The notes beneath the pieces were generated by a model, which had not been told where the DNA came from, made no database searches, and was given only the letters and a program-made list of their open reading frames with translations. From NCBI GenBank assembly GCA_001599915.1, contig BCIG01000033.1:124001-188000 (forward strand): a stretch of 64,000 nt of DNA, in the 5' to 3' direction. Of the stretch, positions 1-64,000 are shown piece after piece. The position numbers and the translations under genes were made by a program. This DNA is from Symbiotaphrina buchneri (Eukaryota; Ascomycota; Symbiotaphrinales; Symbiotaphrinaceae). Position 1 is the stretch's first letter. Each line of letters opens with the position of its first letter.

Positions 1-116
1 AAGCATATCCTAGCAACATCATCCGTACACAAGGGTGTTCCTGCTCGCCGGCAATGCACGTCCAAAACCACCACGGAAAACAAATGAGAAAGAGAAAACG
101 ACAAAGTATAACATGA

Positions 117-2154
117 CTATCGTACAGATCTTGCACTAAGGTTCGCGAACGCATCTGGACTGTGCCGCCCATTCTGCCAACCACCGACGTCAACGCTGTC
201 CTGCGTAGCATGTCCATGGGGAGATGGCGCAGCCTTCGATCCGTCCATGCCTCCACCGTTGAGGAACGGGTTCCGGTTACCAGCCACAGGCCCGTTGCTC
301 GCAGGAGAGGACACGCTGCGTTGAGCTGCTGTCGACACCGGAGGGGCTGAAGCCGCTGCATTTTCAGCATGGACGTTTGGAAGAGGTGGTGGCGGGGTCG
401 GCGCAAGTTGAGGGTAATTGTAAAGAGCTAGTATAGTAGATTTATCTGCGCGGCCGGTTTGTTGTGGGACGAGAGGTTGTGCTTGAGGTTGCGAATATTG
501 CTGGTAGGGGTTCGTCTGTGCCGGAGTATAGATGTATTGCTGTTGAGGTTGAAATAATTGGGTTTGTTGATAGGATTGAGCGTATTGCGTGAGAAAAGGG
601 TTCGACGATTGCTGAGGCTGTGCCTGGGTCTGTGGCTGAGGTTGGGGCGTCAGGAAAAAGGGATTATAGCTAGTAGGCTGAGCCTGCTGATACTGCGCCT
701 GTGGTTGTTGAAAATTTGAGAGATTCTGAAGGTTTTGGTATTGCTGGGGTATCTGCGGAACAGGGGGCGTGAGAGATTGCTGATAGGGTATCTGCTGTGG
801 CTGCTGATTGGGAAAGCCGCCTGTAGCATTCGGAAACAGGGGCTGTTGGGATACTTGAAGGTTCTGGAACGATTGTTCAAGTGACTGACCGCCAGACTGT
901 TGCTGCTGGAGAGCACCATATGGGTTGAAAGGGTTTGTAGGCGATTGAGTATAACTCGCCGCCGGCGGATTCTGCTGGAGCTGGAGCCCAACTTGAGCGC
1001 CGCCCGTTTGCTGGGTGGTTGGTTGGAGCCGTTCAAAAGGGTTAGTCGCCGCTGCCGGGGAAGTCGTGCTTCTCTGCCTCGTTGCGGCTTGCCTTTGCGC
1101 ACTTGGTTCAGTAACAGGAGGCGGAGTAATTGCTCTCGGTGACGGTCGTCCACTTCCCTCGCCTAGTCGAATGAGCGTCTCTACCGCCTTTTCCAAGTTG
1201 CCGCCATGGCCTTTAAGCACGGTAGAGTTCTTTTTCTCATCTGCGAAGCCCATATCTCTCAGTGTCATAAGCTTGGATTCGATGCTCTCGCCAGTACCGC
1301 CTAGACTAGCTCCAAACACCCTCGACACCTTATTGCTAGGTTCTCTCAGAGCTTCACTTCCGAACGCGGTCATTCCGTTAGAAAGGGATGTGAATTCGTG
1401 GCTCTTGTCATGATGCCGTCGTAAAGGAAACGTAGAGGAAGCAGATCGCAGACTTAGACCGAATTTGCTATGGTTTTTTGGAGGTAGAGGTGGAGGCTGG
1501 TCGTCCGAGGACTCGCTGCCAGTGTGCTGCCGCGGAGGCGGCCGGACAGGTCCGCCAGTGGAATAAGCTCGCTGCTCATATTTCTGCCGGATGAACTTCT
1601 CCATTGCCGAGTCCACCTCGTCAACATCCAGCGGTATTGGAGGTTTCGAGTTTGATGGGTTATATTGCTTGTTTGACGCCACATTGCCAACCTTCTTCAT
1701 ATTCTGTATGGTTCTCAGTACAAACCTCCTAACCCGCAGTCTCTGCCACTTACCTCTACCTGATCGTTTGACCAGCTATCCATGCTAAGAGATTTGACCT
1801 TTGAAATATGGGTTCCAAGCTTGCGGTGAAGTGCAGCACATCGCATGCACAGGAATATCCCAAGCTGCCCCAGTCAGCCTTCCAATATCCCAGAAGAGGG
1901 GCAAAGCCGTATGGTCTGTAAAGTGTGACTCTGTCATATCCGGCTTGTAAATGTGAAACAATCGACTTACACTCCAGCTGGCCCATCCTTGGAACAGTTA
2001 ATGGAAGCCCGGCATCACTGGTATTGCGGAATTGCTTACCTGGATTCCTAGCTCCGCAGTCCGCACACCTGTCATTCCCAGGAACCGTCTTGATCAAGTC
2101 CTGCAAAGCCCTCTCGTTCCGCGCCTGTTGGCGTTTTGAAAGCATCGACGTCAT
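117..2154 (-). CDS. ArfGAP-UBA domain protein (Gts1/Ucp3-like)
   Basis: GTPase-activating protein for Arf-type small GTPases, expected at Golgi or endosomal membranes. Four exons: 2154-2040, 1987-1971 (17 nt), 1864-1754 and 1703-117, about 609 aa. Spliced residues 1-80 give a complete ArfGAP zinc finger: CADCGARNPGWASWS, then FLCMRCAALHRKLGTHIS, with the CxxC-x16-CxxC pattern and the family arginine after the second pair. A UBA-like segment follows (SKLMTLRDMGFADEKKN to ETLIRLGEG). The rest is low-complexity Q/P/N-rich sequence with PPPLPPK proline motifs and NPF repeats, which in this family bind EH-domain endocytic proteins. The start is the ATG giving MTSMLSKRQQARNERAL, as expected for the family; an upstream in-frame ATG adds 25 less convincing residues. 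Domain order matches S. pombe ucp3 and yeast Gts1. Splice sites follow consensus and every junction keeps frame. The exact orthologue name is inferred. Confidence 0.88.
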
Positions 2155-3718
2155 TGCGATCCAGAGGGCGCTGTCGACAGCAAGCAAGCAGCAGGGCGAT
2201 CCGAGGTCGGGCCTAAGAAAGACACCCAAGACTGCAAAGCAGGAAAGCTATAGCTACCGTCGGTATAGGGGTTGGCGCATAATGTGCACGAGCGACGCAC
2301 AGTCGATTCGGAGCACGAGTCGAAAAGGGGTCACCAAGGTTATGCTGGGCTCAGGAGAGTAAGTGAGAGGAGTCCAGCGTTCCCCGGTAGACTGTAGCGA
2401 CCAGCACGCAGCCACCATCACAAGGCTTGCCGCAAGGTCCGCAAAGTTGCGCGTGGCGGTCATCTACAACATCTCGAAAGAATGGCTACTTCCAACATCG
2501 ACAGCAAGTGCCCAGTGATGAAATCCAATAGCTGGGCAGCAAGCCAGATTATACCAGTGTTTCACGGCTTAAAAGCTGCATTGTATAAGGAGAGCCAGCG
2601 AGCATTTTACAAGGTGGTAGGCATTACAGTCTGTCTGTTCGGCACGCAGGTGGCTCTTGAACCATTGAACATGCATAGATGATCCGCACAAAAGCCATAT
2701 GGTGCCTTCAGGCTTCTTCTAGAATGCCAATATGACCGACCAGCCTAGAGCCGTTTCCCAACGGGAAACAGGAGAACAGGAGGTTGATTATGCATTCACT
2801 GTTTTATGAAAAGTGTGATGAATCCAAAAAGGATCGGGAGCCTCGCGACAACTTTTTGGCGTTCTTTTAGCGAGCTGTATCGGTTCCAGCTAGAATAGTT
2901 AGTGTGCTTTAGCCGGAGAAATCTCGACTTCTTCAAGCTCTTCTCCTCTCTTTCTCTTCCTTCAAGTCTTCTTACTTCATGACAACTGATGCAGCATCAA
3001 GGCGCTGCTGTCGTCCTTTCCCTCATGAAAGTAGAGTGTCAACAAAAGCACTTTGCAGTTGCCCTCTCCTTCTCGTGGTCATTGTTTTATGTTCACACAC
3101 TGTAGTACACTAACCAATGCAACCAATCTCATGCCGCCCGTCCACACTTTTTTGTCTCCGTTCTGCTCCTTTCTCATAGCTACCCTATATCTATCACACC
3201 ACGACTTGCCTACCTCCTGAGCTCGTACCACATGCTCTTGGGGCATACTTCGTCTATGTCAGTGGAAGAGCAAAATAGGTTTTTAGCAGGACCGCGTCCA
3301 CTCCACCCTACTGTTTCTTCTTCACGTGGAACAGTAGGACTAAATCACGGACGGACATCGTATATTTCAGCTGAAGCAAATCCGAATCGTATCTCATAGA
3401 AGCCTTTCTTGACAATTCAACCCTTTTTTGGAGCCGTACTAAGCCAATAACCTCGATATGGGCTGTAGTATCTCCCCGCCCTACTCCTTCCACCAACGCC
3501 CCCAAGGCTAGATCCCAACTAAGACACCAAAGGAAGATAACGTTGCGCTGCCCTCCAGCAAGCCATTCACGAAACAAAAGACAAGAGCAGGGATGTTACC
3601 AGCTGCGATTGATGACTCCTTTCGATGTTGGCTGTGTCCAGATGTTCATGATCCAACTTTGGAATAGCGGTAAATCCTGCACGGACAATCAGCAATTACA
3701 ATTCAGAGAGGCAGACGG
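2155..3718. other. intergenic, ArfGAP promoter side
   Basis: About 1.6 kb between two minus-strand genes. It should hold the ArfGAP promoter and the 3' end of the next gene. Pyrimidine-rich tracts occur around 2930-3240. Short open frames are present, but none shows a family motif, an intron structure or codon use that would support a gene. Confidence 0.5.
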
Positions 3719-5295
3719 CTATGGGTGCACACTTCGATCACTCATCAGGTCACTTAGCTGTTGAGCCAGTGCGACGCCGTATACATCGAGCTTGCACTGT
3801 GCATGTCTATTAGACAGGGGATTGAATGGCCCGTCATGGGTGCGGTAATGACGATGGAATTGATGGACCAGAGATTGAAATGCCCATCGTATAGATTCAC
3901 ATGCCTCGTTTGGACATCCACTGGGAGGCGACCCTCGTCTTTCGCTCTCTGAAATGATGTAATAGTGAATTGCCGTCTGCATATCTTCACAAACCATGCC
4001 TAGCAGTACCAGCGTAGACAGATTCGAACACCATTCATTCCGATCCGCTGTCGCAATCTGTTGCTCGAGGCGGTGGAGAATGGTATGCATCAGGTCGCTA
4101 AACATCGAATGAAGGAAGCGTTTAAGCTGCTGGTTCAAACATTTCGGGGATGTGAACTTGGCTAAACGGCCATGCCTGCGCCGAGATGTGAATGCTCTTT
4201 TGCCTTGCTCCGTGAGTGAAAGGACACGGGACAGCATATATGAATAGACCTACAAAGTCAAGCTTTGTTTCAGCAGGGAATTCTGCCTAGTAAGCTAATG
4301 TTTTCAGAGATGCAATGATGACTGTCACCTACGATTGAGCCGGAGGCCTCATAATAACGTTCAATGGCATGGAATGCTCGGACCTGAACGTCGGAGACTG
4401 CCTCGTATCCAAACCAGCGGTCTGGGAATGACCCGAGGTAGTTCTCAACCGCCAGGGTGGTATAGTCATTCAGTCTCCCTCTATGTTCTTGCTCTGCACC
4501 GCGCATGTGAAGTGGTGGCGAGTACCGTGTGACGCGCTGCAAACCACCCGTGTGAGGGTCGACCTCGAATTGGCTCTTTCCCTCGGCGGTACCCCGAGGA
4601 GTGAAGAGAACAGCTTGAACATTTAGTGCCGGAAAGTATGCCTCGTCCACCGAAAGGGAGATATCAAAAGTATCCCCGTACAAACGTCCAACAGTATCTT
4701 TCACGAATTGGCGAATGTTTTCATCATACCACTGAGAGAAGAAAAGCGCTTTGATAGTCAGCTCACATTCTGCAAGGGGTAGTGTGCACGTACAAGGGAG
4801 GAGATACTGTAAGAACTCTTGTGCTGTACTCCCAGGAGCGACAGGCAATGGTGCAACGATAGACGGCGTCATTACTGTCCGCTCGCCAAGATACCACGGA
4901 TCGCTTTGATATAAGTGGTGAAGATCCTCCGGGGTTCTTAGGGGTCAATCAGTATTGACGCTTATCAACGCCATCAACGCTAAGAAAGTGGAGTATTACT
5001 CTAGAGTCATCTCTCCTTCGCCGGGTAAAAGTGGCCCTACGCCTGATCAGGATCATGATTGTGTTCCACACATGTGATACCTGCCTTGAAAGGTCTTCGC
5101 CAGGAAGAGATCCTGCATGCCCTCGTGGGGCCCATGCATATAAGCAAAATTGAGCGCGTCTGCGCCTGGGCCAGCTGGCTCATTGTCCGATAGCTCGGAT
5201 ACTGTGGTCTCAGACGGCGTGTTTGGCCCTGGAGTTGACGAAGTCGGGGTGGGCGTCATCGTGGTAAATCGAGGACGAGTATACCATCCTTCCAT
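3719..5295 (-). CDS. unrecognised three-exon fungal protein
   Basis: I do not recognise the family. Exons 5295-5081, 4936-4333 and 4249-3719 join in frame to give about 449 aa. Junctions are supported by continuity of sense: FQGR then TPEDLHHLYQSDPWYLGERT across a 144-bp intron, and EASGSI then VYSYMLSRVLS across an 83-bp intron with a TTTGTAG acceptor. The N-terminus is S/T/P-rich and likely disordered (residues 10-45). The rest is mainly helical and reminiscent of the C-terminal half of fungal-specific regulatory proteins, but no Zn2Cys6 cluster or other DNA-binding motif is visible. There is no signal peptide. The chosen start MEGWYTRP is one of two in-frame ATGs (the other is at 5331); an additional 5' exon cannot be excluded. 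Confidence 0.6.
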
Positions 5296-8017
5296 GATGG
5301 GATACAAGTCGACAAACATGAGAAAGAACAAGCGATTTGCAAATCAAGCCAGGAGATGACTGAACTAGACGGATGCGAAAGTATATGCGAAAAAAGCTCC
5401 AGAGTAGAGCTCCACTGAAGTGAGTGCAAGGGAAAGAGAAGACAGAAGATATACTTGACCTCACACAAAGCGAGCTTCAGTATTATAGGGTATCGCAATC
5501 AGTCAAGAACAGGTACTCTCTGGAGGCGGGTGCCAGGACAGCTCTTGTCGAAAGCACAGCGGCTCAAAACAAGCAGGCGGGATTTCAGAACTACCCCGCG
5601 ACTGTCAAAGCTATCGAGCATCTGCACCCAATGACCATCATTGCGTGCAGACCGGCAATTGATGCATATGCAGTACCCCTTAGCGAGCCATTTGCACCCT
5701 CACCGACGACTCGGCCAGTTTCGCAAGCACGAATCGGGATCTAGACTGCAAACTAGCGGTGTCACATGCATGAACTGCATTAATTGAGCTTGCGTGGACA
5801 AAAGAAATGAATTTGTTCCCGTGGCCCCATGCAGCAATAGTGGGCGAATGCAGGTTTATACAGCTTCGACGATAGCTCTCAACTGCTAGCACTGACGTGC
5901 ATCACCATTTACCGTGAGGTTCGTAAGGTACCTCAATTTATTCAGGATCGCGCATGATCGGAACCCGCACGACACCACTAGGACTCGAAGCCGACATGTG
6001 GTAAGAAATGGAGACTGTGTGGAGAGTTGTGGTTGCCATGGTCATCACGTCTCCTCAGTTTTCGGGTTGCTTCCCCAAGGTCTAGGGCCAATCAGCAATT
6101 TTCGGCCCGGGCGCGGATGCGTTGGCTCTCTCTGCTCTGTGGGACAGATGGCCGGGCGAACCGCGAGGCGTCCAAAGGAAAGGCAACAACGGCTCTGCCT
6201 GTAACGCTACCCCCAGCGACGTGTCTAGCATTCCAACATTGAGCTCTGGTGTATGGCCGGCTTGCGGGAGTCACTGATCGGCGGGCGTATTTGTCTTAGA
6301 CTCTGTATGCACGTAATGCGGCTGCAAGTTCACAATCAGCATGTAAGTAGCCGGAACCAACTCCCTCGGATCTCGAGAAATACTTATAATTCTTATTTCA
6401 AATCATTCCTGGCGAGATGCGCCCAAGAGAGCTAGCCGGAAGAGCGGTGAGTGACTGCAAACGGATTTGGATTGTTTGGCTCCGTTGCTTCCATTGGTAA
6501 GAGAGAGGAGGCCGTTAGCTTTCTGGACTGAACGTATCGTCAGAATAAGCTTATGTTTCCAGATTTCCGAGCCATGCATGTATCAAAGCGATGAAATCTT
6601 ATCTTTCCGGCTGAATTCTTGCAGCCTTCGGCCAGTGAGCCGCCACAATCTGCGAGAGGGTATGGCTATCTCGAAACTTGCGAATGGTCCAGGGAGTTGG
6701 CTAATAAAGTGAACTATGTCGCTTTGCCGCTGGGGTTCTAACTCCTAGTAGTGCGGGTTGCGTGCTGCAGCGGTAGTGTTGCTGATGAAGTTTACCTTGA
6801 GAAACAGAGTCCTCCAAAGTGTAGCAAGACAGGCCACGAAGGGGTTTGAGTAGCAGCACCACTGGAGAAAAAAGATGCAAGAAAGCAGAACTCGGGGTAA
6901 AGATATTAAACGCGTCGCACGCGTCTAGGCGGCCGATTAGTATCAGCATTCACAAGATCACGAATAATGGGTAAGCAGGGACGACGCTTCCCATCATGTA
7001 AATCACTGGTGGAATGCGAAGAGAAGAGTTGGACATAGAGGTATAGTTATAACAGTTTGGTACGAAAGTTTTTGAAGACAAAGGTAGGCCCCTTGTCCCC
7101 TTCAAACGGGGAAAGAGTCGCGCGTGACGTAGCATAAAGCAGGTCATAAGCGAAGCGGTTCAGGGGAAATATGATAACCGTACGAAGGCAGCTCCATGAA
7201 GCTACCTCGTACGCACGCAATTCACACAAAATAGAATCGACTGATTGTTGCCAATTGGACAGGTCGCAGAGTCCATGCTAGCGGGAGGGAGGCAGAGCGG
7301 GAAGTCACGTCTGAGTAGGGGACGACGAGCCAATCAGCAGCGTGGATTGCCCGCTGTCACAATTAAACTTGACCGATGTCGACCAGGTTCCCCTGAATCT
7401 GAAGTTCAACTCCAACCCCAAAAGGAGCGGGAGCTATGGCTACTGCAGCTAGCCACGCCTCGATCTGTAGCCGAAATCATGATCTTGTTCTGTGGAGTCC
7501 ATGCCGGCTCAAATGCGAGGGGGCGGGTGATGTGCCAGACTCCTTGTACATAAAGAGGGCGGTGTCTTTCCTTTATTCACGTCGCCCAGCATGACGATCA
7601 TTCGATTGACTTTGAAGGGAGAGTCGCTCCTTCTTTCTTTTACGGTTTGACGAACCTTGTCAATGACAAGTCCCATGACAAGTATTTGTTTCAGCGCGTC
7701 GTGATTGCTAGTTTCATCTTCCAGACCCTGTCGTCGTCAGCCAGTCGGCACAATACTTACCTTACTCAACCCATCCGCCTCAACGCATCCTGCTCACTTG
7801 CTGTCGATTAGCCGCCGATTCGATCGTTGTCGTTTTGCTGTTTCATAGCCTGACTTGTTTCGGTTTGCACATCTCCACTTCTTGGTGCAGCGTACAACCC
7901 TGCCAGCATTCTTTATCAAGATCAGTTGTGCCAACACATTGGGGCCTTAAGGACCTTCCTTATCCCCATTGTCTTCTGCTCAAGTTAGACTTTCGTGGCC
8001 TCCTCGACACCCTACCG
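5296..8017. other. long intergenic region, divergent promoters
   Basis: About 2.7 kb between the unrecognised minus-strand gene and the small membrane-protein gene on the plus strand. Open frames here are short and unlike any family I know. A TATA-like TACATAAAG at about 7549 followed by a pyrimidine-rich stretch suggests that transcription of the 8018 gene starts near 7580-7620, giving a leader of roughly 400 nt. Nothing else is identifiable. Confidence 0.4.
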
Positions 8018-8593
8018 ATGGCTTCAACAGGAAAGCCAGACACTGAAGGCCATGCTCTTCAACAGCCAGCAGTGCTAATGGACACTCTACAACCACCTGC
8101 GGCCGCCTACCAGCCCAACGATGCATCAGACAAGCTGCCCTTGATACAACCGACTGTCTCGGCCAGCTCGCTCATGTCAGACTTGTCTGCCCCTTCACCC
8201 GATTACATCCCGAAGAAACCTCATCCTCTGTCACCCTTCTACGAACATCCCACCACATCTTTTGAAGTCAAGAAATGCGAAACTCGAGCAATTGTCATGT
8301 CGTACCAGGTGGACCTCGAGACAGGCGAGAAGAGGAAGTCGGTAGAATGGAATAAGAAGGAGCAGACTAGCATGTGGCCAGACAAACAACAGCTCTTGGA
8401 AAAGGCGAAGATGGCAAAGAGACAACGTGGCTGCGCTTTATTCCGGGGGTTGACCAAGGGACAGAGGCTAGCAGTCAAGATCGTCATTGCTGTGCTTATT
8501 ATCGGAGCGGCGGTCGGCCTGGGCATTGGCATCTCAAAGGCCACGGGAATGGGTATATGGAAGAACAACAACCAGCAGAGCTCAATCGGCTAG
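8018..8593 (+). CDS. small single-pass membrane protein
   Basis: Intronless 191-aa protein of unknown function. The N-terminal 80 residues are P/S/Q-rich and probably disordered. Residues 83-150 are polar and rich in K, E and R (FEVKKCETRAIVMSYQVD, then a basic run ending AKRQRGCALFRGLTKGQR). Residues 152-172 form one clear hydrophobic helix (KIVIAVLIIGAAVGLGIGIS), followed by about 19 polar residues, so a tail-anchored or type II-like cytosol-facing topology is likely. The ATG at 8018 was chosen because upstream in-frame codons translate the pyrimidine-rich leader. The layout resembles uncharacterised fungal proteins found at the plasma or vacuolar membrane, but no function can be assigned. 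Confidence 0.72.
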   Translation: MASTGKPDTEGHALQQPAVLMDTLQPPAAAYQPNDASDKLPLIQPTVSASSLMSDLSAPSPDYIPKKPHPLSPFYEHPTTSFEVKKCETRAIVMSYQVDLETGEKRKSVEWNKKEQTSMWPDKQQLLEKAKMAKRQRGCALFRGLTKGQRLAVKIVIAVLIIGAAVGLGIGISKATGMGIWKNNNQQSSIG

Positions 8594-11412
8594 GGCTCGG
8601 CCTCTGCTGTTAAGAGAAGGTGGCAGCTGCTGAGGTAGATTTTTTCCCTCCTGCTTCCATCATCTCTACTGACCCAGGCAGTATTTTGAGGATCTCCAGT
8701 GGCGAGTTCAAATACCGCTCGTCCCGCGTTCTTTAGGACTTGCCGACCTCTACAGTCTGTCCTTATCTCGAAAGCGATGCATTCTGATATCAACCGGGCA
8801 CTTGTAGCATTTGAGGTCGAGGATGGACTAGACATATGGGCTTAAGAGGGGAGTTATGGCGGAGATGTTGGTTCTCCATTTCGATCATTGACCAACGATG
8901 TTGTCACGGCATTCTAGCATTATACCCAAGCTTGTACTGCATGTATTGATGCTGTCTGTTCCACGTTTGCGACAGCCGTTTCCAGCCATCCGTTACGTGC
9001 ACATGTGATCGTGGACGATTATAGGAATGTAGGATCCTTTGTAAAACTGACTGAGTGCCGAAATAATCCTATCCTTAAGTGTGTCGGTCGGGCATGCCGC
9101 AGCTGGAACTCATCTATCATCGTAGATGCAGTTTAACCGCACCCTCTCGCCGAACCTAGAACCCATCCTTAAATCTTCACAGCTTTTGCGTTGATCTTCA
9201 CCAATAGAACAATATCATTCTTGAAGTTGAACAGGTGAAGCAGAAGTCTTATTAAGAGATTTGGCAATGAAGCTCAACGGTGTAAGTGCCGGACATGCCA
9301 GATGAGGCACGGACGCTGTAAAGAAAAATCCCAAATCGGCAGGACCGGCCCACCCTTCGCGATATCACCGATCCTGCGACTTGAATTCGAGAGCACAAGT
9401 AATAAAAAGAAAACACCAATTTCCTCCATCAAACAAAATGGCAAAAAAGTTCGAATGAGTGTTTTAACTATCCAGAGGATAGCTAAGTGAGTCATTCGAC
9501 GAAAAGACCCCCCGGACGAGGTTTTTGCTCGGGCATGCTCGACCCCCGAAGGGGTTCGAACCCGCAAACACCATTCTCCGCCGTCAATAATGATGTGTAA
9601 TCGAGGCGCCCCCCGGGCAGGACGTTACCAAGGCTGGGCAAGTGCAGAGCAAATCATACCACTTGACCATCCAAACCTCTCCGTTGAAACATGTCCACTC
9701 GTTGCAATATATATGTTAATAATGGTTGTAGCACCCACACCCAGCAGATTCAACGAGAGAAGAGTTTTCCAGCCCAGACCGGGTACAGCAGCCAGCACAG
9801 CCATAAGCTCTGGCGCTGAGGAGCGACCACGCCAAGCACATTGCACCATTGTACCTGTGCACGGGTGCCCATACTGGGCACAATCCCTCCAACAGCTATG
9901 ATAGAAAAATTGTATCGTCGACTCAGTCCTCAGCTGCATCCCAAGAAACAGAAACATAGAAATTACTGCAACCAGTTCAAGTAATTGACCGAGCAGCGAA
10001 CAAAAAGCGAAAGAAGGGAAAGGAACAACCCTAAATTTCCAAATGATCATGAGAATGAAAGCAATTGTCAAAATCGTAAAGACCAAGCGGGGGTATCAGC
10101 AAGGCGGTAAAAGCGGCAATAAATCAGAGTTACACAGGCAGTCGAACGAGATAGTGGAATTTTGCAGACCAATTCTCAATCAAGATATAGATCGAACAGT
10201 CTCTCGAACATTTGAGCCAATAGATCACCCATTAAGGTAGGTTAAACGTGAATGAAATTAGAGAGGGATCTGTGAATGAGGAGGTGAGGTTGAGAAGAAC
10301 GAAAGTTGCGATTAGGGTTCTCACCTAGCCCCTTTTCAAGGGGGGATTTTGCTGTCTCACAGTCCCCAAATTTGGCTAGGCGTGCTGAGTCATCAGGCTT
10401 CGCTCGACGCACACAAAAGCTTCGTCGCGCTCGTGCTCTTCTTCTCTCCCCATCAAAAAGCCGACAGAACCAGCCACGACCGCCGCCTTGAGTCCTCCAC
10501 AGCGGTGTGTTGCCATGAGCGTGCTACGGCATGCTCGGTGGTTCTGGAGAGTATTGCATCTCCCCGGATTATAGGAAGTCTGCCTCCCGTTGGGTCTTCT
10601 TAATTGAGGGCGATGGGAGGGAGATGTCGATTGATGGGGCACATCTACATTTCGACATTGCTACACCTGGATGAGCTTCACAAGCTCTTTATCCTCATGG
10701 ACCGGGGGTTGCGCACTCGCTGCTTCTAGCTATCAGTATGGACCGTTGATACTTCGTAGTAGAGTCTACTTTTGCGAATTGTGTCTTTGAGGACATGCTT
10801 GCCCCATTGTGGTACGACTCTCCGCCGAGCCTAATCTGTACCCGAGCACATCCCTGCTGTAGTACGAGTACCACATAAAACGGGCCCTGACGGGTTAGAG
10901 CATGTAGAGGAGATAGAGCCATTTCAAACCTCCGGATTCTGCAAAGGATTGATCGAAAGGCGGGTGAAAAAAAAAAATCATCATCTCCAGCGCTATTGGT
11001 GAATTTCTCCGGAGCCGAAGCGACAAGCCCTCAGCTCGCCAAAGGTCCCTGAGGATCGTCACATTTTCACATGCTTTGGCTGGGCATTTTTGGCCCTTCA
11101 ACGCACCTTTGACGTGAGACCAACAACCGCCCCCGCTTTTCCATCCATCCGTTCAAGACCACAAAATCACCCTCATCCGGTCCATTTCTCAGGGACTTAT
11201 CTGCCTGCCTGCAAGGCCCGATACCTTGACCTGCTCATCACTCACCTGATCTATCTAATTCTCATTTTCTGTCACTCCGTTGAGACGCTCGCGATATAGC
11301 CGCCCAACAAAACACGTTGCAGCCTCTTCAGCATCCCGTGTGCTCGACACTCACAAGGCCGTCTCACTCATTCCTAAGATATATTGTCTTTCATCCCTGG
11401 TCGCCGTTTATC
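8594..11412. other. gene-poor intergenic region
   Basis: About 2.8 kb with no supported gene. It holds tRNA-like box fragments near 9550-9675 that do not fold into a tRNA, hairpin-forming CCCC/GGGG runs at 9541-9565 and 10330-10345, a hydrophobic but otherwise unsupported minus-strand frame at 9625-10086, and a copy of the GTACGAGTAC motif at 10862-10871. The part from about 11100 on is pyrimidine-rich and probably forms the promoter and leader of the INSIG gene. Confidence 0.4.
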
Positions 11413-12670
11413 ATGGAGTCGGAAGGACCACCACTACTGCGGCCTGAACCGCGGCGACCTTTCGAGATTCCGCCAGCATCCGAAGTCTCTTCCTCACAAC
11501 CCAGCCCTGATCTCGACGAACCGAATCCCAATTATCTAAATCCAGTGTCACCGAGCAAAGATATTGAAAAGGATCACCCGCCTAGTCGTACTCGGTCCAT
11601 ACTCAATCTTACCTCGTCTACACTGTTCGGTATCTACGCTCCGACATATGATGATTCCTCCACGCCTTACGGATCCGACACTCCAGCACCCGCTGAGAGT
11701 ATGGATGAGCGTCGAACAGACATTGCTGCACTCTCGGTGTCAGATGATTCGGCTATCACGGCTTCCCCTCGGAGGCGACCATCGATGGCAGCACGGTCAC
11801 TAAGCCAGCAACATCATCATGTTCACCGGAGCAAGGTTAGCATTGCAGTTGCTCTCACCCTACGGACGGTGCTGCTTTTCGGTTTTGGTGTGGCGTACGG
11901 GATTATTGTCACGCATTTGCATGACAAGCAGAACTTGGCGCCGGTGCAGGTAGAGCTAGGGATCGAGCGCTACTCGTGGCGGTACCTGGTGTTCTGGGGC
12001 GCTGCTGGGGTAGCTCTGGGCAGCTTACTGCCGTGGGTGGATCTCCTTTGGGAAGAAAGGCTAGGAAGCGCCGTGGAGGTATTCGACGGCGAAGCATCGT
12101 CCACATATAAGGAAAGGCGTCCAAGTTCAAGTGCCCTCGACGAAGAGGGTGAGCCCAGTTCAAGGCAGAGCATGGGTGCCGACTGGAACCCTGCTGTCAG
12201 AAGCATTGGCGCCTTTGTGGGCATTGCATTTGCGATTGTTCGTTTTTAATCCCTCCTGACCATAGTCTGCCAACCCTGCTGACCCTTGCTTTTAGCGCAA
12301 ACTTCCATGGCAATCGACCCTTCAGCTCTCTCTTACTCTGGCTCTCGCGAATCCTGTCTTATGGTTCCTCATTGACCGCTCCAAGCCTGGCTTTCTGCTC
12401 TCGACAATTGTTGGCCTTTCGGGAACGGCAATCCTCCTTGGCACCAACCCCAGCCTGGTCCCTAACCCAGCTCCTTCTGCTGCGTCCCCACGCGCAGGAG
12501 AGCCCTTTGTCGGCCATGAAGGCCTTGGTCCATTGACCGGAATCATCAACCAGGAGACCATCGGGGTGGGCACATGGATTGCCAGCGTACTGTTCTGCAG
12601 TTGTGTCTGCTTTGGGAACATTGGCCGGCGACTGGCATTGAAAGGCGGCAATGGGAAGGGTAGGCTCTGA
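11413..12670 (+). CDS. INSIG-domain ER membrane protein
   Basis: Homologue of insulin-induced gene proteins, ER membrane proteins that regulate sterol synthesis through HMG-CoA reductase and SREBP-SCAP. Two exons, 11413-12237 and 12296-12670, about 399 aa. The 58-bp intron has a GTTCGT donor, TGCTGACC branch and TTTTAG acceptor, and splicing restores FAI-RKLPWQSTLQLSLTLAL. Residues 1-140 are a disordered S/P-rich cytosolic tail. The membrane core follows: SIAVALTLRTVLLFGFGVAYG, then YLVFWGAAGVALGSLLPWVDL, an ER loop, NPAVRSIGAFVGIAFAI, LALANPVLWFLIDRSKPGFL, and a last helix TWIASVLFCSCVCFGNIGR. The loop DRSKPGFLLSTIVG is typical of the fungal family. The start MESEGPPLL is the first ATG that fits. 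In fungi the family is known mostly for control of reductase phosphorylation; this specific role is inferred. Confidence 0.88.
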
Positions 12671-13172
12671 CTTTCCATGCATTGGCGGCCTGCTCAGGCC
12701 TGAAATCGTGGCAGAATATCCGAAGTTTACAAGGATGAGGCCCGCTTGTCGATATCCACTCTTTTCACTTTTTGTTTCTTTCTAAGGCTATATATCACTG
12801 CATAATTCTCTCGATACTGCTTGCATGGGCTGGCTAACGTGCATCTGCGGCGGAAAATGGAATGGTAGCATTCGAGTCGGTTTCTACAACGGTCCAAAAT
12901 GTTCCAGATATAGTTCCATAAGAATCCTCAGTCGAAATATTTTCTTTCAAATGATAGTTCAGTTGGATATCCACGCCAGGACAAGGCCCGTCAAGAGTCA
13001 AATCCCGGTGTTACTGGACATTTGGTCACGGCGGGACACATCAACTGATTCCAGATGACCTTTTTTTGCTTTGAAGGACCAAGCCATGCATTTCAGTAGC
13101 TTAACTACGTGCAGCCCTAGTATTCCGTCCACTTCACCCATGCAATAACAGGAAACCAACCAGACCAGTTTT
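12671..13172. other. 3'-3' intergenic region
   Basis: About 500 bp between the convergent ends of the INSIG and RPL11 genes. It carries 3' untranslated sequence of both; no gene, repeat or RNA is visible. Confidence 0.5.
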
Positions 13173-13962
13173 CTACCTCACGATACCCTCGAACCGGTTC
13201 TTGAACCATTTGATGGTCTCGGTCTGGTCGATCTTGTGGGAGTGTCCGATCTTTGACTTGCAACGGCGACGCTTAGCGACACGCTCACCAGGGCGGGTCC
13301 TAGAATTCGTTGATTAGCCAAATGCATCTGCTGCATCCCCCCATACAGTCTCTTGACGACGGTTGTGCTGGGGAACGTGAACGGCCACTCACATGCAGCA
13401 GTAGAAGTCCATTCCGTAGATACCGATGGCAGGGTCATACTTGATGCCCAAGTCGATGTGTTCGCTGATACCGAAGCCGAAGTTACCCGTCTCCGAAAAG
13501 TTCCTCTTCCGCAGCTCGTATTCCTTGACCTTCAGGCCACGCTCCAGGATTTCCTCAGCCTTGGGGCCACGGACGGTGACGTGCACGGCGATCTTTTCGT
13601 TACGACGGATACCGAACGTCCGGACAGTGTAACGGGCCTTGCCTGCAAAGAGGTAATTTTGTCAGAACATTTGGTCGATAGTGCAGGCTATTCAATCCCT
13701 TGAATGCGGCGCAGACGTACTGTAAACGGGCGTTTGACCGCTCAACTGCTCGAGCACCTTCGCGGCACGGGTCAGCCTGTCACCAGACTCGCCCACAGAG
13801 ATGTTGAGGACGAGTTTCTGGATGCGGAGTTCCCGCATGGGGTTGGCGGATTTGTCTTTGCCCTCTGACTGTTGTGCGAACGACATGTTAGCCAAATCCA
13901 TCTCTCCTTAATTGAGCAGTGTTCGCTCCGGACGATTTATGAGAATCGGAGATGCATACCAT
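13173..13962 (-). CDS. RPL11: 60S ribosomal protein L11 (uL5)
   Basis: Cytosolic large-subunit protein that contacts 5S rRNA. Four exons: 13962-13960, 13868-13721, 13642-13393 and 13299-13173, total 175 aa, the normal length. Exon 1 consists only of ATG, followed directly by a GTATGC donor. Exon 2 starts [18 protein letters not shown]. The family blocks [40 protein letters not shown] and [20 protein letters not shown] are intact, and the protein ends KNRFEGIVR. If intron 1 were not removed, an alternative ATG within it would give an extra [11 protein letters not shown], but in that frame the CAACAG acceptor is simply part of the intron. The gene is divergent from the SmB gene across about 300 bp. 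Confidence 0.96.
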
Positions 13963-14263
13963 GGTGGCTGGTTGTCCAAAGGCGTCGACTTGGTTGGGCG
14001 TTACTGTCGTGAGTTGGATATCGACAGGATGTTCGTTTTGTGTGGAAGGGTTTTGGTGTGCCAAACCCTAGCGAAAGTCGGCTAAGCCGAATCGGTTAGT
14101 CGTTGCAGAGCCGCATGAGAAATCGCGACTCCTTTGGTAAGCTATCATTGGCGAAGCTCGAAGGTCAGCCAAAACAGAATCGTTCCTAAGGGCACTTTCT
14201 TGACTTCTTGCCTACTAGAAGACTGCAAACTGTTGGACCGCCTTGCGCGAGAAGTCTTCCAAG
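13963..14263. promoter_or_regulatory. bidirectional promoter RPL11/SmB
   Basis: Only 301 bp separate the two divergent start codons, so the region must serve both genes. It contains AACCCTA at 14064-14070, matching the telobox-like element often found upstream of fungal ribosomal-protein genes, and an 11-bp palindrome CGGCTAAGCCG at 14079-14089. No TATA box is evident, as is usual for such promoters. Motif function is inferred. Confidence 0.6.
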
Positions 14264-15257
14264 ATGGCGGCCAACAAGCAGGGGAAGATGGTATGTGCCC
14301 CTCGGACGTTGTGTTATGGAAGATTCCCTTTTGTTGATGGCTGCTAACATCTTGATGCGTAGCAAAACCTCGTAAGCCTCCCGATTGTCTTTTGTTATCT
14401 GATGGAACTGTTGTGCCTGTTCCATTCGTTATTCCATTGTGGTGGCCTGACATCGCGAAGATCAATTACAGGATGAGGGTCACATTGAACGATGGGCGTC
14501 AGATGACCGGGCAGATGCTAGCATTTGACAAAGTATGCTCTATCGGTCTACCTTGTGTCATTCCTCTACTGATTATTCCACAGCACATGAACCTCGTTCT
14601 TGCGGATACCGAAGAGTTTCGTCGGGTAAAGCGAAAGCCTACAAAGGCCACTCAAACAGCACCCGGCGCTACTGCTCCAGCCATCGTCGAGTCAGAAGAG
14701 AAGCGTACACTTGGACTTATTATTCTTCGCGGCACACATATCGTCTCCTGCTCCGTTGATGGGCCCCCACCGGCGGACCCCTCAGCACGTTTGGGCACAA
14801 GCGCTCCTGGTGGTGGACCAGCTCCTGCGACACTAGCAGCAGGACCTGGTATCAGCAGACCCGCTGGACGAGGCTTGCATATTGGATTGACCGGACCGGC
14901 TGCCGGTGTTGGTGCGCCGGCGCCTCCAGGGGGGTTCCCAGGAGGCTTCCCACCTGCGGGCTTTCCCGGGGCACCGCCGGGCTTTGGTGGACGCGGCGGT
15001 CCTCCAGGCGGACCCCGTAAGTTCTTAATGAGGCTCTCAAGTTTCATTCATTATCTCTGACAATCTGTGTAGCTGGCTTTGTACCTCCCGGATTCTCTGG
15101 TTCTCCTGCTCCAGGACCACGTGAGTGACTTACCGAAACGATATATTGTTGCATTTCGCTAATCTTTGCTTGTAAAACAGCTGGCGGATTCCCTCCTCCA
15201 GGCTTTCAGCCGCCTCCTGGTCAAGGGAGAGGCTTCCCTCCTGGGTTCGGTCGGTAG
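14264..15257 (+). CDS. SMB1: Sm core protein B (snRNP SmB)
   Basis: Component of the heptameric Sm ring on spliceosomal snRNAs. Six exons: 14264-14290, 14363-14371, 14461-14532, 14584-15016, 15073-15120 and 15181-15257, about 221 aa. Spliced N-terminus MAANKQGKM-QNL-INYRMRV leads into Sm1 (LNDGRQMTGQMLAFDKHMNL) and Sm2 (RTLGLIILRGTHIVSCSVDG). Exon 2 is a 9-nt micro-exon encoding QNL. The C-terminal half is a P/G-rich tail with repeated PPGF and PGG motifs, as in SmB/B', which recruits other spliceosomal proteins. Introns 4 and 5 split this tail with conserved phase. Intron 3 (51 bp) is a multiple of three and stop-free. Confidence 0.93.
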
Positions 15258-15732
15258 TGTAGTTGATGGTCTTTGAAAGTTCAGCAAAAGAGACGGCGCT
15301 GTTATAGCAGCAGGGAGCCGAGACGGCCTATCTCCTAGACTCCGCTAGGATGATTGCGGAAGCAGGATGATGGAGAGGTCATGGATGGAGATATCCAAAG
15401 TTCGGTTCAGCAGGCGTTTGCAGGAGTACCATCCATCAAAAGCTTCGAAACAATCAATGTACAATATACAGGATATGGAAATAGAATGTCTGTCCTATGG
15501 CAGCCGCACGAGCAAATAAAAATGCGGTAACCTTTTACCAAACATCGTGACAATGATGCGCGCACTTCTCCATACTTTATTTGTAGCCATATCACGTGAT
15601 CCTAGGAGTATGGTGCCGCTAACTCCCGAAACCAACCGACAGACCCCCTCTTACTGCCTCGCCTTGCGTACGTACCTTACATGTTGATCAGGGTCTCCGC
15701 GAACAGGGTCTGCAAGCATCCAGTCAATCAAC
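15258..15732. other. intergenic, SmB 3' end and MPC1 promoter
   Basis: 475 bp in tandem orientation. It contains SmB 3' untranslated sequence and the MPC1 promoter. No further gene or repeat is visible; there is a CACGTG-like ATCACGTGAT palindrome at 15591-15600. Confidence 0.5.
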
Positions 15733-16398
15733 ATGGCAGCACTCATAAAGGCCGCGAACTCGAAGATCCGCGCCAATCCGGTGCTGGACTACTTCTGCTC
15801 GACTCGTAAGTCAAAAGAAGGAGCTGACGCTCGCCCAAAATCCTGGAGACTTGTCCCGGACAACTAATTTATATTCTGCTACCCTTAGACTTCTGGGGTC
15901 CTGCCTCAAACTTTGGTATCCCGATTGCGGCGATAATGGATACACAGAAAGACCCTGAGATGTGCGTTCTCACTCATCTCCTTCCTGTGTCACGTTATGC
16001 GCTCAGATTTCGAACTATCACTGACTCACAAGCAGCATCTCTGGCAAGATGACCGCAGCCTTGACGCTTTACTCTGCGACATTCATGCGCTACGCCCTGG
16101 CAGTCACACCTAAGAACTATCTCCTATTCGGATGCCATTTTATCAACTTCGGTGGGCAAGTGACTCAGGGGTACAGATACATTAATTACTGGCAGTAAGT
16201 GCGCATCAGGGATTGGCAACACCATCTTTCACCCCATCTTTCACTCGCTAATTCGTTTCTACTAGTATGGGCGGGCGCGAGAAGGATCTGGAGGCGAAGG
16301 CGAAATCAGCAGTTGACACTGTTGGTGCTAAGGCCGACAAGGCCGTGGAAGCCACCAAAGGAGTAGTCGAGCAAGCGAAGGCGAAAGTGTCGAAATAA
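15733..16398 (+). CDS. MPC1: mitochondrial pyruvate carrier subunit 1
   Basis: Inner-membrane subunit of the heterodimeric mitochondrial pyruvate carrier. Four exons: 15733-15805, 15889-15961, 16036-16194 and 16266-16398, 145 aa. The family signature is clear: DYFCSTHFWGPASNFGIPIA, ISGKMTAALTLYSATFMRYA, TPKNYLLFGCHFINFGGQ and QGYRYINYW. The C-terminal 40 residues are a charged A/K/E-rich extension (EKDLEAKAKSAVDTVGAKAD) that is longer than in yeast and looks amphipathic. The acceptor of intron 2 is a tandem AAGCAG site, so isoforms EI-ISGKM and EI-SISGKM differing by one serine are possible. It lies between splicing and mitochondrial ribosome genes. Confidence 0.93.
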
Positions 16399-16709
16399 AG
16401 GATCAAATCAGACACTGGAAGTAAGAACGGAGCGGAATAGAGAGGAGACCTGAGGGGGGATTTCCAGAAATCCTCAAGGCACGCGGAAGGCTTTGCTAAT
16501 CGTCAATATCAAAACATAGCGTTTGTTGATGTGTATCAGTGGTGGCATATACCTCTAAAGGGCTTTTGGCATGGATCATTTTTATAAAAGAAGAGTTGTT
16601 AGGTCACTCAAAGCCTAAATCTATGCATAACGCTCAACCTGCATCTCGTTGAAAAAATCCTAACGCCAGAAATGCTACCGTGAATACCACAATCGCCAAA
16701 TATAACAAC
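16399..16709. other. 3'-3' intergenic region
   Basis: 311 bp between the converging ends of MPC1 and the mitochondrial uS13 gene. AT-rich 3' untranslated sequence; nothing else visible. Confidence 0.5.
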
Positions 16710-17250
16710 CTAACCTCTTCTTTCTATCCGGTTCAATTTCCGCGCAGTTGTAATCTGCAATTTTAAGTCAGCCTTTGCGCCCATCTTGATACAATGCAAA
16801 GCTCTTACCTGTGTCCTAGTATTCTGTCCCCTAACCGGCAAACCCATCGCGTGTCGCCTACCCCTATATGACCCCATATCTCGCAACCTCCTAATATTCT
16901 CGCGTACTTTCCTCTTGAGATCGTTCTCTATCGTCATGGTGGAAAGTTCCGCTGTGAGATCCGCGACTTGTTTGTTCACAAGTGTGCCGACCCTCTGAAA
17001 GGGGGTGATATAGTGGCGGGCTAGGATTCGTTCCGCGGTATGTGAGCCAATGCCATAGAATCCCTGGAGTGCCCTCTGCAGCAATCAATATCTCGTGTCT
17101 CAAGTGTCCCAAGTCAATGGACAATAGGATTCAAACATCCCGCCATACCTTGACTAGAAGATTTTCTGGGAAGTTGACCCCAAGAAGGAAAACCTAAAGA
17201 TGATGCTCAGCAAGGTCACATACTGTTTCCGGGGCACGGATGCATACCAT
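16710..17250 (-). CDS. SWS2: mitochondrial small-subunit ribosomal protein uS13m
   Basis: S13-family protein of the mitochondrial ribosome head, 119 aa. Four exons: 17250-17248, 17193-17149, 17075-16809 and 16754-16710. Exon 1 is only ATG followed by a GTATGC donor. Exon 2 encodes [15 protein letters not shown], the N-terminal S13 strand, and exon 3 starts [18 protein letters not shown], the helix-two-turn-helix signature. The C-terminal signature [20 protein letters not shown] is intact. The last exon supplies [14 protein letters not shown]. Without removal of the last intron (54 bp, a multiple of three and stop-free) the protein would gain 18 residues after NTRTQ, where bacterial and mitochondrial S13 continue directly to T-A-R-K. 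Start choice rests on the family N-terminus. Confidence 0.9.
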
Positions 17251-17521
17251 TTTGTCTCCTCTTGTAATAGTATAATAGGAGTCAATCCACAGCAACGCTG
17301 ATACTGACGATGTTGCGATCTTTTGAAGGTACTTCGTGTACTCGTACATTTGACGGCTGCGATTCTGTCGCCAGTAGCCCGGGGGCCGCTTACATAATGA
17401 GGTACTTTAGCGGCAGTAGGACGGTCCCTCGGGCCAAGTTGCATCTCCGCATTTCAGGGATCCAGCTCAAGGTACCATCCTCATCATCTAGGTCAATTTA
17501 CTGGTTGAATTGTCCTTCAAG
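17251..17521. promoter_or_regulatory. bidirectional promoter uS13m/cyclophilin
   Basis: 271 bp separate the divergent start codons. The segment includes one copy of the GTACGAGTAC motif in inverse orientation at 17338-17347. No TATA element stands out. Confidence 0.55.
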
Positions 17522-18825
17522 ATGGCTACCATTCAGAGAATTATCATCACGGCTTTAGTGTTGCTCACTGCCACATTCCTTTTCCTCGCTCAGACTACGG
17601 AGGCGGCAAAGGGGCCCAAGATTACCCATAAGGTGAGCCAGAAGCACCATAGCTTCCTCGCAAGACACCCATTGACTTCTGAAAGGTCTACTTTGACATC
17701 GAGCATGGTGATAAACCGCTCGGACGGATTGTGCTGGGTCTTTATGGCAAGACTGTGCCGAAGGTGAGTCCCACTTAATTGTGAGCTTGGATGAGTACTG
17801 AGTCTCGTCCAGACAGCCGAGAACTTCAGGTATGATAGAGGTGCTGGTGCCACAACTTCTGGATGCTGATCCACGCAACAAGAGCTCTTGCTACCGGAGA
17901 AAAGGGCTATGGCTACGAGGGTTCTACCTTCCACAGGGTATGTTGAGAGGTGGTCCGTCAGAAAATCCAGCGTCTAATGCAATGATTGCAGGTCATCAAG
18001 CAATTCATGATTCAAGGTGGTGACTTCACTAAGGGCGATGGTGAGTCCCCACTGGGGTTATATTTTTGACTGCCATCTAATGATGTTACATCAGGAACTG
18101 GTGGCAAGTCCATTTATGGCGACAAATTCCCCGATGAGAACTTCAAGCTGAAGCACAGCAAGCCGGGGTTGTTGAGTAAGATTATGTCGAAAGCTTCATG
18201 GACTTTCATCACTGATCATCCCTGTATCCAGGTATGGCGAATGCTGGCAAGGACACGAACGGCTCTCAGGTGAGCAGTCTAATCGACAGTTACCTTGAGG
18301 CCCAATTGACTAATGTCTCATTCTTAGTTCTTCATCACAACAGCTATTACGAGCTGGCTGGATGGCAAACATGTTGTATTCGGCGAAGTTCTCGAAGGCA
18401 TGGATATCGTCTCGGCGATCGAAGATGTCCCCAAGGGCAGAGGCGACAAGCCTACAGAGCCAATTAAGATCGCCAAGAGTGGTGAACTGCCTGTTCCCGA
18501 AGAAGGTATCCATGTGGAGCTTTGATTAGTCTTCTTTCTGCCCGTCGTACTACACAGGAGTTGCTGATACTTGGCTTCCACGCTTGAAGACCTGATCGGA
18601 TCGGCGGCTCCTGCTGTGGAAGGGCCTGAACTGGACATCGAGCCGTTGAAACCACCTCACGACGACCAGGCAGAGGTCCAAATGCCTGTCGAGGTGACGA
18701 CACCTTCAGGCAATGACATGACTCTAAACAATCTGCAGATGATCGGTCTGTTTGTGATTGTTTTGGGCATGGTGGGAGTGTACATCAAGACACGGAGGGG
18801 CGGTGGCAAAGCAGCATACAACTGA
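17522..18825 (+). CDS. cypB: ER cyclophilin (peptidyl-prolyl isomerase B), two predicted isoforms
   Basis: Peptidyl-prolyl cis-trans isomerase of the secretory pathway. Residues 1-28 are a signal peptide ([22 protein letters not shown]). Exons: 17522-17632, 17686-17763, 17813-17829 (17 nt), 17883-17937, 17992-18040, 18095-18175, 18232-18269, 18328-18505 and 18590-18825. The cyclophilin core is complete: [20 protein letters not shown] with the catalytic Arg, [16 protein letters not shown], and [17 protein letters not shown]. Splicing the last intron (18506-18589) gives 280 aa with a polar linker and a C-terminal membrane helix ([20 protein letters not shown]). Retaining it gives a stop at 18523-18525 and a 208-aa soluble form ending GIHVEL, an HDEL-like tail. 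The intron has a GTATCC donor and a CTGAT branch; the first AG after the branch is the acceptor. Which form dominates cannot be read from sequence. Confidence 0.92.
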
Positions 18826-21802
<2,977 letters not shown>

Positions 21803-23316
21803 AGGCCTCATGCTGAACAAGGCCCAATCTGAATTGATGTTCAGCTACAGGGCACGAGAGGCTCGCATTTCACCATCAGCCCCTCAGACATTTCCTTTCG
21901 TTCTGTTTTAGATTTTGCTGGCTTTGCTGTTTCTCATTTGCTGGCAGACGCCGTCATTCATCGACTGAGCCAGGGTGGACAGCACGGGCAGGTGCATATC
22001 TATGGGTCGGGAGCCGACTGGTCGTCATTCAAAGGCTTTTGATACCATCTGATAGACAGCGTTGGCTTTTATTGCACTTCCGGGGTTGAATGTGGCTTGA
22101 CACATAAAAGGTGTCGTCGGGCCGCATAAGTCGGGAGCTTCGTGGCAGGCTCCGTTTTGTCACCATGGGTTCAATGGGAGGACCTATATGGGTGACGAAA
22201 AGCATGCTTTACGAAGTGACGACTCTACAACCGTTTGTCCACCTACGATAGATTGCGGCTTTCATTACGCCTTGTGCTCGGCCTTTATTACGGCTATTTT
22301 TTCATTCGTCAAAAGCATGATATCTTCCGTGGTCCTCGATGCATATCGGTCGTCATAGATCTTCTATTCGGCTCGAAGTTGTCATTGATAGACTTCGATC
22401 TGACGATACCTCGCCGGGACTTCTCTGCGGACGTACCACTTCCATTGTGGCATGGCGTTTTCTCAAGAGGCATAAGAACGTTGATATACCCTTCAGCTGT
22501 TTCTTCTTCCAAGCGGGACGAGTTGTTTTCCGCATGTCGAGGTGAGGTGGCCCGTGTCCATCATGGGAGCTTGAAGCATGGATGGCGCTCATCCTGGGTC
22601 ATTAGTCCTGAGCTGCAGACCGATAGGTCATTGGGAGGTCTGGAAGGTTCAGACAAAAAAAAGTGTTCTTAAATGTGCTCAATGCAATCTGGCTAAGATC
22701 CTTCACTCGTGTTCTCCGTACCATCTCTATAATGTCCGTCCCATTGACGATATGTGTGAAAGATTATCGTCCTACACCCAAGTGACTCGTATCGTCGTCA
22801 CATGTTTGATGACAAGATTGCTACCTTAGGTAATCCTTCAGTGACTCTCCCCTAAGTAGATCTATGCCGATGGTTGTATTCACTGCCTGATTGATATTAT
22901 TGATCCACTATTATTGGTGGTCATTCCCAGTTCATTCTGAGTTCATTCTGTGAGCATGTAACCGGGCGGTGCGCGTACAGGTAGGTGGTACTTTACGCGA
23001 CAGAGATGGATGCTATCCTCGCTTCGTTTAAAAATGACGGTGGGCTAAGCTCGCGTCCTGAAGGTGGTATAAGTATGGAGTGATCCTAGAGCATGATTTA
23101 GTTACAATCAAGCATGAACACTATCCGGCCATGCACGACGCCTCTTTCTTCTATTCCTTATTGAGCCTTATGCCTGGACACGATTAATCCAGTAACTTCA
23201 AGAACAGCCTGTCATCGGTGCTGAGGCCTCGTCAACGCTACCTCCAGGCTTCAGCAGGCAAGGAGAAAGCTCAGCTATCGACGAAACGAAGCGGTAGCTC
23301 CGCCCCGGACACCGCG
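21803..23316. other. intergenic, DED1 3' end and IES1 promoter
   Basis: About 1.5 kb in tandem orientation. Open frames near 22235-22830 have no family resemblance. A short direct repeat (AGTTCATTCTG twice) lies near 22930. Nothing else is supported. Confidence 0.45.
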
Positions 23317-25403
23317 ATGGCTTCGCCGAAAGCAGGAGATTTACATAGAGATAGCACGGAGGAAGAAGGGGACGAGGATCGCAACGATGCTACCCCATCA
23401 GCAGCTGCGTCAGACATGGCAACCACGAGACAAGCAAGCTCCGGCAAAGCTCGCAATGCCAATGGTGGAGGGAACAGCGCGAACCTCAACCTTGGCAGTG
23501 GCACCTCTGTCTATTCGAACAATAAGATCAAACACCTGAAGAAGGAGGATGGCATACCGCTGTGGAGGAAGGATATTCAGTATGACTTTCTGAAGGCTGT
23601 TTTCGAGGATACCACTCCTGCCTTTACAAACATCACGGATAATACAACTGGACACTCATTTGCCGATATCTACATCAGTGCTATGGCCCACAGTAGTAAG
23701 ACCAGCAAAATCCTGAAAGACAAGCTGTTGTCGGACAAGCCAGCTGCTCTCAATATGGCTATGGTTTGCCTGTTGGTCAATGTTGGCCGGATGAATACCA
23801 CACTCAACTGTATGCAGCATGATACCTATGTTGATAGTATGCTGACCATTCAACCTAGTCTTTCCGGAGATGCGTGCGCAACTGCGCACCTACCATTCGA
23901 TTCCGTCTCTCCAGGCACATCAAGATCCGACGGCGTATAAGCAACTACAGGACGCGCCACGCCTGAAGTCAATACTCAAGGGTGCTTCTGAGGATACAGA
24001 GCAACCGAACACATTGGAGAAGATTAGAGCTATGCCTATACCTCGTACGAACCCGGTACACCTCATATTTGTGCTCGCTCAGTATGCTCCTAAAGTGTCT
24101 GAGATGCACTTCCATCCCCCAAGGGATTTCTTCGATCTAGTCATGCGAAGCAGCATTAGTAGTCGGAGCAGAGCAAGAGCATTCTTGTGGCTCATGTGGT
24201 GGTATCTTGAAAGCGATTTTACCAAGACCGCAGCGCTGAACAATCCATTTGGCCCTGGAGAGGAAGGGGAAGGGACCGGTGGCTTGCCGATCAAGGTCCC
24301 GGGTTTTGAGCATTTGACGGACGAACAGGCAAATCTAGAAAATGTCGACACAGATGAAGAAATTGCGTATGGTAGCGCAAAGCAGGTGGAACGAAAACGT
24401 ATCCTGGATAAGGAAATCATAGCAGGTCCTCCCACCAAACGAAGCAGAAAGAGTGACTGGGGTGAGCTACTTATTCCTCCTGTTCCGTCCTCAAGAGCAG
24501 TTACTAACCCAGCTGCTTACAGCCCTCAACTCCATAGCAGCTTCAGAAGACGGCGGATTAAGTCCCGCTGACGATCACGCATCACCAGCCCCTCGTGGAC
24601 GTGGACAACGTTCAAGATACTCCGCGCGAGATAATGGTCATGGTTCCGACACTGAAAGGACACGTTCGGCTTCGCCGTCATCAACCACTGGCTTACACTC
24701 AACATTTGATTCTCGTCCAACGCCAACAAGCGGCATGCGTGTGGGGACGCTGCTCAACAATGATAGTGCTCCAAGGACTGGCCGTGGTCGTTATTCTCGT
24801 GCACATCGTCTTGTTCTCAAGACGAAATCGGATCATGCCCGTGGGTCGCCATCTCCAATCTCTTCTGGCCATCCAGGACTGCATTACCCTAGTGAATCGG
24901 GGGCGCATCCAAGGCGATCTCGCCCGCTTACGCAGCATCAGCTGGCAGTCGAGCGGAACCGGCAAGAAAAGGTGGACTGGCACTTATTTCAGCGGAAACA
25001 GAAGGTATTTGACCGCTCAAGGCGCAAGCGAGAAAAGCAAGGCGCTCTCTGGCGCGCTTGGCGGCGATGCGGAAGGCTGGATCTCCAGGATACGGAGCAT
25101 GAGATTGCTGTTGGCGGCTTGGTCCCAGACGAGTGGGAGGATGACGACTTCGGCGAGGAAGCAGCGGCGTACGTGTCTGCGCTGAGGCGGGCTGTGAGAA
25201 GGCTGGATCGATGGGAGACGGGCGGTGTGGCGGTCAAGAGCAAGGTGGTCAAGGCCTCGAAGCGTCCGGATGATGCGCCTCAAGGGGAGAATGAGGATGA
25301 CATGGAGCAAGATGATGAACTAGACGATATGGATAGAGAGTTGCTGGGCGAGGGCGACGGTGATGGCGAGGACGAAGAAGAAGATGAAATGGAGGTCGAT
25401 TAG
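23317..25403 (+). CDS. IES1: INO80 chromatin-remodelling complex subunit Ies1
   Basis: Fungal-specific subunit of the INO80 nucleosome remodeller. Exons 23317-23809, 23859-24461 and 24523-25403 give about 658 aa. The conserved core spans the first junction: HLKKEDGIPLWRKDIQYDFL, then LLVNVGRMNTTLN-FFPEMRAQLRTY, and later RARAFLWLMWWYLESDFT, the strongest family motif. A nuclear-type basic segment PPTKRSRK precedes intron 2. The C-terminal third is S/P/R-rich, then basic (RRKREKQGALWRAWRRCG), and ends in a very acidic tail (DDELDDMDRELLGEGD). The start MASPKAGD was chosen as the first in-frame ATG; a 5' extension is possible. The gene converges on YTM1 with 238 bp between stops. Confidence 0.88.
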
Positions 25404-25641
25404 AACATTTTACTTCTTTACTATCATAACGGCGTCAGGGTAGGCAAAACCAAGGTGTCACACCGGCGTTGCATTGTCACATAACAGGAATCTAGGATTT
25501 GCTAGTCATTGCTCACAAACAAGAATTGCAATTCGAGTGCTCTATAACCTTTTCATTGTCGATGGAGAAACGCCGATGATGCTATGCTAGGTATCCGAAT
25601 ACGTTGTCAATTCAACGTATCAACGTTGTCAATTCAACGTA
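25404..25641. other. short 3'-3' spacer IES1/YTM1
   Basis: 238 bp between the convergent stops. It contains the first copy of a 22-bp tandem duplication that runs into the YTM1 stop codon (see the repeat entry). Overlapping 3' untranslated regions are likely. Confidence 0.5.
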
Positions 25642-25644
25642 TCA
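25601..25644. repeat. 22-bp tandem duplication over YTM1 stop
   Basis: Two perfect adjacent copies of a 22-bp unit (25601-25622 and 25623-25644). Each includes an inverted repeat ACGTTG-TCAATT-CAACGT able to form a hairpin. The second copy ends exactly on the YTM1 stop codon (complement of TCA at 25642-25644). Confidence 0.9.
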
Positions 25645-27166
25645 CCGGTTCTCCATTACCCCTTTACCCCTATTGATCTGCACCCGTTTGTCCTCGCCCA
25701 CGCTCACGATACCGACCTCTCTATCCCATACAACACCAAACACCTTTACTCCCTCCCCGCCGACCCTTCTGCCGGCCCCCTTCGGCAAGCTCTCGCGAGA
25801 GATAGTGTACACGCTCTCGCCCACAACTCCTTCCGTCTCATTCCTCGACGCCCGCACGTCCCAGATCCTACAGGTCCCATCGTGCGACGCGCTCACGAGG
25901 CCATACGTACTATCAGGGTCTCGAGCGAGGCTCACGACGGCGTTTGTGTGGCCGCGTAGCGTCATGGCGGAGACCGTGGTCGCCGAGGCGCGGGGGTCGA
26001 TGAGCGTGATGTGCCGCGCCGAGGTGCCGGCTGCGAGCAAGTTCAGCTCCGGTAACGCCGTCAGCGAGAGGAGCGCGTGAGAGGTGGTGCGAGTGTCGAC
26101 AACAGCGGCAGTGGGGAGATCCCATGTCCGGAGAGTATGGTCCCAGGAGGTGGAGTATGCGACGGTGGAGTCGGATGGGGCGAAGATGACGTCCGACACA
26201 GGCGCGGTGTGGGCCTTCAGGAGAGAGAGAGGTCCTCTTGTGGATGTGTTTGGTGCTGGTGCAGGGTTGAGTTTTCGGCGTTTAGAAGACGTGGAGGATT
26301 TGCTGGGGATGAGAGACGAGGGTGCTGATGGGGCGTCGGATTTCCTGCTGGACCAAAGGCCTACACTGTGGTCCGCGGATGCGGAGAGGATACGGTGGGA
26401 GGGACCGTGGATGGCGAGAGAATCGACGCTCCCGGTATGACCGTAGAGCGTGAGTGTGGGAGTCATGGACGCGGAGAAGTGGTCGTCAGACTCCTTATAG
26501 TTCCAGATTCGGACCGTACGGCCGAGTCCAGCCGAAACGATTTGACTTGGGGAGAGAAACTTGGCTGCTTTCACAGCTGCCGTATGCCCACCCTCGGAAC
26601 CTGGTGCAGACGTCGCAAGGACTTGGGATGACATGTTCCACACTCGCAGCAGGCCGTCATAGCTTCCTGAAAGTATGCGCTCCTGCCCTGCGGTCGGTGC
26701 GGCATCATCACCAGCCCATACGGCGGCCGGTGATGTGGTGGAGAGCACATCCACCGAGCTCACCCAGTCATCGTGCTCGAACGAGGCGAGATGTAATGGT
26801 GGGATCAGGGCGCGGACGTATTCGATTTGCAGGGTGGTTTCGGCGGAGATGCCATTTGCGGTCAGGAACTCGTCGATGGAGGTGCGGAGGAAGGAGCCGT
26901 TGATCAGGAATTCGAATGGTATCGGCTTTTCTGACTCGAGGAGCGTGTTTACGAGAGTGGATAGGGCATAACGGCGAAGACCTTTGATACCTTGCGTCAG
27001 TACTGCTGGCTAAGATGTATTTGACGGGCTTGTACTTACTGGTCGAGACGAGGATGGGTCCCGTGTTCTCTGGTAGGGCAATATCGTCATGCCTTGTGCT
27101 CAGCTGGATCTTGACTTGAGCCGTTGGCGACTGCTCAGCAGTCATTGTTGTCGTTCCTGTGGCCAT
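25642..27166 (-). CDS. YTM1: ribosome biogenesis protein Ytm1 (WDR12)
   Basis: WD40 protein of the Nop7-Erb1-Ytm1 (PeBoW) complex for 60S maturation in the nucleolus. Exons 27166-27040 and 26990-25642, 491 aa. The N-terminal ubiquitin-like NLE domain, target of the Mdn1 ATPase, spans the 49-bp intron: [19 protein letters not shown], then [20 protein letters not shown] and [19 protein letters not shown]. Seven WD repeats follow, for example [39 protein letters not shown] and [20 protein letters not shown]. The linker between repeats 3 and 4 is S/K-rich ([15 protein letters not shown]) and may carry a nuclear signal. The start at MATGTTT agrees with family length. It is divergent from the PanE-like gene. 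Confidence 0.93.
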
Positions 27167-27951
27167 GGTTCTGGCTGGCCCTGCACAATGAGTTCGAGCG
27201 TGAGGCGTGAAATGATTGATTGAATCGCTGCGAATCTTCAAAAAGTTCAACTAGCGCTTCATGTGCCGGATTAACATTACGCCTATTTGACTTTCGAACC
27301 GTACAGTACCCCATTTACTTCATACGGTTAGCTTTACCATATGCACGTTGATTCGTTAGATTCACCGAAACTCTAGGTACCGAGTAGCTCAGCGTGGGGC
27401 AGCTCAGATCTGATTATTGCACATGCAAGTGAATAACTCACAGATCCGCGATGAATGCGATTTCATGATTATACAACATTTTTTCCAGCAGTATATCTGA
27501 TACATGCAGTGCGAAAGAACAGGTGATCCACTGATCATTGAAACACTCTTAGAGAAAGATTCTAGAGGGAACCCAGACGATGGCATGTTGAGCATCCCGC
27601 TCTTCAGGCCGCCTTCCATCCTGTTTGACCGGCTTTCTCCACCTTTAACAAAGATGATGATGTGTTAGAGAAGCCTCTTTGTAACTTTTCGTAGAGCGCG
27701 GTTTGGGCCCGTCAACGGCTTAGAGCACAGGGTCCGCGCAAGACGTGCTCCAGCTAGAGTAGCTCCCTTTAGCCAAGGGTCCACCCACCGAGTTCGGGCT
27801 CGCCGATAAGGCCAGTCGGCGCCGAACCGTGAGCACGAGAAATAAATAATAAATATCGAGAGAAGTAGTCACCAGGATGTGTGCTACATCTACTCCTTCC
27901 GCATCTCCTCCTTCCGCATCTCCTCGATTGTGTACTATCCCATAAATCAAG
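27167..27951. promoter_or_regulatory. divergent promoter region YTM1/PanE-like
   Basis: 785 bp between divergent starts. The PanE side has an AT run (AATAAATAATAAATAT) at 27841-27856, a 15-bp tandem repeat TCCTTCCGCATCTCC at 27894-27908 and 27909-27923, and a 22-codon upstream ORF at 27877-27945 that stops 6 nt before the PanE ATG. Confidence 0.5.
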
Positions 27952-29079
27952 ATGCAAGACAAAGCGAACGTTCTTCTGGTGGGCAGCGGCGGTGTGGGCA
28001 CCATGGGTGCTTACAACCTCGAGGTCGGCGGCAAGGCCATCGTCACGGCCGTGTTGCGCTCCAACTATAACACTGTCAAGGAATATGGCTTCACATTGAC
28101 TTCCTTGGACCATGGAGATGTGAAGGGGTGGAAGCCCACTTCCAGTATGTTATTCTGTCGATGCTGTCGAAAGCCCACCTAATGAGAGTAGTTGTCAACA
28201 AGGTGCCCGATGTTGCGAAAGAGGGGCTGAAGCCTTTTGACTTCATTGTGGTGACCACCAAGAACATCGCAGACGTCCCTCCTTCCGTCTCTGAGATCAT
28301 TGCCCCAGCAGTGACGGAAGGTCACACGGTCATTGTTCTCGTCCAAAATGGCCTGAACATCGAGAGACCGCTCATTGCGGCCTTCCCCAAGAACACCATC
28401 CTCTCGGGCGTCTCTCTGATCGGTGCCACGGAGACTCAGCATGGCAGCATCCTCCACAACGACCACGACCTCCTGTACATTGGCCCATTCAGCAACCCGA
28501 ATCTCTCGGCAGAAGAGCAACTTGAAGCCGCCAAGAAGTTCGCCGACATTTACAACGCCTCAGGCAAGGTCGACGGAGTGCTCGACGAGAACGTGCAGTT
28601 TGTGCGGTGGAGGAAGCTACTGTACAATGCCTGCTACAACTCCGTCTGCGCCATTACGCGCATGGACACCTCGCGGATGAGGATCTACGGACAGCCCGTC
28701 GACGACCTGATCCGGCCCGCCATGTGGGAGATCTGGCACGCTGCAAAGGCGGCAGGCCACAAGTTGGCCGACGACGCGGTGGAGAATATGATTGTGGCGG
28801 ATCCTGAAGACATCTTCTTCAAGCCTAGTATGCAGCAAGATATCGAGAAGGTGCGTAATCTCCACTCTCAGTGCGCTCCCCAAGCTGACAAATTACCCGC
28901 AGGGCAACTACATTGAGTTCGAGAATATCGTGGGCGAGCCATTGCGCGAGGCCCAGAAGTTGGGTGTTCCCACACCGACGCTGAAGGTGATCTATGGGCT
29001 CCTGAAGACGCTGCAATTGAAGACGAAAGAGGCCAAGGGTCTGGTGACTCTGCCACCCAAGAAAGAGACCATGCTATGA
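27952..29079 (+). CDS. ketopantoate reductase-like (PanE/ApbA) dehydrogenase
   Basis: NADPH-dependent 2-dehydropantoate 2-reductase family. Three exons: 27952-28144, 28192-28850 and 28903-29079, 342 aa. The N-terminal Rossmann nucleotide motif is VLLVGSGGVGTMGAYNLEVG. The second strand-loop is DFIVVTTKNIADV, followed by VIVLVQNGLNIERPL. The catalytic-helix motif FVRWRKLLYNACYNSVCAIT carries the family lysine and asparagine. The C-terminal ApbA domain is complete (NYIEFENIVGEPLREAQKLG and PTPTLKVIYGLLKTL). Fungi often have several such paralogues, many with unknown substrates, so pantothenate synthesis is not assured. The gene sits next to a PhyH dioxygenase and an amidase, which makes a specialised metabolic role possible. 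Confidence 0.88.
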
Positions 29080-29350
29080 ATATAGATGTCTCAGAGGATA
29101 GTACTTGAAAATTGAAGAGAAAAATGTACATATATATGTCTCATATTGATCAGGAGCGACTGAGCAGCATGACGGCCATATAGCATGTGTTGACTAGATG
29201 AACAGAAGACTGCTGTATCTGCTACAGAGAATTACTCTTTAATGATTCGACCAAGGCTTAGCTGTGAGACCTCAGAACGGCGATGTTCTTGTACCACGTC
29301 ACTATATACTCTTGAGAAGACCTGAGCTATATCCACTCATCCACGTAAAT

Positions 29351-30447
29351 TTAAGCGCTCTTCGCTGCCGCTGCAGCAGATATGGCAGCCTCCACATCGT
29401 CCAAGTCCTTGATTGCATCCTTGTCATATGCATCGTTGAAGTACTCCATGGGCTTGACGAAGTCGACATGTCCCAGATTTGGATGCGAGACTCCATATCC
29501 TATCTTCTCTTGGACCGCCGGTGGCCAAGACATGACCTCCTCTGGCGTATAAACCAAGTATTGACATTCCTGTACAACTCGGTCAGCAATTCGGTCCTTG
29601 AAACAGTCCACCCATACGCCCAGTTCTGAGAGAACGTACCTCGGTACGCAGCGTGCTGCGACAGTAGAACAGTGAGTGCATGGGCCGATTCTGGTCGAGG
29701 GTGCTGTTCGTCCCGCCAGCGTGGTACGTGGCCCCTAAGAAGGCAAAGCACTCGCCCACATCCATCTCAGCATAGACCACATCCTCGATGGAGGGTGGTC
29801 TACTGTCATCCCAGAGATGACTGCCGGGGATCGCCAGCGTCGCGCCGTTCTCCACCGTCGTCTTGATGCCTGGGATCAGGAAGCCCATCGAGACGTCGGC
29901 GTCCTTCTGGTAACCCGTCTGGGTCTGGTCCTTGTGATCGACGTGGTGATTCTTGTCGTCGCGGTGCAGGCGCTGCCGCTTGGCGCCCGGGCGCACCTCC
30001 ATGGTGATGCTGATCTCCAGGATCGGCGTCGTCGTGTACGTGTGCTGCTTGTCCTCGTACCAGTTCTTGGTCGTCTTGGACAGGAACTCCCGCGTGAGCC
30101 GCTCAATGCTGTGGTGCAAAAGCCACTTCTCCCTAACTGTCTTGCTCCGCCCTACGAGACGTGTGCAGCGGCGTGTTTCTGGAGGGAAGAGGGCGCCCTG
30201 TGGGTGGTCATGTTAGTCCAGGGACGCTCAGATGAATATATATATAAGGGGCAGCCGGGATCCATACCTTCCACGGCTTGTCTGCGTCAATCCACGGCTT
30301 CGTCTCCTCATTGACCTTCTGCACTTCCTCAGGGCTGGCAAAGTTGGTGATTATGACGCCACCATCCTCCTTGAGGACCTGGATCAGCCCCTCATAATCC
30401 GAGGCATCCACGCGCCTCAGGGAAGGGTTCTGCAATGTGGCCGGCAT
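29351..30447 (-). CDS. PhyH-family Fe(II)/2-oxoglutarate dioxygenase
   Basis: Phytanoyl-CoA-dioxygenase-like oxygenase, a family that in fungi includes many secondary-metabolite tailoring enzymes. Three exons: 30447-30268, 30197-29640 and 29569-29351, 318 aa. The metal-binding facial triad is visible: His138 and Asp140 in RQRLHRDDK, and His219 in FLGATYHAGGTN. An arginine for 2-oxoglutarate follows (NRPMHSLFYCR, 231-240). The N-terminal helix-loop DGGVIITNFASPEEVQKVN is typical. There is no targeting signal, so it is probably cytosolic. It converges on the PanE-like gene and diverges from the amidase. The substrate cannot be read from sequence; all catalytic residues are present. Confidence 0.87.
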
Positions 30448-31489
30448 TTTCTTCCACCGTATTCTCCTGAATTAATGATGGAAAAGGAAAAGTCTCAATA
30501 CATAGATGATATCTAAGATTGCAAGAATAATCTAAAGCGCTCAATTTCAGAATATAAAGCAGACCGGGACTCCAATCCCTCGTTGAGTCAAGGATTCCTA
30601 CCCGACGCCGATAAGAGCTACCCGCTCCGATAAACGATCGCGACCCGCATTATCGGGATGTGTCCCGCCATGGAGTTTCGTGCTAAGGTGCTTTGTGTCT
30701 CATTTCATTGGATGCAAGCGCCGATATCACTCACTCCGGCTTGGCTGGCCCTATCGCGCGGCTAGCAATCCCGGCCACCCCGAGGAACAGCTCTCCTGTT
30801 TCACGAAGCAGAAATGGGGGGTTAATTCGAGCATGGGGTAATATTATTGTCCATGCTTTGAATAGATGCTTCAATCAATTTGTTCCGAGCTTGAAAGGAG
30901 TCTGAAGTGGATAACACGACGTTCTGCCCTGTACACTAGGAATCAATTCATATCAATAGCATTCCGTTGTGTTTCACGATCATCTTCACTTTGTTCGACT
31001 ACCAGCTCAGAAAGCTTGATCAGAAGCCATGATACCTACTAGAGCCGAGCAGTTAATGAACAGGGGAGATTGTAAACAGATGGGAACAGGGGCAGGCAGC
31101 CCATCGCCATTGTTAGATCTAATATCCAAACATACGGTATATTAACCACTACACGATTCTGAAACAGATCTGATCTCATCCAGTTCGCCGCGGGCCTAGG
31201 CACTAACTTACATGGCCAGGCCATGAGCTCGTGCTGGCTGGCATTTTATTCCGTTGCCCAGAAATGCTTATCTCACATAGGAACGTGCGTCAGCGGCCAT
31301 ATCTCTCACGGCATACCGCGATGGCCGTTAAAGTGATAGAAGGGTTGGCCTAATTGATAACCCGGCGATAATGGAATAAGACAGTGGTCTTCGAGACAAT
31401 CCAAGATCCAAATATCTATCATAATCCCTTATCATTCTGCGCAGCGATCAATTGTAGGACGAGGTATTATTTCGTGGAGAACGAGGAAA
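30448..31489. promoter_or_regulatory. divergent promoter region dioxygenase/amidase
   Basis: About 1.0 kb between the dioxygenase and amidase starts. Several runs resemble GATA sites (TTATCGGG, TTATC, GATAA around 30650 and 31360-31430), which would suit nitrogen control of an amidase, but I see no tight cluster. No gene is supported. Confidence 0.4.
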
Positions 31490-33627
31490 ATGTCTCTGCC
31501 CGGTGTACCCAATGTGAAGTAAGTTATCTATCCGTACAATAAAGAGCCGCCATCACGACCACAAGAATATACAGAAGCTTATTATGATGCATCAACACAT
31601 AGTGAAGAGTCTCTTCCCAGCCATGAGGAATTCAATGCCTTGGCCGCGAAAGCAGGCCTAGTCATTCCCGAGCGCCATGTTGAGGGCTTCCGAGTCCTGC
31701 TCGGCGGCCTGGACCAGTGCGCACAGACCGTCATGGGAATGGAGGGTCCGGCAGCCCCTTTTCAACCCCTGAAATTGTCTTTCTGGAAAAACAATTTCTT
31801 GACTTACACCTGACAGACTACGTCCCGAAAGTGGACTTTGAGAAGTATCCCAGAACGGATATCCATATACCAGAGGACACAGATAAAGGCGGTTGGGCGA
31901 CCAAGGTAGATCATTCTCCCTTCTGCAACGCTGCACGTCGGCTCTAACAGGTTAAAGGTCACGGCCAAAAGCACTTCGCCGACTAGCGATCTCTTGAAAG
32001 ATCGGACGGTAGCATTGAAGGACAATGTTGCGCTCGCCGGTGTGCGGTGCACCAACGGCAGTGCCGCGGTTGAGTGGACTCCAGATATTGTAGTGCCAAT
32101 CGGATCATCTCTCGGGCAGGCACTAATGCATACAGGACGCAACGATAGTGACCAGCATCATGGATGCTGGAGGGATCATCACAGGGAAGGCAGGTCCGTC
32201 TAGCTTTCCCTTGAATTGTGTTTAGACCCCTTGCAGGCAGCTGTCCGCCTGTCTGCTGCCGAGAGGACCAGACGTGTTGACTATGTGTGACAGCTTGCGA
32301 GAATTCCTGCTTAGGAGGTTCAATCAGCGACACGGCAGTGACAGGACCAGTGCATAATCCCTATGCGGATGGGTACAGTTGTGGCGGCTCTTCCAGCGGG
32401 AGTGGCAGACTGGTGGGTTCAGGGGCAGTGGAAATGGCCATCGGATGTGATCAAGGAGGGTAAGGTCAACATCGGAATGTACTTGCGGATCAGCCACTGA
32501 CACCATTGCAACCAGTTCCATCCGTATTCCTGCGAATCACTGCGGAGTAGTCGGCTTGAAACCAACATTTGGCCTTGTACCGTACACCGGCATCGTCAGT
32601 CTAGAAGCAACCATTTATCATGCAGGACCAATGGCGAGGACCGTCGAAGACTGTGCCCTCCTTCTGGAGGCAATATCAGGTGCAGATGGACTGGATGATC
32701 GCCAGCCAATCGATATCAAACCCGGCTCTCTCAATTTTGATGAAGGGGTTAAGGCTTTCGTGACGAACAAGTCAGCTCACGAGCTTTTGAAAGGCGTCAA
32801 GATTGGCGTTCTGGAAGAAGGCTTCACATACGCTGTGCCGAATCCCAGTGTCAACGCCTCAGTCATGAGTGCTATCGAGAAGTTCAAAGCACTGGGGGCC
32901 GAGGTTAGCACTTACTCGATCCCACTTCATGCCGAGGCAGCGATCATATGGATGGTCTCCTTGCCAATCGCTGGAATGAGGCAAGGCCTGCTGGGAGATG
33001 TGACTGGTCGGAAGCAGTTGTACATGGCAGACCGCTTGCCCAAGGGCGGGTCACTATCGCAGGCGGCGTTCGACGCATTAGGGCCGGGCGGCCAGAACCT
33101 ATATCTCAGGGGCTTGTTCCTGGAGCAGAGATATGGGGCACAGCTGCATGCTCGTGCAAGCAACCTGCTCAGGAAGGTCAACGTAAGTAATACAGGGCTC
33201 TTTCATTGCCACTGTTCGACGGGGCTGATGCAGGGCTGATCCGAACCTTAGGACGCATATGATCAAGTATTGAAGGAGTACGATGTACTCGTCATGCCCA
33301 CCTCACCAGTGCCGCCTCGGAAACTCTTCCCTCCCTTTGAGGAGGTCGGTCCTTTGCAACGGCTGTCTCGGACGGCTGGATACGTATACAACACCTCGTC
33401 ATTCAATGGTAGGTCTACTTCCCGCCATGGCCGTCCTCATTGCTGACCTGTGATAAGCCACCGGTCACCCGGCACTGTCACTGCCCGTAGGTTTTGTGCC
33501 CGCAGAGGATGACGATACCATCAGACTCCCTCAGGGAATCCAGATCGTAGGGCGTAAGTTCGAGGACCTGAAGTGCCTGCAAGTGGCAGCGGCCTGGGAG
33601 AAAGTGTACAATTGGAAGGAGTCATAG
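31490..33627 (+). CDS. amidase-signature family hydrolase
   Basis: Fungal amidase of the acetamidase-like group. Exons 2-9 (31621-31745, 31817-31905, 31958-32089, 32136-32193, 32294-32459, 32516-33182, 33252-33408 and 33458-33627) join cleanly. The catalytic Ser-cisSer-Lys triad is intact: lysine in KDRTVALKDNVALAG, cis-serine in YSCGGSSSGSG and nucleophile in GCDQGGSIRIPANHCG. Family blocks PRTDIHIPEDTDKGGWATK and TGHPALSLPVGFVP also fit. The 5' end is uncertain. The ATG at 31490 (MSLPGVPNV) is followed by an in-frame TAA at 31520-31522, then open protein-like sequence (YPYNKEPPSRPQEYTEAYYD). A GTAAGT donor at 31519 and TTCCCAG acceptor at 31620 would skip both and give 530 aa. Otherwise the N-terminus is damaged by a stop. 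The donor at 31746 (GTCCGG) is also weak. Confidence 0.8.
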
Positions 33628-34432
33628 TAGCTACCGGACCATACTGTTGAGCACACCTACATACATAGACCGTCTTCGAGAATAGACCGCTGTTTCCCAC
33701 CCAGAAATGCGCCTTGAGGACTGCAATGACCCGGAAAGAGCCGTATTTGCCGTAAGACGGGTGGGAAGTTGAAGTGCAACGAGCCCTGCCCTCCAGGAAT
33801 TGAGCGCCTTCCACTGCCCATTGTTTCAAAGTGAGTCAGTGCCTCAGGACATTTGTTCTGCCTTTTAGACCGCGCAGAGTAGTTTCAGCCTTGCGATGAG
33901 GGAGTCAACATCGTCGACTGTCGCCTGTATGCCTTGCTTATGTAAAGGGTGCCAGGGGTTGGTGGTCGGATTACGAGCAGGTGTTCGACAGCCACGGCTG
34001 GACAGATATCTGCATTGGGAAATCGAGCATTCGGCGGCCGAGTTAGAGGCCTCCTGCAGCCCTGAAATGTTCACGATGTGGAATATATGGAGTATCTAAG
34101 TTTTACGACAGGGCTTAACTGGAAGCCTGCCCCTTCACTAAGGTAAGCGTGCCCACCGCCCAGCTTCCGGCCGTAGGAGCAACCCAAGCTAGAAATTAGC
34201 CCCGTGGCTTAGAAGAATGACATCTCCTCAGGTATACGAGGAGGCTCTATCGAGGCTCTGTCGAGGCTTAGAACTACGGCTATGGGAGGGGTTGGAAGCC
34301 CTTCTCTGGTCATCGTCTCGGAGGCCTTGATTGCCGCACCGTGGCCTTGAGACTGGCGGCCATGCTGGGCTATGTCAGAGGGGATTGCCACCATCGATGA
34401 CAGAGACCGTCTCAATGGTAGCTTCATAACAT
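33628..34432. other. intergenic, amidase 3' to first tiny gene
   Basis: About 800 bp without a recognisable gene. A degenerate GAGGCTCT(A/G)TCGAGGCT repeat lies near 34240-34270. Both strands have short open frames without family features. Confidence 0.4.
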
Positions 34433-34440
34433 TATTTAAA
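34433..34440 (+). promoter_or_regulatory. TATA-like box of tiny gene A
   Basis: TATTTAAA, followed by GGAGG, located 176 nt upstream of the ATG at 34616. The second tiny gene has TATATAA followed by GGAGG in a comparable position. Confidence 0.5.
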
Positions 34441-34615
34441 GGAGGTGGTGAGTCGCGACACAAGCTATTTCTCTTTTCCAACCATCAATCAGAACTACAG
34501 ACGGACTATCACCTGCATTGCCCAGCGTACAGTTGGCATACACTCAACAAACTTCAAACTCTTTTGCATTTCTCGATAGAATAGCACAGAGACTTCGGGT
34601 GTTATAAACATCGCC

Positions 34616-34770
34616 ATGCAGTTCGAGATCATCCAACGAACTTCCACCCCAATGAGGGACTCGACAGCCGCGCTACAGTCCAAGCCGAAGGAACCACGGC
34701 CCCCTAGAGAAGGTATGTTAACCACTGGGCAGGGTGGCAAAGCAATCAGTAACGAGGCGTGATAGGTTGA
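34616..34770 (+). CDS. tiny peptide gene A, C-terminus RPPREG
   Basis: A candidate 33-residue peptide that I do not recognise. It begins MQFEIIQRTS and ends KEPRPPREG. Exon 1 is 34616-34712 and ends AGAGAAG at a GTATGT donor. A 53-bp intron (branch CAGTAAC, acceptor GATAG at 34765) leaves exon 2 with only the last two bases of the glycine codon and TGA. An alternative acceptor at 34828 would give GLAKR before the stop and would align the following AGCCAAACG with gene B. A TATA-like box and a 5' leader free of long ORFs precede it. No signal peptide is seen; the C-terminal half is rich in K, P and R. Support comes from similarity to gene B: 16 of 18 bases at the exon end, same intron phase, same C-terminus. 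Too short for ordinary gene finders. Confidence 0.5.
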
Positions 34771-35643
34771 TCATACAAGACCCTGGGGACCTATGCAGAA
34801 AACAGATGAGTCTAAGCCGCAATGAGAGGACTAGCCAAACGGTGAGCGGACGACAGGGACTAGTATGACGTGCTTCCGTCTGACATCATGGATGAAGGCT
34901 TCGAGGACATTAACATGGCCACGATGATGGCATAACTGCACCGAGGGGCCATTGCAACGCCAACAGAGGTCCAGACTGCGGTGGCTGCGGAAGGGGTTAA
35001 GGCGAGGCGGCACGCCAAGCGATGAGCTATCAGGGGTCAGGCGTCAGCACTAGCCACAATTGTATGCCTGGGAGTGAGAGAGGGGATTTTGAGTGGAAAA
35101 GGCCGCAAGACAGGCGCAACTTAGACTGATAGCCAAATATTCGTACCTGTACCGCGTAGCAGGAAAGATGAAAAATCACTCAATTCTGCCTATCACACGC
35201 TGGTTCCTGACGTGGTCTTGGATGGCACAACCCGCACTACTGCAGGTACAGTGCAGGTACAGTGTGCACATGAGACAAAAATAAAAAAATGAAAAAAGTG
35301 CAGTCCGAACCCATGACGAAGCCACAGCCCCGTAAAGCCAATCGCTATCTGCCTGGCGGCCTGGTAAGGCAATTGATATCGATCACACGTAATAGTCTTC
35401 GGCTTGGACAGGACAGCGAACAAGAAGAGAACCCAAAAGGAACATTCGGCAAAAGTAATAGCTCAGAGAAGACAACCGTAGCCGTGCGAGCTGCGTAAGC
35501 TTGGTGGACAGAACCCCCCTAACGAGCAGTGTGGCTGCGCGAAATATGCGATGCGCGGATGCGCGAAAAACAGGCACTGCGACTCCCAAATGACTCAAAT
35601 AAGACGGATGTATAGAGAAAGGTACAAGTCAAGTACCCAAGGG
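34771..35643. other. intergenic between tiny genes A and B
   Basis: About 870 bp. It includes the short AGCCAAACG match to the gene B 3' side (34834-34842) and otherwise no recognisable gene. An AT-rich, A-run-containing patch lies at 35270-35300. Confidence 0.4.
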
Positions 35644-35650
35644 TATATAA
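35644..35650 (+). promoter_or_regulatory. TATA box of tiny gene B
   Basis: TATATAA followed by GGAGG, 135 nt upstream of the ATG at 35785. The leader between them is A/C-rich, as in many fungal 5' untranslated regions. Confidence 0.6.
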
Positions 35651-35784
35651 GGAGGACCATGGGCCTCCATGGTTTGACCCAAAAATTCCCCAATCACCTG
35701 AGCGAGGAAAGTCATACATCGACGCAAAGAAAACCAAACGAAACAATTCATACAAGACCTGTTCTCCTCTAGCCATCAGCCAAG

Positions 35785-35935
35785 ATGGCTTTCTACCGTC
35801 CGCCAAATGGGCTAGCACTGGGGAAGAACCCCAGGCCCAATCCCAACCCGGACCGGCCTCCAAGAGAAGGTGAGCAATGACTTAGAGAAAAATAAACCTT
35901 CGAGATATACAGAGCTGATATACTTTTTAGGATAG
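35785..35935 (+). CDS. tiny peptide gene B, C-terminus RPPREG
   Basis: A candidate 29-residue peptide, family unknown. It begins MAFYRPPNGLALGKN and ends NPDRPPREG. Exon 1 is 35785-35869 and ends AGAGAAG at a GTGAGC donor. A 61-bp intron (branch GCTGATA, acceptor CTTTTTAG at 35930) leaves exon 2 with the last two bases of glycine followed by TAG. The ATG context CCAAGATGG is good for a fungal start, and a canonical TATA box lies upstream. The peptide is rich in P, N and R with no hydrophobic segment, so it is probably cytosolic or nuclear. If unspliced, it would gain only two residues (EQ) before a stop. See gene A for the shared features. Confidence 0.55.
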
Positions 35936-36679
35936 CCAAACGCTCCACGAAACATCTGATCGACAACTCAATGCATTGGATGTAACAACAAATTGCACCG
36001 ACCTAGCCGCAGCAATGCAACTGCTGGGGGAAAACGAACCGGGGGGTGGGGGAACAGAGGAGAACACCAAAATTGTGGCTGTACCTCACCATTGAGATTT
36101 TTTCCCTTTTTTTTTGTTGCTAGATGAGACACCGCGATAGACTGCTTGCTTTAGACTTGTTGTTTTCGGGCGTTTGTGGGCGGAGCGTCACTAGAAGTTA
36201 GATGGAGGCGCAGCAAGGTTTCCTGCCTCTTGGGATCATTCAGGCTGCGCAATAGGCTGTTTGGGCGCAGCATACAAAAATGATGCAAACTCATGAACAA
36301 ACACTGCCCCATAGTGAGCCATCGTAGCAAAGAAGGCATCAATGCCATGCGAATTGCATCGTCGCCCGATTCTTGACGACGAGCATCGGTCTTGCCTGGT
36401 GTTGATGGTGTGTCGTTGCGATCCTGTTGCATCCATAAGCTAAGTAGGCGATGTAACCTGTGGCTCGTGTTGTGGCTGCTTTGGCGGTGGCTGTGATGGT
36501 AATACGAAAAATACGGAACTCCTTAACAAAATGAAGAACAAGTCGCAGCGGCCCACTACGCAGTTGCAAGGCTATCTACAGCATGACATGTCGCGCATAT
36601 AATGATTGAAGCTTGGAATACCATTTAGATACCATGATTATATGACGATATGGTGTTGGAACCTACTCTAACGCCACCG
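35936..36679. other. intergenic downstream of tiny gene B
   Basis: Holds a polypyrimidine run TTTTTCCCTTTTTTTTTG near 36100 and minus-strand open frames at 36151-36436 that look partly protein-like but lack a motif or a convincing exon structure. No gene is called. Confidence 0.35.
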
Positions 36680-36961
36680 TCAACACCGGTCCCATGAGAG
36701 AACGAACGCATAAGCTCCCAGCGCCATACGAACAACAGTGCCCGTGCTACGCAGGTGCCTGCCTGAACACCGCCGAGAGTGCAACATATCATGCATGTAA
36801 CTTGCGTCCAAGAAGCGCCTCCTCAGTGCTCGTGTAGGTATCAACGATAATCTCCAGAAAAAGAAAACCACGAACACCGCCCAGGAAAAGATCAACGCCA
36901 TGACCACGTCCGTGACCGTCTGTAGCACTTCAAGTGCTAGGTTAGTGGGAATACTCATTGT
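36680..36961 (-). CDS. possible small membrane protein
   Basis: Open frame of about 93 residues starting MTTMSIPTNLALEVLQ, with one strongly hydrophobic segment (VVMALIFSWAVFVVFFFWRL) followed by a basic stretch (RALRRRFLDASY). It begins only about 100 bp beyond the ATG1 stop on the same strand, so it may simply be ATG1 3' untranslated sequence. No homologue is recalled and there is no splice evidence. Confidence 0.2.
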   Translation of the reverse strand, partial: TMSIPTNLALEVLQTVTDVVMALIFSWAVFVVFFFWRLSLIPTRALRRRFLDASYMHDMLHSRRCSGRHLRSTGTVVRMALGAYAFVLSWDRC

Positions 36962-37060
36962 CGTTATCATATCATCGCTAGAATAATGAATAAAGAAGAA
37001 AAGCCTAGCCGCATTGGGCCTGGAGCTGCCGGAAGCCCGCAATTCATTAACATCACTTGT

Positions 37061-40000
37061 TCAACGAGGAGGGGTTGTGCCGACCGAAGGAACACCTGTT
37101 GCAGCAGCGGAGGGCGTCCTGGAAGGCGCCATTGGTTGTTGCATTGAAGTACGCTTCAACATCGCCATCTTTTTCCGTAGAGCAGCAAGGCGACCCCGGA
37201 TACTGATCACCACTGGCGAGATGTCAGCAAAAGGTCCACGATATGTTTGATATGAGAGGAAACACTCACTCTTTTCCACGACCTCCCTGTCTTCAGCTTC
37301 CAGACCATTTATTGGGCCTCTGTCGGCCTTTGACCCCTCTTTGCCGTTCATGCTGCCTTTCCTGGAAGCGCTGGGCTCTTCGTCACTTTCCAGGACAGCC
37401 TCAAGCATCCTTTGGGCGGTAATGTAGGCGATCTCGCAACCTGCTAAATCCTCGCCCACCAACTCATTTACTGCTGCAGCGCGACTCATCTCCACCGCTC
37501 TATCGTACATTAGCCGCTCTGCCGTAACACCTGAGCTCACAAAAACGCCATCAGCTGACGTGCCCAGTTCTGCGGCGGACGCGGATGCGGCAGGATGGTT
37601 GCTCGGATGGCTGGGGTGATCCACGGGCAAGCGATTCTGCGAGTCGATCAACTTGCGACGGACAAACTCTGCTTTCTCCAAAACTTCGTTGAAACGACCG
37701 CGCACCCATTGAACGACATTGTTGATGCGAGTACCAACTGCAACACCGGTCGGAGAGGTGACGTCGGTCCGCGGGGCTGAATGATCTATCACCTCGCCCC
37801 GATTCTTACGAGCCCACCACGCTCCAGCGACATCCATCGACTTGGCCAGCAGTGACAGAGCCTTAACATAGAGCACCAGGGCTTCCTCTGAGAGTGTGAC
37901 TGTGGCGTCCACAGTCAAGCCCTCCTCTTCTTGGTCTCCTGGATCTACCCCAACTTGCCGGAGTCCAAGGCCATGCTCGATTGACGGCGCTAGAGGGATA
38001 AGCTGCTTGTATTTCACTTCGGCAAAGCCATAGACCACATCACTTCTGGTAGCTAGCTCCTCAATCACGTGGATCGCCTTGGAATCTTCGCCCAACGGAA
38101 TGGTCGTCTTACCATCCGTCGTCACCAGACTACCCTGAGTGGTCGGATATGCAGGATAGCCATATAATTGAGGAGGCGACTGCGATTTGCCTCCGAGCGG
38201 TGGTGAGAATCCCATTCCAAACAGACGGAAATCCGCCATATTCAACGCCTTTGAGATTGCCGACGTAGCAGATGTCGGGCTAGCTCCATAACGTCGTTCA
38301 TATGAACCCTTATGTTGTTGTCCAATTTCCGGCCGCTGTCTACCAGTGACAACTTGCATGGCCCTGCTAGGGGATGCTTGCATCCCAGAAGGACCATTTC
38401 CGCCCCCAGATACAGTAGCTCTCCGAACCATAGCCCCTTGCTGTTGTTGAGCTGGGTCGTTGTACCCTCCACGTAAACGCGGGTTTGCAGCCAGCTCATC
38501 AGCGAAGGCATTCACTTCAACGGCACGCTTTTCCACAACAACATAGTCCCGCTCGAAAGCAACTTCCTGGGCCGCTTTGTCTTCATCTTCGTTGGTGGCT
38601 TTCGCTTTCTTAAGTCCGGTCTGCTGCGCTTGCTGCTTCTCCTCATTACGGAATTGTGCCCTGACTTGCACTTGTTCCTTCAAAAATGACGACCCGGGCG
38701 AAGGCGTATTGCCACTGGCCTGTCGCTCCATCGCAACCGCTGCAGCAACTGGTGGGCGCTCGGGATAGGTCTCCTGACGGCCAGGTGCAGTGACATGCGA
38801 TATCATGGCGGGTCGGCGGTAGGGATCTGGCGAGTCGCGCTGACCACGAGACGATGGGCGTGCGTTCGCAATCTGCCCGCTATAACGCCTAGCTTCTGGC
38901 ACTAATTTGCCTGGATTATCGGAACGTTGACGAATCATAGGAGAGGCTTCAGGTCGAGCGGTGGGTGCTGTGTAAAATCGATCTGGCGGTGATTCGGATT
39001 GACGAGCGTTTTCTTGCCGCGGCTGCTTCATGGACTCTGAGGAGGTTGGTTCCACCCGGAGCTCGGTCGCCTGGGCATCTTCAAGCTCTTGTGACACTTT
39101 CGAGCTTGGCCTAGGCTGGTCCACAGGTCTGTCTTCGGCCACAAGACCTGGTATATCGTCTTTCACAACAGGATCATCAAAAAACTCCTTGAAACCGACA
39201 CGTTCAACAGGACTCCTCTTCAGCAATGCCCGAATCAGTTTCTTCATGTCAGCAGTGAGGACAATTTCTTCCGGAAACTTGATCCTGTCTTCACCCTTCT
39301 CAATCCTGCGTAACAGCTCCACATGATTGGAGGCTCGGAAGGGGGGCCGTCCCACTACCATCTCGTAAAGTACGGTACCGACAGACCAAAGGTCAGCTTT
39401 GGCGTCATACTTCTCGTACCGCAAAATCTCGGGAGCCATGTAGAGCGGTGAGCCGCATAGAGTCTCAGCTAGAGAGGTAGAAGGTAATGACCGGGCGAAG
39501 CCAAAGTCAGCGATTTTCAGCATAGGCAGTGACTCCACTCCAACAACCGGCACCAAAGAATTCTCGCTGGCCGCCAGAGGCATCAAGTCTGGTTGTGTCT
39601 TGGCAAAGAATAGAGGTGACGGATTCAAGAGCAGGTTCTGAGGCTTGACATCACGGTGGATGAAGTTCTTTGCCCGAAGGAACTCTAGAGCACTTGCCAG
39701 CTGCTTCAGGAAGTGACGTACGACCACTTCGTTGAGACCGCCTCCAGGAGGGTTGGGATATTTCTTCACCATCTCCGCTGTAGCCGGATGCCCGGATAGC
39801 TTCTCACGCTTCTTGATGAAGTATGATAGGTCGCCCAACTGACAAAATTCCATCACCAGGTGGATATGGTTGGCGGACTCTTGACAGTCAATCAAAGCCA
39901 CGATATGGGGATGATGGAGGCCTTTCAGGATATGGATTTCGGAGTAGAGATTCTCTTTGAGCTTCTTGTTGAGCTTTTGTAGCTGGACGGACTTGATTGC

Positions 40001-40292
40001 TACGTATGCGCCCTTCTTCTGTGGCGGGGAGTCAGCACCAGCCCGGGTTGAAACAGAATGATAATTCATCATTATGCAAAGACCATACAGCGTGGAACGA
40101 AATATAACAAGGGTTTGTTTAGCACGCGGAAGGAGACGGCGGATAGTCACATACCACGTGTCTGGCCTTGTAGACAGTAGCAAAGCTCCCCTTCCCTATC
40201 TCTTCCATCCGTCTGAAAGCACCTATCGTCACTTCCCCTTGCCCAGGCTCTCGAGGCCTCCTCGGGACGGGTTGAGGTTGTGCTGTCGCCAT
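37061..40292 (-). CDS. ATG1: autophagy serine/threonine kinase Atg1
   Basis: Initiating kinase of autophagy (ULK1 homologue). Exons 40292-40155, 40018-37270 and 37212-37061, about 1012 aa. Exon 1 ends in the glycine loop ([19 protein letters not shown]) and exon 2 begins [20 protein letters not shown]. Kinase motifs: [16 protein letters not shown] (catalytic loop), [11 protein letters not shown] (DFG), [13 protein letters not shown] (activation loop and APE). A long S/P/Q-rich linker (about 370-640) follows, and a C-terminal tMIT-type region begins near [19 protein letters not shown]. Intron 2 (37269-37213, 57 bp, GTGAGT, CTGACATC branch, CCAG) is a multiple of three and stop-free, so an unspliced frame stays open; the spliced form gives [16 protein letters not shown]. 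Start choice follows the family N-terminus. Confidence 0.95.
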
Positions 40293-41880
40293 ATCGGAAA
40301 CCAGTCCTTGCTTTGCCCGGCACTATCCCTTTCAACGTCCTCCTCCACTGAGCCCCAGCCGGCTGTGCTACCAATGCAGATGGGGATAAAGGCTCGGCGT
40401 CAAGGAGTTCGACATGGGCCGCCTGCACTGTTCCCGAGTAACGAGTTCGATCACACGTGCGTGTGGCGGCCAGATATAGAGGGCGAAGTTATTTGAACGC
40501 CGGAAGGGGGGACGTGACTCGTATGTATGGCCTAGTACCTTGACGATTAGGCGGTGAACTGGACGCTGATACCGGCTTTCGATAATCGATGAAGGAATAG
40601 ATCTAGCGACTGTCGGCAGTGACGCTAAGGAATGGAATCTATGTGTGCTTGCTTGAAGCTGTTCAGGTACGAGGAATAGTCGTGCGTGGAGGATGCGGCG
40701 GTAACGGCAGTCTCGGGGGATTAAGGGCGGTTGGATAAGCTCATCAGGTGGTGATCGCCGGGTGACTTAAGCGGGCGGAAATCAGCAGGGAAAGGGTGAT
40801 GATAAAGCGAAATGTATAAAAATACGGATTATTAGGGATGAAGGAGACGGTCGGGTCACGATCAATGCCCGATTATGGTGGAGGAGTGATGCGGTGCGAT
40901 GGAGAGGACGCAATAATGCATCAACTCCAGATACGCTACCTACCTTACGTTATTGCTTGGGGGGAAAGTCGACTGTTTTGGGAGGAGGTCGGACCCCGTC
41001 CGTCGAGTCAGATGCCTGCACGCACTGCAGCGCTGGACTCTTGGAGCTCTTTGAGATCAGGCCTGACCAAGCCGTGTTCAGTCTAGCCTCGTCTGCCTTA
41101 TCTCCCACCGCGCCCTGCGATAAATCGGGTGATATCGACGTCTTGAAACTATGACATGATTGCCCTCAAGACACATTTACCTTATCGGCTTCTCTCTTCC
41201 CTTTCCGCTTAAACATCTAAAGATGGAAATAGAATGTTAATTATTCGAGCCCGTATATCTCCTGCTCTAAAATTCATTTTGAAGTCGACAAACAGCTTCC
41301 GGGTCCAGGTGCATGAGTGCCCGCGTTCCTTGTTTGTGTCCCTGCATTTCCTAGCCAAGCATAAGAGGGCCGAAAGCGGAGTCCAGACTGTACGAGTACG
41401 AAGGACAGAGCACGTGATTATTGCGGAGTACTCTGTACCAGCCAAGAGGGAGTCTCTCTGACGCAACGCAACTGCCACCTCCTAGCAGATGAGATGGGAT
41501 GAGATGAGAATCCCGTTTGATTGCGCCATGATTTTGACATTCTCGCAATTATTCTCTTTACGGATGGCGACGATCGGAATCATGCATGCCTTCCACTCCT
41601 TCCGTATACTCCGTAATCACCGGATCACTCCATTTCCCATCTCATCTTGTCGGAGATAATTCCCGGCTCTGATGATCGCCAATAACTAAGAGGCGCGGGG
41701 CGTCCTGATTGCCATATCTGGTGGCCGCTAGACGCTGTATGTTAGCCTATTTGAGCCTCGAGATCAAACAAACAAAAGATGATTATTCCGTATCCAGAGA
41801 GCACTATGTCATCAGGTCTCCCGCCGGAAACTTAAACTGCATCAAGAAAATACAACTATTATCACACCTACTAGTATTAT
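40293..41880. other. ATG1 upstream region
   Basis: About 1.6 kb with the ATG1 promoter. It includes a copy of GTACGAGTAC at 41390-41399 and near-palindromic TACTCCGTA-type sites around 41600. No gene is supported; the right edge grades into the AT-rich block. Confidence 0.45.
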
Positions 41881-43010
41881 AACCACTCCTTCGGAGTGGT
41901 CAGGGGGTTTTTTATCTTACTAAGCAATTTCACATGATATCAAGTAGGAAAACTATAGATATTAAAGTAAATAAGAAAACAATCACAATTGATGTTGATT
42001 TATAGTAAGAATAACTATAAGATAATTTACAGGCATGTATTTACTTAAAAAAAAATAACCTTTTCTTTAGATAGGTAAGTTTTATACATATTCCTGCAAT
42101 CTATTGCAGTCTATCATAGACTATTTATCTAAAGATTCTATAGTATCTAATATCTTATATATAATATTATATATTATAATAAATAGATTTTAACACTTAT
42201 AAATATATTTAATAAACATTGTAAAAGACTTCTAAAAAGGGTATTATAATGTTAAAAATGTACAGATATTATAAAAGCTAGATTAAAAAAGTATAATTAT
42301 ATAAAAGAAAACAAAGTATTTATAATAGTAAATAATAGTTCTTATAATAATATAGTTTACCTTTGATTTAAAATAGTTAAATCCTTTTTATATTTTACAG
42401 ATAATTATCTGTTATATAGATATAAAATATAAAAGTTATTATATTATTATATTTATAAATATATTGATAAAATACTTTTATTTTACTGGTTAAAACTATG
42501 TATAACTTTTGTAAAAAGATAGGTATTATATTAAATAATTATAAAACAATATTTTTTTATAATAAAACTAAAAATCTAATAAAATCAAAAAACTATTAAA
42601 AACATATTTTATTATCTAATATAATGTATTATAATATTGATAAAGAATATTTATACAACTGGTAAAATATTTAAATATGTTAATATAATATTTAATCAAT
42701 CTAAAACATTATTATGCTAATTAAAACACTTTTTAAACTTATCTTTTAACTTAGTTAAAAAAAGAAAGATTTTTCTTAGGTTTATATAGGATAAGATATA
42801 TAAATAAATTATTATTAACCTTTAATTATAAACTATTTAAACTTAAAACAGTATTTATATAAATAGGTACAGTTTTTTAAAGGTTATAAAAGATAAGATA
42901 TATAGGTAAAACAGGGTTAATTACAGTAAGTAACATAATTAAAATAGTTAAAATAGCCTAGTCAAATAAAACAGACTATATTCTATACTGTCCTACAGCG
43001 TAAACAAGTC
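41881..43010. repeat. extreme AT-rich block, probable RIP-altered relic
   Basis: About 1.1 kb composed almost entirely of A and T (especially 42120-42720), in sharp contrast with the balanced composition on both sides. No reading frame of note exists. Such islands in Pezizomycotina usually come from repeat-induced point mutation of an old inserted repeat. The element family cannot be read any more, and I see no convincing terminal repeats or target-site duplication. The left edge carries a perfect 8-bp hairpin, ACCACTCC-TTC-GGAGTGGT, at 41882-41900, followed by a GGGGGTTTTTT run. Confidence 0.75.
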
Positions 43011-43479
43011 TGTTAAAAAGATTCAAAGGTTAACATTAGGCAGATTAGGTTGAACAAGGCTGTACAACGCTGCAAGAACACAGAACAGGCATGAAAGAAA
43101 GTTACATACGCCCTTTTTTTGTTTTTTATTTTGATTTTCCTGCGTAAGGGGTTGTGCCGACAGGTCACGTTACTGCCATTCTTGGCGGCTTGGCGTGGAA
43201 CACATATTTTTTTGTATAATAGATGGCAGCTTACAAACATCAACGTCCGTTGTTTTTAATGTAGGAATGGATGTAGACCATGCTCATTAGATTACAGTGT
43301 TAGACTCAGGGAATGGCTTGCAGAGAATCAATTATCATGAGCTTGTATATACCTTCATCACCAGAATGCAAATGTGATCCAAAGTATGCTATGTGCGCCA
43401 AAGTCATCCCCAATCTCTTCCCTCTACTGTCCATAAGCCAAAACGCCACGCTCTATGCATCAGACCTCCCTTTATGCTA
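43011..43479. other. spacer between AT-rich block and SEC59
   Basis: About 470 bp, moderately AT-rich, with T-runs near 43110. It probably contains the SEC59 3' untranslated region. No gene visible. Confidence 0.4.
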
Positions 43480-46336
43480 TTATATGTCCAAACCTTTAAC
43501 CAGTAGCCACAAGACTACCGGTACAATCACGTTATCGTTGCCTCCAGTCAGGACGGCCTCTGTGAAGCTCGCCCCGCTAGCAGCTATCAGGGCTTTACCA
43601 AGCGTAATAGTAAGGCAGTCACCATTGTCGCCGTTCCAGCCGCCTATACGCAGCCACAGCTTTGCCGTGATCAAACCAGCCGTCACAGCAGCCGCAAATG
43701 CGGCGCTGCCTTCGAGACTTTTTCCGCCGGCCCACGGCCACTTTCTCCTGCCAAATCGCCGCCCTATCAAAGATGCAGCTGCGTCGCCCATCCCAACGCA
43801 GATGACTCCGCTGACCATGCAGACGTTGCGAGAAACGACTTCCCAACCTTCCCAAGGGGCATCCCCCGCACGGTCTATACCGGCGAGAGACAGCCAGAGA
43901 GGGATAGCACAGCCGATGAGGAGAAAGATGTGCGAGACCACCACCGGACCGCGAAGATCCCGCCCATCGACGTAGGGAGTCAGGAAATAAGCAAGAGGCT
44001 TCGAGATTGGAGGTAGTTGCGAGGCCCGGAAGAGGTCAAGTAAAAGGAAGATGGCCAAGATCAGCTCCAAAGCAAGGGATGCAAAGGTAGGGTCGACGAA
44101 TACGGCGGGTAGTAACATGGTCACCATCATGCCATGGAAGATCTTTCGCCTAGTGTCCACCTCCACGACCGTGGTAAGACGCAGAACTGTCGCCATACCA
44201 ACGATTAGGATGCCTAGCCAGTAACTGCAGATGAGAAGTCGAGTGTTAGCTTCCCCGAATTCGTCCCGCCGAAGGTGCTCAGCCCAGCCCAAATGGCACG
44301 ATTTATGCGCAGCAAGTCCGTCTCGTGTTGGCAGAGGGATCCACCAGGTGAGCCTCCACCTTCTCGTCCAGTTTCTGAAGGATGGAAGATCTCCAAAGAG
44401 ATAACCGAGGGCCCACCCAACTGGATCATGCCCTCCCAGCGCATATCGGGCAACATAGCCCATGATTCCCACAAGAGTGATAAGTACAACCATGAAATAC
44501 ACATAAGCGGCATACATCCACTTTCGAAGTTTGGCTTGAGTGGGTGTGAGTGATAAATAAGCACGGAAGGCTGATGGAGGAGACCTTTGTCGGCGTGGCT
44601 TCTGATTCGGCTTCTCAGAGCTTCGTGGATTGAGAATATCACGAAACGTAGACAGGGTATGTCGTCGACGGTGGGTTTGCGTATGGTCCAAAATTGCCTT
44701 CGAAGGGCCTGTGGGTGGCCAATTCTCGGACTTCGTTCCGTTTTCTACTGCGGACTTCGGCTCTGTCAATAAGAAGCCATTCTGCTGGTGGTCTCCTTTT
44801 GGTATTTGCAGGATGCCAACATTGTGAAGTGAGCGTTGTCTGGCCCTCGCCTTGGTCGGCAATGCCTCTTCCGGGCTACTGCTCTCGCTGTCATCGGAGT
44901 CCGCAAATTGTAGCAAGCCAGTGGTCTTAGCTTGCAAAGACTTCCGCAGCTGTTGCAGGAAAGAGTTCGTCGTCGACACCATCTTCACCGCCCGCCTAAA
45001 CCGCCATTTTGGTACTCGTGCTAAAGTTACACCCCATTCGAGCACATGTCTGCAGAAGACGAAAATGCTGACGCCCCCAACCCATAATAATGCTTTTAAA
45101 ATTTCGGCTTGAGGAGAGGAAGCCAGTAATAAAAGATTGATGAGTGCAACTGATAATAACTGCAACTCTGCCGGCAGTAGACTCGTTGTAGTCAAATAAT
45201 GCAATGAACTTGATAGTGCTTGGTGCAAAGGGTATAGAAATGGAAGAATGTCAGGCCAAATGCGTCTAGTGGGTATATTTTGCGTTAGGCCACGTTGATG
45301 GTCATGATTCGAAAGCCTGTGGGTGTCCGTCTCGGCCAGTGACAACAATGGCAATAGAGTGACCATCCAGTGTGTCATACTGAGCCCAGCCGTAGCAGCC
45401 AAGCCCGGTATAAGCTGCAGTGGTATGCATGAGAGTCCCAAAACCAGATTAGGAAGAAGGATGGTCGGGATTGTGGGCAGCAGAGAGACTGCCACATAGA
45501 GTGGAATGCAGAGAGGGTACAGGAGCGGCGCCGGATCGAAGACCGAAGGAAGACGCAAACTTCCAAAGTATTGACAGGACCCTCTTCCGGGTACACTGGT
45601 ATAGAATATCACCCTTATGGGATATAGTGCGAAAAGGACGAATATGACAGTGACGTACACCCAGAGCTCTACGGACGAAACCTTCAGTATAAGAGTCCAG
45701 GGAGACGAGCGCCGGTCGAGGAGTCTTACCATGGAGCCATGGGGTCGCTGATTCCTTGATCTCTTTTCCGGACAACACTGCGACCCCGATCCCACCCAAC
45801 AAGAATACTTCCGATACTCGTCGACCCAGCTCGCGACGCCTGCGCTCACGGAAGACCTGGGCTTGCTTCTGCTTATCATCTTCTTGCACTTGCCATTTAC
45901 GCTCCAAGCGTGGGTGACCGAGATTGAATTCTTTGTTCGCCTCCTGAAGCTGAGAAGGGGTGAGTAACGGGCTGTCTGTTCGATGCACATCTGCGCCTCG
46001 TGCATCCTTCAACCCCTTTCGAGGCCTTAATGGAGGAGCTGGCAGGCCCTGTAAAACACCAACTCTCTCATCATCCGCTTCCGTCCCACTATCAGAATAG
46101 GAAGTCGGCGTTTGGGCGCGACTCGTTCTAGAGCCTTCCTGGGCGTTCAACTGTTCACAGAGTGGAAGGTTGGGCACTGCAATCTTCTCATCGTGCGTTC
46201 GGTAAGGGTTTGAATCCCTTGAGAGTTCCACGCCTAGTTGATGGTAGGGATGGGGCGATCGTGATAGTTTTCGCAGACTTGAAGCCTCGACTTCATCCGG
46301 TGGCCCACCATCTGAATCCTGGGCATTGAGCGTCAT
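43480..46336 (-). CDS. SEC59: dolichol kinase Sec59
   Basis: ER polytopic CTP-dependent dolichol kinase for dolichyl phosphate synthesis in N-glycosylation. Exon 1 ends at 45730 and exon 2 starts at 45668: the 61-bp intron (GTAAGA, acceptor CCGTAG) joins TPWLH to ELWVYVTVIFVLFALYPIRV. The N-terminus is a polar cytosolic tail, followed by more than ten hydrophobic helices and a basic S/R-rich loop in the middle. The CTP-binding region is intact: VGMGDAAASLIGRRFGRRKW followed by AGGKSLEGSAAF, plus the family motif VDTRRKIFHGMMVTMLLP. A second intron of 75 bp (44299-44225; perfect GCTAACAC branch and CTGCAG acceptor, weak GTGCCA donor, in frame, no stop) is likely; with it the protein is about 906 aa, without it about 931. 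An in-frame ATG at 46453 would add 39 residues. Confidence 0.88.
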
Positions 46337-46729
46337 GGCCTGAAGACTGATTTGTGCGGACTTCTTCAGATTGCCCTCAATTAGGCTAAGAAAGCTTCTG
46401 GTGGACGCGCCATACAGGGTGATGCCTGCGACTTGCGGAAATCTGTGGCTCACTCTCCAGTGAGTGAATGCAATGTAAGTTGGTGGAAGAAATGCTATGC
46501 TGGCACTTTTTGCGCGGCCCCTGCGTCATCACATGCGTATTCTGATGGTTGAGAGCTGAGCTTAAACTGTCCTGAACTGGAGCTTGTCACTGGTCCACTC
46601 CCTCGGCCGGCAAATGCCGAGCCCATCAGCAACGATTACAGATCTCCATAAACACCATCGTCGTGATTCCTTTGCTTTGTCAACAACCTTGATACAGACT
46701 TCTAGGGAAACTCCGCACCACGGTACAAA
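46337..46729. promoter_or_regulatory. divergent promoter SEC59/thioredoxin-PITH
   Basis: At most 393 bp between the divergent starts (276 bp if SEC59 starts at 46453). No TATA box or recognised site stands out. Confidence 0.45.
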
Positions 46730-47926
46730 ATGTCGAAGATAGTGCATATCAACTCGCCTGCGCAGTTTAACTCGCTTCTCTCTTCCTCCACCATCGTGGT
46801 CACCGACTGTAAGCTGTCCCGCCTTACCCCGCCTTCTACCACGGAGTCCTGCGCTCCACAGCAACGGGACTCGAGGGGTGATAGCGTCTTCATGTGTATT
46901 ATACTAACATTGATCTGACAGTCTATGCAGACTGGTGTGGACCATGCAAAGCCATAGCACCTATCTATGAGCAGCTGTCATCGCAGCTGTCTCGGCCCAG
47001 CAAGATCACATTTGCAAAGGTGAATGTGGATCAACAACAAGAAATAGCTCGATCATACAAGGTTACTGCGTGAGTTGGTCAGATACATACACGCATGTAT
47101 GGCTCCATAAGTCTCATTAGTGTGCGTCTATAGATTGCCCACCTTCATGATCTTCAAGAACAAGAATGTCGTCTCTACTGTGCGAGGCGCAGACCCAAAG
47201 CAGCTCTCCGAAGCGGTCCGAAAGCTTGCTGCTGAAGCTGAGTCAGATGGGTCTTCAACGTCCTCAGGTTTTGGTGAAGGATCCTCAAGCGGGAGTGGCA
47301 CTTGGCTAGGCGCGAACTTGCCGAGGGGTTACAGTGACGTTACGGACCAGGTGGACTTGAAGGGGCTGGATCTCCTCAACTTCGATAGCAAGTTTGGGAA
47401 TGCCAGAACACTTTTCGATGCCAAGCAGCCATCTGGTGTTGCATCGGCCAAGGGCAAAGGCAAGGCTTCTGAAAGCGAAAGCAAGCCGGACTGGGTTGAG
47501 AGCGATACTGATGAACAACTAATGCTGTTCATCCCCTTCCAATCCACCCTCAAGGTGCACACATTGCACATTACCTCGTTACCACCCAAAGCTGAGGATG
47601 ACGATGACGAGGTGCCAATGCGGCCGAAGACGCTCCAGTTATATACCAACCGTGCACACGTTTTGGGTTTCGATGAGGCGGAGGACATTCCTGCCACACA
47701 AAAGATTGAGCTCTCTGACAAGGACTGGGACGAGAAGACAGGGACTGCTAAAGTGGAGCTACGATTCGTCAAGTTCCAGAACATCGCTTCACTTGTCCTG
47801 TTCGTGGTCGATGGTGACGGCGATGGCGAGAAGACACGGATAGACAGGCTTCGAATCCTCGGGGAATCGGGTGAGAAGAGAGATATGGGCAAGCTGGAGA
47901 AGATCGGAGATGAACAAGGCGAATGA
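46730..47926 (+). CDS. thioredoxin-like protein with PITH domain (TXNL1 type)
   Basis: Redox protein that associates with the 26S proteasome in other eukaryotes. Exons 46730-46808, 46922-47069 and 47134-47926, 339 aa. Residues 1-107 form a thioredoxin fold with active site WCGPC at 31-35 (YADWCGPCKAIAPIYEQL) and the cis-proline in VTALPTFMIFKN. A linker rich in G and S follows (SSTSSGFGEGSSSGSG). Residues 135-330 form the PITH domain: YSDVTDQVDLKGLDLLNFDS, LMLFIPFQSTLKVHTLHI, KTLQLYTNRAHVLGFDEAED and ELRFVKFQNIASLVLFVVD. Both introns have consensus ends and junctions keep frame (TDF-YADWCG and VTA-LPTF). Length is near that of the animal protein. Confidence 0.93.
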
Positions 47927-50900
47927 GTTACGCGCTACAGGTTCCACTTTAGAATACAAACTGCATCAGTCCGGGGCAGGGGTGTCATGGTGGGCTTTAA
48001 CTAGTTGTATCACATGCAACCGGTCACCATGCACGGAATTAATGATCGAAGAGATTTGGGCAGCCTTTGTGATCTCGATCTGCCGATCTGGAATACCTTC
48101 CTACAGGGACTGCGGAGCATGCAAGATTGACCGCCCATGTACTCAGTCCTGATGTCCGAGGGCCAATTGTTACACTGACGGGATGGTATGCCGCTGTCAA
48201 CCCAGGTAGAACAAGAATCCAAGCCACTTGGTCCGATTGAAAAGTCCATGTACACCAAGCATGACTGCCAAGCGCTCGTCGGCGTCGATGGTAGGGATGT
48301 CGGACGGTAAGTCAAACACAGGTGTTGCCATTTTCATCCATGACCCGCTGTCAGATCGATCAGAGCGTTGTGCTGCCGGCCGATCATTGTAAAAGGTGCG
48401 GTTACACAAGGATGAGGATGCCACAGGGCCACGATGTATGGTTGTTTTTTTGAATTAATCTGATTGGTGAAATGTTACGGCATTGCAGCCGCGCATCCAG
48501 CCATTTCCAACCCTCTTAGGCCGCACTCTGTATCACTGTCTGTGAGACTCCACCTGCCATCCAGAATGATATGGCGGTGGGTACTAGGACTAGATATTCA
48601 CCGACCGGGGAACACACCGACGGAGAGCACAAACAGGAGCAGGCCAGTCATTACCGTACGAGCCTTACATCCTAGCCTGAACATGGTATCCCGACGCTGC
48701 TCCAATCGAGGCTTTACAAACCCCAAAAATGTGCCAAAAAAGAAAAGTTCAGATCTGTTCGATCGCCATTGAAGCGGACCGCCGTAGGGGGACCCCGAAG
48801 GGACGCCCGGCGCAGCCCACTGTACCTAACAGCGACCGAGTGTGCAATATGTTTGCTCTGTGGCGCGACTGACGCTTAGAAACGCATCATGGGAGTTGGG
48901 ATGGACAAGCAACACGGGTTGTTAGTCGCGCCGCCGCACGAAGAAAGAAAAAGAAGAGAAAGAGGGCGGTGCGCGAAAATGTGTTGCTCGTCTCGCGTCC
49001 CGTTGAGGCTCTTGCGGGCTCCCGCTAGTGCTAGCGAGGGGGATTTCTCCAGCTCCCGGTTGCGAATTTTTCGAACTTCTTCTTTTGATATTACTACGGG
49101 CTGGTGATGAACGATACTCTGGTATCATGAAAATAATAGGAAGAGAATGAATGCTTCATATGAAGCTTGATCTCAACATGACACTTTCTGAAGCCTGTCT
49201 CGATATGACGTGATGGAAAAGGTCACATACCTTATTTATGTGCCATGACGAGCCTGTTTGTGGTTTATTGGGCTTGTTTTGGTTTTCCAATCATATATCC
49301 AGAAGGATGTAAATGATCATATTTGGATTGCAAGCGTTGCTATCTGGCAGGGAAGGATGCAATCGTTGAATTCTATGATCCTGAGCGTCGGTGTGAGAAA
49401 TTGCCCGCCTCTGCCGCGGGACATATTGGCTTTGTCAACGAACCTGCTATCATGTTGATACAGTGCACTATGGGCTCAAGATCTTTATCTATTTGACTAA
49501 GCTGACTGATTTATGAAACAGTTAGTGTGGAGGGAGCATGATTTTGATGTCAATTTCGTATTGCGGTCTAAAGGCAAACACATCTATGCATTTTCGCATT
49601 TCTATATCTGTACGGTATATTGCTGCGATTCCTCTCAAGCTCGACTGGAGCAGCATTGTCTCGCATGACCTTCTTTGCTGCATCATTTGCCAACTCAGCA
49701 GGGTGTGTGGGCTATCAAGACTCCGGGAATGCATTTCCAATACGTACTTCTACTGCTGCAATCTGTGTCCAAGATTCTCTTGATGGGTCAGCCTTCATCG
49801 AGCGTGCGATATCTTTCTCATAATGTCAACCAGATCCATCTAATCGAACTGCATACACTGGTAATACTTGCTTCGTCGCTCCAATATTTTGTTGTTCGAT
49901 TCTGAGACGATCCCATACGACCGTCTTAGCATGTCGAGCAAGCTCCAAGCTTATCTGATGTGATTGTGATTGCATCGATATGAGTGCAACGACTTACACA
50001 ATCATATGAATGGCCCAGCAAGGCTTATCACCCCATGATAAGCACAACACTTGGTGGAGCAGGGCGGATTCTCCTCCGTTCAGTCTTCATCTCCCCTTGG
50101 TCCGTCTAAGGCTTTCCGAAGAGGCAAAGAGCGTGGCACTACCATCAGGCTTCCTAGACTCGCCCGCCGGGCCCTAGCCTACCAGAGTCCGGATAGGGCC
50201 CTACCGGTAGTCTGCCAGATCAGATATCATTTGGGCCCGATCGACAAGTCTAGAGCCTGCATCGCAGGTTGATCGCCGTCGAAGCAGCTTTGTTCAGGGA
50301 AAGATTCTCGCATCGCTTTGACGCCGTTCGGGAAGGACAATCAAGGATTATGGCAGCGCTGATCAGGTTTTCTCGAAACCATTATTCATGGGAAATAGTG
50401 GGAGATTACTCGGCAGGGATACCGTTGCTCGGTATCTGACTGCCGGTGGTCTCAACAGTGATTGCGTCGACCCAGCAGCTGTTATCAGAAAGGCTCACAG
50501 GAAGGCGTCGTCCACGAGGTGTGTGGCTTGCTTGGTCCTAAGGGGAAAAGGGTTCCAGATTCTTCTAGGTGGAGATTGCATATCCACATCGTTCTGTTCA
50601 AGAGGCTGCAGGTCTCAGTATTAGGCACATCTGTGCACTACTTCAGGCAGGTGGGGTGAGAACTCGACCGTAGTACGAGTAGGGTCGACTATGAAGCACT
50701 GCCTGGTCAGGTCAACAGCCGGTGATAATTACGGCAGCTTTGATGCTTTCGTCGGCCCGCCCGAAGCCGCTGTGTGAGATGGTCCTTCAAGGGTCCGTCT
50801 GATAGTGGATAACCCCTGTTAGTGTGTTACAGAAGGCCCCGCTCGAACTTCTAGCGGTTCCTCAGATGCTTCCATCCCAACCTCCCCCAAGCTAACAAAC

Positions 50901-51312
50901 GCCTCAAATGTCGCGAGATGATCGACCTTTTACCGGTGCAACCGAAGGTTCCTGCTGCGGAATTTTGAGAACAGAGACTTGAAGACTGAAAAAGTTTCGT
51001 CGATCATTGACTAATAAGATAACTTCGAGATACCCCGATGGCAATTATCACTTAGCTACGGCATGCTTCCCGAATGCGTTCTAGCTGCTTTCTGAGCTAG
51101 AAGGGAGCCCAGACCGGATGAAGTTTCGGCACAGCTCCTACTGCCAACCAGCTCGGATTTCTCGGGGCTAGCAGCATGTTGCGTTGCCTTTCCGTTCCAC
51201 GATGGTAGCCTGATCCATTTCGCTGCGAGCGAGAGGCTTTTCGAGCAAGTTCCACGTAAAAGTAATCGTTCAATGCACAACTTGGCTGTGAAGGGCGCGG
51301 CGTGGGACCACA

Positions 51313-51352
51313 GTCGCGTTCCGCCCTGTCGCGTTCCGCCCTGTCGCGTTCC
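51313..51352. repeat. 15-bp tandem repeat
   Basis: Unit GTCGCGTTCCGCCCT, two full copies (51313-51327 and 51328-51342) and a partial third. Located in non-coding sequence. Confidence 0.85.
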
Positions 51353-52660
51353 CCCTTTGGGGCAATTGAGTGTGAGAGTTCTGGCTGGCCCCAAGTAAGC
51401 CGGGTCTTCGTAATCTAGCAGATTGATAACAGAATCTAGTGGATGTGAGCAACAGAGAAGGTGGGTGCGCGGGCGGACGGGTTGGGCGATGACGATTCCT
51501 TCATCGGTGCTCTCCACCATCGGATTTCTCCAGCCTTTCCAGCTCCACGTGCATAGTCTCGTGTACCTGACAGTGAAAATTTTCCAGAAGACAGCAGGGT
51601 GTCGTACAGTCGGTACCTGACTATACCGAAAGCTCCCAGCCACCATGGGTTTCAGCATCCCAAGAAGGTAAAGAGCTGATAGTCCGGCCTGACCTGGTCG
51701 AAGTCAAACGTCTCCAGAACCGTGGGAAAGTTCAAGCGAGCTAGAGGCCTAGTCTTTGAACCGCCGGACGCCTTTCTCTGTGTAAAGTTGTGAACGGTAT
51801 GGGGCGAGCAGGGTCCTCTCGGTACGATACTCAGGTAAGGTAGGCTGTACAGACTGGTAGTGTACTAGAGCCCTCTAGCCTTCGAAAGATTCGCGTACCT
51901 CAGGAGGGTATTCGTAGGAGGATGCAATCAGTTACCACGACCAAACCATTCCGTACCAGGATACGTCTTCGCCGCACCAGGAGCGGCCTCCCAGCTTCCC
52001 CGACGCCGGTGGACAAGTGAACGAGGCACTAGATCATGCCGAGAAACGGATGGTCTGGTCGGTTAAGCTTTTGTTTCGTGAAATGTCCGGCACGGGAAGT
52101 GCGGCCTGTTATCGTTCCGATAGCACGTACTCTGTAACCCCTCGGACGTGCTGTGCTCGGGTATTATTGTAAGAATCCTTGGAGTTCCTCGTTGCCCAGC
52201 ACCTCATTCATGCATCATGATTTCTCGATGTGCGTGGTGGCTGATGGCAAAGGCAAGGTTAGGTAGGTCGATGCCGACCGAAAAGGGGGCCGAGTGTCGA
52301 AGAGTCGAGGAGACTGCATGTCACGACACGACTCACAAGCAATTGTGTGCTCGTCCGAAAGTACATCATTCTGTACTTCGTACCTCTCCGTACGCCCTCT
52401 TACAGGTATGGTGGTACTTTCCAACTGTCAATCGGGGTACTTCATAGTCGTACCTGCATTCGGTTCCTGCGTTAGCACCGCCAAGCCGCTGCCGGCACGA
52501 GGGCCCCACGCTCCCCGATTGGCGGCGCGGGCTAGCGATAGCGTCGCCCCACAGCAGGAATTCCGCTGTGTGAACCCTTTGCAGCTTTCAACCCTCCGAC
52601 TGCCCTGCCCTGCCCGCTGGTACCCCGTACATACAGTATCCGTAAAGTACAATCACCAAA

Positions 52661-52676
52661 CCTGTACGAGTACAGG
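52661..52676. repeat. palindrome CCTGTAC-GA-GTACAGG
   Basis: 16-bp inverted repeat with a 2-bp centre; it contains the recurring GTACGAGTAC motif. Could be a dimeric regulator site; function unknown. Confidence 0.6.
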
Positions 52677-55600
52677 AATGGGAGGTTGAAGGTGGGCGAC
52701 CATCTCCTGCTGGAAACGGTCAGTACTCCGTGTCGTGCCGCACTTATTGGTTGCAAATCCAACCGCATCATGCAGCTAACTGAAGCCTCATCTTTTTGGT
52801 CGACCGTTGCCCTTGTGGCTTTGTCACCACTGAGCACTCAGCGTAGACAAGGTAGGGCGTACCCTACAAGGCACGAAACACAAACGAGGGCATTACTGTG
52901 CTGTTTGCTCGGTTTGCCTTTTCGGACAGACAGGTACGGTACGCCATAAGCAGTCGAGGTTGAAATTTTCGCATTCGTGACAGGTTCGTGTCCATCTTGC
53001 CCAGGCGAGGACACAAGATAGTGAAGACAGTCGACCTTGTACAATCCATAGACGGCGTAATTATCAAGCCTTAGTAGCCTGGTTCAATCGACGGGACATT
53101 CACTTTTCCGTTTGACGTGCACGGCGGAGGGTTCCATGACGTGAGGTTGATCCTGTACGAAGCAAAAGCCTGGAGGCGGCTATCGATGGTGGGAGTCGTA
53201 ATCGATAAGCCAAATCCATGAGGGGTCAAGCCCTTTGACATCACCGGTCCCTATTCTGTCGACCAAGTGTGCCTCTTGATGGAAAGCTCGAGACCAAACT
53301 GTTGGACGCATCTGATATGTTTCAGCTGGGACTGGCTACCGCGTAGGCCTGTTCTAGGACATCGAAGACCTGCCAATGAGCAGCTGTCAACAGGTGAAGC
53401 AGGCGCCCCGCCCTGGTCGTTTGGAAATAGGGCCACTTCCTGCATGTCCACAACGACACAGGTATGGCCCGTGAGAACGGACAAACAGACGGTTCAGGGC
53501 CCTAGAATATGCTCTGACTGCAAGATCGAGAAGAGAATGAGGGTTGCAGATCAATAATAATGCAGGGTACTGTTTTGTAATCCCTACACATTTTCACTTC
53601 GTGTTAGGTCGGCTCTGTTGCAAGCAAGCAGTTGCTCGGGTAAGGGTATCATGCATAGGTAAGTTTTCTGATCAGCAAGCAACACACGGCTCGACGGGAA
53701 CAATCTGCACTACACGGTGTACATGTCGTTCCGACGGTCGGTGCTGCATGACGCGTTTAGGCGGACACATAGGCTTTCTACACAATGCTCTGGAGGTCTC
53801 GAAGACTCTTTCCTTCTCTTCTGTACCTGCAGTAAGCCTTCTACATATGACCGAGGGCATGCAGCCAAAGTAGCTGCAGATTACGCGGGTAGAATCCTGC
53901 CGTCCTCGATCACTACTGAAGTCAAATAGTCATAGTCGGTTGAGAGTGAAATCCCACGAAGACCATCTTGACCTACATTGGTATGCCGAAACGAAACGCA
54001 CAATTGGTGATTCCTTTAACGCTGCAAGCTCTGGTCCTTCTAAGGCCCCGCAAACCTTTTGGATAGAGTTGGCTGTCTGGGCTGAAGGCTTCCTGCGAAG
54101 TTAGCCGCGCATCAGAAAGTGCGCTATGTCTCGAGCCGCTCAAACATAACCGATACATGTGACAATGATGGAGAAGAGGCCTGTTTGGGGGCTTCCGTAC
54201 ATTCTTAGTCGAACAAGCAGGGAAGGCAAGGTAGTTACTACTGGAATCAACGGATTTTGGCGGTTATGGGATGGCGGTTAGGAAAGGTCTGCTCCAGATA
54301 TTCCCCACCACTCGTTGAGGGTCAGCCCCTATCGATAGCAGTCCTCGGGTGTGCCGAGACAACAATCACAGCGTACCAGATGGGTGTGATAGGAGCGCCG
54401 CACCACACCGAATGCTTGCAACTGATACCGTTCAATAGAATATCCTTGGCCGACTCTGCGGCACAGCCGATCTGGTAACCCATGGATTCAGGTGCAGAAG
54501 GGTCGCCCACAAGATTGGCTGGGTCGGCCAGCATCCGGATGTGCAGGTCTCGCATCCAGCCGCCCTGAAAGCCGTCATCAAGATCAAGACAGGCTCCACT
54601 ACTCTACGGTTGTTGCGTAATAGCCGTGGTAGCACAACCCGCTGACTGGCGTTGTCACCGTGTGGCGGCATGGTACTCGCCTGCTCGCCGGGCACGCAAT
54701 GGCATTACTGTCACTTGCCTCTCTTCTCCCTGGGACTGACACCATAGTGCCGGTTATGACCGTGGTAGACTCATGGGACTCTGTTCTTTTTCGCCTTTCA
54801 CGAACAGTGGCTAGGGAAGCCCGGCTAGCTGTCTCACCAGAGAGCTTTGACTTGGGGGGCCGGCAGTACTTCGTAAGAGAACTCACAAGGGCCTGCCAAA
54901 GTATCGTACCATGTCGTTTGTCAGTTACTGTACCTTTACCCTTCTTTTCACGGGTCCTGGCACCCTGGCTCCTGTCGCCGGTCGCAATTTCTGCTACTTC
55001 CACAGTCTAAAACAGAACTACCGAGTAAGCGTCTCGCTGGACTTGTGAGCGGAAGCATGGCGACCCATCCCCAGAACTCAATAATCAGCTCCTGCCTGCA
55101 GCTGCAAGTGCACAATCACACACTGCGGCGAGTAGGTATGGTACCTGCGCGTTGCTTAACCTTTCGACCGGGATTGGCCGGTGGTGGGCACGCAGCACCT
55201 CAATCACGGTCTAAGTCTGTGCCAATCGACCCGTTGGCCACCCTTCTCGAGGTCTCAGGCGGCTTACCTACGAATACCTGACTTCGGTAAGGTAGGCAGC
55301 GAGCCAGTGAGTGCGAGAGGTCCAGTTTGGCCCGACGGGCATGCAGCACCAGGCGGTTAGTACCAAACTCACCCCTGTCTCGCCTGCTGCTTCAACGGTC
55401 CAATTGCCTTGGGGCAGGGTGGCCGGGCAGATTGCTGGTCTTCCGAGCTACCGTTAGCGTTGGGTTCATGGTGCTTTTAGCGTGGTCCGTCTACTTTTGG
55501 AAACCTTCTCTGACCACAACTGCCATCTCTCTCGTTCTCTGTCCACTCACTGCGAGTCCTACTATGGTTCTGGGTCTTCATACCACTATCACAGTACTAT

Positions 55601-56630
55601 TCGTACGTATATACAGACATACAAGTTGTGTATGTACGTCGAAAGTAACCTTTTCATACTGTTACCAACCTTACTTAGTACTATTACTACAACTGGACTG
55701 CTTCTTGCTTTACTCCAACTTGCTAGGGAAGCGTACCTTCTTACAGTTACAGCTATCAATAATGTCAATTTAGCTTTCGAAAAAGACACGGTACTACGGT
55801 AGTGCTTGCATAGGCTCCGCTCCGCCTTCGTTCCCTCGTTCCGGACCCCAGTCCAAAGGTATCGACAGTTCCAACAAACCAAGACGGCCACCATCACGAC
55901 ACCCTGGTCATCCACTGGCCCACCGGTCCCCTAGGTTCCTTGGGTCCTAGACCAATGTCTGCCCCAATGTGCATCCATCCATGCCGCTCACACCATGTTC
56001 CGCCTGGGCTGCGCTTGCCAACTGGCTCGGTTCCTGAACCTACGGAGCACTAGTGATTGTGTAGGAGGGCTATCAGTCGGTGTTTCGTGTGAGATAATGT
56101 CTATCATCTGCTGCTTGCTGTGCCCATCCTTCTACTTTTATCTCTCCACCTGTCCCTCGTTCGCAATTTTCTTGATATCATTCCCTTGTTGCCCTCATCT
56201 CCCGGCTCTTTTCTTGTCTCGCCCGGCTTTTTTGTGCGTTGATCTTCCCGGGAATCCTTCGGATTGTGCTTCTTTGTATTTCAGCCAGTCCGATCTATTC
56301 CAGCCCTTCCTTTAGTACCACCGGCAAACCTGTTAATCGATTCTGCAATATCATCGCCCACTCCGCTGCCTTGTCTCCCAAGATTATTGGGCGATATACA
56401 GTCAGTCTCAGCAACAACCAGCCACCAGACAGTATACCGGTATCACCGCAACTGTTGTCCACTCTCTATACGACAGGTCTTTCCCCTTCTAACCATTACA
56501 ACTTCTTCGTCCTGAGAGTCAGCTCTTTGACGAGGTTATTGTAAATTAATTGCCATTCTACGAAACATCCACCGGCGTCACCTATCAGCTTTCCAAGGCA
56601 TATCAGGAGCATTATCTTGCATTATCCCGT

Positions 56631-56981
56631 ATGAACTCGTCAACGCTTGCTGCTTACACTGGTAGACTAACTCTGGTACAAGACTCCGCCATAGACAGCG
56701 ATGGAGGGAACATACGCTCTCCCCAATCAACAGATGATGGGCCAACCGCCTTTCTTCTATTACAACACGGAATTGGAGAACAAGCAGCAGCAGCAGCAGC
56801 AGCAGCAATACTACCCAAACGGCTTTTCCGGCTACTCAACGAACTTTGCGGTCCAACAATATGCCCAAACCATGCAGTTGCAAGGCAGTCCCATGGGCCC
56901 ATCAGGCATGCTGTATCAAGCACCTCCGAACCATGGTCCGGTGACAAGCTACCAACAGAACACATTCTCGCCACAGATTAA
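56631..56981 (+). promoter_or_regulatory. overlapping upstream ORF of the Msn2-type gene
   Basis: An ATG at 56631 opens a 116-codon frame that overlaps the main ATG at 56701 in another frame and ends at 56981. Its start context is weak (C at -3, A at +4), while the main ATG has G at -3 and G at +4, so leaky scanning would be needed if the transcript begins upstream. In this frame the CAG run is read as alanines. Confidence 0.4.
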
Positions 56982-58752
56982 TGAGCTGCCAATGGAGTCT
57001 CCGCGACCAATATATCAGAAGCCCATGGTCTTTATCAATGATAACGCCTTTCCACATGGGTTGTCGTTGAACACGGACTTTGTCAATGGCTCCGGATACT
57101 CGATGCCCACCACGCCACCGCTTTCCACCAGCGGGAGTGCTGTGAGCAGTCCGCCGTCCCCGGCGAGCCAGACGATGCTTCCTACACCAGTCAATGGCTC
57201 TTATTTCCCTATTGAGAACCTTGAAGGTGTTAAGGAAGGCTGTGAAAGCGACGTGCAGCTTGAGATCCTCGCTGGCGAGGATTGGTCCCGACTAGGCTCA
57301 CCACCAATGACACCAGGTATGTTTCTTTTATCGCATGGCAGTTCAAATAGCAAGTTGCAACTGGTAAACTTTTTTCGTTGTGTTGCTTGGTTGTCAGTGC
57401 ATGGCGATGTGGTACCTTGCCTTAAAAGTGTCGAGCTAATCGGTTCGCTTGGTTCGGCAGTGTTCATGCACCCTCCCTCGGTTACCGCTAGCCAAGTCTC
57501 CGACCTTCTGTCCGTCAACGCTTGTCCCTCACTCTCTCCTTCTCCCTCGCCGGCAAACATCAAGTCCTCGTTCGACAACTCAGAGTTTGACTTCTGCGAC
57601 CCTCGCAAGCTCAGTGTCAGCTCTTGCGACACGTCAATTCGGTCCACGTCATTCATTGAAATCCCGGCACTGCCAACTCTCTGCTCTGGAGACAATGAGG
57701 AGCACAAGCTTGTTTTGGCCGGCGAGGTGATAAAGTCCGAATCCGAACCAGTACTCGCGAGTCCCTTTGACTTTCAGAACGGCTCATCAGCGCACGGCCT
57801 GCCGCTTTTTGACGACTTCTCATCTGACATCGAATCTGACGAGGACTTTGTGAACGAGCTGCTGAACTTCCCTCCCACCGACAACGCTCAGTACTTGGGC
57901 AACAAGAGGCAGCGCACGGAAATACTCTCGTTTGGTGAGGATAGCTTTCTAAGTGAGGAAGACATTGAGGAGTTCGCCGACGATCCTCTCGCTTGCGCTG
58001 AGATTCCGCTCCCAGCGCTGGCGGGCTCTGCCGAACCGAGTTCACAAGAAACTTCTATAATGAAGTCAAAGAAGCGCTCTAATCGCAAGTCAGTGAAGAA
58101 AGCGCGTTCTAATAGCGAGGACACCGAACTATCCAACTCCACCATGGAGGCCCAGACCATGACGGGCACGTCACCTCAGACCGAGTCACAGCCACCGAAA
58201 CAGGAGCAGGAACAATCGTCATCAGCAACACAGAGCCAAGGTGATTCTGACGCTAATGCCGGCGCCTCGGGTTCTGAGGCTGCCAATCAGACTCCCGTGT
58301 CAGTCAACCGCCGCGGCCGGAAACAGTCCTTGACCGAAGACCCATCGAAGACGTTCGTCTGTCAGCTTTGCAATCGTCGCTTCCGCCGACAAGAACATCT
58401 CAAGCGCCACTATCGATCTCTCCACACCCAAGAAAAGCCTTTCGAATGCACCGAGTGTGGCAAGAAGTTCTCGCGCAGTGACAACCTTGCCCAGCATTCC
58501 CGCACACATGGGGCCGGTGCAATCACGTTGGGCATCATGGACGAGAACGAGCTTGCTGCAGCTCAGCATGACTCGCTTGCCGACGCTGAACCTACTACCT
58601 TGGGCGCTGTATTGTTCGAGGCAGCTCAGGCCGTCGCTTCAAGCAGCTCAAGCGCATCCTCAAATGGTGGCTCGTTCCGTGGCAGTATTAGCCCCCCTCC
58701 TCCGGAGGCCAAGAAGAGCCAGAAGAAGAGAAAGCGGGACGAGACATCTTAG
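56701..58752 (+). CDS. MSN2: C2H2 stress-response transcription factor (Msn2/Seb1/MsnA type)
   Basis: Nuclear regulator expected to bind stress-response elements (AGGGG). Exons 56701-57316 and 57461-58752, 635 aa. Two C2H2 fingers lie at about residues 504-555: [20 protein letters not shown] and [20 protein letters not shown], matching the Msn2/Seb1 fingers including R-x-EH-R and R-x-DN-Q contact residues. A polyglutamine run follows residue 28, and two acidic segments ([20 protein letters not shown] and [13 protein letters not shown]) are candidate activation regions; a [13 protein letters not shown] stretch may be a nuclear signal. The C-terminus [13 protein letters not shown] is basic. The 144-bp intron (GTATGT, GCTAAT branch, GGCAG) is a multiple of three without stops, so an unspliced frame stays open. 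It was removed because the intervening residues look like random intron translation and [13 protein letters not shown] follows naturally. Confidence 0.93.
56790..56811 (+). repeat. CAG trinucleotide run
   Basis: Eight or so consecutive CAG/CAA codons in the Msn2-type gene giving a polyglutamine tract near residue 30; likely length-polymorphic. Confidence 0.8.
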
Positions 58753-59742
58753 CCTGTCCTCTTACTGATTGTACGGTCTTGGTCATTACGTGCGCGTGGC
58801 TTGTTGGGCTCGAGGTCCTCCAAAACGCCACGTGGCTAACGATGGACATGGCAAAAACATTACTTCTTCTTGATCTTACTAGGGCTGGTGGCATCATTGG
58901 CGATTTCAGTATTGGCCGACCGTGCATCAAATGGTTCCATGTGCCAGTTGGCGTGGAAAGGTGTCAAAGGAGTGTGGGCCGCCTTGGGGCATGAGGGCGC
59001 CATCGGAAAAGTTGGGAAGCAAAAGTCTCATATCCTGCATCTTCCTCTTTCGTGTACTTTATTTTCAGCCCACATCTGCGCCCGCAAGACAAATCTTGAG
59101 CTATGGTTGGGCCTTTATTGCTACTGTTCATTAGCGTTGCTGTCTTTCATCTGGGAAACCACGGGGTTTGGGGTGACGGGACGAGCTGTGATGCATCGAG
59201 AAAGCTACGCCTCCTTCGTCAATATTCGTTGTAATTTACTTTGCTGGAGAAGTGGCCAGCACGTTGATTTTGCCTTTTCAATGACGTCTTCTTTGCTTTT
59301 AGATACTACGTGAGGCGCTCCGTGCGGGACACGACCGCCATGTTTGCCATAGAAATTTGGAGATCATTCGCTCTTGTGAATGCACTGTGCACTTTGAGAT
59401 AAACCGTGAATGCACGTTGTGAATGCCCACTCGAAGTGAATAATTAACCTTCATGGCTCTGGGTTCCGCGTCAGAATTGTTATTTAGGCAGATTCAACAC
59501 CGAGTGTTTTCGCTAGGCGAGAAAAAGGAGTGAATTGTTTTGCATCAACTACATATGCGATTCGAGCAATTACCTACCTACTCTAACATGAGGGAAGCAG
59601 GTAACGATGATCGAGCGGAAACTGGGAATGACACCTCTATTCTGCAGCCCTGGTAGGCTGGCATGAGTCACCGGCAGAAAGTACCAAAGGTCGCGTAGAA
59701 TATTTGCAAGGCTCACCAGGCTGCAGAGCTGTACTGTCCAAG
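58753..59742. other. intergenic, Msn2-type 3' end and DPH6 promoter
   Basis: About 1 kb in tandem orientation. A degenerate GTGAATGC repeat occurs three times between 59375 and 59430. No gene supported. Confidence 0.45.
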
Positions 59743-62034
59743 ATGGGACCACCGCTGCAGGTGATAGCGCTCATATCCGGAGGCAAGGACTCGCTGTTCT
59801 CCATTCTACATTGTTTGGCGAACGGACATCAGGTCGTCGCCCTCGCAAATTTGTACCCAGCCGCGGCGGGCGACGCCTTCGAGGATGATGTCGACAGCTA
59901 CATGTACCAGACTGCCGGCCACAGGGTGATCCCCCTATATGCCGACGCGCTGGACCTGCCGCTCTATCGACAGCCCATCGCTGGCTCTGCTGTCAATGCG
60001 GACAAAAGCTATGCGCCGCCCACGTCCAGTACCGGATCGACCGTCGAGGACGAGACGGAATCGCTCGTCCCGCTGTTGCAGCGGGTAATGGCTGCGCATC
60101 CGGGCGCCAATGCGGTCAGTGCCGGGGCCATTCTGTCGGATTACCAGCGGACGAGGGTCGAGTCAGTCGCGCTGCGGCTGGGCCTGACGCCGTTGGCGTA
60201 TCTGTGGCAGTATCCGTATCTGCCACCGTACGTGCAGACGTCGTTGTTGGACGACATGGCCGCTGTAGGGATGGATGCCCGCATTATCAAGGTGGCGAGC
60301 GGTGGGCTGGATGAGAGCGTGCTCTGGGCGAATGTGGCGGCGCAAGGCACGAAGAGGAGGTTAAGGAGGGCGATGGAGCGGTTTGGTGGTGCCGCCGGGG
60401 GGGCGTTGTTGGGTGAGGGAGGGGAGTTTGAGACGCTCGCTGTGGATGGACCGACGCCGGTGTGGAAGAGGAGGATCGTGGTCGAGGACGATGACAGGGT
60501 AATCGTCAGGGTTGAGGGTGGCCAGGCCCTCGTGAGGATCCGCAAAGCAAGGCTGGAAGGAAAGGCGAGAGAGGGTGTTCAAGCGCCTGATCCGAGAATC
60601 CCGGCAGTACTGGACGACGAATTCAAGGCATTGCTAGAAGCAGGGTCGTGGAAAGAGGTCATCGCAGAGCACAGTCACCTTGTCTATGGCAAACAGGCAT
60701 CGCAACCAGTCTCGATCAGGAATCCCTGGCTGCAAACAACATGCCGAACGACAATCTACATCTCTAACATGACATCGCCCGAGTCTGGAGCGACCGCCGA
60801 GGCGCAGATGGCAGACATAGCGTCACGGCTCACAGCATTGCTGCAGGAGGCCGGCCATTCGGCGGACGACATTGTATTCTCTACGATATTGCTTCGGTCC
60901 ATGTCCGACTTCGGCGTGGTGAACCTCGTCTATGCAAGGCTCTTCTCGAAACCCAACCCTCCAGCAAGAGCTACGGTTGGATGCGGCGATGCGTTACCGC
61001 CCAGCGTGCAGGTGATGCTGTCGGTAGTGGTGGATAGGGGTCCACGCGGGGCTAGGAGAGCGCTTCACGTCCAGTCACGATCCTACTGGGCACCCGCGAA
61101 CATTGGCCCCTACTCGCAGGCTATTGCCGTGCCCTTACCCCGCAAGCCGGCAAGGGCTGAGAGTACAGGGGTCCTCGTCTACATCGCGGGTCAGATCCCA
61201 TTGATTCCTGCCTCCATGGACTTGCCAGTGCGCTCTCCCGACAAGACTAATCTGGAATCATTCGCTTTTCAAGCGGCACTGTCATTACAGCACTTATTCA
61301 GGATAGCAAGGCATATGGACGTCAGCTGGTTTGTTGGGGGAGTTGCTTTCCTTGCAGGCGGTGACGATATACGGAAGAAGGCAGCTATATCTGGGCGCAT
61401 GTGGGCTCAGATGACTACGCAGCCTTCTCCTAATAAGGTGGAAGAAGAAGAAAACGAAGCAGAAATCATAGACGAGTGGGACAGGCGATACGGAAACGCA
61501 AGGGGTGCATCTACTGAGGAAGAAGGCAGAAGGTCTCTGCCAGACTTCAATACCGCTATGGCTGTATCTGGCGACGTGAGCTCGCCATTCTTTGCTGTCC
61601 AACTGGATGAGCTACCGCGCGGCAGTGACATAGAATGGGCGGCAAATGGCATCTCAGATGCAACTGTCCAACTGAAGACCATCCACCTGTCCGAGGAATC
61701 ATCCTCCTTCGTCCATCAGTGTCATCCTATAAACCATGAGGTGGCTATGAGTTTCATCGGTATTTCTGATGAAGGCAGTCAGGGTACCGTCGAGAACTTG
61801 GGCGACAGGATAAAAGCGCTCTTAGAACAGCCCGGCAGGTACGGACTGTACGATGTCGCCTCGGAGCATGATGAGGCGACCTGTGAGTTCCAGGTCATAG
61901 TCTATACGGCGTCGGATCTCGCAGAATGCGAAGGTCTCGGCTTTACCCTGGTGCCCTGCCGAAGTGTGTGGGATGGCCGGGGTCGAAGATTGGCTGCAGG
62001 CGTGGTTGTCAAGCTGGAGTTGAGCGGACCTTGA
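59743..62034 (+). CDS. DPH6: diphthine-ammonia ligase Dph6
   Basis: Performs the last, ATP-dependent amidation in diphthamide synthesis on eEF2. Intronless, 763 aa. The N-terminal ATP-pyrophosphatase (PP-loop) domain begins VIALISGGKDSLFSILHCLA and continues with the family motifs AVSAGAILSDYQRTRVESV, LTPLAYLWQYPYLPPYVQ and GEGGEFETLAVDGP. Two RidA/YjgF-like domains follow, as in fungal and plant Dph6: the first around QTTCRTTIYISNMTSPESG to GDALPPSVQVMLSVVV, the second from YWAPANIGPYSQAIAVPLP. The ATG at 59743 is chosen because the PP-loop normally starts within ten residues of the N-terminus; an in-frame extension upstream lacks an ATG close by in good context. It converges on DPH4. Confidence 0.94.
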   Translation: MGPPLQVIALISGGKDSLFSILHCLANGHQVVALANLYPAAAGDAFEDDVDSYMYQTAGHRVIPLYADALDLPLYRQPIAGSAVNADKSYAPPTSSTGSTVEDETESLVPLLQRVMAAHPGANAVSAGAILSDYQRTRVESVALRLGLTPLAYLWQYPYLPPYVQTSLLDDMAAVGMDARIIKVASGGLDESVLWANVAAQGTKRRLRRAMERFGGAAGGALLGEGGEFETLAVDGPTPVWKRRIVVEDDDRVIVRVEGGQALVRIRKARLEGKAREGVQAPDPRIPAVLDDEFKALLEAGSWKEVIAEHSHLVYGKQASQPVSIRNPWLQTTCRTTIYISNMTSPESGATAEAQMADIASRLTALLQEAGHSADDIVFSTILLRSMSDFGVVNLVYARLFSKPNPPARATVGCGDALPPSVQVMLSVVVDRGPRGARRALHVQSRSYWAPANIGPYSQAIAVPLPRKPARAESTGVLVYIAGQIPLIPASMDLPVRSPDKTNLESFAFQAALSLQHLFRIARHMDVSWFVGGVAFLAGGDDIRKKAAISGRMWAQMTTQPSPNKVEEEENEAEIIDEWDRRYGNARGASTEEEGRRSLPDFNTAMAVSGDVSSPFFAVQLDELPRGSDIEWAANGISDATVQLKTIHLSEESSSFVHQCHPINHEVAMSFIGISDEGSQGTVENLGDRIKALLEQPGRYGLYDVASEHDEATCEFQVIVYTASDLAECEGLGFTLVPCRSVWDGRGRRLAAGVVVKLELSGP

Positions 62035-62242
62035 GCCGACGTCGCTTCCTTGTCTGCCTTTCTGGCGCGGCATGAACCGCCTCGGTCCATCCTGAGAGTA
62101 TGATCGAGTGTTGCTGCAGAGCGCCAGCCCAATAGTTGCACAGGGGCCTCTCCTTGAGAAAGAGGATGCAGGCTAGCTGCAGCGGAAAAAAAAGGGTGAG
62201 GAGCAGCGCGGGGCCACAGCGCCTGCGCTCGTCGTCGGCATC
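62035..62242. other. 3'-3' spacer DPH6/DPH4
   Basis: 208 bp between the convergent stops; probably overlapping 3' untranslated sequence. Nothing else visible. Confidence 0.5.
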
Positions 62243-62842
62243 TCAGCCCTTGGCTCTCACGTTTTCAACTGTTTGCTCCTGCTCATCCACAGCCTGGAAT
62301 AGTACCTTCAGCCAAAGACTGCACCCTCGGCACCCCACCACCAGCTCTCCCACGGCAGCCTCCCTCTCCAGCTCATCCTCTTTGACAATAAACCCCCGTT
62401 CGTCGCCGCACCTGCACCTCCTGTACCACATGCCCTCACCCTCATCGTATTCCAGATCGTCCAAGTCCACCGTATCCAAGCCCGAGCGAAACGTCTCCGC
62501 CCCGCTCTCGCCCTCGCCCTCGCCCTCGCCCGCCCTCCAACCGGGCTGCAGCGCCAGCTTCCGGTCGTACTCGGCGCGGGAAGCCGGGTGCGACAGGGTC
62601 TTGTAGGCGAGCGAGATCTGGTCGACGGATGGGACACTAGGACCATCTATAGCGGACGACCTCAGGCTGAATCGGGCGTTGTTGCTGTTCCCACTCGCCT
62701 TGTCGGGATGATAGAGCAGCAGCGCGCGCCGGTACGCGATTTTGACGTCTCGCGCTGACAGCGGGCCTGCCTGGGGACCGGAGAAGGCCAGCCCCAGGAC
62801 CTCGTAGTGTGTCAGGCGGTCTGCGGGAGCCGGCCGGCTCAT
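62243..62842 (-). CDS. DPH4: diphthamide biosynthesis protein Dph4 (J-domain, CSL zinc finger)
   Basis: Electron-donor/co-chaperone protein for the first step of diphthamide synthesis. Intronless, 199 aa. The N-terminal J domain reads THYEVLGLAF, KIAYRRALLLYHPDKAS with the HPD triad, and VDQISLAYKTLSHPASRAEY. An acidic linker with an EGEGEGE run (encoded by a CCCTCG repeat on the plus strand, about 62509-62535) leads to a CSL-type zinc ribbon: YRRCRCGDERGFIVKEDELE and VGCRGCSLWLKVLF, with CxC and CxxC-S-L pairs. Domain order and length match Dph4/DNAJC24. The J domain carries an insertion after HPDKAS (NSNNARFSLRSSAIDGPSV) compared with the shortest family members. Confidence 0.94.
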   Translation of the reverse strand: MSRPAPADRLTHYEVLGLAFSGPQAGPLSARDVKIAYRRALLLYHPDKASGNSNNARFSLRSSAIDGPSVPSVDQISLAYKTLSHPASRAEYDRKLALQPGWRAGEGEGEGESGAETFRSGLDTVDLDDLEYDEGEGMWYRRCRCGDERGFIVKEDELEREAAVGELVVGCRGCSLWLKVLFQAVDEQEQTVENVRAKG

Positions 62843-63275
62843 CTTTGAACGCCGCGTTGAGGCTGTGCTGGGTTATAGAAGAAGGGCCTAGCAGCTCATG
62901 GAGAAAGATTCACGAAAGTTGAAGTTGGAGTTGCAGCAGAATCGGTACACCCCTTCACCGCCCTTTGTGTAGCCAATCATATCGCGGCCCGCTTTTAGGC
63001 GATGATGTCTCTATGAGTGTACGAAGCGTATCACAAAAGGGCATGAACAATAATACACAGCGCATGGCGAGATTTGCTTTGCATCACTTGGATTGTGACG
63101 TTAATTCGTAGAACTGTTTGTGGAGCAGTCTAATGCCTAATGTACAGTCCTTCACTTCCTTGTCTCCATGCCAAACGCCCCATTGCAAAGACCCGGCAAG
63201 CAACGGACATGCGAGTCAGAAGCTGTCGTTCCCAACAATCCGGAGGCATCCCTGCCTCATTCATGGCTGTGCCCT
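62843..63275. other. intergenic, DPH4 promoter
   Basis: 433 bp upstream of DPH4 and downstream of the last minus-strand gene. No gene, repeat or RNA is visible. Confidence 0.45.
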
Positions 63276-63757
63276 CTACATCTTATCCTCCGCGGCGCCC
63301 GAGTTGGGATTTGCCGTGCCCTGTGTGTTGGGTCCGCCAGTGACGCTATATGACACAAAGACAGATCAGTATCAGTGCCAATCTATTTCCCCACTATCCA
63401 CCAAAGAAGGGTAACGACAGCAAGAAAGGGGAGCGGGGGAGTCGTACCTATTCCACATCTGCCCCAGCATGCCGGGCGCGGGCTTCTGGTCCGAGCCAGC
63501 CGCCTGGATGGTGTTGGCGCTCTCATTACGCTTCTGCGAGCTGAGGCTGGAGAAGAGTCCGCCGCCAGCGGAGGCGTCCTGTTAACAGCGAAAAGGGGAC
63601 GTTAGCTGGAGTTCAGTCTACCAAGAAAACACCAGGTCTGCGGGAAAGCCGGGAGACATACACGGCCGGCTTCGGCGCTGGGGTTGCTGTTTGCCGGTGT
63701 AGGGGTCTGGCCCATGCCGCCCTTGACGGAGCCGGTGTGGTTCATGCTTGAGGACAT
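63276..63757 (-). CDS. small hydrophilic conserved-looking protein
   Basis: I recognise no named family. Exons 63757-63662, 63578-63448 and 63345-63276 join in frame to 98 aa. Splice sites are consensus (GTATGT with AACAG; GTACGA with ATATAG), and the joined frame stays open to TAG after AEDKM. The sequence is S/G/N/T/Q-rich without hydrophobic core: MSSSMNHTGSVKGGMGQ, then SAGGGLFSSLSSQKRNESAN, then PGMLGQMWNSVTGGPNTQ. This composition suggests an intrinsically disordered, hydrophilin-like protein. The two introns in conserved-looking phases and the absence of internal stops in all three exons argue that it is real. Function unknown. Confidence 0.7.
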
Positions 63758-64000
63758 ATTTGCGTGCTTGACGTGTATGCACTGGAATAAAGGCACGTGG
63801 TAGTTTGAACTTAGTGATATGGAAATGGTGGTGCGAGGTTGCAGTCGATGGCTTTTGCTGTAGCTACTGATGATCACTTGGACGGGAGACGAAGGAGCTT
63901 ATAAACGGCTGTGAACGACTCGTTGCGGCACAGGATTGGTGGGCACTACTGTTCCGCACCTATGAAGTGAGGCGTAACTTTGTCAGGGAGTATCGATGAT
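63758..64000. other. right edge, upstream of last gene
   Basis: Promoter side of the small hydrophilic protein gene. No feature identified before the window ends. Confidence 0.4.

What the first reader, a model, noticed from the sequence alone, without database searches (positions are those of the whole stretch)
34616..35935. Two neighbouring tiny genes with a shared exon end, intron position and RPPREG C-terminus
At 34616 and 35785 lie two short frames (33 and 29 codons). Both end exon 1 in a near-identical sequence (CGGCCCCCTAGAGAAGGT versus CGGCCTCCAAGAGAAGGT, 16 of 18 identical), both have a good donor at the same phase inside the final glycine codon, and both have an acceptor after which the frame stops at once. 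Both have a TATA-like box followed by GGAGG 135-180 nt upstream. The rest of the peptides differ, so the pair looks like an old duplication in which only the C-terminus and splice arrangement were kept. This would be a micro-peptide family that ordinary annotation misses.
Basis: partly seen in the sequence, partly recalled or inferred. Interest (0 to 1): 0.78.

Follow-up and report, generated by a model that had tools for sequence, protein, structure and literature searches.

The report
Tandem fungal micro-genes sharing RPPREAKR
Two tiny neighbouring candidate genes in a fungus share an eight-amino-acid stretch that appears only when an intron is removed at the same point in each, which suggests a pair of unrecognised micro-protein genes, although nothing yet shows that they are expressed or conserved in other species.

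Summary
The sequence is as described: two short ATG frames (34616, 35785), 16 of 18 identical bases at the end of exon 1, two good donors in the same phase, and TATA-like boxes with GGAGG upstream. In the 23.4-Mb assembly the 18-base motif was found only at these two places. A donor-end match this good is expected 0.0016-0.0045 times in this window.

One correction: the similarity continues across the intron. Acceptors ending at 34834 and 35935 are both followed by CCAAACG; 13 of 20,000 randomised sequences and 9 of 7,693 real donor pairs (this one included) do as well. The shared product is then RPPREAKR, with three silent base differences, not RPPREG-stop.

Against it: nothing outside the motif aligns, codon use is neutral, no family or RNA match was found, and no fungal relatives or transcripts were available. 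The two silent changes in the 18-mer are also silent on the minus strand.

I read the pair as probable old tandem duplicates making small basic, proline-rich peptides: a new member of a known kind, unproven.

The parts
34433..34445 (+). TATA-like box plus GGAGG (TATTTAAAGGAGG) of copy 1
   Evidence: promoter role inferred
34616..34712 (+). exon 1 coding part of copy 1: MQFEIIQRTSTPMRDSTAALQSKPKEPRPPRE plus the first base of the next codon
   Evidence: no ATG between the TATA-like box and this one
34697..34712 (+). exon-1 half of the shared motif (RPPRE + G), copy 1
34713..34834 (+). proposed phase-1 intron of copy 1 (122 nt), GTATGT ... CTAAG (A at 34815) ... CTAG; alternative acceptor ending at 34765 gives Gly-stop
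34835..34845 (+). exon-2 half of the shared motif (CCAAACG; AKR) and stop TGA, copy 1
35644..35655 (+). TATA box plus GGAGG (TATATAAGGAGG) of copy 2
   Evidence: promoter role inferred
35785..35869 (+). exon 1 coding part of copy 2: MAFYRPPNGLALGKNPRPNPNPDRPPRE plus the first base of the next codon
35854..35869 (+). exon-1 half of the shared motif, copy 2
35870..35935 (+). proposed phase-1 intron of copy 2 (66 nt), GTGAGC ... CTGAT (A at 35918) ... TTTTTAGGATAG; alternative acceptor 5 nt earlier (35930) gives Gly-stop
35936..35985 (+). exon 2 of copy 2: CCAAACG (AKR) then STKHLIDNSMHWM and stop TAA

Best explanation
Two small, same-strand protein genes from an old tandem duplication lie in the gap of about 3.4 kb between an amidase gene and a converging ATG1 gene. 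Each has its own TATA-type promoter, a leader of roughly 100-150 nt, an exon of about 30 codons, and one phase-1 intron that splits the shared motif RPPRE-AKR. The products are a 35-residue peptide ending in RPPREAKR and a 44-residue peptide with 13 more residues. They are basic, proline-rich and probably unfolded, with no signal peptide apparent by eye. The motif is probably the working part, a short binding or targeting element of basic nuclear-signal or docking type, and the rest has drifted freely. Shown: the shared sequence, its place on both sides of the candidate introns, its frame and its rarity. Inferred: promoters, transcription, splicing, translation, common ancestry and function.
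For: The 18-base motif was found 2 times in 23.4 Mb, both here (the degenerate RPPREG-donor pattern with one mismatch likewise). Of 30,460 same-strand GTRNG donor pairs within 1.5 kb in 264 kb, 5 reach 16 of 18 and only this one has same-phase ATG frames in both; 0.0016-0.0045 expected in this window. A gene model defined without the similarity (TATA-like box, first ATG, open frame, donor) fits exactly these two places in 264 kb under strict settings, against 0-2 in each of 10 randomised sets; the limits of this test are under evidence against. The similarity continues after the acceptors (CCAAACG; 13 of 20,000 randomised, 9 of 7,693 real donor pairs including this one). The eight spliced codons differ at three positions, all silent; three random changes are all silent in 1.9% of trials, and the two inside the block alone in 6.2%. 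Spliced peptides: 1 of 5000 shuffles as similar. Branch-point-like motifs lie 19 and 17 nt before the chosen acceptors.
Against: Codon use is neutral (0.9 and -1.5 bits), lower than the best minus-strand frame over each exon (4.8 bits each). No alignable DNA outside the motif. The remaining parts of the peptides are unrelated. CTAAG is an imperfect branch point. In copy 2 the nearer TTTTTAG acceptor would normally be preferred. Two upstream ATGs at 35659 and 35669 must lie before the transcription start. The strict gene-model limits were chosen after seeing the pair; relaxed, the model fits 6 and then 23 places, against 2-7 and 8-20 in randomised sets, and under the loosest rule 3 of 10 randomised sets also hold one same-phase pair. 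The finding was picked from a whole window. No relatives or transcripts could be examined.
Confidence: 0.45

Rival explanations
1. Coincidence: two chance short frames beside chance donors in non-coding DNA, picked out because a reader scanned 64 kb for anything repeated.
For: The 18-mer alone is unremarkable (59 of 500 randomised pairs as good). Codon use is neutral. Nothing else aligns. The gene model itself is about as frequent in randomised sequence when relaxed.
Against: Donor-linked match expected at most 0.0045 per window, with a second, separate match directly after acceptors in both and all differences silent.
Confidence: 0.27
2. Two related non-coding spliced transcripts, in which the shared bases are a splicing or RNA-protein element around the junction and not a peptide.
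For: Neutral codon use. The conserved bases sit at the exon junction. Copy 2 folds somewhat better than shuffles (z -2.0, 7 of 200 as good).
Against: All three differences are silent in the shared frame. Rfam has no match. Copy 1 folds no better than shuffles (z 0.03).
Confidence: 0.15
3. One gene with two alternative first exons: both exon 1 versions share phase and junction sequence, so either could join the exon at 35936, and copy 1's transcript would skip 1.2 kb.
For: Same phase and same exon end in both; interchangeable acceptors followed by the same CCAAACG.
Against: It needs an intron of about 1.2 kb in copy 1, and copy 1 has its own equivalent acceptor.
Confidence: 0.07
4. A minus-strand coding repeat (PSLGGR) in two minus-strand frames.
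For: The two differences of the 18-mer are also silent on the minus strand; the two minus-strand translations are as similar in 14 of 2000 shuffles.
Against: The copy 2 minus frame that carries PSLGGR scores -7.1 bits and meets a stop. It does not explain the donors or the matching post-acceptor bases.
Confidence: 0.06

Closest known systems
Conserved fungal small ORFs (Mat-Sharani and Firdaus-Raih 2019, PMC7394265; abstract, outline and passages seen)
   Same: Candidate protein frames of 80 codons or fewer outside annotated genes.
   Different: In the passages seen, their new predictions came from getorf plus sORFfinder with start-to-stop frames; frames split by an intron, as here, would be cut or missed (my inference). 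Their test was conservation across 31 genomes, which I could not do.
Fungal uORF peptides such as the arg-2 uORF and the amd-motif uORFs (PMC5640933, passages seen)
   Same: Short peptides; the nine 8-residue and fourteen 6-residue amd uORFs share a conserved five-residue end.
   Different: Those lie upstream of a main ORF; no frame above randomised level was seen downstream of either copy before the converging ATG1 gene (single frames only).
Mating pheromone precursors of fungi (from memory, no call)
   Same: Small genes; EA-KR resembles the spacer before Kex2-cleaved repeats.
   Different: No signal peptide apparent by eye, no repeated peptide, no CaaX end.

Membership tests
Functional microprotein gene (sORF-encoded peptide) | Conserved protein sequence between copies or species | tested here: inconclusive
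   8 of 8 residues shared by the two copies with 3 silent differences; no other species searchable
Functional microprotein gene (sORF-encoded peptide) | Coding-like codon use | tested here: not met
   0.9 and -1.5 bits; weak test at 28-32 codons
Functional microprotein gene (sORF-encoded peptide) | Transcribed, spliced and translated | not testable with these tools
   no RNA-seq, Ribo-seq or proteomics available
Tandem duplicate genes | Alignable sequence beyond a short motif | tested here: not met
   upstream peptide parts 1016 of 2000 shuffles
Tandem duplicate genes | Same strand, same intron position and phase | tested here: met
   both plus strand, phase 1, same motif split at the same base; the introns themselves are predicted
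Known protein family | Match in Pfam or in solved structures | tested here: not met
   Pfam: none for either exon-1 peptide (E up to 1) or spliced product (E up to 10). PDB: none at E up to 10 for the RPPREG forms, one chance-level hit at E 0.49 for the 44-residue product; the 35-residue product was not searched against PDB
Known structured RNA or snoRNA host | Rfam match in the gap | tested here: not met
   none at E up to 1 in 33600-37100
uORF | Main ORF downstream on the same strand | tested here: not met
   plus-strand frames in 33500-37200 score within the range of randomised sequence; spliced genes were not modelled

The most novel reading that the evidence does not exclude
Both genes keep two competing acceptors, one giving RPPREG-stop and one giving RPPREAKR. 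A duplicated micro-gene pair would then carry a conserved splice switch that adds or removes a basic AKR tail, and the peptide's C-terminus, not its body, would be the signal.
Probability: 0.08. Interest if true: 0.65.

Novelty: new member of a known kind. Interest (0 to 1): 0.36.

Why it matters
If true, it shows a class of fungal genes that both standard annotation and single-frame small-ORF scans would miss, because each frame is under 50 codons and its conserved motif is broken by an intron. The test used here, a match that resumes on the far side of an intron, needs no expression data and could be run on whole genomes. If false, it is a worked example of how far a chance repeat can look like a gene pair.

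Tried and rejected
RPPREG-stop as the conserved end: it needs acceptors ending at 34765 and 35930. Both exist, but copy 1's has no YTNAN motif in the 45 nt before it, and another acceptor pair shares 7 further bases.

A longer gene in the gap: the best single frames on both strands are within the range of randomised sequence; I did not run a full spliced-gene predictor. The gap matched only itself in a DNA search of the genome, so it does not look like a repeat or transposon copy.

A longer homology between the two loci: local and chained alignments at three gap settings are not clearly better than randomised sequence or other window pairs; the best case was 39 of 400 randomised and 40 of 397 window pairs.

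More family members: protein searches of the own genome find only the queries themselves. The uninterrupted motif with up to 2 mismatches gives 20 hits against 26 for the reversed control, so none stands out. A looser PPREG-donor pattern gives one extra place (L006); there the matching phase is open for only 4 codons upstream, with no ATG. A cytochrome-P450-like gene beside it was recognised by eye only.

The promoter pattern TATWWAARGAGGNSS gives 2 hits, one being copy 2 itself, against 5 for the reversed control; copy 1's box has one more base and does not fit it. TATA plus GGAGG alone is no evidence.

Literature: RPPREG gives 4 listed papers, none on fungal genes by title or abstract start. 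PPREAKR gives none. RPPREAKR, DRPPREG, PRPPREG and PPREAKRS together give one paper, unrelated by title. Small-ORF searches: (capped listings).

The species was not identified; it is a fungus by gene content (an ATG1 with both MIT domains) and by intron style (judged by eye).

Full report
Setting. The window is part of a 272,726-base contig of an unnamed 23.4-Mb genome in 82 contigs. Gene content is fungal: an ATG1-type kinase with both ATG1-like MIT domains at 37061-40195 on the minus strand, and an amidase exon within 32451-33239 on the plus strand, whose last exon appears to end near 33626 (read by eye). The finding lies in the gap between these two converging genes. That gap matched only itself in the genome, has no Rfam match at E up to 1, and its best single reading frames on either strand are within the range of randomised sequence. 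Randomised sequence in my scripts means first-order Markov resampling; peptides were shuffled.

The observation. Both frames, both donors, their phase and the 16 of 18 match are as stated. The TATA-like boxes with GGAGG lie 183 and 141 nt upstream of the ATGs. In copy 1 no ATG lies between the box and the start. In copy 2 two ATGs lie 15 and 25 nt after the box, so they would fall before a normal transcription start; that is inference.

Chance. The 18-mer alone proves nothing: a local match this good between two 500-bp stretches is reached by 59 of 500 randomised pairs, and by 12 of 124 evenly spaced window pairs, one of which holds the motif itself. What matters is where it lies. In 264 kb (the window plus twenty 10-kb stretches of the same genome), 30,460 same-strand GTRNG donor pairs lie within 1.5 kb. 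Five have 16 of 18 or better upstream of the donor and only this pair has same-phase ATG frames of at least 15 codons in both. Of the other four, three are a 7-base tandem array and one is a pair 428 nt apart without such frames. With any GT as donor, 18 of 2,200,021 pairs reach 16 of 18 and 7 of these have such frames; 15 of the 18 are at most 175 nt apart, two are 428 and 429 nt apart, and only this pair is wider. Taking matches between different stretches as the null (3 hits over all 5,466,471 GTRNG pairs, 1 over all 1,212,903 GTRNGY pairs), the expectation for this window is 0.0045 and 0.0016. These are not corrected for the many kinds of coincidence a free reader could have noticed.

Gene model. 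A rule that does not use the similarity (TATA-like box, first ATG at least 35 nt after it and 100-220 nt on, 25-45 codons, GTRNGY donor) picks exactly these two places in 264 kb, against 0-2 in each of 10 randomised sets. I set those limits after seeing the pair. With looser limits the rule finds 6 and then 23 places, against 2-7 and 8-20 in randomised sets. This pair stays the only same-phase pair within 1.5 kb; the randomised sets hold none under the first two rules, and one each in 3 of 10 sets under the loosest. So the model alone is not evidence; the pairing under the tighter rules is some.

The correction. Copy 1 has four YAG acceptors 42-130 nt after its donor and copy 2 has three. In one combination, introns ending at 34834 and 35935, both are followed by CCAAACG. 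Seven shared bases after any acceptor pair occur in 13 of 20,000 randomised sets and in 9 of 7,693 real donor pairs, this pair being one of the 9. A search for similarity anywhere in the first 130 nt, without asking that it follow an acceptor, is much less striking (39, 57 and 126 of 400 randomised sets at three gap settings); the force of the result is its position. Splicing there joins CGGCCNCCNAGAGAAG to CCAAACG and gives RPPREAKR in both. The codons differ at three places, all third positions and all silent; three random changes are all silent in 1.9% of trials. The third difference lies at the edge of the block, and for the two inner ones alone the figure is 6.2%. In copy 2 the nearer TTTTTAG would normally be favoured, so a mixture is possible there.

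Products. Copy 1: MQFEIIQRTSTPMRDSTAALQSKPKEPRPPREAKR. Copy 2: MAFYRPPNGLALGKNPRPNPNPDRPPREAKRSTKHLIDNSMHWM. As spliced peptides they are as similar in 1 of 5000 shuffles, as RPPREG forms in 12 of 5000, as exon-1 peptides alone in 72 of 5000. Upstream of the motif there is no signal (1016 of 2000). Pfam gives nothing for the exon-1 peptides or the spliced products. Solved structures give nothing for the RPPREG forms and one chance-level hit (E 0.49) for the 44-residue form; the 35-residue form was not searched there. Elsewhere in the genome neither peptide nor the uninterrupted motif recurs above control level.

Against coding. Codon use scores 0.9 and -1.5 bits for the two exons, while the best minus-strand frame over each scores 4.8. 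The two silent differences of the 18-mer are also silent in a minus-strand frame (PSLGGR in both), whose translations are as similar in 14 of 2000 shuffles. The minus-strand reading does not explain the donors or the post-acceptor match, and in copy 2 that frame scores -7.1 bits and meets a stop, but it cannot be dismissed.

What it most likely is. Two old tandem duplicates, small spliced genes for basic, proline-rich, probably unfolded peptides, with RPPREAKR as the constrained part. That the motif acts as a short docking or nuclear-type targeting element is a guess from its composition. I put 0.45 on the peptide reading, 0.15 on a related non-coding pair, 0.07 on alternative first exons, 0.06 on a minus-strand repeat, and 0.27 on coincidence.

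Prior work. A fungal small-ORF survey (PMC7394265; abstract, outline and passages) predicted new frames with getorf and sORFfinder; an intron-split frame would be cut or missed by start-to-stop scanning, which is my inference. Fungal uORF peptides with conserved ends are known (PMC5640933, passages), but neither copy has a detectable coding frame downstream. Full-text searches for the motif strings found nothing on fungal genes in the listings.

Noticed in passing
42001-44000: A strongly AT-rich block (GC 0.33 against about 0.50-0.52 on either side), perhaps a decayed repeat.
   Followed up: no
25601-25640: An exact 18-base direct repeat ACGTTGTCAATTCAACGT with inverted ends, copies 22 nt apart start to start.
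   Followed up: no
51312-51349: A repeat with 15-nt period.
   Followed up: no
35522-35881 (minus strand): A 120-codon open frame opposite copy 2 with the best codon score in the gap (12.3 bits over 35693-35881), still within the range of randomised sequence.
   Followed up: partly
34842: The motif in copy 1 is followed directly by a consensus donor (CCAAACG then GTGAGC), so a 7-nt micro-exon with a further exon cannot be excluded.
   Followed up: no
35931-36095: A 54-codon open frame starts right after copy 2's TTTTTAG acceptor, out of phase with exon 1; not explained.
   Followed up: no
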